Positions 1 to 64,000 of a stretch of DNA of 64,000 nucleotides are shown in pieces (position 1 is the first letter of the stretch; the number at the start of each line of letters is the position of its first letter). This stretch comes from Alopecurus myosuroides (taxonomy: Eukaryota > Streptophyta > Magnoliopsida > Poales > Poaceae), in the NCBI GenBank assembly GCA_028641055.1, contig CM054060.1, positions 315,879,344-315,943,343 of the forward strand, given 5' to 3'. Made by a program: the position numbers and the translations under genes. The notes under the pieces are model-generated. The model was not told where the DNA came from. It saw only the letters and a program-made list of their open reading frames with translations, and made no database searches.

Positions 1-74
1 CTCCTTTTACCAATATCTCCGTGTCTTATTTTCTGCATTTTTTCGCCTAACCTTTGCTTTTTTCGAAAAAACAG

Positions 75-514
75 GAAATTTTCGAGGGATTTCTCGGACT
101 GAGAAAATCCGAGCTTTTGGGGAGGTATGGAACGCAATCAGAAATGCAGGAATGCAGCTGATTAACAAATTCCTTCCCACAAGTACTATAGAGTTCTCGG
201 AAGTTTACAAACTTCCGGGTGCCATCATGGAGGTTGCGGAGTCGAAAGAATCCATCCTACGCTCCGCTGCACGAGGTGGTGCGCGCATGGCTCTCGGCCT
301 TATGCGTCTACATTACCCTGATGCGAAATCTTGGCACGTAGCATCCGGTGTCCCTCAAGGATATACAGAAGCCCAACGGAATACAATCTTTGATGAAATC
401 AAAGGGCACGCCACCAAGATTGCCTCTATGGTTAATATTTCCATCACCTATCCAGAAGAAGAAGTGCCTGCAGCCCCCGAGGATGATAGCAGCGATGCAG
501 ACTCGGATGCTTGA
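75..514 (+). CDS. Antisense ORF (aORF) of the gypsy element, last exon
   Basis: The frame is open upstream of the first ATG (152), back to a pyrimidine-rich stretch ending in acag at 71-74, a good 3' splice site, so I start the exon at 75. The product ends at 514 with a strongly acidic tail (EDDSSDADSDA). The middle (about residues 25-90 of the exon) is compact and well conserved in style, with a GGARMALGLMRLHYPDA segment. It runs opposite to gag-pol and lies between integrase and the missing 3' LTR. Grande-type Tat elements are known to carry a spliced antisense ORF here. Its function is unknown. The 5' part lies outside the window. Confidence 0.65.
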
Positions 515-1137
515 AGGAGTGCACTTGACCTGGATGGTGGATTTGCATAGGAGCATTGTTTTTACAATGTAATTCATATTGTAATGCTTCTATTCCGTTT
601 GTCGAAACAAGAACTCTGCCTTTTGCAGCTTTGAATTATGAAATTCCTTGCAAGGTTTTCGGGTTTGACTATTCCTTTATCTTCTAAGTTCTCTGGCATA
701 TGCGTTTTAACTGTCCTTTAGTGTTTGAAAAAATGACTTAATAGTATTATGAAGCATCATGCTGAGTAACTGGATATAACCAATCAGTTTAAACTCGAAA
801 ACATGGATCATACTAAAGACATTTTTACGAACTAGCTTTAGTGACCCGACGCATGACCAATCAGATGATGCTTAGAGAAAGGTAAGGAATTTTTTGAAAC
901 TTGGGCACGTAGGCACAATCCGAGTTTCCTTTAGCCGTTAGCAGGCTGAATCATTCAGCTTTCAAACACCGAGCACGCAGGCACAATTCGGGTTAACATT
1001 GAGTATTTTGTGAGATCATTGGGAAATAGATAAGGTCGAATCATGCTTTGTACTATAATGAACTTGTAAAAACATGGATATCAGAATTCCGACAGCTTTA
1101 TTTCATGATCTCAAAAGATGTTTACATATACATTGAA
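515..1137. other. Non-coding 3' region of the gypsy element
   Basis: No gene is seen. It contains a near-direct repeat of about 22 bp (around 905 and around 971, sharing the core GGCACAAT) between the end of integrase and the antisense ORF. It is probably the untranslated spacer of the element. Confidence 0.5.
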
Positions 1138-2190
1138 CTAAGTATAGAAGGGACGTAACTGCTGGATGCTCCAAGGCCTTTTTGTCTCTCCTAGCTCAAC
1201 ATCTATCTTTCTCTTTCTTTTGCGATTCGGCTTCTCTGGATCATCTTCCATATCTCGAATATCGACAAGATAATACGATCCATTCTTCATGGCTTTACTT
1301 ATGACGAATGGTCCTTCCCAAACTGGGGCTAATTTGTGCTTCCTTTGCTGCACCAGCCTCAGCACTAGGTCACCTTCTTTAAAAGAATGATGCCTGATTT
1401 TCCGACTATGGTAACGTCGCAAGCCTTGCTGGTAAATGGCGGATCTTTGAAGCACAAGCTCTCGCTCCTCTTCTAAGAGGTCGAGGGCATCCTGTCGTGC
1501 TTCTTCGGCATCTGAGTCGTCGAAATCCTGCACTCTTGGAATGTCATGGATCATGTCCGTTGGAAGAATAGCTTCCGCACCGTAAACTAGGAAAAACGGG
1601 GTTTGCCCAGTTGACCTATTTGGCGTCGTTCGAATACTCCAAAGCACGGAAGGTAATTCCTCTACCCATGCTCCAGCTGCTCTATGAAGAGGAGATTCGA
1701 GTCTTGGGCGTATTCCTTGCAGGATTGAGCTATTCATTCTCTCAACCTGCCCATTGGATTGCGGGTGCGCCACAGATGCAAGGTCTAGGCGGATTCCCGT
1801 TTGTTGGCAATATTTTGCCAACTCTCCAATGGAGAAATTTGTCCCATTGTCAGTTATTATGCTGTGTGGGACGCCGTACCTCATTACTAAGTAGATGATG
1901 AAATTTCTGGCAGTTGCACCATCCAGCTTTTTGATGGGTTTGGCCTCCACCCATTTGGTATACTTATCTACTGCTACGAGTAGATGTGTAAGTCCGCCTC
2001 TTGCAGTTTTGAACGGTCCCATCATATCTTACCCCCAGACCGCAAACGGCCATGTGATGGGGATAGTTTTGAGTGCTTGGGCCGGCAAATTGGTCTTCTT
2101 GGCGTAATATTGACACCCTGCACACGTATTAACTATGTGCTCGGCATCTGTCTTGGCTGCTAGCCAGAAAACCCAGCGCGGAATGCTTTT
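1138..2190 (-). pseudogene. Gypsy integrase (pol C-terminus)
   Basis: Integrase catalytic core and C-terminal region. Visible motifs: a zinc-binding stretch upstream (HAGDCGHH, then CAGC after 2,160), TDNGTNF for the second aspartate, and NGQVERMN for the glutamate; an SH3-like C-terminal part follows (GPFVISKAMKNGSYYLVD). Integrase would insert the element cDNA into the host genome. The zinc-finger half is in a different frame from the rest of pol, so a frameshift lies near 2,170-2,180, and a TAA stop precedes the core just above 2,025. The first catalytic aspartate (VDKYTKW) is present. The gene is inactive as it stands. Confidence 0.9.
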
Positions 2191-3383
2191 TTAACTATGA
2201 TTTTTGATTGAGCATGATGTCCGCAATCGCCGGCATGGATTTCTTCCAGTATTTCTCTTCCTTCTTCTGGTGAAATGCACCGCTGAAAGATTCCGGAAGT
2301 ACTGCATTTATACAAGCAGTCGTCAATTACCGCGTATCCTTTGCATCGACGCTGTATTTGTCTTTGCAAGACTTCGTCTGCTCCTTCCGGGTACTTCTGA
2401 TTGACTAAGAAGTTTAAGTATGGAATTGTCCAGTCCGGTTTAACGAGCATAACTTCAAATGATTCGGACGCCAGAGGATAATCAACGTCTCCACCTTTTA
2501 TGGACGGCTCATGCAAGTGCTGAACGAATACCCCTGGTGGTAGGGTTCTTACCCTCTCTGATCCCATGCGGGCTAGCGCATCCGCGTTTCAGTTTTCCTC
2601 CCTTTTGATGTGAAGGACCTCGAATCCAAAGAAACAGATGGCGAACTCGTCCACCGTTCTCCGATATTCGGCCATTATAGGCTGATGCTGTACCAAATCC
2701 GAGTCGCCATAGCACAAGATGCGCTTTACTCCTATTTCTTTTGCAATATGCAAGCCATGAAGCAGAGCTTCGTATTCTGCCACGTTATTACTAGCGTTGA
2801 AGTGTATTTGCAATACGTACTCCATCGTGTCTCCCTTAGGGGATTTTAAGACTACACCAGCTCCAGCTCCCTCCTTCATCTTGGATCCGTCAAAGTGCAT
2901 GATCCAGTACTCGGACTCCGGCATCGGTGTTTTTTCCATTGCTTCTGTCCAGTCGGCGACAAAATCTGCCAAAACCTGGGATTTTATTGCCGTCCTTGGC
3001 TGATACTTAATGTCGAAGGCTGCCAGCTCGATACCCCATTTGGCTACTCGGCCGGTTGCCTCCGCATTGTTTATGATATCCCCTAGTGGTGCTTTACATA
3101 CCACTGTTATGGAATGCCCTTGGAAGTAATGGCGTAGTTTTCTAGATGCGAAAAATACACCATATGCCAGTTTCTGATAGTGTGGGTACCTTTGTTTGGA
3201 CTCGGAGAAAACTTCACTTATGTAATATACCGGATGTTGGTCTGGTATGCTCTGTTCTTCCTTCGTCCGTTCCACAACGATTACCGCACTAATAACCCGA
3301 TTTGTAGCCGAAAGGTACAGTAACATGGGTTCTTCGTATTTTGGAGATGCCAAAATCGGAGCTTTGATCAAGGTTTCCTTCAA
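2160..3383 (-). pseudogene. Gypsy RNase H region (two RNase H-like domains)
   Basis: Continues pol after RT. The first domain (about 3,383-2,960) is the RT-connected RNase H-like segment, with the PVYYISEVF and YQKLAYGVFFASRKLRHYF motifs. The second (about 2,935-2,600) looks like a separate archaeal-type RNase H (MHFDGSKMKEGAGAGVVL, EYEALLHGL, GDSDLV). Two such domains support assignment to the Tat/Ogre group. A TGA at about 2,589 interrupts the frame (a TGG to TGA change is the simplest explanation). The frame then continues to 2,160 with the integrase zinc-finger part. Confidence 0.85.
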
Positions 3384-3389
3384 CTGGGT

Positions 3390-4280
3390 TTACACCGCAT
3401 CAGCCTCTTCTGTCCATTCGAACTTGTCGGATTTCTTCAGCAGCTTGTAGAGTGGTAAGGCTTTATCCCCCAGCCGACTAATAAATCTGCTGACGGCAGC
3501 GGCGGAACCCGTCAATCTTTGGACATCTTTCACGCACGTAGGTTTCGAGATGTTCAAGATGGCCTTGATCTTTTCCGGGTTAACTTCTATTCCTCTGTGA
3601 GAAACGATGAAACCCAGAAGTTTTCCTGAGGGAACCCCGAATACACACTTAGATGGATTTAACTTCATCTTGTAAGTGCGCAAGTTTTCGAAAGTTTCTC
3701 GCAAATCCTCAAGGAGTGTATCTTTTTCCTTGGTTACGACAGCAATATCGTCCACATAAACATGGACGTTTTTGCCAATCTGACTATGCAAACAACGTTG
3801 CATGCAACGCTGGTAGGTTGCACCTGCGTTCATCAGGCCAAATGGCATGGTTACGTAATAATACGTCCCGTACGGGGTTATGAAAGAAGTCTTGATTTGA
3901 TCTTCCTTTTTCATGCGTATTTGGTGGTACCCGGAGTATGCATCCAAAAAGCATAAAAGCTCGGAGCCTGCAGTGGCGTCTATTATTTGATCGATTCGCG
4001 GTAATGCGAACCTATCTTTCGGACACAATTTGCTCAAGCCTGTGTAATCTATACACATTCTGAGAGCAGTAGTGTCTTTCTTCGGTACTAATACCGGATT
4101 TGCGGACCAATCAGTATGGATTACTTCCTTGATGAAATCCGCTGCTAAAAGCCGGATAATTTCCTTGCCAATAGCCTTCCGCCTTCTTCCGTCAAATCGA
4201 CGGAGACCTTGTTTGACGGGTTTTGATCCTGGAATAATCTTGAGTTGGTGCTCAGCAAGTTCCCTAGGTACGCCTGGCAT
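3390..4280 (-). pseudogene. Gypsy reverse transcriptase
   Basis: Reverse transcriptase palm and fingers. The active-site box reads VYVDDIAVV, and earlier RT motifs (WSANPVLVPKKD, RMCIDYTGLSK, FLDAYSGYHQI, TPYGTYYYVTMPFGLMNAGATYQR) are all legible. In a live element it copies the RNA genome into cDNA. It is in the same frame as the protease above it and the RNase H below it, separated only by single stop codons (TAG near 4,344, TAA near 3,390). Both stops are explained by C to T changes in glutamine codons. The RT domain itself is otherwise whole. Confidence 0.93.
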
Positions 4281-4343
4281 GTCAGCTGGACACCAGGCAA
4301 AAATATCCCAGTTCTCACGGAGGAACTTGATGAGCTCGCCTTC

Positions 4344-5135
4344 CTATTTGTCGGTCATCCCAGTCCCTACGACGACAAATTTTGTCGGATCTTTGGGATC
4401 TAGGATTACCTGTCTTGTATTCTCGGACGCCTTGAAGCTGTCTGTCGGCTTCCGAGTTTCTTTTCCTGCCGGCATTTCTGTCGGCGATACCTCCTTGGCT
4501 AATTCCTTCAGTTCTTCCTTTGCTATAACTCTCTGAGCGCAAAGGGCGTTTTCTTTCTCCAACTCGTTTGCCAGCTTGAAGTCACCAGCTATGGTGATTA
4601 CTCCTCCTTTGGGTCCTGGCATCTTCAGCTTGTTATAGATATAACAAGATCTTGCCATGAATTTGGCGAAAGCTGGACGTCCGAGTATTGCGTGATACAC
4701 GCTTTCGAACGGCACTACTTCGAAGGATACTTTTTCCTGCCGGAAGTGATCTTTATCTCCGAAGGTGACATCTAGGGAAATTTCTCCCAGGGATCGTGCT
4801 TGTCTGCCAGGAACAATGCCATGGAAGCGTATGTTGCTGTAATTGAGCTGGGACTCGGAAATCTTCAGATGCTTCAGTGTATCCAGGTACATTATATTAA
4901 TGTTGGATCCTCCATCCATCAGCACTCTTCTTAGCCTAGTGTTTTGGACAATAGGGCTTACAACAAGAGCTTGTGTGCCGGGTTCAGGGATATTCCCGGG
5001 ATGATCAGACTGATCCCAGGTTATTGGTGTGTTGGAGTACTTCAAGAATTTCGGGGTTGCCGGAACAACCGCATTTATTTCTCGAAGTGTTCTTTTGGCC
5101 ACCTTTGCTGACGGAGTTGCTAAGAAAGTTAGCAT
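4344..5135 (-). pseudogene. Gypsy aspartic protease
   Basis: Retropepsin-like region. The active-site motif is MDGGSNINIMY, of the DGGS type used by Tat elements in place of DSGA. The later ILGRPAFAKF is the conserved second half of the fold. It would process the Gag-Pol polyprotein. It is in frame with gag, with one stop between them (5,139-5,141), and with RT, with one TAG between (about 4,344). The stop between gag and protease could be a natural gag terminator, but the two later stops are damage. Confidence 0.85.
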
Positions 5136-5138
5136 TGC

Positions 5139-6775
5139 TTATCCATCAACTCTCGGAAATTTGGGTTCGCCCTTTCGCTGTTGTTCCTGGATTTTTTCGT
5201 CAGTGTCCGATTCACTGTCTTCTTTGTCAGCTTCTGGCTTTTGTTTGGCGGGTTTCCTCTTGGAACCCTTCCCCTTATTTCCGGATCCTGCATTGCCTTT
5301 CATGTGCTTATTCAGCCGGCATTGCTGGTTTGTATGGGTGGGTTTCCCAAATTGCGAATGGTGGACACAAGGTTCCGACTTAATCCTTTCCCACTCCTCT
5401 GGAGTGTAGTTGATTGGATCTGGGCTGCGTCCTTTCCACTTGTTCCCTTTTTCACCTCCAAAGGCTATGTTGACCTCTTTGGGTTTTGTCGTTGTTTCTG
5501 GAGTTCCTTTTTTGTCAGAACGAGGGGTTTTCTTGGCAAGTATCAGTGATTCGATATTGCCTCCTCTTGCTCTGATGTCGTCTTCGGCTGCAGCGTGCTC
5601 ATTGGCGGTTGTAAGCATAGATCCGAGATCTTTGTGCTGTTTGGAACCAACCATGAACGGTACGAGCCCGGGTTTTAGGCCATTGACGAAAGCATGCATT
5701 GCTTGTACGTCAGTTACTCCAGAGCAACTATTCTTCATTGCCGTCCATCTGGAGATGAAATCCACATATGGTTCATCCTCAAATTGGGTGCAACGGTTCA
5801 GCTGGTTGATACTGTTCGGGTGTTTGTACGTTCCCCGGAAATGTTGAGTGAATACTCTAGCCATATCATCCCAGCTGTCGACAGTTCTTGATGGTAATCC
5901 ATTGATCCAATCTCTGGCTCCGTCTAGCAACATTAGGGGAAGAAACTTGACAGCTTCCAGGTCTGTCCCATTGTTGATCTGGACGGCTGTATAGTAGTCT
6001 GAGAGCCAGGTATCCGGGTTTGTGCTGCCGGTGTATTTTTGGTACGTTGGACCAACTTTGGCAAAGCCAGAATGCAGGGTCATCCTTCGGATCCTGTCAG
6101 TGAAACACTTAGGACCAAAGTATAGATCATCCTTTTCTGCTCTATCAATGTGTGCAGAATATCTTCCGGCTGAATGGACAGAAGGAGATCTGCTCCTTTC
6201 TTTTCCATTGTTGCGCGGACGCGCTTTTCCGGAATTATTTCTATCTCTTTCGTGGTCACGCCCTTTTGGATTAGGCGGAGTTCTGCTCCTGTGCCTTTCT
6301 TTATCCTTAGGAGGTGTTCGGGATCTCTCACGCCTGTGAGGTATATCATATCTTCCGGCTTTCTCAGCTGGGTTTCTCGGAGGTGGCATTATTTTGCCGT
6401 CATTCTCCGGTGTTTTTCTTCCCGATCGTGGGTTTTATGTCCATCTTTCGGGAGATGGGATCCGGTCCTAGACGCTTCATCCCTATTGTCGGGGTTTTTC
6501 TTGTCTTTTCTCGGATCCTCTTTTTTATCCTTTGAATTGTCTGAATCTCTGGGTTCTTCCGGTCCAGGTGCTCCAGCAGCGCAAGTAGCTGTTTTGCATA
6601 GGGCGGAGTTATCGTGCAGCCTCCCTGATCGCTCCTGGCCCCGCTGTTGTTGTTGCAATGCTTTTCCTAAGAAAGCATACACCCCTTGAAGTTTTTCCCC
6701 GTTGGAGTACAGATCGTTGTTGAGGATGGCGAACGCTGCTTCCGCGTTTACTGCGCGGGTCTCATCGGTGACGCC
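5139..6775 (-). pseudogene. Gypsy gag
   Basis: The main part (6,389-5,139) has a long arginine/serine-rich N-terminus (repeated RSRTPP) followed by a retrotransposon gag domain (WLSDYYTAVQINNGTD to HAFVNGLKPG), then a zinc-knuckle-like CVHH and CR stretch and an acidic, lysine-rich tail. An upstream stretch (about 6,775-6,389) reads in another frame, through LNNDLYSNGEKLQGVYAFLGKAL, and ends at TAA. The ATG of the main part overlaps that stop (TAATG). I read this as one gag gene with a 1-bp indel near 6,400, although an overlapping two-ORF layout is possible. The N-terminal limit is uncertain. Confidence 0.8.
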
Positions 6776-6905
6776 GGCTCGTTTCCTGGCGGCGATATGG
6801 GGGATTCGTGAGTGGCGGCGGGCGACGACCTAGGGCTGGGGCGTGGGGGGAGGAAGGGAAAGGTGAACGAATGGCTCGGGGGTGAGGGTAGAGCAAAGAT
6901 TTTTT

Positions 6906-7093
6906 TTCCATCGGGCTCGGTTCCACTACGTCCGGGCGATTTGCTCGAATGGGTGCATTCCGGATCTACACGGAATATTCCCTTTTCCGGTACTACTCGA
7001 TTCCATTCTATCCGACTACTGAACGCTAGAATCCTTCCCAGGTGCGGAACGGTTACGTTCCGTTCCACTATATTCCACAACCGAACGCATCCT
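6906..7093. mobile_element. Possible small MITE
   Basis: A roughly 190-bp stretch whose ends are loosely inverted (GGGCTCGGTTCC at the left, and GTTCGGTTGTGGAA on the opposite strand at the right), resembling hAT-type MITEs of grasses that begin with a GTTCGGTT-type motif. No clear target-site duplication is seen. Weak call. Confidence 0.3.
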
Positions 7094-7894
7094 AAAAGAA
7101 GAATATAGAGCTTTACAGGGTCATCCCCACCCGGGTGGCGCTGCCTCACTCATCTGACGGGCAGGAGACAGAGCCCTTCGCCGATCACTCCCACCACCGA
7201 GAGCCAGGCCGACATGCGGCTGAACCCCTGTCCCCGTCGCCCCATGTTCTCCGTCTTGACCAGCTTGTTGCCTCGACGGGCATGGACCCGTCGTCGCCGG
7301 CTCGCTATGCGTCGCTACGTCCCTGGTCACCGACAAGATCCGCCCCTATATATCCCTGGTCGTCGGCATGATTTGCCCCATCTCCCGACTCCCTAGAGCT
7401 ATCCAGCAACAAGGCTGACAAGGCCGATGTAATGTCCGGTGTCGACGGACCCGATGAAAGCGGCCACCGACACAGCGCTAGCCATCTTCCAAGACCGCCG
7501 TCCTTTGGAGCTCCCATCCCCAACGCCTCGGGTCAGGAATCTCAGGATGCAAGTGGGACCAGAGGCGGGCAGCCCGCTTGCTGTCGCAATATCCCGCATG
7601 TGCTAAGTGGGCATACGCGGGCAGCCCGCATATAGCAAAATGTCCACTAGGCGGGTAACCACTTGTCCCACTTAATAACATATCGGTTTGCTTAAGAGTT
7701 AGCTAAGATACGGTGTATTGTGCTCTAGAATAATGACAGGTGCAATAGACGGTCAGTCTGTCGTACGCTTGCACAGGCTGGACATGGACGGCTAGTGCCA
7801 AGGTGTCCTCTTGTTTCACATCGGCTCCGACCAGTACATCAGTTACAGCCCCGGCGACGCCGTAGTGGAGCAAACTTTCGGAGCTGGGCAAGCA
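7094..7894. other. GC-rich intergenic stretch, no recognised gene
   Basis: No coding region is recognisable. At about 7,552-7,672 an AAGTGGGAC / GTCCCACTT inverted pair encloses two copies of GGGCAGCCCGC, which may be a tiny fold-back MITE. The segment 7,703-7,894 is the left flank of CACTA-1. Its continuation is at 21,851. Confidence 0.4.
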
Positions 7895-7943
7895 GTACAC
7901 TAGTAGAAAACAGGGCATTGAGCCAAGCACAATGGAACCGGAT

Positions 7944-8117
7944 GTGATACAAACCGGTTCAAAAGGGTCTGTCCCCTGGGCCCCACCCATGCAGCAAATG
8001 GCCGCAAGGCCTTTAGGACCGGTTTGTAACACAAACCGGTCCTAAAGGCCTTGCGGGCCATTTGCTGCAGGGAGGGGGGCCCAGGGGACAGACCCTTTAG
8101 AACCGGTTTGTATCACA
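7944..8117. repeat. Long inverted repeat at the left end of CACTA-1
   Basis: Two arms of about 85 bp meet near 8,030 and match almost completely. The left arm begins GTGATACAAACCGGTT and the right arm ends AACCGGTTTGTATCAC, with AAGGCCTTTAGGACCGG-type subterminal repeats inside. It is the innermost form of the subterminal inverted repeats and would fold into one long hairpin if transcribed. Confidence 0.85.
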
Positions 8118-8552
8118 AACCGGTTCTACAGGTTCTCTCATTTTTTGCAGCTACTGCGGGTCCCGCTGTCATATCCTTTAGAACCGGTTTGTAACACAAA
8201 CCGGTCCTAAAGCCCTCCCCTAAACCCTACATACCACCCCGAGCTCAGCTCCATTTTTTCCAGCTCTATCTCAACTCCATTTTTGCTCTCTCCTTCCTCT
8301 TGTGAGGTCTAATCCATCCCCATTTTTCTCCACCATTTGTTAAGATTGTTGGTACCCATCGGTCCTACGGTTAGCATCAACATTCCCTCTTTCGGCATTG
8401 CAAGTTTTGCTTGTTTTCTTGCTCATTTCATTTTTGTTGTGCTAGCTAGGTGTTTGATGAAATGCCTAAGCTAGAATTTGTTATTCATTTTGTTATGTAT
8501 ACAAATTGATGCAATTTGAGCTCAAAATTAATTATGATTTGTGGTTTTTTTA

Positions 8553-9200
8553 GTGTCGTGCGCCTTGTCCCCTTCCTCACTGCCGTCGATCGCCCCATCA
8601 CCGACACAACCTTGGTGAGCCTATTGTTTTTATTTACCAAAACAAATTTTGATTTGTATGATTTACGTATATATTTACTTGTATATAATTTTCTTATTGT
8701 GTAAGATTTTTTTTATATACATAGCGCCATGGTTTTGATATCCGTCCCCGTTGGCCCTCGTCCAGTCTATGATTCGGATGTGGTATATTATGTTTTTTCA
8801 CTACATATTTTCATTTCCTGATTATACGACAATTACTTACGCCGACCAACTTGACATAGATATTTTTATCTAGGAGGTAGTGGAACCGGAAATGCCAATC
8901 GACCCTATTGTTGAGAAGTTATACTTAGTTGAACAAGAAAATGTTGGCTTGAAAGAAAGATTGAAAAAAACTGAAGAAAGGTTGGAAAAAACTGAAAGAG
9001 AGAAGATGACCTTGGAAAAGGTTCTTGCCGGTGTCGTCGATGGTCACAAGAGCGAGATGGACGCAATGCGCCTGAAGATTAGAAAGATTAGGAAATATGC
9101 AATTAGTAAAGAGGCTTGGTATCATTATGCCGTCGGGTCAATTGTTACCTTTGTTGCGATTTTGATCGCATTTGTTGTTGTTTTTAAATGCATTAATTAG
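8553..9200 (+). CDS. Small coiled-coil protein with C-terminal membrane anchor (CACTA-borne), three visible exons
   Basis: Likely exons, each bounded by AG and GT: about 8,553-8,612, about 8,724-8,781, and about 8,874 to the stop at 9,198-9,200. The last exon encodes a charged heptad-rich coiled coil (LVEQENVGLKERLKKTEERL and on, about residues 12-50 from its first Met). A basic patch (RLKIRKIRKYA) and one strongly hydrophobic segment of about 22 residues (VGSIVTFVAILIAFVVVF) follow, with only a few residues after it. This is tail-anchor topology. I know similar proteins as recurrent companions of TNP2 in grass CACTA elements, but their function is unknown. An upstream first exon near 8,280-8,350 is possible. 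Confidence 0.55.
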
Positions 9201-9360
9201 AGAGAGTTTTTATGGATGGTTTCAGTGTGTATTTTTATGACAGCTATATATGTATGGTCACTATACGCTAGTTTGGTATTAACGTGTGATGAACTTTTTG
9301 TATTAATTAATTAATTTAGTCATGATGATTTAGCATAATGGTTGTTGATAAATTTATATA

Positions 9361-12300
9361 ATGCAGATGAACCGGCAATGGATGTACAGTGATCGACGTC
9401 GTCCCGAATTCCTTAATGGCATGCATAGTTTTCTCAATGTGTCTGAGAAAAATAGGCAGAATGGATTTATTTTTTGTCCATGTAAAAAATGCCAGAATAA
9501 GAGGAATTTCCATAACTCAAGAACCATACACACCCACATGTTGCAAGAAGGCTTCATGCCCAGTTATTTTTGTTGGACCAAGCACGGAGAAAGAGGGGTT
9601 GTAATGGAAGACAATGAAGAAGAAGAGGATGATGATAATTATCCTATGTTCGGTGAACACGGTGATACTGAAATGGGGGAAGACGAGCCTGAACTTGAGG
9701 ACATTGTTGATGAGTCTGATGATGATCTTCGTCAGGTCATTCGTGAAGAACAGATAAACTGCGCAAGTGAAAACGAGAGGTTGAACTTGGAGCGCATGTT
9801 AGAAGACCACAAAAAATTGTTGTACCCAAATTGCGAAGATGGCCAGAAAAAGCTGGGAACCACCCTGGAATTGCTGCAATGGAAGGCAGAGAATGGATTA
9901 TCTGACAAGGGATTTGAAAATCTGCTGAAAATAATGAAGAAGATGCTTCCAAGAGATAACGTGCTGCCCTGCAGTACATACGAAGCAAAGAAGGTTGTCT
10001 GCCCTCTAGGATTGGAAGTGCATAAGATACATGCATGCATCAATGACTGCATCCTCTACCGCGGTCAGCACGAGAATTTAACTGCCTGCCCGGTATGCGG
10101 TGCATTTCGGTACAAGATTAGGCGAGATGACCCTTGTGATGTTGAGGGCGACGATCGCCCCAGGAAGAGGGTTCCTGCCAAGGTGATGTGGCATGCTCCT
10201 ATAATACCATGGTTGAAACGTTTGTTCCGAAACAAAGAGCATGCCAAGTTGCTGCGATGGCACAAAGAAGACCGTAAGGAAGACGATATGCTGAGACACC
10301 CCGCTGATGGGTCGCAGTGGAGAAACATCGACGATAAGTACGAGGACTTTGCACGTGACGCAACAAACTTAAGGTTTGGTCTGAGTACAGATGGCCTGAA
10401 TCCGTTTGGGGAGCAGAGTAGCAGTCATAGCACCTGGCCCGTGACTATGTATCTATAATCTTCCTCCTTGGTTATGCATGAAGCGTAAGTTCATTATGAT
10501 GCCAGTGCTTATCCCAGGCCCGTCGCAACCTGGCAACAACATTGATGTGTACCTGAGGCCACTGGTTGATGAAATTTTAGAGTTGTGGGCTGACGAAGGT
10601 GTACGTGTGTGGGACGAGTACAAACAAGAGGAATTTGACCTACGAGGGTTGCTGTTTGTAACCATCAATGATTGGCCCGCTCTTAGTAACATCTCAGGAC
10701 AGTCAAACAAGGGATACAGCGCATGCACACACTGTTTAGGCGAGACTGAAAGTATACATATAGGCAAGAATGTGTACCCGGGGCATCGTCGATTTCTTCC
10801 AGACAGGCATCCCGTAAGAAAGAAAGGAAAGCATTTCAAAGGCGAGGCAGATACACGGAGGAAGCCAACCCTCCCTAAAGGTACTGATATATATGACATG
10901 GTCAAAGATATAAAAGTAATCTTTGGTAAGGGTCCTGGCGCACAATCTGTTCCGAATGACGCCGACAACCACGTAGCCATGTGGAAGAAGAAATCTATAT
11001 TCTGGGAACTACCCTATTGGAAATTCCTAGAGGTTCGCTCTGCGATCGACGTGATGCACGTGACGAAAAATATTTGCGTGAACCTGCTAAACTTATTGGG
11101 CGTGCATGGGAAGAAGTCGAGAGATACACCAAAAGCACGGCTGCACCACCAACGTATGCACGAACGAGACGACCTGATGAATCCAGAGAATTTCAAAGGT
11201 CCTGCCAGCTACGCTCTTACCAAGGAAGAGAAGGAGATCGTTTTCCAAGTCCTGAGCAGTATCAAGGTCCCGTCTGGCTACTCGTCGAACATAAAAGGAA
11301 TACTAAACCTGGAAGAGAAAAAGTTCCAAAACCTAAAGTCTCATGACTGTCACGTGATCATGACCCAGTTACTTCCGATTGCATTGAGGGGGCTTCTGCC
11401 AGAAAACGTGCGAGTACCCATTGTGAAGCTATGTGCATTCCTCAACACAATTTCTCAGAAGGCAATCGATCCAGCAACTCTACCAAGTTTACAGAAGGAC
11501 GTGGTCCAATGTCTTGTCAGCTTCGAGTTGGTGTTCCCACCAACCTTCTTCAATATTATGACGCACCTCATAGTTCACCTAGTCCAAGAGATTTCCGTTC
11601 TCGGTCCTGTATTCTTACACAATATGTTCCCCTTTGAGAGGTTCATGGGAGTCTTGAAGAATTATGTTAAAAACCGTGCTAGGCCGGAAGGAAGCATGGT
11701 CAAGGGCTATGGAACAGAGGAGGTCATTGAGTTTTGTGTTGACTTTATTCCTGACCTGAACCCGATCGGTGTTCCTCAGTCGCGCCATGAGGGGAGACTG
11801 CGTGGAAAAGGCACGCTAGGAAAGAAATCAACAACATGTATGGACGAGCAATCTTTCACTCAAGCACACTACACAGTTCTAGTTAATTCCAGCTTGGCAG
11901 CTCCATATATCCAGGAACACACGGATATTTTACGCTCGGAATACCCGGAGCAACCTGAAGATTTCATTGCTAAAGAACACGCGAAGACTTTCGGCGGTTG
12001 GTTGCAAAGACGTCTCATTAATGACAACATTGTTGAAGATGAGCTATACTTGTTGGCCAAGCAACCATCTTCGACTATATTGACCTTTAAAGGGTACGAG
12101 ATAAATGGTAACATATTTTACACGGCAGACCAAGATAAAAAGAGCACCAACCAAAACAGTGGCGTCCGGTTTGATGCAAAAGACGACAACGGGCAAAGGG
12201 TCACATACTATGGTTACATAGAGCAGATATGGGAACTTGACTACGGACCTTCCTTTAAGGTCCCTTTGTTCTGGTGCAAATGATTTGACCTGTCAGGCGT

Positions 12301-12660
12301 GAATGTAGAGCCGAAGTACGGAATGACAACAGTGGAATGACAACAATGATCAATTCGTCCTAGCCAATGATGTGGCTCAGGTTTTCTATGTGAAGGACAT
12401 GTCTAGCAGACCGAGAAAAAGAAAAGATAAGGAAGCGAATACATCAGACGATGAGCCAAGACGCCACATAGTTCTTTCAGGGAAAAGAAACATCGTGGGA
12501 GTCGAGGACAAGACATACATGTCAGAAGATTACAATAAATTTGATGAAATTCCTCCCTTCAAAGTCAAAGATGATCCAAGCATTCAGTTAAATGATGAAG
12601 ATGTTCCATGGTTATTACGGCGCAATCAGAAGAAAGGCAAGAAGAAAAATAGAAACAGAT
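9361..12660 (+). pseudogene. TNP2-type CACTA transposase, disabled
   Basis: N-terminal transposase-associated domain (FIFCPCKKCQN, then TRHGERG-like TKHGERG), an acidic linker, then the main TNP2 domain through residue ~365 and on after a frame change (ACINDCILYRG, ACPVCGAFRYK, KRKFIMMPVLIPGP). A DUF4218-like part (SHDCHVIMTQLLPIALRGLL) and a DUF4216-like part (GYEINGNIFYT) follow. It would bind and cut element ends. Damage: a frameshift at about 10,455 (two bases missing relative to the CACTA-4 homologue); a TGA at about 12,281 where the homologue has Trp; a short deletion near 12,330. The tail (FYVKDMSSRPRKRK to EDVPWLL) continues in a third piece. The start follows a good acceptor (ataatgcag). 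Confidence 0.92.
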
Positions 12661-12734
12661 CATCCCTTTTGTCCCGGTTGGGGACACCAACCGGACTTAA
12701 TGGGTTAGGGTTTCGTTTGGATCAATCAGATAGA

Positions 12735-12920
12735 ATCACACGGATCGTGTGTTTCTTTCAACCGCTTGTGAGCCGTTGGATCCGGGGTGTGTTTCTTTCC
12801 AGCTGTTTGTGAGCCGTACGATCAGGGCTACGGTGTGTTTCTTTCGAGCTGTTGTGAGCCGTTGGATGAGATGTTTCTTAACCGTTGGATCAAAACCCTA
12901 GCTCAACACTTTGTGAGCCA
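12735..12920 (+). repeat. Degenerate tandem repeat upstream of the hairpin array
   Basis: Four imperfect copies, about 45-50 bp each, of a unit with GTGTGTTTCTTTC and TGTGAGCCGTTGGATC. They lie directly upstream of a TATA box and could be promoter-associated. Confidence 0.65.
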
Positions 12921-12928
12921 GAGGACCC

Positions 12929-12938
12929 TATATATAGC
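12929..12938 (+). promoter_or_regulatory. TATA box upstream of the hairpin array
   Basis: CCTATATATAGCCC is a strong plant TATA element. The expected transcription start, about 30 bp downstream (about 12,960), falls just before the first hairpin (12,974), the spacing seen for Pol II small-RNA precursor genes. Confidence 0.55.
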
Positions 12939-12973
12939 CCAGCTTCATACACCGTTCAGTTCATCTCCCAAAT

Positions 12974-13080
12974 ACAAAACATCCGGATTCGCCAGCATAC
13001 GCCCTGCTGTGCATTTGGTATGCATATATGCACTCAGTAGCCACTGCAGGGTTGTATGCTGGCGATACCGATTGTTTTGT
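12974..13080 (+). ncRNA. Candidate structured RNA / miRNA-like hairpin, unit 1
   Basis: A 107-nt inverted repeat. The 5' arm ACAAAACATCCGGATTCGCC pairs with the 3' arm that ends GGCGATACCGATTGTTTTGT. Pairing continues through CAGCATAC/GTATGCTG and CCCTGC/GCAGGG to a loop around GCATATATGC. The stem is about 45 bp with a few bulges. It does not read as protein. Unit 1 differs from units 2 and 3 in the stem, with matching changes on both arms. Confidence 0.6.
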
Positions 13081-13134
13081 TCTACACCCCCCTTTAAGGT
13101 TTGATACATCATATATTCAGTTCATCGAGCAAAT

Positions 13135-13241
13135 ACAAAACATCCGGATTCGCCGTCATACGTCCAGCCGTGCATTTGGTATGCATATATGCACCCAGTA
13201 GCCACGGTTGGGCTATATGACGGCGATACCGTCTGTTTTGT
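13135..13241 (+). ncRNA. Candidate structured RNA / miRNA-like hairpin, unit 2
   Basis: Same design as unit 1, 161 bp further on. The outer stem ACAAAACATCCGGATTCGCC is identical, but the inner stem is CGCCGTCATAC paired with ATATGACGGCG instead of CGCCAGCATAC with GTATGCTGGCG. The central CCAGCCGTG pairs with CACGGTTGG. The loop (GTATGCATATATGCAC) is conserved. Confidence 0.6.
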
Positions 13242-13294
13242 TCTACACCCCCTTTAAGGTTTGATACATCATATATTCAGTTCATCGAGCAAAT

Positions 13295-13405
13295 ACAAAA
13301 CATCCGGATTCGCCGTCATACGTCCAGCCGTGCATTTGGTATGCATATATGCACCCAGTAGCTAGCCACGGTTGGGCTGTATGACGGCGATACCGTTTGT
13401 TTTGT
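13295..13405 (+). ncRNA. Candidate structured RNA / miRNA-like hairpin, unit 3
   Basis: Almost identical to unit 2 and 160 bp downstream. It has a 4-bp insertion in the loop side (GTAGCTAGCC for GTAGCC) and one base change (CTGTATG for CTATATG) that improves pairing with CATAC on the 5' arm. The linkers between units (CTACACCCC to TTCATCGAGC) are also repeated. Confidence 0.6.
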
Positions 13406-13465
13406 TCTACACCCCCCTTTGGAAACAGAAATAAGAAGAAAAGAAATGTGCGCCCCCCCTGTACA

Positions 13466-13500
13466 GGCCTTTAGTACCGGTTGACGTTAACAACCGGCGC
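13466..13500. repeat. Internal CACTA-type subterminal repeat
   Basis: GTACAGGCCTTTAGTACCGG followed by an inverted AACCGG motif: the same kind of repeat as at the two ends of CACTA-1, here about 5.5 kb from the left end and just upstream of the AP2-like gene. Confidence 0.6.
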
Positions 13501-13567
13501 GGGAGTTGACGCATGGCGCGGGAGTTCACGCGTGGTGCGGGAGTTGTGACGCGTGGCCAGGAGGGCA

Positions 13568-13577
13568 TGGTATAAAC
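13568..13577 (+). promoter_or_regulatory. Probable TATA box of the AP2-like gene
   Basis: GGTATAAACT lies about 75 bp before the ATG at 13,648, a normal plant distance for a short 5' UTR. Confidence 0.45.
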
Positions 13578-13647
13578 TGTCGCGCCTCGAGCGCGTCTTC
13601 TCCTCTCCACGCGCCCACTCCTCTCCACGCACCGTCGCGCTTCCACA

Positions 13648-14284
13648 ATGCCTCCGAGGAGAAACAGCACCACCGGCTTCTGCGGCATCCGAGCACGGCA
13701 GAACGGAATGTTCAGCGCAGATATCCGCTGGGGGGACGACTGCATCCCCCTCGGCTCCTTTGCGACGGCGGCGGAGGCCGCCCTCGCCTGGGACGCGGCG
13801 GCCTGGCGCCTCAACCGCCCGCGGTCGCTGATGAACTTCAACGACTGCCACACCGTCTGGGAAGCGGAGGCCAGGGCTCCAAAGCCGCATATCGTCACTG
13901 CCGCCGACCACCTCCACCTCCGCCACCGCGCGTTTCAGGGCCTAGTCGACGCCATGGAAGACCGCGTCGTCCGCGAGTATTACCGGAACAACCCGGGGGA
14001 GGAGAGCGCCGACGAGGAGCTCTGGCAGACCCGCGCGGCTGAGCGGGCGGAGCGCCGCCTCGAACGCCACCTCGCGTTAGATGCCGCTCGGGAGGCGAGG
14101 ACGAATGCGCTGCAAGAGCTACCACGCCGGCGAAGTCTGGGCCTCCGACGATCCGAGGTGGGGGCCTATCTCGGACATACCATCATGCACCTCCGACGAC
14201 GACGAGGAGGTCACCGACGAGTTCGACAACGACGATGACCCGGAGGAGGTCAGCGACGAGTTCCCCGACGACGACGAGGAGTAG
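13648..14284 (+). pseudogene. AP2/ERF-like domain protein carried by CACTA-1, frameshifted near the 3' end
   Basis: Residues about 9-68 match the AP2 fold: TGFCGIRARQNGMFSADIRW for the GVR-type first strand, LGSFATAAEAALAWDAAAWR for the helix, and NRPRSLMNF for the end. The family's usual YRG is FCG here, and the WEIR-type core is ADIRW, so DNA binding is plausible but altered. The rest is charged and helical (RAAERAERRLERHLALDAAREA). The original frame runs to 14,238. The neighbouring frame supplies an acidic tail (VTDEFDNDDDPEEVSDEF) ending at TAG 14,282-14,284, the kind of ending I expect, so a 1-bp indel near 14,095-14,110 is likely. Two AATAAA signals follow (about 14,308 and 14,371). 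It faces the exonuclease gene tail to tail. Confidence 0.7.
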
Positions 14285-14578
14285 TGTTCGTCTGTTTTCT
14301 CTTTTTTAATAAAAGAATTTGTATTCCGGCGACACTGCGGCGTGCAAGCGCGTCTGTTTTCTGTTTTTAATAAAAGTAACCTTCTGTTTTCCATGTTTTC
14401 CATGTGTTATAAATCAATGTAAAAGAAAACAGGCAAGTGAAACAAAAAAGAAAAATAAAAAAAGAAAAATCTACATGTATGGTATCTCGCTAAATCAATC
14501 TATATATATGTATCCAAGATATATATGCTCGATGTATCACTTGCGCTCTCACTTCTCGTTGCCTTACTCATTACCCAC

Positions 14579-14752
14579 CCTAACTTACCACAGGCGCATA
14601 AACTTCAGTATGCGCCTGGGGTAACATTACCGCAGGCGCACCGTGGACGAATGCGCCTGGGATAAGAGTACTACCGCAGGCGGACAGTGTACAAATGCGC
14701 CTGGGATAAGAGTACTACCGCAGGCGCACAGTGTAAAAATGCGCCTGGGGTA
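14579..14752. repeat. Array of four short palindromic repeats between two convergent genes
   Basis: Four units of TACCRCAGGCGCA ... TGCGCCTGGGRTA, each about 38-48 bp and each an inverted repeat with an 11-15-base spacer, separated by AAGAGTACT-type linkers. It resembles CACTA subterminal repeats, but of a different family from the CACTA-1 ends. It lies between the 3' ends of the AP2-like and exonuclease genes. Confidence 0.75.
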
Positions 14753-14944
14753 AGTGATCAAATTTTTCCCATTCTACACCACATTTTATATCTTTGTTTC
14801 TGATTTTAGAACACAATCATATCACATTCATAACATAGAGTCTTACGATCACACATAACACAAACATAAGTCTCACAATACTAAGATATCCATTAATTAC
14901 ATACTAAGATATCCATTACATGCATATATATCGAACGCATACAT

Positions 14945-15643
14945 CTATGGATCCGTCGAGTAGATGCGGAACAACTCGTAGGAGACGTATGCATCTATGG
15001 CTGCATACTTGACGTTCGTGAAGTCCAGTGGGTTCTTCTCCCAATACCAGTGATTACTCGAGGGGAAACCAGACTTCATGGTTTCGTAGCCCTCGTGGAT
15101 GAAGGCAGTTGCCATGCGAGCCATCCCGGTCGTTGCCCCGTTCAAATGGATAAGATCCTGAAGATCAATGTAGTGATCTTCAGGTATCACAATACCCAAG
15201 CGCTTCAACTTCGGACGGTCTTGAGTGATGTCAACGCTGCAAAAGTCATATCCCTTGTTGACTAGAAAATCAACAAGTGCCGGAGAATGCTTTGAACTAC
15301 TGCAACAACAAAAATTTGATACGTGTTAGATATGTTGCAGCACATGTATTCTTCACATGCAACAAACAAATAGAAGATGCAAGATTGTACGTGTGTGTTA
15401 CCTTGACCATTGGAAGACCAAAACGGCCTCCTTGAACACAATCTGGATGACGGCAACATCCCGTTTATCCGCCGTATACTCCAGATCAAGCCCGAAGAAC
15501 CGGTGTTCATCGGGAGAGGACAAATAGAGATTGGTCAAATGCGCAAGAGGACCGGGGAGCCTCTCGCAACTGTTGGTGTAGCACACCTCGAGTTGCTTGC
15601 CGCATGGTGTGGGACCATGGTATATCTCCCAAACTTCAGCCAT
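14945..15643 (-). CDS. WRN/RNase D-type 3'-5' exonuclease domain protein, two exons, apparently intact
   Basis: Exon 1 is 15,643-15,402 and exon 2 is 15,299-14,945; the intron has GT and AG ends, and the joined frame is open for 198 codons. The start ATG has a good context (ACCATGG). Exo I is FFGLDLEY, giving the metal-binding Asp and Glu; Exo II corresponds to the VDIT/DLQDL region; Exo III is NVKYAAIDAYVSY, giving Tyr and Asp. These are the DEDDy catalytic positions. The size suits a stand-alone plant WRN-exonuclease-like protein. It would remove nucleotides from DNA or RNA 3' ends. It lies inside CACTA-1, opposite in strand to the transposase. An unbroken reading frame in an otherwise broken element is notable. 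Confidence 0.8.
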
Positions 15644-15786
15644 GGTGTGCTTGGTGGAGGAAGATCAAGAGAGGAAGAAGAGAAGACAGAGGAAGAAGAG
15701 AGAATACAGAGAAACAGAAAGACTCGCGATCGGGAACTGTAGCAATAAAACCGCCGCGCGCGGGAGGCGAGCAGTTTGTACAGAGA

Positions 15787-15956
15787 CCCTTTAGCACCGG
15801 TTGTTAACACAAACCGGTGCTAAAGGTCTGTACAGGGCGCGCAGTCTGAATGTGGCCCCAAGTACAGGCCTTTAGCACCGGTTTGTGTTAACAACCGGTG
15901 CTAAAGCCCCTTTCGCACCGGTTGTTAACACAAACCGGTGCTAAAGGCCAGTAGTG
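15787..15956. repeat. Internal block of CACTA subterminal repeats with a terminus-like end
   Basis: Several inverted copies of TTTAGCACCGGTTGTTAACA, ending GGCCAGTAGTG at 15,956. On the other strand this reads CACTACTGGCC, which looks like a CACTA terminus. It may be the right end of a smaller CACTA unit that contributed the AP2-like and exonuclease genes. I find no matching left end with a duplication. Confidence 0.6.
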
Positions 15957-16019
15957 GGGCGATATCTCGGGAAGTTGTGAAAATTTTGCTCATTTTCATT
16001 CGCGCGTCTTCTCTCCTAG

Positions 16020-16320
16020 CACGTACGGCGGCGAAGCCCTGCTCCGGCCGCGCCTCTCCGTCCGCCTGGCCTCCGTCCGCCGCGCCTCCGTCCGCCTCTG
16101 CTTCCGTCGCCGTTGCCGCCGCTGCCCTCTGCCTCCGTCGCCGTCGATCCCCCGCGGCCCCGCCTCCGTCGCGCCGTCGCCGTCCGCCTCCGTCGCCCCG
16201 CCTCCGCCTCCGCCGCCCCGCCTCCGTCCCGCCTCCGCCTCCGCCGCCCCGCCTCCGCCTCGTCGATCGCCTCTCGCCCCTCGCCGTCGCCCCGTCGCCC
16301 TATGTACGCTCGTAGGTAAG
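16020..16320 (+). other. C-rich simple-sequence region
   Basis: Dominated by CCTCCG/CCGCC repeats. It could be the 5' UTR or first exon of ORF2. No convincing protein is seen. Confidence 0.45.
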
Positions 16321-16339
16321 TTTTATTTCTGTTTTCACA

Positions 16340-16560
16340 ATTTTGTTTAGTGTTAGAATTTTTAGAGTTAGTGTTAGAATTTTTAGAGTTAGTGTTAGTG
16401 TTAGTGTTAGAAATTTTTAGAGTTAGTGTTAGATTTTTTTTTAGAGTTAGTGTTAGAAATTTTTAGAGTTAGTGTTAAATTTTTTTAGAGTTAGTGTTAG
16501 TGTTAGAATTTAGTGTTAGAAATTTTTAGAGTTAGTGTTAGATTTTTTTAGTGCTTTAAT
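16340..16560. repeat. TTAGTG minisatellite
   Basis: Many irregular copies of AGTTAGTGTTAGAATTTTT-type units, probably within an intron of ORF2. Confidence 0.75.
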
Positions 16561-16844
16561 TTGTTTTTACAATTTTGTTTAGTGTTAGAATTTTTGTGTT
16601 AGAATGTTGTGTTAGAAGTTAGTGTGTTAGAAAATTTCACTAAGTCGTTAGTGTTAGAAAATTTCGGAAAGTTAGAATAATTGCACTAAGTTGAGAAATT
16701 TTACTAACTTACCATTTTGTTCCTGTTTAACTTTCATCTTATTTCTGTTATATTTCTCAATTTACTATTTTTTACTAAGTTAGAAACACTAAGGTATTTT
16801 ACTTAATTATGGAATATTTACTTAGTCCGGGCATGTTTTTAGTT

Positions 16845-17238
16845 CATGTCTCTGTTGGACCCGTCGGGCGATGTCCGGGACTGGGCCCCGCCAGGCTGGC
16901 ACTGGGAGCTCATTAGTACCGGGGCACGCGGCTTGGTGAGAAATCCGGGTGACGTGGTCGACCCGGATATTCTTTGGTGGCCATCGCGTGGGCCACGCTC
17001 GGTGCGGAGAGAGCCGGCCCCTGAGGAGGTGGTACAACAGCGCATCAGGGAGGAGGACCAGCACGTCCGTCGCTACATGTACTTGCTCGATACGCAGTAT
17101 AGGCAGTATAGCAGCAGTTGGTCGATTATTCGGAGGGTTCCTTACCACGTGAGCTATGACCCTATGAGGGTTCCTTATCTATGGATGCGTAGCACCCGTG
17201 ACTCAGCACCCCGCGGCTTAGGACCCGGTCGGAGTTAA
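16845..17238 (+). CDS. CACTA ORF2, upstream exon (unknown function)
   Basis: Encodes about 130 residues rich in Trp, Pro and Arg: WAPPGWHWELISTGARGLV, then an Arg/Glu-rich helix (VVQQRIREEDQHVRRYMYLLD) and a short C-terminus with SYDPMRVPYLWMRS. It ends at TAA 17,236-17,238. It lies between the C-rich leader and the main ORF2 exons on the same strand. I do not recognise a domain. It may be a separate small gene or the first exon of ORF2. Confidence 0.45.
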
Positions 17239-17475
17239 TTATTTTGAGAGATGTCACGAGACTATGTATAAGTGATATTATTCGATCGTGATGTATTAGG
17301 GTTAAAAAAATTAACCCGAGCTATGTAACTCTTGGTGTGTCCAGAACTATTATTTCATTAATATGTCCAGAACTATTATTTTATTACTGTCCGATGAAAT
17401 AATTTCGCCAAGTGCCCGATGAAAATTTCGCTAAGTGTTCTTCATTTTATAAATTTTACTAGCAGGTGTTGAGCT

Positions 17476-18913
17476 ATGGATCCCCAAGAACCTGCACATG
17501 ATCCGCACGCCGATAAACTCGCGGGAATGGGTGAGGCGGAGAAGGAAAGATTAATGTGCGAGATGATTTTTAATAATGCAACGGCCATATATCGTGATGA
17601 CAACGGTGGACAGGCGTTTATCAATCAATTTTTGAACGACTCCGGTGCCGGAGATCAGAATATAGAAGATGTAGTAGATGATGACGACGACAACGTCGAG
17701 GATGAAGAAGTGCCCTCCAGAACAAACTCTGCCAATGTATATATCAAGTCACTGTTCACGCAACAATTAATTTGTATTGCACTTACTAACGAATCATTAT
17801 TTTCCCGTTTAGGCGCCCTCCGGAACAGCTAGCGCAAGTACTGAGACAAAGTCGAAACGAGGCCTGGCCGCAAGGTTGAAAGATACCGCAAGCTTCCCGA
17901 TCGATACAGTTGCTGCTGATGGCAAACCACTCCAGCCCCCAGAAACTTATCGCAAATTCGTAAATCAGTGCGGAGTTGTTGTAAGAGACCTGGTCCCGAT
18001 CAACTTAATAGAATGGAATAAGCCGAAGACCGGGGCCAACGTTGGAGCTAGTTATGTCGATGAAAGATTGAAAAAAATTCTTTGCGAAACGCTATGGCTA
18101 AATTTCAGCGTAGCGAGCGATAAGAAGAAGAAAGTCGAGCAGTGGGCTTTGAAGAAGATGGCCACACAATTCCAGAGGTGGAAGAAAAAAATGTGGAAGA
18201 AATATAAGAACGAAGATCCAGTTTTCACTGGGAACCTAGTGAAGATAAGAGACGCTTGGGATGATTTTAAGGCGTACAAGAAATCGGGTGTCTTTACATC
18301 CCGATCGGCCACAAATTCGGAGAATGCGAAGAAGAAGAAATATCACCATATTTTGGGGTCAGGTGGCTACATGACTGCCCTGCCTAGGTGGCGAAGCTAT
18401 GAAGCTGCGCTTGTGAAAAGAGGTATCATTCCACAGACACATGACTGGCCCGATAGGTCCAAGTTCTAGTTGTTCGCGCATGGGGCAACGTTGGACGCTG
18501 AGACTGGGATGATTTTTGCTCAGGGACCATGGTCGGAAAAAATAACAAAAGTCGTAGCAGAACTAGAGAAGGCAATAGAAGCTGTTCGAAAAGGAACTTT
18601 TGTTCCCGATAGAGAGAACGACGAGCTGACGAGGGCACTCGGGAACCCTGAAAAGTGGGGACGAACACGAGGCTTTGGAGCCTCTACCCCGTGGAGCCAA
18701 GGGTTTGCAGCGGACATTGGCACTTACAGAAGCCGTGATAGAAGCAAGAAAAAGGCGATGGAACGGCTATCGACATTAGAACAAAAGGTGGATTTTCTCT
18801 TGAAGAAAGGGGGACACCCTCTACCTGACACTGAAGAGGAGGTAGAACATCGTCCTGCACCTGATCAGCTGCAAATAGAAGACGATCATGTAGCAGAAGC
18901 CGTCCCATCTTAG
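17476..18913 (+). pseudogene. CACTA ORF2 main exons, TnpA-like plant transposon protein
   Basis: Starts MDPQEPAHDPHADKLAG and has an acidic block (DVVDDDDDNVEDEE). After a short intron (about 17,736-17,813), a lysine/tryptophan-rich conserved region follows (FVNQCGVVVRDLVPINLIEW, WALKKMATQFQRWKKKMWKKY, SGGYMTALPRWRSYE). This is the plant Ptta/En/Spm transposase-like family, which in CACTA elements accompanies TNP2 and is thought to bind subterminal repeats. A TAG at 18,467-18,469 interrupts the frame just before LFAHGATLD (Trp TGG to TAG is likely). The frame then continues through a coiled-coil part (LSTLEQKVDFLLKK) to 18,913. Confidence 0.7.
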
Positions 18914-18940
18914 CATAGAAGCAGCGTTGGTTCCACGCAC

Positions 18941-21309
18941 ATGCAGCTAGAAGACGGTCGTGCAGTCGAACCGTCGGCGCCTCACTACCCCGTGGATGAT
19001 ATCACGGAGAAGACAAACTGTGAGATACATATGCCAATGGGGAACATATCCTTCAGGGTGGCGTCAGGCTATGCTTTACCGAATCAACCTGGAGCAACCT
19101 ACCATGGTGGTCAGATTCCAACATCCCATGCTCGTGTCGGGTTGTCAACAATTACGCCGGGATGCCATTCAATTGAGCTCCATATTCCTGGAGGTGAAGG
19201 CGAGAAGACACTGGGAGAAATGGAGCTTGGTATCATATTGTGGAATAAGAAACACATCGTGTTTCCTAACTCGGCGCCAAGGCCACCGACTCCTCCAGGT
19301 ACAAATGCACCATATATACCTCCATCAATTACTGAATGTTGCACCACATGTAAGCTTATTTTTAATAGTTTTTTCACTTTCGTACAGAGAATGGACGACC
19401 TCCAAGTCCACCCCCCAACGAACCTCCAAGTCCACCCCACAACGAAGATTGGGAGCCCGAGGCCGAGGGTCCATCGCCCGTGCACTCCCATGAGCCGACG
19501 GATGCGCCCACTACGGGTACGGCAAAGCGGCAGCTGAAGTTCAGAAGAAACGGGACTCCTCCCAAGAAGAGACCAAGGAAATCCAAGAAAGTCGAGACTC
19601 CGCCGAAGTTACCAGGCCTGATGACTCCGGAGGAACTACGCGATGTCGTGAAAGCCAAAACCAGGGCATGGTTCACACAGTTTCCCCTGAAGCCCCCTCC
19701 AGACACTTGGAAGGAAACTCTGAAGGACATCCCAAAGTGGAAAATTGAGCGGACCATCGACAACTTATATTATCCTGCACCGCCGCCACCGCCGCCCCTT
19801 TCAGACTATGAACGGTACATTGAGAAGACGCACACCGCACAGATGAAGCAGACGGAGGAGATGAAGCAGGCGGAGCAGACGAAATGCGGGAAACAAGTTC
19901 CCCAGCTCGGACAACAAGAAGCACGGTCAATTGCCCCGCTAAAGGTCTTATCTGACCAGGCTTCAGTGTCCGGTCCACGCATGGGCGACGTGGGTTACGC
20001 TATTGCTGATGTGGTATATACATACAAGCCCGGGCACCCTCTGGTCGAAAATCCTACTGATCTAACAACCCAACTACATAGTTTACATGATTGGTACTTG
20101 GAGGCCGCAAGGCAGGAGAGAGACTGTATCATGGCTCAAGTTCAGGATCAACACTACTTCGGAGATTACGGTGTCGAGCTTGGGTTCGATGATTTCTTCC
20201 AGATGTACAATCAACGTGCCCTCGACAAGTCTATCCTCAGCTGCTACTGTTTGTAAGTGATTTATTTCTGTAATTTAATTATTTAGTTAAGCTCGCGTTC
20301 GTTGCCCGTATAATTATCACTCACGACATTCTTTTTGTACGCTACTATGCAGAATGAAGATTCGTGAATGCAGACTGGCAGGAATCTGGGACTTTGGGTT
20401 CATTGACCCGTATTCGTATCATCAAAACACAGTAGAAAGGTTCAACAAGGATACACCGGATGATTTGTTAAGGTTTTTGAAGCGACAAAGTACCAAAAAA
20501 GAAATACTTTGGCCCTACGGATTCAAGTGAGTGTTACTGTCTTGTAGACATTCCATTTTGCTTACCTGATGTTAAGTGTAATTGATGAGTATGCATGACT
20601 GCGTGTGTACACGTGCGCAGCGGCCACTTCATATTGTTCATCATTAGAATCGATAAAGGACAAGTTGAAGTCTGGGACTCGTTAACCTGGGGCGCTGACA
20701 CATGGAAGACCGCGCGTCAGATGCTTCAAAAGTATATATATATCGGCCTCTTTCGTTCATTCCCTAATATCAAGTAAGTAATAATTAACTCTTCTATTCA
20801 TTTTTCTTTTGTCGCCTAGGGTTTGGCAAATGTTCATCAAGGAAGAACCCGGTACATGGGCAGACATTCTCCACTTTCAGATTAACAAAGTAATTAGTGT
20901 TACGTACTCTGATTTAAATACCATTACCATTCTCTTGATTATTATTAATTTGACTGAATTATGTTTCTCGTATATAGAAAGTCCCGCAACAACCACAGGG
21001 AACTGATTATTGTGGATACTACGTTTGCGAGTTCATTCACAGGACGATCAATGAGAAATCCCGTACTAGGAGAAATCTAGAGGTATGTAACCGGATCTTC
21101 ACAACTTTATTTATGTTGCCATTAATTATGTTTAGTTTTGTTCATAACTTAATTGTTTTCATCTACTTCTTTTCAAGATGGCACGAAAGCGGGCGCAGCT
21201 CAAACAAATCGACCGTTGCAAGGCTATTGCAGAGGAATTGGCAGGATTTCTTCTCACGCAAGTCATAGCAGAAGACGGAGAATTTTTCCATCCTATGAAC
21301 CAATTATAG
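18941..21309 (+). CDS. Proline/lysine-rich region plus Ulp1-type (C48) protease domain, multi-exon
   Basis: About 18,941-19,370 encodes a segment of unknown fold, and 19,384-20,252 a basic, proline-rich part (RQLKFRRNGTPPKKRPRKSK, then PPPPPPLSDYE). The protease exons follow, with consensus GT/AG borders: 20,353-20,526, 20,621-20,731, 20,820-20,889, 20,978-21,082 and 21,178-21,309 (stop TAG). Catalytic positions seen: His in NGHFILFI, Asp in VWDSL, Gln in PQQPQGTD and Cys in DYCGYYVCEF. Ulp1-type proteases cut SUMO-like modifiers. Grass transposons are known to carry such genes. It is probably the C-terminal half of the ORF2 gene. The exact frame link near 19.0-19.4 kb is unclear. Confidence 0.75.
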
Positions 21310-21639
21310 CCAGCTCCCTTCTCTATGCAAGTATACAGCTATTGAAAACGAACTTCAGATTATGTAATTCTCGGTCGATTACTTCGTGTTACATGTATAT
21401 ATATATGTACTTTTATTTGGTGCATCAACATTTAACCGCAAACACGGAATCGGAAACACTTAACCGCAAACACGGAATCGGTGTTTCCGGATAAGTATTT
21501 CCGATTACGTGTTTTCTGATTATGTAAACGGAAACACGTAAACGGAAACCCTGAAAATACGGAACACGCCCTAAACCCTAAACACTAAATACGGAATTGG
21601 AAACCCTGAAAAGAAAAGGAAAAAAAAAATAAAAAAAAG

Positions 21640-21847
21640 CTTTAGGACCGGTTGGTGTTACCAACCGGTTCTAAAGGTCCTCCGCCTGCGCACGCTCTTC
21701 GGCGCCCACGTGGAGGCCTTTAGAACCGGTTGGTGACTGACCGGTTCTAAAGGGGGGGGCCTTTAGTCCCGGATACGTAGCACCGGTTTTGTATCCGAGT
21801 CCAAAGGCCCTTACAAACCGGTGCTACTGGCCTGTTCTCCACCAGTG
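21640..21847. repeat. Right-end subterminal repeats of CACTA-1
   Basis: Inverted copies of TTTAGGACCGGTTGGT and related motifs end in the terminal inverted repeat. Upstream (21,430-21,640) are short direct repeats of CGGAAACACGTAAACGG type. Confidence 0.85.
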
Positions 21848-21850
21848 GTA

Positions 21851-22286
21851 GAGGCACGCCGATGTACTACTTCGAATCCTCCGGCTGTTATACCAAGTCA
21901 CATTCAGTTCGGCAGCCAAGTGCTATGTCATGTCTTGTTGGCCGAGACGTCCACGGACCACGGATGCCAGTTGTCGGACAGGTCGCCCATGGTTGTTCGT
22001 GGCGTCTGAGTTGGGGCATCTCTTATCTGCTCATGGGTGCTCAATGGCTACGGCGACGCCGCCGCGGAAAACAGCGCTGAGCGATGTGATAGTACAGGGA
22101 CATAATCAAGACTCAAAAGGAGGATGAGGCAGAGATGTCAACGTGGATCGCTTGGCCGGCTATGAGCGGAGTGGTGTACATGGCCATGGATTCCGGCCGT
22201 GGTCGTTGGAGACATAGCCGGCAGCCCGCTTAGTCTTCTCGATGTGGTATTAAGTGGGTTCTTATGTGGGGCCGTGGGAAAGCCAC
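21851..22286. other. Right flank of CACTA-1, no recognised gene
   Basis: Joined to 7,703-7,897, it gives a plus-strand open stretch across the CACTA-1 site (about 60 further residues up to a stop near 22,009), so CACTA-1 may have landed in an old coding or gene-like sequence. I do not recognise the product. Confidence 0.3.
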
Positions 22287-22514
22287 TAAGAGTATCTTCA
22301 CTCGCGCCCCCAAGCGTCTTCCCGTCCGGATGGGCCCTGAGCGCGCTCACTCGTGCCCCCCAATGGGTCTTCCCGTTCGGACGTCCCCTTGTTCCCGTCC
22401 GGCAAACCCAGCCCAACCTCGCTTTCTAGGTACTCCCGTGGGGGTGTCGGACGAGTTGTTTCTCGCCGCGGGCCCGTCCTGCCAACGACGCAATTCGCCC
22501 ACAAACTCATAAAA

Positions 22515-22592
22515 CTTAGGGATGTGGGGATCGAACCTGGGATCTCTAACTAGGGGTCGTAGCCACGTAGGGCATACCCACTAGGCTGAGTT
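22515..22592 (-). repeat. tRNA-like segment, possible SINE head
   Basis: On the minus strand CAGCCTAGTGGG (22,588-22,577) resembles a Pol III A box, and GGTTCGATCCC (22,537-22,527) a B box, about 51 bp apart. This is looser than a true tRNA gene and fits a tRNA-derived SINE. No A-tail or duplication was found. Confidence 0.35.
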
Positions 22593-22639
22593 TCTTTTCG
22601 TGAATAAACTACTTTCTTTAGGATTTTTATTGTCTCCTT

Positions 22640-22930
22640 GTTTTTCTGTTTAAGAAAAATGTTCATTTTAAAACATTGATCATTTGAGAAAAATGTTCAT
22701 TTTAAAATATTGTTCCCGATTCAACTTTGTTCATTTTCAAAATTAGTTCGGATTCAAAATTTGTTCATTTTAAAAAATTGTTCACTATTCTAAAAAATTG
22801 TTTATTTTTAAATTTGTTCCGATTCAAAATTTGTTCATTTTAAAAACTGTTCACCATATGAAAAAAATAGTTTATCTTAAAAAAATGTTCTGATTCGAAG
22901 TTTTTGTATTTTTTCATAATTTGTCCTGAT
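22640..22930. repeat. AT-rich tandem repeat
   Basis: Irregular repeats of TTGTTCATTTTAAAAAATTGTTC type; no coding potential. Confidence 0.7.
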
Positions 22931-23316
22931 TAAAATGTAACTAAAACGAAAAAAAACGCACGCTGATGTGCGCTGGATGGTTTTTTCGGCCGACCCATGT
23001 AGGTGGCATCCTGGGAGCGAACACGCAGAGTCAGCGAGTCGGATGGCTGAAGGCGACACATAGCGGGCGAGTCGGATCCCGCGGCTCGCTATAAGCGTGA
23101 TATAGGACGACCCCACAAACTGGTCCATGCCGCCACGTCCGTAACTTCTGCCTCGCAGCACCGCCGCTCTCGCCCACTGGCGCCGCCGCCCAAATAGGCG
23201 AAAATTGAAGAAAAAACAGTTTAAAATTTTGGCAAACAACTACTAGGTTTCATTGAAGATGGCCGAATATAGGCGATTTTTACATATTTTAGACGGGATT
23301 AAAAATAAAACGGCTA

Positions 23317-24092
23317 CTACATGCCTAGGGCCTTGTACATCTTGGTGTAGTCGCCGTCGTCGTCGTCATTGCCGGAGTCCCTCCGCGACTCCGCCTTCAG
23401 GGTGGCGCTGCTGCTGTCCTGCCCCAGGTCGCCGAGGTACACTGGGGGGGGGGGAGGGCATGCGTCGTCGTCGTCGTCGCTGTCGGAGAGCAGGATGACG
23501 TCGCCCGGCGCCTGCGGAGGAGCGCGCCCTTCCCTGATGACGAGGAACTGACTCCGAGTCCGCGGGCGCGGCGGCTCTTCCTGCGGCTCCTCCTTGACGA
23601 CGGCGAGAGGAATGGGTGGGGGAGCAGGCGTGGCAGTGGTGCGGCGGTTCTTCCCCCGCCTCATAAGCCGCTCGATGTGGTCGAGGACCTGGGCGAGAGT
23701 CCGCTCGGGCTTGCTCCAGCAGATGCGCCGGCAGGTGGCATTGTTAGGACCCGAAATGGGGCCGTTGTCGGGGATGTCGGCGAGTTCCGCCTCGAAGCGG
23801 TCCTCGAAGAACGCCGTCCAGGAGGTCTCGTTGGCGAGATGCCATTGAGGCTAGCTCCGCTCCTCCGGCGACATGCGCGCTGGATCTCCTCGATCTCGGC
23901 GACTCGCTCGGGCCCGGTGGGTGGCGGAGGCACAAGCACACCGCCTGCGCTTAGCCGCCAGTTCCTCGGCGCGCTCATTCTCGGCGGCAAGTGGAAGTTG
24001 GCCTCGTAGAGAAGCCGCGCCTCCTAGAGGTGCAGGGTTCGGCAGCCGAACCCGTTGGCGGCCGCGCCGACAAGGTAGTGATGGTTAACCAT
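23317..24092 (-). pseudogene. Broken multi-copy grass protein of unknown function
   Basis: Readable in pieces on the minus strand: MVNHHYLVGAAANGFGCRTL, a TAG about 22 codons in, then EARLLYEANFHLPPRMSA and RNWRLSAGGVLVPPPPTGPE. A frameshift near 23,860 follows, then NETSWTAFFEDRFEAELADI, PERTLAQVLDHIERLMRRGK, and a proline- and aspartate-rich tail (LLSDSDDDDDACPPPPPVYL) ending at 23,317. I recognise the type as a repetitive grass hypothetical protein found in transposon-rich DNA. No catalytic motif is seen and no function can be given. Confidence 0.55.
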
Positions 24093-24521
24093 GGCGAGGA
24101 GAAGGCGAGGGGGGGATGGCGACGGAGCCGGTTTCTGTAGCCGGGGAGGCAGGTAAGACGAGGCGACGGCGCCATAACTTTGCTGCTTGGGCGATTGGAC
24201 CGCTCTGTCGCCGCGTGACGTCTTGACTGTGATCGGGGGCATTAATGCGCGCGGCTCCCGAGGCGACGAACATTTCCCTCGCTGACAGGGCGGGTCCGCA
24301 GCCCGAAGGGGTTTCGGTTGGGGCGCCGAGTGGGGACGGGCCGGCCTCGTGGGCACGGAGCCGTCCGGACGAGCCCCCAAAGGGTGGCCCCGGGCGCCAA
24401 TCCGGACGCCTATTAAGGGGCGCAACTGGAGATGCTCTAATACAACATAATTTTGTTGCTTGCCAAGTGGGACTAGGGAAATGGAAACCTTTCCTAACCC
24501 TTCGAGAGGGAAAGGAGATGG

Positions 24522-25624
24522 CTTGTATGCGCGCCAAGTGTCACCATCACAGAATTTTGGTGCCTTTTCCCTTACCTACCGGACGGAGGAGTAAACAGGC
24601 GGCACACATTTATTTTTAGATTTCTTTTTTTAAAATAAAATATCTTCAAAACCGTATTTCGAAATTACGAACTGTTTTCATATTTGAGATCCTCGCGTCG
24701 TGATCTTCAAAACTATATCTCATATTGATAGGTTTCGAGAACCTTTTTTGGACTTTGTACACCCTGTTGTATATAGTTTATACTTTTGGTAGCAGGCGCG
24801 TGTGTATACACCATGTGCACGATGTACATCTAGTAGCAGCGATGCTCGGCTTCATCTCGATAACCATTTATAAAGCTCTTTAAGGGGTACATAGGTCGTT
24901 GTGCGCATTGGTCAAAGCGTGTATTGGTCGTAACGCGTGCTACAGCTCGGCGTTGCCTCGTATTACCGCTCGGTTTTGCCTCGAACAAAACGCCTACGGC
25001 GATTCATCTAAAAAGTACACACATGGTGTATCTGAAAACTATTAAAAAGTTGTTACTCAAAGTATACATGTTGTATCTAAAGTATAAAAATTGCTACTGA
25101 AAGTATATAAACACTGTTTTTGAAAGCATACGGACGGTGTACCAGGGTGTACATCTACATGGGTGTACGTTGGCCCTTCACTGGGTGTACAACCGCTTGG
25201 ATGTACGTCGCCTCTTCAGGTGTACATCCGTCTGGGTGTACATCCGCCTGCACCTGGTGTACAAACATCTAAACTTACACCCGTGGTGTTGTGAGTGTAC
25301 GTCATCACTGCACTTGGAGACGTACTTCGTTCACTGCACCTGGGCGTACATCTGTGTGTAACGGAGCGTACTTCCGTGCTGTATTTTGTAGGTAAAAAAA
25401 AAGTTTCTCAAAACCTATCAACATGAGATCTAGTTTTGAACATCTCGACGCGAAGATCTCAAATATGAAAACGGTTCACAATTTCGAAATACGGTTCGCG
25501 AGATATTTTATTTTGAAAAAACGAATTCCAAACTAAATGCATTCCCACCTGTCTACCGTTCTGTGCAGGGAAGTGAAAAATATCACTAAAATTGTCTCGT
25601 CGTGACACTTAGCGCGCATGCAAG
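24522..25624. mobile_element. Fold-back element with about 230-bp terminal inverted repeats
   Basis: The left arm (about 24,522-24,755) and right arm (about 25,385-25,624) are inverted copies. Both share, outside to inside, CTTG(T/C)ATGCGCGC, AAAATAAAATATCT, CGTATTTCGAAATT, TTTTCATATTTGAGATC and TGATAGGTTT. The centre is rich in GTACA motifs (GTGTACATC, CTGGGTGTAC). Long TIRs suggest a Mutator-like or fold-back element. No transposase and no clear 9-bp duplication were found. Confidence 0.7.
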
Positions 25625-26700
25625 TACTGTTGGAAGTCTCGGAGGAAGGAGAGCGTTACAAGTGTCGCCTGCGGCGCACACGTGCAAACCTGGCCAACGG
25701 GCCGACCCGACCCGGCACAGGCACGCGAAAGCTTAGACAGGCCAAGCCCGACACGACAATGTGCGGCACGTATACTAAGTGTGCCGTGCCGTTCTGGCAC
25801 GCGTGCCGCCGCTCGGGGCACAAGCCCGGCACCACAGCTAATCGGGCCGGCCCGCGACAAGCGAGCCTGCCATCAGCCCGTTTTTCTCTCCTCACCAAAT
25901 TTCCCCAATTCGAGGTCGAGGCCGACGGAGCGCCGCCGGTGGACAAGGACCCGAGGTCGAGGTCGAACAAGAGGCCGCGGTGGTCGCGCCGGTCGCCGCC
26001 GGACGATGGACGTCACGGCACGGAGCGACGCCATGGTGCTGGTGTCGGCGTCGAGCGCCGGTCGCCCCCGGACGGGGAGGGAGCTGAGAGGACGGGGATA
26101 GTAGTGAGGAGAGGAGGACGGGGAGGGAGCGGAGAGGACGAGGAGAGCCGGAGAGGACGGGAGCAAGGCGGAGGCTTGAGGGGATGGGCGGCGGCGGCAT
26201 CGAGCGCGGTCTGCTCTGGTTTCTTTCGCGTTCCCTTTCCCGTATCGCTGCCAATCGCTGCTCTGATAGAGAGAGACCGTGGTCGCGGGCCTTCACGTGC
26301 CGTGCCTAGAATGCACACGAGCTTGGCCTCTAGGCACACGAAATCACTAGAAAAAGGCCGGTCTTCCGGAAGGTCGGCGGGCGAGGGCTGCGCGAGCGAC
26401 AAGTGTCGCGCTCTCGTCGCGCGGCCCATCCCCCTGATACCTTCCGCGCGCGACACTTGTCGCACTCTCGTTCCTTTGGGCGAGGTCTGAAACGGCATCG
26501 GATCCGGATTCTCCGCCCGAACCGTTATCCGAGAGAGAGTGCCGTGTCTAGCTTTTCTCCTTTTCCGACTCCTTCTCGTCTTCCTTCGTCCTAGCCACCC
26601 CTCTAACTTTTCCCTCGCCACTGCCGTCGGTCTCTGTATCCCCGGCCTCCTAGCTACGAAAAATCCGGCCGAGGCTCGAACCAATTTGGAGTTCACCTCT
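25625..26700. other. GC-rich stretch without a recognised gene
   Basis: Rich in CCCGGCACG/GGGCCGG motifs (25,690-25,870) and purine-rich GAGAGGACGGGG repeats (26,080-26,170). Apparent ORFs are low-complexity and lie on both strands. Confidence 0.5.
26390..26476. repeat. Short inverted repeat
   Basis: GCGAGCGACAAGTGTCGCGC and its inverted near-copy GCGCGCGACACTTGTCGCAC lie about 30 bp apart and would form a strong stem. It may mark the end of a transposon. Confidence 0.6.
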
Positions 26701-26703
26701 GAA

Positions 26704-27375
26704 TTGTAGGACGTACAATCTAAGGCAGTTCTGTCGTGTGTTTCCCTGTGTACAATTTAGTATGTTTAGTTCGTACACTGCTTTCTTTCTATAGACTAGC
26801 ATATGCTAGAGGGTTTGGTGGGAGTTCAGTGCTTAGTCTTGGGACGTACATGATATAGCAGTTGTGTTGAACAATTCCTGAATATACAGTTCTTCAAATT
26901 TCAGAAGTATAGGCTCTATACTTTGGTGGGACTTTGCTTCTGAGTTGTCGGACGTACAAGCTATGGCATTTCTGTCGTACGGGTCCCTATGTATATCGTA
27001 CTATGTTTACTTCGTACACTGCTTTTTTTCTACGGACTAGCATATGCTATAGAGTTTGGTGGGAGTTCACTGCTTAGTCTTGAGACGTACATGATACTAG
27101 TCGTAGGACGTACATATTTTGGTGGGAGTTCATTGCTTAGTCTTCGGACGTACACGATACGGCAGTTGTGTTGAATATATTCTGAATGTTCAACTTACAG
27201 CGTTTACGTCGTACACTTGTTCAAATTTCAGAAGTGTAAGTTGTATACTTTGATTGGAGTTCATATCTGAATCGTTGCACGTACAAGCTAAAGGATTTCT
27301 GTCGTATGTTTCCTTGTGTACATCGTGGTGTGTTTACTTCGTACACTACTTCCTTTCTGCGGAAAGTATATAATC
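26704..27375. repeat. GTAC-rich tandem repeat, about 240-bp unit, nearly three copies
   Basis: Each copy has GGACGTACAA, TTTCTGTCGTA, TTCGTACACTGCTTTC and GGTGGGAGTTCA. Copies start near 26,708, 26,950 and 27,285, and the middle one has an internal partial duplication. They probably form the left subterminal region of the FAR1-type MULE. Confidence 0.75.
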
Positions 27376-28140
27376 GTATTTATTGTGTGCACAATTTAAT
27401 GATAACACATAAGGAATCACAGATTGTTTGATCATAGTAATTAATAAAATCAAACATAAAGTTTATTGTGTTTCGTATCAGATCCTCTAAAGAGTTTGAA
27501 AATTGAAAAACATTTGCTGTGTTTGTTTCTTTGTATGATATCTTTTCTGTTCTCCGATGTTGCTGTTATGTTTCCTCATCTTCTAAAATTCAACTTGTCC
27601 CTGGTGCTTCTTCCTTCGCTACGTTTGCCTCCTTTTTGTGGATCCTGGTTTCGTTTTATCCCACTTCATGTTGAAATTTTGTTAGTACCAGTTAGTTATG
27701 AAAAAAACAGATAAACGTTGGACTAGTCATGCCTTTTGCTTGCAGCTACCTTTTAAGATGTGCATGTATTCCAGCATGTCTTACTCTTCTGCAATAATTT
27801 ACTCCTTACTGTTCTTTCTCTAATCATTCATGTACCCACTAAAAATATTTTGTATAAATAGTTAGTGGTTAAATAGTCTTAATTTGATGAGTTACTCATT
27901 GTGTTATACATTTTACGTTGACAAGTGTGGTGGTGTACCAAATATCAAGTATTCGAAACCACATTTGTTCTCCCGTCCTTGTTACGGTTGAAACCTCCTG
28001 GTTGCTGTGGAGTTGTAGGGTTGTCTGTTTCATAGCTTGTCTGTCTGTGGCCTGGTTCTTGATGCTGTCGTTCATTCTTTTGAGACGTGGGACTGTCGTG
28101 CTCTTCGTTCCGTGCTCTTTCAACCTCTTCAACATGTCTT
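27376..28140. other. AT-rich region downstream of the MULE transposase, no gene recognised
   Basis: Likely the 3' untranslated and spacer sequence of the MULE (its gene runs right to left). Confidence 0.4.
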
Positions 28141-28142
28141 TT

Positions 28143-29889
28143 TAGTTTCTCACAAGATGTTATGTTGTGCCCTTGTTCTTTGCAGTGTCCGCATCTGATT
28201 GGTTTGCCTCTTTTCTATGACCCTGGTTTGGTCTATTTCTTCTATTAGTTGTTTTCCTCCTTGTCATTGGTGGGTCATGTATCTTCTCGCTGTCATTGTT
28301 TGCTGCAGCTTATTCTGTAACCACTTTATCTGAAAGTTCAACCATTACTCTTGTCTTCATGTCACGCATACATTCTGGCATCACCTTGTAAGCTCTATCA
28401 TTTTGGCACGCTAGGTTGCAAATGTCTGCCATATTGGACATGGTGCCAGCAAACCTCATTGCTTCTTCTGCGGTATCCACGTCCATGTCTTCTCCCAGAG
28501 TTGGCAGCTCTATATCTGTGTACTTCCTCCCCCTCTGTATGATGAAGCTATCTGGCAGATAATTTATTCCAAAGTGCACTAGTGCCCATATGACGTGGCA
28601 ACACTGTATTCCATCTCTTTTCATCTTCTTGCATTGGCACCAGAAGTTCTTTTTTTCTTCATCGTAAAACACATCAAAATATCTTCTCCTGAATTCCATT
28701 TTCTCATAATTGACTGCTCTTTCGACTCTTACGTGCCATGCTTGCATCGAACCACTATATTGGAAAGCTGTGATGTTCAACACTTCAATCTGGAATTTTT
28801 GGAATATGTCATGTGTGTACGCCTTAAGTGCTTGTTTCTCGAACAAATGATGTGTTGATGTCCTTGTTGTTTTCGGAGTGGATTTGAGCTTTTTCTTATC
28901 AAGAGCATGCAAGCACTTGTCTTGTATCACCTCATATTGTGCAAGAAATTGTATTATTGTGTCTGTGTTACTGCTGTAGCACTTCCACATGTTATTCGTG
29001 CTTTCGCTTCTTCCTGTGCTTGATGAGAATGGAAAAAAATCATCCATAAAGTATGCAGGGACCCATCTGTGTCTTATCCTAAAAAACTTTTTTAGGTGTT
29101 TCTCTCCTTCTGCCGCATACTTTTTTATTAAATTTTGCCATACTGCTTCAAACTATTCTTGGGTGAATGCATTCTTGGCTGCAAATCTCAGATCTTCCGA
29201 CAGACCTCGGTGTGTTGCAAAAAAGGATCCTTCCTTCTGGCTCATCTTTGTGACAATGTGGTAAAAGCAATTTCTATATCTTGTTTCTGGCATAACTTCC
29301 AAGATTGACCTCTTCATTGCCTTGTCTTGATATGTTATTATTGTTTTTGGTGCCTTTCCTCCCATAGCGTCAGAAATGTCTGTAGCACCCATTTGAACGA
29401 TCCTATCTTCTCGTCCTTCAGTAGTGCAACTGCAAATAGAACTGTTGAGTCATGATTGTTTACGCCGACTATCGGTACAAACAGCAGGTTATACTTATTT
29501 GTACTGAATGTCATGTCGAATGATATGTACTCGCCAAAAAACTTGTAGTTCATTACGCACATTGTGTCCATCCAGAACAGGCTACGTACTGTGTTTTCAC
29601 TGTCTTTCTCCACTGTGTATTAGAAACCATGTACTTTTCTTTGCAGTGTTTTGAAACGTTCCAGGCACTGGTCAATATTGTGATCCTTTTCAACTTGTGT
29701 TTGGAACTCCTCGAAATCTGCCTCTAATCTTGCGGAAGATTTGCATCATCTTGCTGGGTGGTAGTCTACCTGCCTGCAGTAGATGTATCATTTTTGTCCA
29801 ATCCTGTCATGCTTTTATGGTAGTGTGCAAATCTGATCAGGAAATATGTTGGTTCAAACGGATGATTGTGCTCTAGTTTGACCTTCTTC
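28143..29889 (-). pseudogene. FAR1-type MULE transposase, C-terminal two thirds, disabled
   Basis: Continues a gene whose start is at 54,111-54,660. Seen in order: MULE catalytic core (GEYISFDMTFSTNKYNLLFV, then PKTIITYQDKAM), a linker, a SWIM zinc finger (FWCQCKKMKRDGIQCCHV) and a CCHC knuckle (RCGHCKEQGHNITSC, about 28,187-28,143). FAR1 relatives usually read TDQD at the second acidic position. Here it is TYQD, so a catalytic Asp is probably lost. A frameshift near 29,370, a TAG at 29,153-29,155 and a further frameshift before the knuckle also disable it. At the 29,889 edge the frame is cut in mid-domain by CACTA-3. Confidence 0.9.
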
Positions 29890-30115
29890 CACTACTGCAG
29901 AATAGCTTATAGACGCTAGCACGTTAGTGACGGGCAAAAATATGTATAACAGGGTATCAGCGACAGGTGGCGATACGCCAGTCACTAGTAAAGCTAGACA
30001 TGTGTGATGTAGGGTGTACTAGTGACAGTAGAGTATTTTTGCCTGTCACTGTCACTGGTAATTTTATATAATACTAGTGACTGGTCCATAGGCTGGCCCG
30101 TCGCTAGTCACGTTC

Positions 30116-30755
30116 ATACCAAAATTTCTTCGGACACGGTATTTTGTATCATAAGACTAGATACAATCGGTTTGCAGACTATAGTAAAATTTCACTTTGT
30201 TAATAAAAATATCCGTACAAAGAAATTAGCCAAAAAAGACATATTTTGTGACGTGGACAAAAGGACAAATACATTGTCTCGTACAACGTTTTTTGGATGC
30301 ACCTAAACTTTTCTTTTCTAAAGGTCGGAAAAGATGCCTTTCTTCGTATGGATTTTTTTGTGCGCCTAATTTGTCTTTTTTGCAGAGACCAGAAAAGATG
30401 CCTTTCTTTGTATAGAATTTTAATATGTACGCCTCATATTTTTGTTTGAATTTTTTTAACGGAGTAGTGAGATTTCCGGCTTTTTTCACAGTTTTCTGTT
30501 TTAGGTAAGATTTCTTCAAAGTTCTTGTTTCGAAAAGCTTTCTTCAAAGTTCACCTGGATGAGAATAAGGTAATAAAAAAAGAATACAAACGAACAAACA
30601 GATCGCTGCTACGAGCCACTGCAGTTGAATCTAGCGTGAGAAGCTGATTGGTAGGACCTGGGCCACAGAACAGTTGAAGAAAAACAAGGATGTGGTGAAC
30701 TCTCGTGTAGACGTTGAGGGATACGGATCGCAACTTCTTGGCTGTGGATTAGGCA
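30116..30755. other. CACTA-3 interior left of the copia element, no gene
   Basis: AT-rich. It contains a direct duplication of about 65 bp (units beginning near 30,322 and 30,386, sharing AAAAGATGCCTTTCTT). Confidence 0.5.
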
Positions 30756-30760
30756 AAAAC

Positions 30761-31041
30761 TGTTGGGAAACTTGGGCCAGGAGGTGGCAGCCCACTCGGT
30801 GGGCTTTGCCCAGTCCAACTAGGCCTTAGGGTTTCCCCCACTTTGTACGTTCGTTTGGGTCTCACCCTCCTGTTATATATTGAGGCACTGTACGTAGTCT
30901 AGGAACAGAACAGAGAAAGCAATAAAGATTTTGTTGTGCCCACACCCTGTGTCCCTTTTCTTCCTTGTTCGTGTGTTGTTCATCTACGCCGTCGCCGTCA
31001 CACACCCTCGGGACCGGCCAGCCGGCAGAGGTTGTGTAACA
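30761..31041 (+). repeat. Copia 5' LTR
   Basis: 281 bp with a TATATAT box at about 30,874 and an AATAAA signal at 30,921. TTATCAGCAC just after the LTR (about 31,044) is a likely primer-binding site related to the initiator-tRNA type. Confidence 0.95.
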
Positions 31042-31756
31042 CGTTATCAGCACGCGCCTCTTCACCGACACTAGTGGAAACAGGGCCTTTTGTCCCGGGT
31101 CGTAAGGGCCAGTTGTCCCGGTTGTGCAACCGGGATGGGCTGGCCGGGACAAATGGCCCGTCCCATTGGTCCCGGTTGTGCCAGGACCCGGGATGGTAAG
31201 GATAGGCCACGTGGCGAACCTGGGCCAGGGAGTTCGTCCCGGTTCGTTCAAGGGACCGGGATGGATACTTTTTTGACAAAAAAAATATATAATCGTTGAG
31301 TTTTCGCGTCCAGGCCCCACGTTTTTTTTGGGCTCCTGTCTCTCAATCCCGAGCCGGCCTCCCCTTCCCCAACCGCGTCCAGGCCCACGTCTTTTATTAA
31401 GCCCACTGGTCACATTTTTTGTCAAAAGGGCCCACTGGCCCGCGACTTTTATTATGGTCAGTCAACGGTTCGAAGGGCCCACTGGCCAGCGTGGTCAGTC
31501 AATGGTTCGAAGGGGCCACTGGCCAGCGGCCGTTGGCTGGCTCGCCTGGTCCCTTAAATTAGGACTACAGGACGGTCAAAGGGCCAGTCGCCTCGTCTTC
31601 CCGCCCCGCCTCGGCTTCCCGCGCCCCCACTTCCCCACGCGCGCGTGCCACGGCTGCAACCGCCGCCATGCCTCGGCTCCTGCCCGCATTCATGGCCGCC
31701 TGCAACCGCCGCCACGTCCAGGCCGCCGGTTGGCATGCCAGCCCACCCCGGGTCCT

Positions 31757-31764
31757 TTATAAAG
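31757..31764 (+). promoter_or_regulatory. Probable TATA box of the CACTA-4 left gene
   Basis: CTTTATAAAGG lies about 70 bp upstream of the ATG at 31,830, in otherwise GC-rich DNA. Confidence 0.5.
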
Positions 31765-31829
31765 GCCCCCCTCCGCCCGTACAACCCATCCACCCCGGCC
31801 GCGTCCCAGCCAAAGCAACCCTAGCCACC

Positions 31830-32802
31830 ATGTCCCGCTGGTTCGGCAGCGGCTCCGGCAGCGGCTCCGGCAAGCGCCCCAGGAATGAAGGCTCCTCGAG
31901 CGGCGCCGGCCGCGTCCCACCACCGCCGGCGGAGGCCTTCGGCTACGGCCCTGGAGGTGTCCGCCTCGGCGGGACGCCGCGCGTCCCCGCGCCACCTCCG
32001 GCTGCACGCCCGCCGCCCAGCGCCGCGCCCAAGGGCAAGAGGTTCCGCCGGTACGTCCGGGTGGACGAGGCCGAGTGGCACTGGAACAACGCCACGCCGG
32101 TGTTCTATGCTGACGTCCACCTCCTGGACGGCTGGCACCTGAACCCCCAGCGGATCCCTGTGCCGCCGGTCCCGACCGGCCAGGCGCTGCTCGAGGAGAT
32201 CGACCGCCGGCGCGAGCTCCTGCCGGCCCACGTCCGCAGGGAGCGCGTGTACGCGCGCAGCTCCCCCTACTGGGGCGCCTGGCTCGAGCAGGAGCACGAG
32301 CAGCGCCGGCGCTCCTACATCCCCGCCCCCCACGAAGTGGACGTCGAGGACTACCCGCCGCCACCGCCCGGCCGGGAGAGGGAGCTGTGGCTCCTCAAGG
32401 ACATCCCGGAGGACTTCTCCGGGGAGGAGGACCCCGTGCTCCGGGCCGCCATGGAGGATGCCTGCGAGGCCTCCCGCCGCTCACTCGTCGAGGACGAAAT
32501 CAAGCGGTGGGAGCGGGTCGTGGCCGTCGCGCGCGCCGACGCTGCCGCCATGCCGCCGCCGCCGCCCCCCCGAGCCTACCCCCTGGTGGCACGCGCTCTA
32601 CGCCGAGTATGAGGCGTCCGAGGACCAGCTGCCCCCTCCGCCGCCGCCGCCGCAGGAGGTGCTGCCCCCGCCACCGCCGCTGCCCCCGCCACCGCCGTAC
32701 GCGCCTCCGATGCCCCCGATGCCTGCACCCCCGGCCCAGCCGCCTGCCCACCTGTGGCAGCCGTCCCCCTACCAAGAAATCTCCTCCGACGAGGAGGACT
32801 AG
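31830..32802 (+). pseudogene. Proline-rich protein of unknown function carried by CACTA-4, frameshifted
   Basis: The ATG at 31,830 has an ideal context (AGCCACCATGTC). The N-terminus is a Gly-Ser run (SRWFGSGSGSGSGKRPRNE), followed by a proline-rich linker and a compact conserved core (FRRYVRVDEAEWHWNNATPV, FYADVHLLDGWHLNPQRIPV, RRELLPAHVRRERVYARSSP, YWGAWLEQEHEQRRRSY). An acidic helix and a polyproline tail follow. The frame changes at the C-run near 32,560-32,575; the second frame gives ALYAEYEASEDQLPPP and ends YQEISSDEED at TAG 32,800-32,802, a natural-looking acidic end. I know the type as a repetitive grass protein. The Trp-rich core is not assignable to a family I can name. Confidence 0.6.
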
Positions 32803-32814
32803 TAGATCGGCTGG

Positions 32815-32980
32815 TCGCCTGTGGCTGCGCCGCCGCCCCCTATTCTATGTAAGCAAGGCCCCTAGCTACCCCCCAAGAAAACGGCCGGCCGCCTGTGGCC
32901 GCGCCGCCGCCCCTTTATGCAAGTACGGCCGGCCGCCTGTGGCCGCGCCGCCCCCTATCTATGTTAGCAAGGCCCTTGGC
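32815..32980 (+). repeat. Three direct repeats downstream of the CACTA-4 left gene
   Basis: Copies share CGGCCGCCTGTGGCCGCGCC and, in two of them, a CTATnTATGTnAGCAAGGCCC end. They lie in the 3' untranslated region. Confidence 0.65.
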
Positions 32981-33174
32981 CTTTTTTTAATATAAGTTGT
33001 GTGCCCCCTAGTCTACCGTGTCCCTAGCCCATACCCGCCGGCGGTCCGCCGGCGGGATCTGTCTACTCTCGTTCCCGCCGCCGCCAGGGCTTCGCCGAGC
33101 CATGTCCACTCGTATCTGTCCCTGGGGTGTTCGTTCGGCCTGGAGAGAGGGCCGCGATTTTTATACACCTGGGC

Positions 33175-33255
33175 CTCTAGTCCAGGCCCGTGCAACCAAC
33201 CGGGACTAGAGCCCCTTTGGTCCCGGTTGGTACCACGGCCCGGGACCAAAAAGCA
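33175..33255. repeat. Internal subterminal-type repeat of CACTA-4
   Basis: An inverted pair of GGGCCTCTAGTCC and GGTCCCGGTTGGTACC motifs, like those at the element ends but 2.1 kb inside, directly after the left gene. Confidence 0.6.
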
Positions 33256-33597
33256 AATTTCGAATTTCGGTGGCACCCCTGCGCATTAACAACTTCTATA
33301 TACTTTCAAATTTGACAAAAATTCCAACATGAAAAATGCTAGAATTTGCAAAACTAATTTAAATCCATTTTTCGTTTAACTAAATAATTATTCTAACTAT
33401 TGAAACTATTAATTATTTTTTCATTTGTATATAATTTGAATATAAAAATGTTACAATTTTTGATTTCTCTCGTGATCTTCCTAATTCAAAGCGAGTTGTA
33501 CCTTATTGACACGGTGAATTTGAGATCTTCGTCTACAACAGAAAAACCATAGTTTTCCTTCGAAGTTTTACTCTGCGCATCCACACGTATTTTCCCT
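33256..33597. other. AT-rich spacer, no gene
   Basis: No coding signal. It separates the left gene and its repeats from the methyltransferase fragment. Confidence 0.5.
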
Positions 33598-34450
33598 TTA
33601 TTCCGACCCCCGCTTGAAAACATAGTAACTTCCGTGTACGCTATCATTAGTGAGAGACTTCACGTCGGCAATCTCAATTAAAGTGCCAGTTTGTGTCTGA
33701 TCCCACCAACCCCTCAAAATCCTCCTATTAACTTCACCTATCTCAACTGAAATCACTGTCTTCATGTGGATGCCAAGCCTGTGCAAAGCTATCTCTCCTC
33801 CTCCAATACCGGAGAATAAGGACACCACATTAACACCATTGGGAAACATGTTCTTCAACACCGACAAGTGGCAACCCACAGTATCAATTTGGAATGAATT
33901 GCCTTCCGTGTACGCTATCATTAGAGAGAGACTTCACGTCGGCAATCTCAATTAAAGTGCCAGTTTGTGTCTGATCCCACCAACCCCTCAAAATCCTCCT
34001 ATTAACTTCACCTATCTCAACTGAAATCACTGTCTTCATGTGGATGCCAAGCCTGTGCAAAGCTATCTCTCCTCCTCCAATACTGGAGAATAAGGACACC
34101 ACATTAACACCATTGGGAAACATGTTCTTCAACACCGACAAGTGGCAACCCACAGTATCAATTTGGAATGAATTGCCAAGAGATTTGTACCTCTCTCTCT
34201 TCGCGACTCCCCTTGTGTGGTTTCTTGGGAGACCGAGTAAAAATTCCATCTTATCTGGCTCTAGAGGGGCAACCTTGTTATTCTCAATTGGCAAATTATG
34301 GATGTAGCCTCTTTCTTGAGCAGCTGCACAGAAGTGCTTAGAATCCACAAACTCCGGCTCTATGTCATACAAATTTCTGGAAATTTCCACCCATACACTT
34401 TTTGGAGCTAGGGCCTCATTTTCATAGTAGAAGTAGGGTGGCTTGTTCAT
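33598..34450 (-). pseudogene. DRM2-like: Fragment of a DRM-type (domains rearranged) DNA methyltransferase with an internal tandem duplication
   Basis: Reads PPYFYYENEALAPKSVWVEI, YDIEPEFVDSKHFCAAAQER, then jumps (a deletion relative to plant DRM proteins) to NKVAPLEPDKMEFLLGLPRN, YKSLGNSFQIDTVGCHLSVL (motif X), VNVVSLFSSIGGGEIALHRL (motif I, SAM binding) and VISVEIGEVNRRILRGWWDQ. It stops before the catalytic Pro-Cys motif IV, so it cannot methylate DNA. A 274-bp segment with motifs X and I is repeated in tandem (33,631-33,904 and 33,905-34,178), differing at only a few bases. DRM enzymes perform RNA-directed de novo DNA methylation, which silences transposons. The fragment is in sense with the TNP2 gene upstream and antisense to the gene on its left. 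Confidence 0.88.
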
Positions 34451-34729
34451 CCTCTAGAGTCGATGTCATGTGGAATAATAATGAAGTCAGACTGGTCATA
34501 GTTGTCAAGCACTCAATGCTTGCCAGCTTTTGACCGATCAATACAAATTATTGGTCAAACTTGCACCTACTCCATTCATAATCACATAATATGTATAAAT
34601 ATCATTTTGGCTAACAAAATCTCGTTCATACTACGTTATAAGAACTATGATCATGTATTCCACGTTTATTATTACACATCACCAACAACATCCCTATCTA
34701 GTCTTCTGAATTTTCTTCGTGTCCCTTGC

Positions 34730-37700
34730 TTATGATCGCTTCGGCCGTAACCATGGAGCATCTTCATTATTTAACGGGATGGTGGGGTCAGCTTTCACTG
34801 TGAAGGGTGGAATTTCAACAAACTTATTATAATCTTCTGACATGTCTGTCGTGTCCTCGATTCCTACGATGTTTCTTTTCCCTGAGAGAACTATGTGACG
34901 CTTCGGCTCATCGTATGATGAAATTGTTCCCTTATTTTTTCTTTTCTTCGGTCTGGAAGACATGTCCTTCACATAGAAGACCTGAGCCACATCATTGGCT
35001 AGAACGAATGGTTCGTAATTGTAACCAATACAGTTGAGATCCACTGTTGTCATTCCATAAAGCGGGTCTACCTTTACCCCTTCTCCATTCAGGTTGACCC
35101 ATTTGCACTTGAACAAAGGGACCTTAAAAGAAGGTCCATAGTCAAGTTCCCATATCTCCTCTATGTAACCATAGTATGTGTCAGTTTTTCCATTCTCGTT
35201 TGTTGTATCAAAGCGGACACCACTGTTTTGGTTGGTGCTCTTCTTATCTAGGGAGCTCGTGTAAAATGTATTCCCATTTATCTCGTACCCTTGAAAACTC
35301 GCAATAGTCGAAGATGGTGACCCTGCCAACATGTATAGCTGATCTTCAACAGTGGTGTCATTTATAAGACGTGTTTGCAACCAACTTCCGAAAGTCTCCA
35401 TGTGTTCGCGTTTAATCCATGAGTCATCCTTCCCCGGGTTTGCAGACCGTACAATATTCTTGTGTTCCTCGACATACGTAGCCATGAACATAGAATTTTG
35501 TAGAACTGTGTAGTGTGCTTTGGTCAAAGAATGCCCGTCCCTAGGTATCATTGTTTTCTTTCCCAGCGTTCCTTTTCCCCTCAGTCTCCCCTCATGCCGC
35601 GATTCAGGAACACCAATTGTCTTAAGGTCAGGAATAAAGTCAACACAGAACCCAATGACCTCCTCTGTTCCATAGCCCTTCGAGATGCTTCCTTCTGGCC
35701 TAGCACGGTTATGAACATATTTCTTCAAGACTCCCATGAACCTCTCAAAGGGGAACATATTGTGTAGAAATACCGGACCGAGAATATGAATCTCTTCACA
35801 TAGGTGAACAAGGAGATGAGTCATAATGTTGAAGAAGGATGGTGGGAACACCAACTCAAAACTAACAAGACACTGGACCACATCCCTCTGTAATCTTGTC
35901 AGAATTTCTGGATCGATTACCTTCTGAGATATTGCGTTCATGAATGCACATAGCTTCACAATGGGTACTCGAACATTTTCCGGTAGAAGCCCCCTCAATG
36001 CAATCGGAAGCAATTGCGTCATAATCACGTGGCAGTCATGAGACTTCAGGTTTTGGAATTTTTTCTCTGCCATGTTTATTATCCCCTTTATATTCGACGA
36101 GAAGCCAGACGGAACCTTGATACTGTAAAGGACTTCAAAGAATATTTCCTTCTCTGCTTTAGTAAGAGCGTAGCTGCTTAAGGAATGGCGCCCTGTATCT
36201 GTGTGCTTGTTGCTTGGGTCTTTCATACGTTGCTGGTCCTCCCGTGCTTCAGGCGTATCTTTTGACTTCCCATACACGCCCAGGAAGCATAGCAGATTGA
36301 CACATAGATTCTTTGTCACGTGCATCACGTCGATCGAAGACCGGACATCTAAAACTTTCCAATAGGGTAGCTCCCAAAATATAGATTTCTTCTTCCACAT
36401 GGGTGCCCGCTTATCAGGGCCGTACGGAACTGGTTGGCTGCCAGCAGCCTTACCAAAGATTACTTCTAGGTCCTTGACCATATCGAATATATCATTACCA
36501 CTACGGAGCTCAGGCTTCTTTCGGTTATCTGCCTCACCTCTGAAATGCTTCCCTCCTTTTTTCCTTAAGGGATGCTTGATCGGAAAAAATCTATGATGCC
36601 CCAGGTATACAACCTTTTTACATTTATCCAAAAAAAACACTGTCAGTCTTATCTAAACAGTGTGTGCATGCATTGTATCCCTTGTTTGTATGACCGGAAA
36701 TGTTACTAAGAGCTGGCCAATCATTGATGGTCACGAAAAGCAACGCCCGTAGGTCAAATGGCTTTTGTTCGTTCTCATCCCACACACGTACACCTGGTTT
36801 GCCCCACAGTTCTAAGAGTTCTTCCACTAATGGCCTTAGATACACATCAATGTCGTTGCCAGGTTGCCTCGGGCCTTGGATGAGAACTGGCATCATAATG
36901 AACTTGCGCTTCATGCACAACCAATGAGGAAGGTTGTACATACATAGAGTTACAGGCAAGTGCTATGACTGGAGCTCTGCTCCCCAAAAGGATTAAAGCC
37001 ATCTGTACTTAGACCAAACCATAAGTTTCTCGCCTCTCCTGCAAAGTCTGGAAAGTCTCTCTCGATCTTTCTCCACTGCGATCCATCGGCGGGGTGCCTC
37101 AACTTTCCATCTTTCTTACGGTCTTCTTTGTGCCATCGCAACAACCTAGCATGCTCTTTGTTTCTAAACAGACGTTTCAGCCGTGTTATTATAGGAGCAT
37201 ACCACATCACCTTAGCAGGAACCCTCTTACGGGGGGGCTCGCCGTCAACATCACCAGGATCATCTGCTCTGATCTTATACCGCAGTGCAGTGCATATCGG
37301 ACATTCATCCAAATTCTCGTACTTCTCACCGCGGAAGAGAATGCAGTCATTAATGCATGCATGTATCTTCTGCACATCTAATCCTAGAGGGCAGAGAGCT
37401 TTCTTTGCTTCGTACGTACTCTCAGGCAATTCGTTATCCTTTGGAAGTTTTGGCTTCATTAGTTGAAGTAAACTCTCAAATGCCTTGTCAGTCACACCGT
37501 TTTGTGCCTTCCATTTCAGCAACTCCAGTGTGGTACCGAGCTTTGTGCTACCATCTTCGCAATTTGGGTATAACAATTTTTTGTGATCCCGTAACATGTT
37601 GTCCAGCTTCAACCTCTCCAATTTATTTTCACAGTCTTCCCTTGCATCAGCAATAACTCGGCCAAGATCATCATCGGGCTCTTCTGATGCCTGTTCTTGA

Positions 37701-38035
37701 TCACCTCCTTCTTCTGCATTCTCTTCCATTGCAGTATCGTCGTATTCAGGGAACAAAGGATCTTCTTCTTCTTCTTCTTCATCGTCTTCCATCACAACCC
37801 CTCTTTCTCCATGCTTGGTCCAGCAATTATAGCTGGGCATGAAACCTCTCCGAAGTAGATGGCCGTGAAGGATTCTTTCGGAAGAATGTTCTCTGACGTT
37901 CCGACAATCAACACATGGGCAACACATGAAGCCATTATCTTTGTTCGCCTGAGCTACAGCAAGAAATGCATTCAGGCCTGCCATATACTCGGAGGTGCGT
38001 CGGTCACCGTACATCCATCGCTACCGTGCATCCAT
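34730..38035 (-). pseudogene. TNP2-type transposase of CACTA-4, disabled
   Basis: Full-length layout: transposase-associated domain (FMCCPCVDCRNVREHSSERI), acidic linker, TNP2 core (ACINDCILFRGEKYENLDEC, KRKFIMMPVLIQGPRQPGND), DUF4218-like part (SHDCHVIMTQLLPIALRGLL) and DUF4216-like part (GYEINGNTFYTSS), ending PWLRPKRS. It is close to the CACTA-1 copy and better preserved at the 3' end. Damage: TAG four codons after the likely ATG (38,035), a 1-bp loss near 36,955 (TTGCC for TTGGCC), and a frameshift at a run of eight A on the plus strand (36,630-36,637). The start follows a splice-acceptor-like TGCAG. Confidence 0.93.
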
Positions 38036-38317
38036 CTGCATCATATAATTAAGTTTATCAAAATACATATTAATACAGAGATGACCACAGTACATCGACA
38101 AATAATACTTTTTTATGTATCAGTTACAGATGAAAAAGATAATTTGTTAACCTCGGTCGAAGATACCATTTTCAGTGAGCTTGTGTGCGTCTCGGGAATT
38201 TCGTCGAACACCTCGTGTGCATAGTAAAAAAAAACACACTAACACCACACTCTCTCACACCTCCAAGCAAAAAAAAGATGGAAGGAGGGGGGGGGCTGGG
38301 GCAGTATATATAGGGGA

Positions 38318-38583
38318 AGGGGGCATTGGTCCCGGTTCGTGGACTGAACCGGGACAACAGGTCATGCGCGTGCCACGTGGCCTGTGGCTAGGCATTGGTC
38401 CCGGTCCGTGGCACGAGCCGGGACCGATATGCCCCCCACGAACCGGGACCAATGCGCCCAGGCGATTCCTGTTGCCCCGGGCGCACGAACCGGGACCAAT
38501 GCAGGGCATTTGTCCCGGATTTGGTTGCAACCGGGACAGCTGCCCCCCGGCCCCCTGGACGAGAGGGGTTGTTTCCACTAGTG
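38318..38583. repeat. Right-end subterminal repeats of CACTA-4
   Basis: At least six copies, in both orientations, of CATTGGTCCCGGTTCGTG-type units, ending in the terminal inverted repeat. The transposase 5' leader abuts it. Confidence 0.85.
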
Positions 38584-38586
38584 CGA

Positions 38587-40191
38587 GCCTGCACCGAGCA
38601 GACTTTCTACAAAAATCGCAAAGGTATAACTCTGATCTGATCGCAAAAATGGAACCGTGATGAAATTTCCTTTCCATTTTTCCGCTTTGCGTAATTTTTA
38701 GATCTGATCTGTAGTACGGATTTCCCTCCCGAGAGACGAGCTGACGAATACGTCGCCGACCAATGTCGATTCTCTCGGATCCACGGGGGATTTGTTGACT
38801 GTACTATGGAGAGCCGGTACAGACGTGATCCAGATGATTACGTACCACCGCGATGTACCAGTTGTACAGACGCGTTGTCGTTATTCCCGATGAACACGAC
38901 AATTTTTCCTTTGATTTTCCGATGAACACGACGTCATGTATGTCCGCCATGTCCGTGCGTTTTTTTTATGGCACTGTGCGCGACCCTGCTGGTCCGAACA
39001 GCCGAGATGGCCGCGCCGTACCGCGCCGAGCAGAGCTGGCCGCGCCGGGATGGCCGCGCCGTACCGCACCGAGCCGAGCTGGCCGCGCCGCGCCGGCCGC
39101 GCCGTACCGCGCCGAGCTGGCCTTGCTGGCCGGAGCTCGCGCCGCCAATCGCCGGCCGCCGCACCCCGCTGCTGGCCGCCGCCCCGGCTCGCGCCGCCGC
39201 GCCTGGCTGCGCGCCCGGCTGCTCAGGCTGCGCGCCCGGCTGCTCAGGCTGCGCGCCCGGCTGCCCCGCCCCGGCCTCGGCTGCGCGCCACGTTGGCCAC
39301 CCGCGCCAGGACGCACCGGCCCCGCTGGCCACCGCGCGCCGCCGATGGCCCGCCCCGCCGCCCGCCTGCAGCCTCGAGGTGGCCGGCCGCCACCGCCGTG
39401 ACCTCGAGCACGCGCTCGGTCACGCGCGCGCGCGCCGCCGCCTCGGCTCGGCTGGCCGCTGACGGGAACGCCGCGCCGCCGCGTTGGCCCGGCCGGCCGC
39501 CCCGCCCCACCCCGCCTCCTCGCCCCATGGCCTCGGTTGCCGGAGCGCCGCCAGCGCCCGCCGCCGCCAGCGCCCGCCGCCGCCGCCTCCTGTTCCAGGC
39601 GAGGAACCCCCTGGCGAGAGGACGACGCCGAGCTGGGCCGGCCTGATGCGGGCCGCCCCCGATGGGCCGCGCCCGGCCTTCCCAGTTTTTTTTTTGTCTG
39701 TCCGCGCGAAAAAAAAAAAATTTGCTGCGCGGGATAGAGGAGGCTGCGGTGGGCTTTTGGCCTGGTTTTTGGCCCGTTTTTGTCCTGCTGCCGATACGGG
39801 CCGGACCGAAAGCGTGTACGGGCTGCAAAATTACATTTTAGCACCTAGATTTTTCCATAATTCTGTATAATTTTATTCCTGCTAATTAAATTGTATAAAA
39901 GTCCCTGGAACTGTCTGTTTTTGCTGAAATTGTAAATTTGGGTATAAAATAAATTCGGAAAGTCATTTTTAGGGCAAATTTTCACGTTTCGAACGCGCTT
40001 AGCATAATATCTCTTTATACATGCTTTGATACCATGTTTTACTATCGTAATTACTTGTTTAATTCATAGTAGAGCACTGTTAGCATGTCATTTAAAATTT
40101 TGGAACGCCGTCATATTGAATTTTTGTATCAACATCGCTTTATGCAATCGATTACCTGCTGTAATCTGATACATGTTTGCATAAATCGCAG
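38587..40191 (+). other. Copia leader region between CACTA-4 and gag
   Basis: Non-coding leader. 38,990-39,650 is an extremely GC-rich run of GCCGCGCC/GCTGGCC repeats with open frames on both strands that I regard as compositional artefacts. 39,830-40,190 is AT-rich. Confidence 0.5.
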
Positions 40192-41316
40192 ATGGCCGGA
40201 ATCATGAACCGCGAATTCGAGGAGTTGTCCCAGACTGGGTTGAACTACCTTGCTTGGGCCTCGGACGTGGAGATCGTCCTCGAGGGCCGAAAGATCAAAG
40301 GAGCGCTGGATGCGGGGACCAAGGAGGCCCCCAGCACGACGATTGCTGCAGAAAATGCGCATGCACTGCATTTCCTCCGCCACCACATGAGTGCTACGTT
40401 GAAAAACGAGTACATGGCTGAACGGAGTGCTTCAGCCCTGTGGGCCGCTCTTAAAGAGAGGTTCGCTAGGTTGAAGTACCACGTCAAGCCAAAGGCCGAG
40501 GCGGATTGGTTGCGTCTAAGGTTTGCGGACCACAAATCGGTACAGTCGTTCAATTCCGTGTTACACGTGATTTGTGCGAATCTAGAGATGTGTGCTACGA
40601 AAATCACGGACGAGGAGAAGATAGAGAAAACTCTCTCCACCTTCCATCCAAGTAACCTCCAGAATGCGCGGAACTACCGCCTGGAGAACTTCACGCAGTA
40701 CTCGGCGCTCATTGACGCCCTCCAGGTGGCTGAGGCGCAGGATGAGGTTCTGAAAAAGAACTTCAACTCGCAGCCTTTCGGAGGGGGCCCAAGCCAGGAA
40801 GCTTATGCCGGCGCCTACAAAGTGCGCCAGCCAAAGTTCAAGTAGCGCGGCAGGAAAGGCAAAGGCAAGAAGGGACCTAACCACCCCCACCCAGCCAAGG
40901 AGCAAAAGGCGGGTAAGGGGGAGGTGAGGCCCCAAGACTGCTTCCGCTGCGGGTCGAAGCTTCACTTCTCCAGGCAGTGTCGTGCTCCCAAGCACGTCGT
41001 GGACGCCTTCAAGGCCAAGAGAGCGCATGAGGCGCACCTTGTCCAGATGGAGGCACCACCGGCGCCCGCTGCAGCGCCCGTGATGATCCCCACGCCCCCC
41101 GCTGCGCCCGTCATGGCGCACACTGGGGAAACTGTGGAGGCACATGTGGCAGTTCCCATGAACGCCACCGTGTCCATGGAGGTTGAGCACACCGTGTCCC
41201 CTCCAACGCCACAGCTGGACATCAACGCTGCTGCCACCATGATAGCCACTGAGGAGAAGCTTAGCGAGATGGAGATCTCGGCTGAGCTGGATGGTTACCT
41301 TGTGGACTCCATCTAA
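40192..41316 (+). pseudogene. Copia gag
   Basis: Starts at ATG 40,192 (MAGIMNREFEELSQTGLNYL). It has the copia gag fold (WASDVEIVLEGRKIKGALDA, SASALWAALKERFARLKYHV, YSALIDALQVAEAQDEVLKK) and, after a TAG at 40,843-40,845, a basic linker and a CCHC zinc knuckle (CFRCGSKLHFSRQC, about 40,940). A Pro/Ala-rich tail ends in SI at 41,316. The gag shell packages the element RNA. One in-frame stop divides the core from the knuckle. Confidence 0.92.
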
Positions 41317-41581
41317 ACTCCGCCCATTTATGATTCCTATGGCAATAATTTGATACAATTTATTCAATTTGGTTGTAAGCTCTATGAGAGCAACATTATT
41401 TGTTTCATTAAACATCTATCGGCGCTTGGATGACTTTGTCATCATTTATTCCATTCTTTTAAATAGAGATACTTATGTTATGTTCTGAAATATTTGCATG
41501 TTTAATTATTATTACTTTAGCATCTTCCTCGCTCTCGTTTAATAATTAGACACTATATTTTAGAACACGTGTGGCGCCCGA
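41317..41581 (+). other. Spacer between copia gag and pol
   Basis: AT-rich, no ORF. It separates the gag stop from the protease frame. It could be an intron-like or regulatory spacer of this copia lineage. Confidence 0.45.
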
Positions 41582-44500
41582 ATGGAGGAAACGTGCCTTG
41601 CCGATAGCGGTACCACCAATACCATCTTGAGAGATACAAAGTACTTTGAGTCCATCAAGAAAATTCCAGGGAGTATTACGACGATCGTCGGCTGCGGTCC
41701 TCATATAGTTGGCTCCGGACGAGCCACTATAACACTCCCCATGGGAACAACTTTGATCATTAATGATGCATTGTTGTACCTGGAAGCGACTCGTACTCTC
41801 TTGAGTTTTAAAGACATTCGTGTTAATGGGTTCCACATTGAAACCCATGATGATGACACCGGTAAGGAGTACCTACTCATCACGAAACGCGATGAAAATG
41901 GTAAACATGTTGTCGAAAGGCTTCCTTCGTTCGCTATAGGGTTGTACTACACTAAGATAGTAGCACTACCCATGTACACTACCTTTAAAACTGTTTTTAG
42001 AAGCTCTGAACTATTCTGCCTTTGGCACGATAGGTTAGGCCATCCCGGTCTTACGATGATGAGAAATATAATTAACAACTCGAATGGTCATAATGTTAAT
42101 GTGAAAAATTTCCCGAATCCTGATGATTTCGTGTCCTCCGCATGCGCTAAGGGGAAATTAATCATTAGACCATCACCCCTAAAGGTGAAGGATGAAATCC
42201 CCGCGTTCTTGGAACGTATCCAAGGGGACATATGCGGTCCTATTCAGCCCCTGTCGGGTCCGTTTAGGTACTTCATGGTGCTCATTGATGCTTCCTCTAA
42301 ATGGTCCAATGTTAGCCTGCTGTCAACAAGGAACCATGCTTTTGCAAAGTTGATCTCTCAGATCATACAAATGAGTAATAAATTCCCTGATCATCGTATT
42401 AAGTCTATTCGAATGGACAACGCCGGTGAATTTACTTCAAAGGCGTTCGATGATTATTGCATGGCAACATGAATCAAACTTGAGCACTCTGTACCGCACG
42501 TCCACACACAAAATGGACTTGTGGAGGCATTGATTAAAAGAATTAAATTCATTGCCAGACCGCTCCTTCAGGGTTGTAATTTACCAATAACATGTTGGGG
42601 TCACGCGGTGTTACACGCTGCCAATCTCATCAATTTTCAACCTCGGCCTACAACATCCATTCTCCTATGCAGCTTGCGCAAGGGTCGGCACCGAAAATTT
42701 CCCACCTTCGTAGGTTCGGTTTCCAGGTATATGTACCAATACCACCCCCTCAGCGATCAGCAATGGGACCGCTCCGTAAGTCGGGGATATACGTTGGTTA
42801 TGAGACTGTGTCCATAATCAGGTTTCTGGACCCTGCGACAGGTGACTGTCATACGGCCCGTTTCGCTGATTGCATTTTTGACGAGGATCTTTTCCCGACT
42901 TTAGGGGGAGATAATCAACCCCTTGATGATAAAAGTCGAGAACTTACGTGGCAAGCCACGGGGATCCACACTCATGACCCGCGCACTGCTGAGTCTAATA
43001 GAGAAGTTCAAAAGATAATAGATTTGCACTCGTTGGCGAATCAACTGCCTGATCACTTTAGTGACTTAAAGACTGTGACAAAGTCGCATGTGCCTGCGCG
43101 CAATGCACCGGAAAGGGTTGAAATACCAAAGAGAAATCACGGTATACCCGCTCCCGTTCTTAGGCCTAAGAGGACGAGGAATCCGGTTTCTCAAATCCCA
43201 AGTACCCGGGGACGCCCGAAGAAAAAGGATAAGAGAGATTTATCGCAGCCTACCCCTGCAAAGGGGAGCCAGTTGAGACCTGGCACAAGTACGGACGTTT
43301 CTGTGCACGAAATTCCGGACTTGAGTTTTCCTACTATGGAAATACCCAGCGAAGATGTGTGCGCACATATTGGAGCGGGAAAGCTAAAGGACCTTGCTCC
43401 CGGAATGGGAAATCCGGTGGAGGAAGGGAATGTACCTGATGCACTCCATGACGAAATGGCCAATAATTATATTAATTCGGGCGAGTCAATTAATCGAGCT
43501 ATGGCAAATGTCGACATTTATTTTGCCAAGAAAATTGCCTCAATCATAGATCTTGACCCAGAGCCTAACACTCTCGCTGATTGTAAGCAAAGGTCGGATT
43601 GGAAAGATTGGAAGAAGGCAATAACTGCTGAGTTATTTTCTCTCAACAAAAGAGAGGTGTTTGGACCTGTTTGTCTAACTCCTCCCCATGTGCGCCCCGT
43701 TGGCCACAAATGGGTATTTGTTTGAAAGAGGAATGAGAATAACGAGGTAGTAAGGTACAAAGCAAGGCTCGTTGCTCAAGGTTTCTCCCAGCGACCAGGT
43801 GTCGACTTCGAGGAAACTTACTCCCCAGTCATGGATGGAATTACCTTTAGATACTTGATCTCAATGGCAGTAAACTTGGACTTGACAATGAAACTTATGG
43901 ATGTTGTCACCGCTTACCTTTATGGTAATTTGGATTCGGACATATACATGAAGGTACCCGAAGGTATCCCTGTCCCGAACCAAGATAGAGCTAATAGAGG
44001 TTTATACAGTGTTCAGCTTAAGAAGTCACTGTATGGACTTAAACAGTCGGGTAGGATGTGGTATAATTGTTTAAGCGATTTCCTTCATCAGAAGGGCTAC
44101 ACGAGCAATGAAGATTGCCCATGTGTTTTTATACGGAGATCACAAAATGGTTTCTGTATTATCTCGGTGTACGTGGACAATTTGAATATAATCGGTACAC
44201 CTGAGGATATTGAGGAAGCGAGTTCCTACCTGATGTCGGAATTCGAAATGAAAGACTTAGGCAAAACTAAGTTCTGCCTAGGTTTGCAACTTGAACATTC
44301 CCCTGCTGGGATCTTAGTGCACCAGTCTGCCTACACCCAGAAGGTGTTGGAAAGATTTGGATTCGACAAGGCATATCCTTCTAAGACCCCGATGATCGGG
44401 AGATCTTTACAGCAGGATAAGGACCCGTTCAGGCCTAAGGAAGAGGGGACCAGAATTCCCCTACTTGAGTGCAGTTGGCGCACTCATGTACCTCGCGAAT

Positions 44501-45151
44501 TGCACACGGCCGGACATTGCGTTCGCTGTCAATTTGCTTGCTAGGTACAGTTCTGAGCCTACCAAGAGGCATTGGAAAGGCGTTAAGGACATCTTCCGAT
44601 ACCTGCAAGGGACCAAAGATCTTGGCTTGTTTTACCGGAGGAATCAAGACCTCACGGTTGTAGGCTATGCTGATGCTGGGTACCTTTCGGACCCGCACAC
44701 ATCCAAGTCTCAAACTGGATATGTTTTCCTTTGTGGAGGAACCGCTATTTCCTGAAAATCGTCTAAGCAAAGTCTAGTGTCAACTTCGACGAACCACTCG
44801 GAAATCATAGCACTATATGAAGCATCACGTGAGTGTGTATGGCTTCGACAGGTGATCGGCCACATCCAGCTGTCATGTGGGCTGAATACCGTCCAAACCC
44901 CCACTATTATCTATGAAGATAATGCCGCTTGTGTTGCACAAGTCCAGACGGGTTATGTGAAGAGCAATCTCACGAAGCATATCAACCCCAAATTCTTCTA
45001 CGCACATGAGTTGCAGAAGTTGAATGAAGTAAAAATCTTACATACTAAGTCGTGTGAAAATCTTGCTGATTTGTTCACTAAATCATTACCTGCATCTTCT
45101 TTCGAGAGATGTGTTCGTGGAATTGGTATGATGAGACTTAGGGAGATGTAA
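41582..45151 (+). pseudogene. Copia pol (protease, integrase, RT, RNase H), disabled
   Basis: Protease CLADSGTTNTIL; GAG-pre-integrase LFCLWHDRLGHPG; integrase core with GDICGPI, RMDNAGEFTSKAF and the displaced QNGLVEAL; RT VRYKARLVAQGF, MDVVTAYLYGNL and SLYGLKQSGRMW; RNase H GYADAGYLSDPHTSKSQTGY, YEDNAACVAQ and HINPKFFYAHEL. The RT active site reads YVDN where the family has YVDD, so a metal-binding Asp is lost. Stops: TGA 42,470, TGA 43,723 and TGA near 44,753. Frameshifts near 42,650 and 44,455. The last codon is followed by AAGTTCAGGGGGAG, a polypurine stretch. Confidence 0.95.
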
Positions 45152-45390
45152 AGTTCAGGGGGAGAATCTTCACAAACTCATCGCTAAAATCTCGATCCCG
45201 ATGATTGAGTACTTAACTTAATGGTTAAGTGAGTTGTACTCTTTTTTCCTTAAGTGAGTTTTTATGAAGTTTCTCACACTAGGTTTTTAATGAGGCAATT
45301 CGTGCAGCATAGCAATAGTATACCATGTGCTTTTTCTCCATATTTTTCCCACTGGGTTTTTCGGAGTTTTGAGGCATGGCTATACGGATG

Positions 45391-45405
45391 ATACCCAAGG
45401 GGGAG
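45391..45405 (+). other. Polypurine tract of the copia element
   Basis: ACCCAAGGGGGAG directly abuts the 3' LTR, the position for plus-strand priming. Confidence 0.8.
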
Positions 45406-45686
45406 TGTTGGGAACCTTGGGCCAGAAGGTAGCAGCCCACTCGGTGGGCTTTGCCCAGTCCAACTAGGCCTTAGGGTTTCCCCCACTTTGTACGTTCGTT
45501 TGGGTCTCACCCTCCTGTTATATATTGAGGCACTGTACGTAGTCTAGGAACAGAACAGAGAAAGCAATAAAGATTTTGTTGTGCCCACACCCTGTGTCCC
45601 TTTTCTTCCTTGTTCGTGTGTTGTTCATCTACGCCGTCGCCGTCACACACCCTCGGGACCGGCCAGCCGGCAGAGGTTGTGTAACA
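45406..45686 (+). repeat. Copia 3' LTR
   Basis: Same 281-bp sequence as the 5' LTR except for three substitutions within the first 30 bp. Confidence 0.95.
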
Positions 45687-45691
45687 AAAAC

Positions 45692-47260
45692 AAATCGCAA
45701 GACTGCCATAGATCCTAAACTAGCGGGACGGTTTGTTAATAATTTTTCCAGCCCAAGTCTCCCCTCCTTTCTCTTCGTCCCGAGAGAGAGGGTTGAGATC
45801 GTCCTCCTCTACCTCCGACCGTTACCCGTACAGTCTCCTCGATCTGGAAGATGAATCGACGCGCTGCGCCATCCTAGTCGACTACGGTGAAGACTAGGAG
45901 TTGAGGCCAAGGTCGCCGTCTATGTCCCCGCCGCCGCCGCGCCGCGAGGACTCTTGCATCCAGTCCTCCCCTCGACGCAGCGCCGCCAGTCCTCCACGCC
46001 TACTACCGTCACCGGGGCTGCCTCTGGTTGCTGCCTCCGTCGCCGGGGCCACTGATGGTTGTCTCTCTGCCGCCGTCGACGGAGAACTTACGCCAACGAT
46101 GGAGGACTGCCGCCATAAACGGTTTGCCCCCCTTTCCCCTCTATGCCCCCTTCTCCGGTATAGGCTCACACTGGAGTCGGTCAGGGATTCAGGTTATATT
46201 ATTCTACCTCGTAAAAATGTGGCTCTGCGCCATCAATTTTGAACCCATCTCCTCAGTACATATTGTTGCCAAAAAGTATATGTTGAAGCAGCATCTTGTA
46301 GTGTGTAGTGACTGAATTTAGAGTGACTAAATTTAGTAGTGCATTGACTGTATTCGTCGTTAGAATAAACAAGGATCAGGTATTCATGTTTGTCTTGGAT
46401 TTGTAGTGACTGAATTTAGAGTGGCTGAATCTAGTACTGCAATTACTATATTTGTCTTGGATTGTATTACAATGTATTAGTAATGCTGCTGATCAAAAAG
46501 CTCGAACCAGCAGTAGCAGTGATGTACGTCACGTACCTGACTATTGATATCTCTGTATGGACCTGGTTAACTTCCATGAAATGTTCTAGTCTAAAGTATT
46601 GGCTTCCTTAGATCCTCTGATTGAGTTGGCTGCCAAACTGTGATCTAGGGTTAGCGTCAAAAAATTTAATAAGCACTACTCTTGGTTTCAGTACAGTTAG
46701 TGCAAAAAAAATCTAATAAGCACTTCTGTGCTCCAGGGTTGGCGAGGGTCGACTCCCTGACACGAGACAAACATGATTGCTCCACTCCAAGGACACTACC
46801 AAATGCCAGGTCGCAGTTGTGCCACTTGTTCTTCTGAAGTGTTTTGAGCTACTTATCCAAAGCACTCTATATATGCATGAAAAAAATATAAATAGATAAC
46901 TATATCAGATTGCCCAATAATCATAGAAACCAGCAAATTAATCATCCATGATGTGCTTGAGATCACCCAATTTTTTGGTGTGTTGTTGCAATATTTATCC
47001 ATCTAGTACTGAATTATCCTACAGATCTTTTTTCAAACTGCCACAACGTATGTGCAATTTTTTGAAGTAATTAGTATTTTACAATGCGGTGTCATACTTC
47101 ATAATGTACAGTTCGTGTATGTCATCTAGATTTACCCATGAATTTACTAGAGTAAAAGTTTTATGTGACAAACACAAACTACGTTTCATGTTCACTAATC
47201 TAAAATTTACGATTTCTACAATTCAGCTTATCTGTTATTCTAATTAATTTTCGGTAATGT
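45692..47260. other. CACTA-3 interior right of the copia element
   Basis: 45,745-46,190 is a GC-rich, leader-like stretch with CCGCCGCCG runs and an ATG at 45,921; it may be the 5' part of a captured host gene. 46,190-47,260 is AT-rich and looks like intron. No protein is identified. Confidence 0.4.
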
Positions 47261-47271
47261 CAAATTTCCAG

Positions 47272-47344
47272 CGGCCTCGACAACTCGAGTAGGACAACAA
47301 TCTTGTTCAAGATAAATTGGGAGAATACTTGTGATCAATCTCGG
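47272..47344 (+). pseudogene. Probable exon of an ARL2-like small GTPase captured by CACTA-3
   Basis: After a good acceptor (AATTTCCAG) the frame reads GLDNSSRTTILFKINWENT. Plant ARL2/TITAN5-type GTPases have GLDNSGKTT followed by a KINGEDT segment at this point. The P-loop Gly and Lys are changed to Ser and Arg, so nucleotide binding would be lost. A donor-like GT follows at 47,345. A short downstream segment (about 47,439-47,477) reads VSVWDTPG, resembling the next GTPase motif (NIWDIGGQ). The match is short, so this is tentative. Confidence 0.45.
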
Positions 47345-47479
47345 GTATGATTCAGTCTGATATATCTACACCATTTTGCATCTTCCATACACTCTTGCAA
47401 GTGATTATACTTCCGATCTTTCATAATTGTAATTGTAGGTATAGTTGACGGTGAGGTCAGCGTGTGGGATACACCAGGT

Positions 47480-48234
47480 GCATACTAATAACATCATTGA
47501 TCTATCTGGTTTCTCCAACATCACTAGAGTAAGCAGATTTGTGTAAGCCAAATTTACTCATTTGATTACTAGCTTGTCGATGGTGCTAAGCAGTGTTCTG
47601 ATCGATATATGGTGCACTGAGAATGGCTTTCTAGGGTAGTTTTTTAGGAGCGGGACATATATTACATGGATATGTGCATGAATAAGTCCACGATGGCATG
47701 GAATGAAATATACCGTAGTATGTATTATGTTTACTTTATGCTCGCCTACACTTATCAATGTTGGAAGACCAAGATATAACATGCTTTTCTTCTGTGAAAG
47801 ATGCAGTGTGACCCTCAAATCTATGCATGTGTCCGGATGGGCGTCAAAAGGTTTCAGAATTTCTTGTGGGATGGAATAGAGCACAGAAAATTACTGGTCC
47901 AAGTGTCGTGGGAAATGGTCCGAGTGACGTGCGCTATATCTTCCATGGAGCTTTAATGTTTTACAAAAATTAGACATTTATTTTGTAGGTGTGGGATGTT
48001 GTGAAATGACATCATATTATGCTATCAACGTCAATTCGATTTTGTACTAGTTAACGATCGTATTTTGTTACCTATGAGTGTTTGATGATATTACGTTATC
48101 GATGTGCAAATGGAAATATATATTTTGCATTCATATTTTTTTGATTTCTAAAAGGTATATTAGCGACGTGCAAACTATGGAACTAGCAAAGAATCTGTAG
48201 CTATTAATAGCTAGAAGCGCTATCCGTGAAAACT
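47480..48234. other. CACTA-3 interior, no gene recognised
   Basis: AT-rich, intron-like. No motif supports a further exon. Confidence 0.4.
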
Positions 48235-48409
48235 AACTAGTGAAGGGCACGAAAAATAATTGTCACTAGTACACAAATACTAGTGACAGGCACTCGCCCG
48301 TCACTGGTAACCAATTACTAGTGACTGGTTATTAGTGACAGGCACATTGCCCGTCACTAGTGGGTATTTTGGGCCCGTCACTGGTAGGCTATTCTGCAGT
48401 AGTGTTCAC

Positions 48410-48424
48410 GTACCAACCCTTTTC
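48410..48424. repeat. Target-site duplication of the LINE, left copy
   Basis: GTACCAACCCTTTTC here and again at 54,111-54,125, exactly flanking the LINE. Confidence 0.95.
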
Positions 48425-48549
48425 TTTTTTTTGAAATTTAAATACTCAATATATTAAGAAAGCAAGCCTGCCTCATTAAAAACCTTCCAGTCCCCGTAGG
48501 TACCCTGGTAAGGAAAAGAGTGCGTCAACAAACTTGCTGCTGGAACAGT

Positions 48550-51500
48550 TCAATCAGGCTTACACTCCTTTCTGATACAGGCATTGAGAAAGGCGGGGGT
48601 ATAATTAACCCAAAGACATCTTCTCCTATCAATATTACAGTAACTAGCGCAGAGGTGAGCCAACTCATTTGCTTTCCGAGGAATATAAGAAAGCTTAAAC
48701 TCATCAAAGTTGCCAATTAGATCATTCACCTCAAGCAGAAAAGGAGCCACCTCCGACCTGTGGAAGGAAGAATCCGACCACATAGTAACAACTTGTTAGG
48801 CATCCGTTTCTATGATAACCTGACGAAGGCCCAGCTCCATGGCTACTTTGACACCATCACGAATTGCCATTGCCTCCATAGTCATAGCATCATTAGCCAT
48901 ACTATACCATAAGGACTGCCCCCTTATAAGCTTCCCTGAATGGTCACGTACGCAAACCCCCGTACCTCCGTTATGATTGGCACCAAATGCAGCGTCGACG
49001 TTTATTTTTAGGTAACCATCCTCAGGTGGTTTCCAGCCCGTCGCAGCAGATACCTTCCTAGGCATATTTGCTTTACCAGACAGAACCAAATCCGTCGACA
49101 CATCGACAGCCCAGCTTACCGATTGGGCTATGCTCCTCGGCTCTTTACCGTGCCTCCTCGAATTCCTTTCCGACCATACTGACCAAGCCCCGCAAAGTAC
49201 AGTACTTGTGGTCGCCAAATCAACAATGTTTGGATCAATCAAGTCCGATGCCCAAGAATGTGGGTGAAGATTGGGGATTTTGATCCCAGTCACCTCCCGA
49301 ACCGAGCCCCAAAACAGTCTCGCCCATGTGCATTGGAATAGTGCATGAAATATGGTCTCGGCACTACCGCAATCCTCACACGCACTTATCAGTTCCATAT
49401 GTTTATTAACTAGTCTCTCCTTCGTAGGAACATAACCTTTAATCACCCTCCACCAGAAGTTCCTTACCTTAGGAGGAATTGGTAACTTCCATAGCCTCTT
49501 CCAAACCGAATTGTCCTCCATACCCGATGAACTAGCAGGAGGGATGAAGTAGTACCGAATCAACGTTTTGTACGCAGACCTCACCGAAAAGAAACCCAGC
49601 TTCTCTGGTTGCCAAGCCCATGTATCATCCATAAAGTGTCCAGTAGGAATTCTTAATATAGCCTCCGCATCAGTATGTAAAAAATCCGTACGGACCTTCT
49701 CTTCAATCCACTCATGAGTAATAGGATGTAGCAGTTCTTGGACCATCAAAATATTGCTCTCCGGATCCCTCCACATTGGCTTCCTAGAGGGGTTGTCAGG
49801 AATCCATGGATCATCCCAAGCACTAATAGTGCTTCCGTCGCCAACTCTCTTGATTAATCCCAATTTCAGAGCATCTCTCCCAAACAGAATTGCACGCCAT
49901 ATGTGGGACGCCCCCTTCTTTCTAGAGGCTGACATGAAATCACACGCGTGGTAATACTTGCCTTTGAGGACCCTAGCACATAGAGAATTTGGGTTAGTAA
50001 TTAGGCGCCAACCCTGTTTTGCCAACATAGCTTGATTGAAATACTCAATATCTCTAAACCCCATCCCTCCTTCACATATGGGGATAGCCAGATCTTTCCA
50101 CTTTTTCCAGTGCATCTTCCTTTTGTTTTCATCGCCTCCCCACCAAAACCTAGCAATAATACTAGTGATCTTCTTACACAACTTTTTAGAGAGTCTGAAA
50201 CAACTCATCGAATATGTGGGTATAGCTTGGCATATTGCCTTAATGAGAATTTCCCTTCCTGCACTATTCAGATGTTGGGGAACCCATCCATTGATCAACT
50301 TCTTAATTTTCTCCAATATACCTTCAAATTGCGAGTCACTTGAGCGCCCAATAGCCGTGGGAAGCCCAAGATATTTTTCCACCAATGCCTCCGTCGAGAT
50401 TTCCGACTCAGTGTGCACAATGGTCTTCATATCGGATGTGCAGGTTGAGCTGAAGAAAACTGCCGATTTATCTTTATTAACCAATTGACCCGAGCCCCTG
50501 TGGTACCTATCAAATATATCATTTATCCTCCGTGCCCCTGCCGAACTGGCTTCAGTAAAAATAATGCAGTCATCTGCAAACAATAGGTGCGAGATCCAGG
50601 GTGCATGAATCCCCACTCTTACTCCTTTGGAAAGATATCCAGTACCTACACACTTTAGTAAACACGTGAGTCCTTCAGAGCACAACAGAAAAAGATAGGG
50701 GCTGATCGGATCCCCCTGTCTGATGCCTCTTGAGGGCCTAATGACATCAGATAACCTGCCATTAACTCGAACAGACATAGATATTGTCTCCACACAAGCC
50801 ATAACCCTGTCAATCCATCTAGAGGCAAAACCAAGTTTCTCCATAATTTTCCGTAAATAAGACCACTCGACCCGATCGTATGCTTTGGCCATATCCACCT
50901 TGATAGCACACGCCCCAGATTTGCCCTTCTTCCTCTTCAAATAGTGTATACATTCATAGGCCATGATCACATTGTCCGTAATCAATCTACCTGGCACGAA
51001 TGCACTGTGCTCCTCCGAGATAATAGAATCCAATATGGGTCTCAACCTCATAGCCAGAACCTTGGAAGCAATTTTGTATAATACGTTGCATAGTGATATT
51101 GGCCTAAACTGCTTCAGGATGATCGGATTTTTAATTTTTGGTATAAGGACAATAATAGTATGATTGATGTCCTCAGGCATGATCCCGTTATCAAAGAAAA
51201 GTTTAATAGCTTTGCATACCGGATGTTTTCATATATTCCAATGCTTGATATAAAATCCCGCTGTGAATCCGTCAGGCCCCGGAGATTTGTTCGGATGCAT
51301 CATAAAGAGGGCCATCTCCACCTCCATATCCGAAACAGGCCTACACAAGGCGTCATTCATATCATCATCCACCTTCTTCTCCACAACCTCGGTAACCAAC
51401 TCGGGAATAATGTTGCCATCCGAAGTAAAAAGATTATTATAGAAATCCATAGCCGCCGTCTCCAAACCTGTTTGAGAGGAAACAGTAACACCATTATCAG

Positions 51501-52644
51501 TCACAAGCATTTTAATTTTATTTTGCCTACCCCTTTCTCTTGCTTTGGCGTGGAAGAAGGACGTGTTACGATCCCCCTCACGTAACCATTGCACTCTAGA
51601 TCTCTGTTTAGCCATAATTTCCTCCCTCGAAAGCAGCTCCGAAATCCTCCTCATGATTATATTCTCCGCTCTAGACGGACCTGATCTGATCGACCGTGAT
51701 CGAATTCTCTCAAGGTTTTGTCTCAGGTTTTTCAATTGTTTTTGCACGTTGCCAAATTCATCTCGGCTCCAACCCTTTAGCCCATCCCGGATCCCAGCTA
51801 GCGAACCAGCCACCGAGACCAAATCTCCAGCGCACGGAACCCATGCATTCTCCACTGTTTCTGTATATTTCTCATGTCTTGTCCATGCATTCTCAAACCG
51901 AAATATCTCGTGCCCCACGTTAGCATCATTCGGCTCAGAACCCCTCACTTTGATCAATAAGGCACAATGATCAGAATTGACCGTCTGTATATGTTCCACT
52001 TCCGTGTTGCCAAATTCTTCCAAGAACCGTTCGTCTCCCAGACCTCTGTCCAGACGCACCTTAATATTTCTACCTCGCTGTTGCCTATTGTCCCACGTGT
52101 ACGGGAGACCAGCAAACCCCAAATCTGAGAAGCGGCAAAAATCTACCACATCTCAGAATCCTTCCATCATCCATTCTTGCCTCTTATTACCTCCAAACTG
52201 CTCATAGTCATACAGAACCTCGTTAAAGTCCCCGGCACAAAGCCAAGGATTATCATACTCACATCGAAGAAATTCCAACAATTCCCGACTCTTCTTTCTT
52301 CTTGAACGGATCGGATTACCGTAGAAACCGGTAAAACGCCATTCCACTTGTCCCAGGCTTTCATTCTGAATCAAGGCGTCAATGTGCGTCGAACTGAATG
52401 ATTTCAGACTCACAACAGACTCATTGTTCCAGTAAAGCGCAAGACCTCCCCCTCTACCATCAGCTTTCACCGCAATCGCATTTTGAAATCCAAAACTCAA
52501 CCTCAGCTCCTGTGCTCTCGTATCTATCAACTTGGTCTCCGAGAGAAAGACCAAAGCGGCCCTATACAGCTTGATGAAGCTGCTGATTTCGTGAACTGTC
52601 TCGAGCCGGCCACAGCCCCGACAGTTCAGGCTCAAGAGATTCAT
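48550..52644 (-). pseudogene. LINE ORF2: endonuclease, reverse transcriptase, RNase H
   Basis: Starts MNLLSLNCRGCG with an APE-type endonuclease (SETKLIDTRAQEL, FTGFYGNPI, CAGDFNEVLY). A TGA near 52,153 follows (Arg CGA to TGA is likely), then the linker and coiled region, a second TGA near 51,229, and the RT domain (IVLIPKIKNPIILKQFRPIS, SAFVPGRLITDN, AYDRVEWSYL, GIRQGDPISPYLF, LLFADDCIIF). A zinc-binding stretch (CEDCGSAETIFHALFQCTWA) and an RNase H (INVDAAFGANHNGGTGVCVR) follow. A third stop (TAA at 48,796; CAA to TAA) lies inside RNase H, and the frame continues to 48,550. All domains are legible, so the element decayed recently. Confidence 0.95.
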
Positions 52645-53819
52645 TGCTCCCGGCGGTCTCCCTCTAGGGGAGCCCCCGATGTGCTACTGTTTGAGTTAGA
52701 CGAATTTTCACCAATTTTCTCCGGCCTCTTCTTCTCTCTCGGGTGTGTGTTAATCGGTGGCGGGGGAGGAACCAAACCTCCACCTCCCTCAGTACCAGGC
52801 CCCGATCCACTGTGGTTCTCCTTACTAACCTCCATATGATCATATGTGACTTTCTTTGCTATCGGAAGGTGGCCACTTTTCTGCTCATCCGAGCCCATCT
52901 GAGGTAATATGGCGCCAGAATTCTTGAGCGGACTGGATGCCGTGTCGCTAATATCATTGTCCTCCTCCTCGAAATCAGCTGATGATCGCTTACGATCGAA
53001 AATATTCCTTTCTCTCCCTCTTCCTCTACCTCCCATCCGACCCATAGCCGCACTTCTGACATTAAATTGTCCAGTTTGTACCCTTCTTTTAGCAATTAAC
53101 CACTTCCCATATTGTATGGCCGAGGGATCGTGAACACCATCGCTGCACTCTTCGAGGTCATGCCCCATTATGCCACAAACATCGCAGAAGAAACCGATCT
53201 TCTCATACTTAACATGGAGCAATTCTCTTTTGCCCCCCACATTGATTGGAACAAACCTTATCAGTGGAAAACCCACATCGATACTAGCTCTGATTCTTAC
53301 ATAATCACCTTCAAAGTACCTAGTTGGTTTCATCTCAACGCTATGGACCTTCCCAATTCTTCTAGCAAGCTCATTAACAATCCTTTGGACCCTATACAGC
53401 TCCGGTATTGCATGAATCTGAGCCCAGACATTAGTCCTTTCTAGCTTAATTTCTTTAGGGTTACATAACCCATCGTATTCCGCAATAACCACAACAAGCT
53501 TCTTGTACAGCCACGGCCCCTATAGCATCACCTTATTCCAATCCCCTAGGCAAAAGAACTTAAAGGTAAATAGGTTGTCATCTACCTCTCGAAGCTCAGG
53601 TTCATGGGCGAGGCCCCAAACCCCTCTTAGAGTTTCAAACAAGGCCTGTGCCGATATCAGTTTCTTTGTGTGAACCCTAGCCACCGCAAGCCACCTGGCT
53701 TGTTTCTGCAAATCCAGGAGATCATCCGATCCAATGAAGACGTCATCTAGCTCTCCTTCCCTCAGTTCCAGATTCTTCATCGCTGCCTTAAGAGCTTCCT
53801 CCTCTACTCTTTTCTGCAT
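52641..53819 (-). pseudogene. LINE ORF1, DUF4283/zinc-knuckle protein
   Basis: I take the ATG at 53,819 (MQKRVEEEALKAAMKNLELR). A DUF4283-type region (ARVHTKKLISAQALFETLRG, VWG) is followed by a TAG at 53,520-53,522, then GPWLYKKLVVVIAEYDG in the same frame, an RNA-binding-like part and a CCHC knuckle (CDVCGIMGHDLEEC, about 53,190). The tail is Gly/Pro-rich. ORF1 protein binds LINE RNA. Its stop overlaps the ORF2 start in ATGA (52,644-52,641), which suggests ORF2 is translated by termination and restart. Confidence 0.9.
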
Positions 53820-54110
53820 GGTGCTGATTGGTCGTCTTGGATCTTCGAGCAATCGCCAGGCACCAGGAACCGTAGGACTCGGCGAGACCGAAACCTAGCG
53901 GAGACCCAATGGAAGCACGGATTCTGTCTCCCAAGCACCGAGGGAGAAACCTAACCCCTCCCTGGCGATCAGCGAGTGAGGGACAGCGTCGAACACGGAC
54001 AGCAATCCATCGATCTCACCCTGGCGACAAAATCGCCACAGGAGCCTGAAACCCTAGAAACCTAGGTCGTCACGTCAGAGTAGATTTGTTTGTTTGGTAG
54101 CTGGTCGCGT
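53820..54110 (-). other. LINE 5' untranslated region
   Basis: GC-moderate leader up to the target-site duplication. It would contain the internal promoter. No ORF. Confidence 0.55.
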
Positions 54111-54660
54111 GTACCAACCCTTTTCAAACTTCTTTACTTGTATCTGTGCCTCACACCCTGTCCTCACCAATGCAGTTGTCCTTCGTGTCCTGTCTGCTAG
54201 GATGTCATTCTTTGTTTTACCTTCTTTGTTGCAAGCAAATATCTGAATATATATCTCTTTGTCTTTAGAAGATATCTTACTACTGAATTTCTTTATAGAA
54301 AATCCAGTCTTTCTTGCATACAACGAGTAGCTATAGAATGTGTCGTCCTTAGACCTGAAGATGTCACCTTCTTTTGGCTGTGGTGCATTCACAATCTCTT
54401 CTACTACAGGGTAGTTGTCCATGTTGAACATCCTGTCCATTTTCTCTTCTATCTTTGTCGGTGGGCCTCGATTTAGCAGTGTGTCATCATCTTGCAGATT
54501 TTCAAAACTGCAGTGTTTGCCTGATTCTTCCTCTGCCCAAGCATTGTGTTATGTTCCTGTTTGCTCCATTGTATGTTTTCGTTTGTCTGCTTGTTCTTCC
54601 GGTGAACAACTGTATTATGATCCTGGTTGCTCTGTGGTATCTTCTACTGACTCATCTTTC
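54111..54660 (-). pseudogene. FAR1-type MULE transposase, N-terminal part with FAR1 DNA-binding domain
   Basis: Encodes an acidic N-terminus (WAEEESGKHCSFENLQDDDT) and the start of a FAR1 domain (PKEGDIFRSKDDTFYSYSLY, ARKTGFSIKKF, CNKEGK, RTGCEAQIQVKKFEKGWY). The frame runs into the LINE junction at 54,111 and resumes at 29,889 beyond CACTA-3 with VKKVKLEHNHPFEP, the FAR1 His residues. So one MULE gene was split by two separate insertions. FAR1 domains bind the transposon ends; domesticated relatives are light-signalling transcription factors. Confidence 0.88.
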
Positions 54661-56330
54661 TGGTAACCCTCCTCATATTCCTATAGTTTTTATTGAAATC
54701 AGTTACAGATTACTGTTTCAGGAATTTTACTTTTTTTTATTGATGTTTTGTTTACCTGATTATTGTCACCGTTTGAGTCTCTTTTCGATTCTGAACCATC
54801 GTATCCTGCTCCGCTTTCTTCTCCTGGTTCTTCATAATAGTCTTGGTTTACTCCTCTGTCTCTGTATCCCTTTTGAATGGTACTTTCTCTGAAAGATGAC
54901 TGATTCTTGAATCTGGATTGTTGCCTTATGTCATCCTAGAAGATAGTGGACATACATTGAAGAATTGTCTTCTACGTTGGTCCCATGTATCCTGATTGTG
55001 TGATACATAATGTCTTGCGAACATGTCCTCTTCTCCCTGCTTTGAATTATTATACAAGTTTATAAGTATATTTTCATTTCATGTTCTGTTCAGTTGGATG
55101 TACTGTTTGTTACTATTTTGCTATTTTTTGAACTTCTAACCTGCTCCAAGTTCGTTGATCCTTGGGATAGCACTTGTTTTCCCCTTGCTGTCGACGGTTC
55201 TCCCTGTTGAATTCATCTATACTGTTGTGTTCTGTTATGCTGCTCAGCAAACATGATATGTAGTATTAGAAAATCGAGCACCAATCTCAACTTTAGCTTA
55301 TTTTGCTAGTTTTTAATTTCACATTTTCCGATATTACGTTCTTACCTCATTTTGCTGCAGATTTGTTGTTGTCTTCCCCGGCTTCTCTTGTGCAGCATAG
55401 CCCATAGCCCAAGTTATTCCTCTGTGTTGTGTTGTTTATTCCAGGTGAAATGTCATTAGCTTTCATGTATCCTCCTGTTTCAATGAACATGTCCTCCTAC
55501 AGTTTAAAATAACATCATTTTTTGTAACACAAATCATCTTGTTCTACATTTGCATTAGACAGTTTGTTTTAAGCGTACCTTGTTCCCTGGTGTGTAGCTT
55601 CTTTTGTATTGTTTTGCTGGCTCTTCAATTGTTGACGATTCCTGCATGGTTACATCGTGTTTATCAAACATAGTCTATGATTGTACAAAATCAAATAGTC
55701 AAGTGTTAGACAGGCTAAATGTATTGATTTTGTGTTGGACATGACATGAAATATTCATTTCTTACCTTGCCCATCTGGTTGGTTTTTGTTACTTTCTGTT
55801 GATGCTCCGGTCCATTTGAGAAATTTTGAATTGCTCATGTTTTTCTCTTGTTGCTCATGTCCTTCAAAAAAGTGCATAATGAAACAGCATGTTAGCTCAA
55901 ATTTTAACTTTGTGGGTGTAAGGTTTTTTACTAACAAGATTTTACCTTGTTTACTGTCTTGTGTTTTGACTGTGTGGTAACATTTCAGTTTGTTGTCAGA
56001 AATGGGCCTTGTGAGAGAATTCATGAGGCAGAAGATGTCCCTGGAAATGTGAAACTATCCAATGCTATTTCTTTTTCCTTATTATTCCCCTTTCATTTGC
56101 TTCTTCTGACTGATTATCCAACTGAAGTTTTCCTCTTTTCTGCGCCTCAAGTTCTATCTTCAACGGTACAAGAGCCCTTCTTAGATGTGCATGCTACACT
56201 TCTCTTAAAGATTCTATGATCGTATCCAACTGTTATGCATCTTTCCCTTTCTTTCTTTCTTCTCCACATGTCTATCATTACCTTTAATTGGAAAAAAGTA
56301 CATATCAGTATTATCTTATGCAGATGTAAC
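54661..56330 (-). other. Upstream region of the MULE gene, no exon assigned
   Basis: AT-rich and repeat-poor. Short minus-strand open stretches, such as one at about 55,755-56,024, are not recognisable. It probably holds the MULE leader, small exons and introns. Confidence 0.35.
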
Positions 56331-56516
56331 ACTTGTAGGTTATCTATGATCAATGCGGCATAACATTTACATCGAAAAATAACAAATCTTGTACAAACTG
56401 GTTTAGTTTTGTACGTCGGTATTATGCTATGCGCTGTACGTATAGAAAAAAATTAAACCGTGTACACCCTGGTTTAGTTTTGTACGTCGGTATTACCTTA
56501 TTTGTTGAATGTACAT
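56331..56516. repeat. GTAC-rich tandem repeat, left of CACTA-2
   Basis: About 70-bp units with GTACACCCTGGTTTAG and TTTTGTACGTCGGTATTA. The array continues at 61,793, so CACTA-2 interrupted it. Confidence 0.8.
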
Positions 56517-56537
56517 CACTACTAGAGAAAAGCCTAT

Positions 56538-57165
56538 AGGAGGAAATGAGGGCTCGACGCTCATATTTTCAGAATGCGCCTCCTATATATTATGCGAGGC
56601 GCATTTCCAAGATGTGCCTCCTATAATGTATATATAGGAGGCGCATTCCAAAAATATGCGCCTCGCATACTTCATGTAGGGACCACAGCCTCCTGGCTCC
56701 AGGTTATGCGAGGCGCATTTGTCCATATGCGCCTCCTATACTGTAAGTATAGGAGGCGCACTTCTATAATATGCGCCTCCTATATTTTGTGTGGGCCCGG
56801 GTGGCTTCTGAGGCAGACAAGGCGAGGCGCATCTCGCAGAATGCGCCTCCTATAGTTGGAGATATAGGAGGCGCATATTTGTGGAATGCGCCTCCTATAT
56901 ATGCATTATAGGAGGCACATCTTGGAAATGCGCCTCGCATAATATATAGGAGGCACATCTTGAAAATGCGCCTCGCATAATATATAGGAGGCGCATTCTG
57001 AAAATATACGCCTCCTATAATATCCAGCACGATTTTTGCTACTTTTTAGCACATGGGGCCCGGGTGACGTCGGTGATAGCGAAGACGAGGGAGTTATAGG
57101 AGACGCACTGTAAAATGCGGCTCGCCTAACTTATAGGAGGCGCAGTTGTACAATGCGCCTCGGGT
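56538..57165. repeat. Left subterminal palindrome array of CACTA-2
   Basis: More than ten copies of AGGAGGCGCAT / ATGCGCCTCCT in alternating orientation, many forming direct hairpins with AT-rich loops. Confidence 0.9.
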
Positions 57166-58260
57166 ATTCTTTACCAAATTAGAGACACGCGCGTCCTTCC
57201 CCAACCCTGTTCCCCAATCTCTCCCACGCACACCAACACAGACGACGGCGGCGCGGCAGAGGCTCGACGACGGCTTAACCTGCAGTAGCCCTCTTCTTCC
57301 ACCCCCCGCCGCAGCGGCAGGCAACAGCATCCCGCAATCTCGCGATCGTTTCTCGTGCCCCTCACCTCCTCGCCGGAATCTCGGAAGCCAGGAGCACAGA
57401 AGAGCAGCGCCGCCCGCGCACGTGCACGGATTGGATTTCTTCCAAGGTCTTCTCCTCTCCTTCTCCTGTATTTTCTTCATCTGAATGTTTTCTAGATTGC
57501 TTCTGTGTCAGATTCTAGTAGTAGCGCCCCACGGGATTGGTTCTCATGGCGGATTTCCGGATGTTACAATTGGGGTTGGGGTTAGCTCCGTATGCTGCGT
57601 GTTCTGCTTTGCTTTTGCTTTGCATCGGCGGTATGATGTTGCAACTAGATTTAATCTGTGGTTGTAGTACGACTTTTCCTTAGTTCTTTGTACTGCAAAA
57701 GAGAGCAGTTAAAAAATAAAACTGAAATTAGAGACAGAGAGAGGAACAAAGCTGGGCCGATGTGGCCATGTCGCCGAGGGTGCCGTTGTGAGCCGGACCA
57801 TCAGTAGACACGAGAGCTCGGTGGCGCGCGGGATCCGGGCGGCTGACCGCGGCATCAGAGCTCGGTGCCAGAGCGGGATTTCCGGATGTTGTAAACCTAT
57901 TTTTTCTTCCAACGCATCCTTTGCATTTTCTCGAGAAACAACGGTGTTATTTGTCTGCAGCTGTGCACATCTGACAGTCTACAAGACATGGAAATCATTC
58001 ACCCAACAAATGATTCTGCATTTATAGGAGAAAGTATTTAAGATCATCACTCGAGCCATAGCTCAAACCCTTCTGCTTACTTCAAGAAGAAAATGATGCG
58101 ATTTTTTTCCGCATTCAGGTAGCAAGTTTCATTTATCTGTAATCAATTAGAGTGGTACTTGTTGTGCTGCAGTTATTTAATTTTGCTAGGAGCAGCTCTT
58201 TGGAGCAGCTCTTGGGTACTGCCGACCGATTTGCTCTTCTTCCCTGACGCCGTTTCCGTC
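57166..58260 (+). other. CACTA-2 interior: leader-like and intron-like sequence
   Basis: 57,180-57,450 is GC-rich and resembles a plant 5' untranslated region ending in a donor-like AAGGTCTT. The rest resembles intron. The first coding exon of PET191 is not found here. Confidence 0.4.
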
Positions 58261-58265
58261 CACAG

Positions 58266-58370
58266 GTGCAGAATAGGGCGTACAAGGAGTGTGCGGGGGA
58301 GAAGGTGCCCAACATCACCAGCGAGTGCGTCGGCCTGCGGGAGACCTACTTCAACTGCAAAAGGGGCCAG
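58266..58370 (+). pseudogene. PET191-like: Exon of PET191-type cytochrome c oxidase assembly factor
   Basis: Preceded by CCACAG, it encodes VQNRAYKECAGEKVPNITSE, CVGLRETYFNCKRGQ, the core of plant PET191 proteins, including the CX9C pair CVGLRETYFNC. PET191 is a small mitochondrial intermembrane-space protein needed for cytochrome oxidase assembly. The exon is followed by GCAAGT, a GC donor in place of GT. The N-terminal exon (with the other cysteines) and the short C-terminal end are not visible in the element, so this is a captured fragment and not a working gene. Confidence 0.85.
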
Positions 58371-60840
58371 GCAAGTCTCCAATTGTTCTCCGTGAATCAG
58401 CTATTTGTTGCACTTAGTTCGTATGCTACAGATGGATACAGCAATGCCAAATTTTGTGTGGCATATTAGAGGCTAGGTTTAATTTTTGCCCATTCAGAGT
58501 TAAGGTGGATTTTACACAATTTGAATCCAGCACAGGGTTGAGTAGACATGAAGATTGGGCATTATGAATTTGGGAGTATCAACGTAAACATTAAATACCT
58601 ATAAGTACAGCAACTAACCAACTTCTGTAATCCATTGACCAGAACAGTTTTCTGTTCACCAGATATCCTTGGAGCTAGAAATACTTCAAAAGGGCCAACC
58701 GTTTTCTCTGTTTGGTTCGTAAGGCATAGATTGACCTGAAGACATTAGAATACATTAAGCAAATAAGCAATTTGCAGGGGCATGGTCGCTATGTAAATAA
58801 TATTTGTGCACTGATGCGTACTGGTAGTACTAGTCATAAAAATGAAAAGAGAAAAATGAAACGTGGCCTATTCAAGCCTTAAAATCATAATGTAGATGAA
58901 ATCTGTAGTTACAATCCCATAGTAAGATTAAAAGAAATTTTGCCTACAGTAGTAATAAGGTGTTCGGTTTGATGTTTTGTTCATGTATGAATTTGCCCTC
59001 CGCTGTATATTTGGAGAATGAAATAGATTGATTCATTTTTTTTTGTACATACTCGCACAGCCACACAATCTTCATGCAGTAACCCAAAATGATGCATGTG
59101 TCATCCATGATGCACAAGCTAGTACAACTTGCGATATACACTTCAGTTAACTGGCAGATCAGTTCATGGCCACGTAATCTGAAGCAGTGCCTGGGACAAT
59201 GACACGATATAAGGTAAATTAAGTACTGCAGCCCTGTAGCACATGAATGAATGTCTGATTTGTTTTCAAGGCGAATGTTAGTACAGATCAATTTTCAAGC
59301 AAACAAAGACTACAACTTGTTATTTCAAACTTCTTCAGAATTTTGATAATAGGATACAACATTGTGCAATTCAGCCTTTTTACCTTTTCCATGTTTTCTA
59401 TCATAGCTCTAAAGTGCACTTCCTTGATATGACTATTACTGCTACTTTCTCTTGTTTGTTGTTCCATGTTTATATACTTTATTTAAGGTGTGTTTATATA
59501 GCTCTAAGGTGTGTTTATATACTTTATTTAAATATATTCTTAGTTCCATGTTTGTTTCATTCCATGCTAGACTAAGGTATGCCTTCTCACAGAAAATTAC
59601 TAGAGGTCCATGCACATGCAAGACTAGGGTATCACCTTGGTTCTTACAGAGGACTATAGAATGATCCTATTATTTCAAATATACAACAAAGTACTGGACA
59701 TATGCTGTTAGCTCAACCCTAACTTGAAGTGTGGAAAATTTGCGAAGGTACCCTTCTCTTTGTTTGTGTCTTTTGTGGATATAATTAGATGGCTCCATAC
59801 AGTTTGTGTTTTGAGTTACATAATGCCTGCCTATGACATACAAGTTGCAGAGAGTAACATCACGCTGGTATAATTTGTAGCTATAGCTATACTAAGTTGG
59901 ACCATTTTGCGGTGAAGAGTACTTTTAACCGAATCAATTGGTTTAGTATTAAGCAAAAGCAAACCATTAGTGGTGAAGTATATAAATTGGGTAAGCATTG
60001 CCTCGAAATCAAGGGAATGTGGAATTTTTTCGTAAAGCATATACAATTTATAGAGCTCTAACATAGAACTGACAGCCTTAAACCTTTTTTATCTCAGTAA
60101 GCGTGGCAGAAGTAAGGGGTTAGTGGACACGTGAAAAAGACAATATACAATGTCTTGTGTGTGCTTATCTAATACCCAACTTTAAAAGTGTTGTGTGTGC
60201 GAGGTTACCATTATTAGGGCAGCTCTCAACATGTGCCGGCGGATGGACAATCTTTGCCATATGCATATGCACTGCTTCTAAATGCAGTTAACAAGAATGT
60301 TTTGATGCTACACATTTTTATTCTGTAAAATGTTGGAATTTTCACAGGTTTATGTTGCACTGCAGTTGCTATTGGTCAATTTTATTTTCTAGAACAACTG
60401 AAGCGTGCATCTTTTCTCTGCAGTAAAGAAGCTTTTAGATGTAAATAGTATTCTTTGGGTGAGTTGAAATATGACTAAATGCCTGTTAGTTATAGGATTA
60501 TTACAATGTATTAAGCACATGGTTGTTGTTGGTAACCTGGTCAAGCTTATATTTTGCGATTGCCCCAGGTCCATATTTTTGGTTGAGATGTCCTGGTCCA
60601 TGTTGATGGTGAGTATAATGCCGGTGAACGTGCACATATTATGCTCTCGGGCTTTTTTTAGTTTCCTTTCTAGCGCTTTCTGCCCCACTTATAGGCATCG
60701 ATACTGATACTATCACAAACACGCTGTTAGACCCGTAAGCCCCAGATCCTTAGGCTCACTGAAAATGGCAGACAATCGGCGCGGCGAAGCGTGCTGTTCA
60801 TCTAGTATGTATATATATGCAGTAGGCTGTGCTCAGACTT
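58371..60840. other. CACTA-2 interior, no gene recognised
   Basis: AT-rich and intron-like, with a local repeat around 59,480-59,560 (GTGTTTATATACTTTATTTA-type units). No exon can be supported. Confidence 0.45.
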
Positions 60841-61005
60841 GTTTGTTTTTCAGGTTGCATTGGCTTTGACTTTGCTGCGATGAGATGGTTTTGAGTGTGC
60901 TACATTACATCCATCGAGAGGGATTCTCTCAAGTCAGCAAACGCGGCGATTTCCGAGCAAACGACATGCCGTATTTCATGAATGCTTGGTAGTATTTGGC
61001 CGTGA

Positions 61006-61170
61006 AGCGTTTTCGTGGTAGAGGTGGCAGAAGAGAAGTGGAGGCACGAAAGGAAGAACTGGACCAACTTCATCGTGATCATCATCGCCTCGTTACTATC
61101 AATCGTAGTCTATGTGCTTTACTCACCTAAGCTATCTAGAGCTCGATTCGTCGTCGCAGTTGTAACGTGA
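61006..61170 (+). CDS. Short ORF with charged helix and membrane anchor near the CACTA-2 right end
   Basis: A 54-codon open stretch without its own clear start. It reads VAEEKWRHERKNWTNFIVII, then IASLLSIVVYVLY, a hydrophobic segment of about 20 residues, and a short basic end, with stop TGA at 61,168-61,170. The layout (charged helix then a terminal membrane anchor) is like the small protein of CACTA-1 at 8,874-9,200, though the sequences differ. It may be the last exon of the equivalent gene. Weak but suggestive. Confidence 0.35.
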   Translation, partial: SVFVVEVAEEKWRHERKNWTNFIVIIIASLLSIVVYVLYSPKLSRARFVVAVVT

Positions 61171-61394
61171 TTGTGAACTTGTACTCGATCGGAGACGCAA
61201 ACACTTGTGTTGTGTGATGTACTTCGTATAAATGAACTTGCGTATATGTATGTCGTGATTTGATTCAAGTTGATGGTATTCATGGTGATGCTACTTTCTG
61301 GAAATTCTCGACTGTTGTACTGTATTTGTGTATCTATATACCTGTATATGTGTATTCTGGAACGCGCAGTAATTCTGCAAATTTTAAAATTCGA

Positions 61395-61775
61395 AAATGT
61401 TATAAGAGGCGCATATTAAATGCGCCTCCTATAAGTTATAGGAGGCGCATTCTGATATGGGCCTCCTATAACTTATAGAAGGCGCATTTCAGAATGCGCC
61501 TCCTATAACTTATGGGAGGCGCATTCTAAAATGAGCCTCCTATAACTTATAGGAGGCGCATTCTGGAATGCGCCTTCTATAACTTATAGGAGGCGCATTC
61601 TGGAATGCGCCTTCTATACTTGAATATAGGAGGCGCATTTCAAATGCGCCTCCTATATGCAGGTATAGGAGGCGCATTTCAAAATGCGCCTCCTATAAGC
61701 CAAAATATGCGAGGCTTGGCGCTGAAGGCTCATTCCATATGCGCCTCGAATAACAAAAAAACGAGCCTCCTATAA
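61395..61775. repeat. Right subterminal palindrome array of CACTA-2
   Basis: About eight inverted pairs of TATAGGAGGCGCATTC and its complement, spaced by short AT loops, leading into the terminal inverted repeat. Confidence 0.9.
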
Positions 61776-61795
61776 TCTTTTATCTAGTAGTGCAT

Positions 61796-61965
61796 CGAAG
61801 ATATGAAACCATGTACACCCTAGTTTAGTTTTGTACGTCGGTATTAGATTTTATGCGTTACCTGTATATCGAAAAATTGAAACGGTGTACACCGTAATTT
61901 AGTTTTGTACGTTGGTATTAGCTTATGCGTTGTACGTACATCTCTAATACGAAACTGTCTACACT
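61796..61965. repeat. GTAC-rich tandem repeat, right of CACTA-2
   Basis: Continuation of the array at 56,331-56,516 (GTACACC, TTTAGTTTTGTACG and GGTATTA units). It probably forms the right subterminal region of the MULE. Confidence 0.75.
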
Positions 61966-62410
61966 ACCAAATTCCGCGTGACCAGGGACGTTTTGAGCGG
62001 AACGTTTTGATAACGTCGTGTGGTTTCCGTCGCGGATGGATGAAAAGTAGAATTTGCTCTCGACTTTGCGGTCGTTCTCGACGTTTCTTATATTTTCTGT
62101 CGCGGATTTTTGTTCCCGGTCCAATAGGCCCAGTTGGAGGCGAGTTTCGTTCCACGAGAACGTCGCAGATTAATCGAATGTATCCCTTTTCATTTCTGTC
62201 ATTTATTTGTCCATATTGTGAAATCGAATTATCTGTTTGGTATATTTTTTGCATCGACATTAGTCTAATGTAACCCTTTTAATTTCTGTCACTTAGATCC
62301 ATCAAAACTTCTATCATCTATTTCTCCATATTGTGAACTCGAATTATCTATCTTAATAAAATAAACATAGACTACATATTAATAGAAACGATCCAATACA
62401 ACGAACGAGA
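61966..62410. other. No gene recognised
   Basis: Contains several CGTCGCGGAT- and CGTTTTGA-type motifs and a short duplication (TATTTGTCCATATTGTGAA / TATTTCTCCATATTGTGAA). The MULE right end may lie here, but no terminal inverted repeat could be confirmed. Confidence 0.35.
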
Positions 62411-62414
62411 TTGT

Positions 62415-63073
62415 CGATCTAAACAGAACATCAGAAGCACGGGGGCAGCAGTAGGGGGCAAAAGAGCATCAGTAGGGGGCCGACAGCTCCTCCGATGGCA
62501 CTGGATCCTCCGACGGGACTGGATCCTCTGATGGCACTGGATCCTACGACGGCACTGGATCCTCCATTGACTGGGGCCTCACAGCTACGAGGAGAACGAT
62601 AAGAGTTTTCTGCTCTGCCAGGGCTAAACCGATGTTCAGTTACCCAACCTACAAGGTCAGTTCGAGGTTGCTGGCCATCATCTTCAACTTATCATCCATC
62701 AACTTCCGATACGCTACGAGGGAAGCTTCGCCCTGCTCCACCTGCTCCAACATGGCATCGCAATCCTTCTTGAGATTGCCGTAGGGGAGCTTAAAGGCCT
62801 TCTCAAGCTCAGCTTCTAGGATGGTTACCCTCTCCGCCAGAGCGGCGAAGATGACCCTCTACTCGGCTTCATGTGCCCTGTAGATAGTTGCATGATAGGA
62901 AGTTGGTGTTAATCTAAAAGGCAATATGGATCTAAGAAAGATGAAACCACGATGAATTGGGAAACGGATCTAAGAAAGATGAAATCACGAGGAATCCAGA
63001 AACGGATCAGAAGTACGTGAACGGAAATAGAACCTACATGAGGGCAACAGACTGTTTTGCCGGTGGAGCCATG
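62415..63073 (-). pseudogene. Coiled-coil protein with a DPVPSE repeat tail, broken
   Basis: Exon 1 (63,073 to about 63,039) encodes MAPPAKQSVAL and ends at a GT donor. Exon 2, after CTACAG near 62,881, reads AHEAE, a TAG, then RVIFAALAERVTILEAELEK, AFKLPYGNLKKDCDAMLEQV and YRKLMDDKLKMMASNLELTL, a coiled coil. More stops follow, with LALAEQKTLIVLL and a short tandem repeat of acidic DPVPSE units (62,570-62,480). I know the type only as a repetitive grass protein. Its function is unknown. Confidence 0.5.
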
Positions 63074-63554
63074 GCCGCGTGGAGGAACGCTCGAGCAGCT
63101 ACTACGTCAAAGGGTTTTTACTTGAGGGGAGGCGGAGAGGCAGATAGAGGATGAACTGAAGAGTGCATCTATTTATACACTGGGAGGGGGAGTGGAACGG
63201 TGGAGCCGCATGCACGACAGAGCAATAACTGGCCGCCGGAACTAAAGCGACACGTCTCACATTTACAATATCGTGACGAACGCGTGACGTGCTGCATGCC
63301 AGGGTTACTGGGTGAGTGGAAGAGCGGTTGTTTCCATACTTGGGCCATGATGACACTTTCTTGGGCCCTCTCATGTGAGGCCATTTTTATTGGGCCTTAC
63401 AGCACTCCGTAGCCCATAATTATCCTACTACAGTTGCAGCCCAAAATAAGAAGGAAGAAATGTTGAAACTTCAACGAACACATAAAACGTCGAAATTTTG
63501 ATTATTGTGACACATTTTCAACATATTCCACACTCTAAAACACTACACATCATC
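63074..63554. other. Spacer between two divergent or tandem minus-strand genes
   Basis: No gene. 63,160-63,180 has TATTTATACAC, read on the minus strand as a TATA-like element about 100 bp upstream of the coiled-coil gene start. Confidence 0.35.
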
Positions 63555-64000
63555 CTAGAATGCGTCGTCAAGTTCGTCGTCATCGGAGTCCTGCATAAGG
63601 CTCTCCCATAATGCTTCGTCCATCTCCTCATCCGACGATGAGACGGCGATGGTGGAGGGGCAGCATCCCACCGGGATGTACGAGCTCGCATCTTCGCGTC
63701 CCTCTGAGCGTCGAGCCGCAACTGCGCATGTACCAGATCAGGGTGATCAGACGGAACCTCTCCATCGTGGCCTCGTCGTCACGGCGGATGCGCAGCTGCA
63801 CGAACGCGCGACGGTTCTCCCGCTCCTCCTTGCGGGTCACAATCCTCAGATCCGGGGCGAGGAACTCGGCAACTTCCCCGCTCTCAACGTCCCTGAAGTT
63901 GAGCTCGGCGCGCGAGCGGCCGAACCTCCACACCACCACGTCGAATGCGAGGGCGGCGAGCTCGGCGTGTCGAAGGTGCCCATCCACCATCGCACGCCGT
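63555..64000 (-). pseudogene. Second AP2-like gene, C-terminal part, cut by window edge
   Basis: From the right edge: ELAALAFDVVVWRFGRSRAE, LNFRDVESGEVAEFLAPDLR. This matches the second half of an AP2 domain (helix A..AFD..VWRF, then RAELNF). A charged helical region follows (RKEERENRRAFVQLRIRRDD). The frame then shifts (about 63,720 and again near 63,660). The natural acidic end SSSDEEMDEALWESLMQDSD, DDELDDAF stops at TAG 63,557-63,555. The architecture (degenerate AP2 domain, charged helix, acidic tail) is that of the AP2-like gene in CACTA-1. The N-terminus is outside the window. Confidence 0.6.

Follow-up and report, generated by a model that had tools for sequence, protein, structure and literature searches.

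Three tandem MIR9666-like hairpins carried by a CACTA transposon of Alopecurus myosuroides, with RNA polymerase II as their likely target

In rice, the microRNA miR820 is borne by a CACTA element, comprises a 22-nt species, and targets OsDRM2, which it is reported to lower (PMC3459959). In wheat, the 22-nt mature miR9666 has been sequenced with star-strand support (PMC4029127, PMC3997425, PMC3398953), and a partner 5p strand is listed next to it (PMC3997425). The published wheat strands are miR9666a-3p, miR9666b-3p, and the 5p strand miR9666c (PMC4029127); miR9666b-3p is identical in all 22 letters to the older tae-miR2003 (PMC4029127, PMC3398953). On wheat 1AL, tae-miR2003 was assigned six hairpins with star-strand support stated, and it was judged 'not repeat related' (PMC3398953). 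Reads of miR9666a-3p reached 35,543, with 10 in one library in which known microRNAs were scarce (PMC5550412). By Northern blot, miR2003a was detected in developing grains and embryos, in a report whose passages leave its letters unconfirmed (PMC4048363), and drought induces miR9666 members in Triticum monococcum (PMC12213836).

Several targets have been published for this microRNA. Degradome data from wheat show cleavage by miR9666 at 4 of at least 8 sites on TC389301, a transcript called Pol II by the authors, who supposed that its many sites stem from insertion or duplication of repeats; in wheat grain, miR9666 rose from 7 to 14 days while Pol II mRNA fell (PMC4591353). The words 'heptad' and 'CTD' are absent from the text of that paper. 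DNA-directed RNA polymerase II subunit 1 was named as the target of miR9666b-3p, and an alternative splicing regulator and NPR5 as targets of miR9666a-3p (PMC7045451). Other reports named a MYB-like gene (PMC8385717), a PLATZ gene (PMC7504575), and TaZHD1 (PMC9723156).

A computed chromosome table places miR9666 on all seven A chromosomes (1A-7A) and on Un, and on none of the 14 B and D chromosomes (PMC5258749), and this dispersal fits a mobile element. CACTA is the commonest transposon family among the wheat microRNA candidates of that study, the passages of which leave it unconnected to miR9666. miR2003 has been reported from barley too, and a peanut paper contains the miR9666a sequence; the range of the family may therefore extend beyond the A genome and beyond wheat. 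Transposon repeats account for many of the wheat 'microRNAs' (PMC3398953). Neither a placement of miR9666 in a CACTA element nor a reading of its sites as codons of the CTD heptad was found in the open-licence literature searched, and the target-site letters had no match in the literature text searched. Both the microRNA and Pol II as its target have been published; the CACTA location and the CTD-heptad reading described below are apparently new in the literature searched.

We analyzed a 64-kb stretch of A. myosuroides DNA, hereafter the window. A CACTA transposon of 13,950 bp was found at positions 7898-21847, recognized by its terminal inverted repeats, the GTA outside them, and the tnp2 domains inside. 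The left terminal inverted repeat, CACTAGTAGAAAACAGG, occupies 7898-7914 on the plus strand, and the right one, CCTGTTCTCCACCAGTG (CACTGGTGGAGAACAGG on the minus strand), occupies 21831-21847 in minus orientation; compared by eye, the two 17-bp repeats are identical at 14 of 17 positions. The GTA target-site duplication stands at 7895-7897 on the left and at 21848-21850 on the right. Terminal inverted repeats of this CACTA type, flanked by a 3-bp target duplication, and a tnp2-type transposase together identify a CACTA element, in which the preliminary description had also placed the array.

The transposase was detected with Pfam on the plus strand in two parts. The first (9361-10458) matched Transpos_assoc (PF13963) and profile positions 1-56 of tnp2 (PF02992), and the second (10478-12283) matched tnp2 positions 67-213 and DUF4218 (PF13960), so that tnp2 is divided between two reading frames. 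DUF4216, which is present in the 97%-identical protein P0001, was undetected by Pfam in the transposase ORFs tested in the element. These results indicate that the carrier transposase is not an intact gene here. Relatives of the second part numbered 1843 proteins; among the best 120 of these, the top two shared 97 and 98% identity, the nearest named relative was from barley (84%), and further relatives came from Lolium (70%), Triticum dicoccoides (68%), and rice (63%), as well as from an entry filed under Proteus mirabilis (73%), which is probably plant DNA. No transposase relatives were matched in the viral contigs (non-plant).

The array begins a short distance 3' of the transposase region. 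Directly 5' of a TATA box, a promoter-like block on the plus strand (12747-12928) contains a 26-35-bp motif in 3-5 copies (two repeat families of 5 and 3 copies), which is possibly a repeated promoter element. The TATA box itself, CTATATATAG (12928-12937, plus strand), stands 37-46 bp 5' of the first stem (12974), close to the distance of ~45 bp given in the preliminary description, and would serve as the promoter of the array. On the other side of the array, repeats of subterminal type are present at 13466-15956, along with an internal end that resembles that of a CACTA element, CCAGTAGTG, at 15948; no left end CACTACTGG matching it was found within the 64-kb window. This region may have been left by another CACTA element that lay within the first or became joined to it. 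A 196-aa ORF on the plus strand (13648-14238) also lies inside the element 3' of the array and is a possible captured host gene. Readings of this ORF as AP2-like and of the region near 15404-15643 as exonuclease-like were rejected, as no Pfam family reached its cut-off at either. Elsewhere in the window, at 34730-36640 on the minus strand, the remains of another tnp2-type transposase, which include DUF4218 and DUF4216, mark a further CACTA element.

A tandem array of three MIR9666-like units, with a period of 161 and 2.9 copies, occupies 12955-13420 on the plus strand. The units start at 12955, 13116, and 13276, and their spacing of 161 and 160 bp agrees with the approximate 160 bp first described. 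On the plus strand, each unit folds into one long hairpin (hairpin 1, 12974-13081; hairpin 2, 13135-13242; hairpin 3, 13295-13406), with z values of -8.60, -7.98, and -8.16 for units 1, 2, and 3, respectively, and none of the 200 shuffles of each unit was as stable as the real fold. The folds contain 41, 41, and 43 base pairs, which makes the earlier figure of about 45 bp for the stem a fair one. The reverse strands of the units fold as well (z of -7.31, -7.42, and -6.16). When the whole array was folded as a single 471-nt strand, a z value of -14.03 was obtained, and the minimum-energy form paired unit 2 with unit 3; co-transcriptional local folding would favor single hairpins over this pairing.

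The preliminary description had further reported that at least three stem pairs are altered on both arms between unit 1 and units 2-3, and had taken this covariation as the signature of a functional RNA. Three such pairs were counted (12994-13060, 12995-13059, and 13005-13048, the first two being adjacent), and the changes quoted were correct. Unit 1 differs from unit 2 by 15 substitutions. Judged by the unit-2 structure with its 41 pairs, 33 pairs are the same in both units and 3 are double changes; another 4 differ on one arm but remain paired, and a single pair, 13008-13045, is unpaired in unit 1. Across the units, 122 of 123 pair cells are able to pair. When the partners were slid by 1-3 columns, double changes vanished in all but one of the six slides, which had a single one, and column shuffles gave as many double changes in 14 of 500 cases. 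Because units 2 and 3 are nearly identical, this is in effect a single covariation comparison. The double changes are therefore real, but with one comparison, two adjacent pairs, and 14 of 500 shuffles equal, they are a weak signature when taken alone, and covariation as the sole argument for function was dropped. As evidence for selection, the compensated changes are modest, and copying between the arms could be an alternative source of them.

All three units matched the wheat microRNA family MIR9666 (Rfam RF03465), with alignments that cover 98 of 98 model positions. Hairpin 1 scored 73.3 bits (E = 1e-16) at 12979-13075, hairpin 2 scored 71.3 bits (E = 3.9e-16) at 13140-13236, and hairpin 3 scored 76.4 bits (E = 1.4e-17) at 13300-13400. 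The E values ranged from 1.4e-17 to 3.9e-16 when 551 bases were searched and from 1.6e-15 to 4.5e-14 for the whole window. No RF03465 match in the window reached the curated gathering score of 88 bits, and because the scores lie under this value, we speak of MIR9666-like homologues without claiming curated membership. The match is strand-asymmetric, with 71-76 bits on the plus strand versus 38-45 bits on the opposite strand. At other inverted repeats in the window, matches to MIR1319 and MIR5387 gave close scores on the two strands where both were listed (for example, 73.9/68.6 and 54.1/52.1). The MIR1319 matches, which are below threshold and on both strands, lie at 61475-61696 and 56555-57018 and are probably MITE-type inverted repeats, and the MIR5387 matches fall on CACTA subterminal repeats.

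The small-RNA strands of the array were placed by similarity to the published wheat strands. The predicted 3p small RNAs, all on the plus strand, lie at 13044-13065 in unit 1 (18/22 to miR9666a-3p), 13205-13226 in unit 2 (20/22 to miR9666b-3p), and 13369-13390 in unit 3 (21/22 to miR9666b-3p). The predicted 5p (star) strands, also on the plus strand, lie at 12991-13011, 13152-13172, and 13312-13332 and match miR9666c at 16/21, 19/21, and 19/21 positions, respectively. The duplexes predicted in this way have 2-nt 3' overhangs in all three hairpins and leave 1-2 bases of the mature strand unpaired. In unit 3, one mature-strand base is bulged, which suits a 22-nt 3p strand opposite a 21-nt 5p strand; bulges of this kind favor 22-nt products. 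No other site in the window matched the three published strands on either strand with up to six ungapped mismatches, and self-targeting was accordingly rejected. The precursor pattern had no match in the genome contig collection (non-plant), nor had a target-like pattern in the viral contigs (non-plant).

The reverse complement of miR9666b-3p reads TCG CCA TCA TAC AGC CCA ACC, that is, Ser-Pro-Ser-Tyr-Ser-Pro-Thr (SPSYSPT), which is one register of the RNA polymerase II CTD heptad Tyr-Ser-Pro-Thr-Ser-Pro-Ser. The same peptide is coded by the reverse complements of miR9666a and of the predicted 3p strands of units 2 and 3. The differences among these four readings (CCT/CCA, CCA/CCG, and TAC/TAT) are all third-position and synonymous; since 17 of the 63 possible single changes are synonymous, the chance of three out of three is about 0.02, and this pattern is no stronger than suggestive. 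Across all six frames of the window, a perfect 7/7 heptad is restricted to units 2 and 3. Another five stretches score 6/7; one lies at 57062-57082, and the other four overlap the two perfect heptads. Among 200,000 random 22-mers of hairpin composition (two frames, one strand), no 7/7 reading and two readings of at least 6/7 were obtained, and at even composition a 7/7 heptad is expected in about 4e-8 of frames. The reading is limited to the mature strand: the adjoining codon on either side is Val in units 2 and 3, and no convincing homology of the hairpin arms to RPB1 beyond the mature strand was seen when the translations were read by eye. In unit 1, the corresponding reverse complement codes SPAYNPA; its three amino-acid changes speak against a general constraint.

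Among the matches listed, SPSYSPT units numbered 13 in the RPB1 protein of Arabidopsis, 11 in that of taro, 13 in banana, 8 in Aegilops tauschii, and 9 in wheat CFC21_080580. SPAYNPA was found in none of the 10 RPB1 proteins examined among these matches; together with the one broken stem pair, this suggests that unit 1 may be decayed or aimed elsewhere. The 8-9 units of the Aegilops and wheat proteins agree with the published count of at least 8 sites, although both CTDs are degenerate and these proteins may not be the gene that is cut. The CTD is degenerate in each of the 7 grass RPB1-type proteins examined, out of 11 grass entries noticed among the matches listed; these 7 include P0311 from Aegilops tauschii and P0316 from Triticum aestivum. 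They contain 11-16 YSPTSP motifs, versus 26-29 in Arabidopsis, taro, and banana, and may represent a rapidly evolving grass paralogue of the largest Pol II subunit. Because the 3p strands of units 2 and 3 read as heptad codons and published cleavage falls in Pol II, the likely target of the array's 3p strands is RNA polymerase II, and DRM, AGO, or RDR genes seem less probable. DRM2, suggested by analogy with miR820, was accordingly dropped as the leading candidate, unit 1 being the only one of the three 3p strands that does not read as CTD heptad codons.

Compared with wheat MIR9666 (tae-miR9666a, b, and c; tae-miR2003), the array is alike in full-length homology to RF03465, in duplex position, in the 3p strands of unit 3 (21/22) and unit 2 (20/22), and in the SPSYSPT reading of these units. 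It differs in scoring below the gathering threshold, in comprising three tandem units, and in lying inside a complete CACTA element, whereas miR2003 was judged not repeat related (PMC3398953). The preliminary description was right to see structured small-RNA precursors in a CACTA element behind a TATA box as a parallel to rice miR820 (PMC3459959). Both are microRNA precursor cargo of a CACTA element with a 22-nt species, which in the array is predicted; miR820 cuts a host nuclear gene, and for relatives of the array such cutting is known from the wheat literature. The array differs from miR820 in its likely target, Pol II CTD codons that would offer many sites in each transcript, in its three tandem precursors, and in that no long stem homology to the target gene was seen in translations read by eye. 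CACTA-related wheat 'microRNAs' such as miR1117 and miR1131 are also hairpins matching CACTA elements, with 471 and 182 high-copy repeat matches on 1AL (PMC3398953). Unlike them, the array is internal to its element, stands behind a TATA box, and has a wheat relative with star-strand support (PMC3398953).

We consider it probable that the array represents a MIR9666-type (formerly miR2003) microRNA gene, carried as CACTA cargo, with three precursors behind one TATA box and 3p RNAs that cut RPB1. From the present analysis, this reading draws on the three hairpins, the CACTA element, the homology to MIR9666, the duplex geometry, and the heptad reading of two of the three 3p strands; from the wheat literature, it draws on the 22-nt mature RNA, its star-strand support, and the Pol II transcript cleaved at several sites. 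The microRNA could instead serve the host, with MIR9666 regulating the dose of Pol II or other grain and embryo genes and the CACTA element explaining only the spread of its copies. We regard this as a serious possibility, if somewhat short of an even one. The Northern signal of miR2003a in developing grains and embryos (PMC4048363), the rise of miR9666 while Pol II mRNA falls in grain (PMC4591353), the report of miR2003 in barley, and the broken carrier transposase speak for a host role, whereas the computed copies on all seven A chromosomes (PMC5258749) and the site behind the transposase fit mobile cargo, and the literature passages show no host benefit. It is also conceivable, and in our estimate rather unlikely, that the array is a dead relic, once functional and MIR9666-like but no longer transcribed or processed here, in a degenerate or methylated element. 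Its hairpins retain 41, 41, and 43 pairs with 122 of 123 pair cells pairing, and the TATA box and upstream repeats are still present, which tells against decay; the broken transposase frame and the diverged unit 1, with one pair broken, tell for it.

Two further explanations appear less probable still. An ordinary transposon inverted repeat might feed 24-nt heterochromatic siRNAs, in which case MIR9666 would be a mislabelled, transposon-derived wheat microRNA. This is consistent with the scores under the Rfam threshold, with the weak MIR1319 and MIR5387 matches drawn by other inverted repeats in the window, and with the transposon origin of many wheat 'microRNAs' (PMC3398953), but we think it quite improbable given the 22-nt mature strand with star support in wheat (PMC4029127, PMC3997425, PMC3398953), the strand-asymmetric RF03465 match, the heptad-coding register, and the degradome cuts (PMC4591353). 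Very improbable, in our view, is that the heptad reading is a coincidence, that the compensated changes arose by copying between arms, and that the microRNA acts on other genes. The double changes number only three, two of them adjacent, unit 1 has no heptad reading, and published predictions name other targets (PMC7045451, PMC8385717, PMC9723156, PMC7504575); against this stand the expected frequency of a 7/7 heptad, about 4e-8 of frames at even composition, and the naming of Pol II by one degradome paper (PMC4591353) and two prediction reports (one of them PMC7045451).

Under the reading of the array as a CACTA-borne MIR9666-like gene, Pol II would transcribe it from the TATA box at 12928 into a single transcript containing three precursors, from which Dicer would free the 22-nt 3p strands. 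AGO loaded with these strands would then cut RPB1 transcripts, which encode the largest subunit of RNA polymerase II, inside the CTD heptad codons, at every matching heptad, and 3p variants with different wobble bases would fit heptads of different synonymous codons. A 22-nt trigger with many sites might also start secondary siRNAs on RPB1. In the weakest step of this scheme, RPB1 would be lowered or tuned to the gain of the transposon, as reported for miR820 lowering OsDRM2. Against this reading we count the scores of all units under the Rfam gathering score (71-76 versus 88), the unit 2-unit 3 pairing preferred in the 471-nt fold, the other published targets (NPR5, the splicing regulator, the MYB-like gene, TaZHD1, and PLATZ), the broken carrier transposase, the confinement of the heptad reading to the mature strand, unit 1 with its SPAYNPA reading and broken pair, and the occurrence of miR2003 in barley and of the miR9666a letters in a peanut paper.

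A bolder version can be stated, which we put forward tentatively and think unlikely: a grass CACTA transposon would wield a tandem microRNA weapon against host RNA polymerase II at the CTD heptad codons, in an arms race at the wobble bases with the degenerate-CTD RPB1-type proteins as its product or target. Because the heptad protein sequence is both constrained and repeated, the host could escape only by synonymous recoding or by CTD degeneration, and microRNA variants of the transposon would keep pace through their wobble bases.

The locus joins three facts that stand separately in the literature searched, namely the multi-site cut of Pol II by miR9666/miR2003, the fit to CTD codons, and the possible location of the gene in a CACTA transposon. 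If the proposed reading is true, the repeated coding sequence would account for at least 8 sites of one microRNA in one gene, and a mobile element would tune the RPB1 subunit of RNA polymerase II and so join miR820 and DRM2 as a second, more central example. Such an element may be steering the gene-reading machine of its host.
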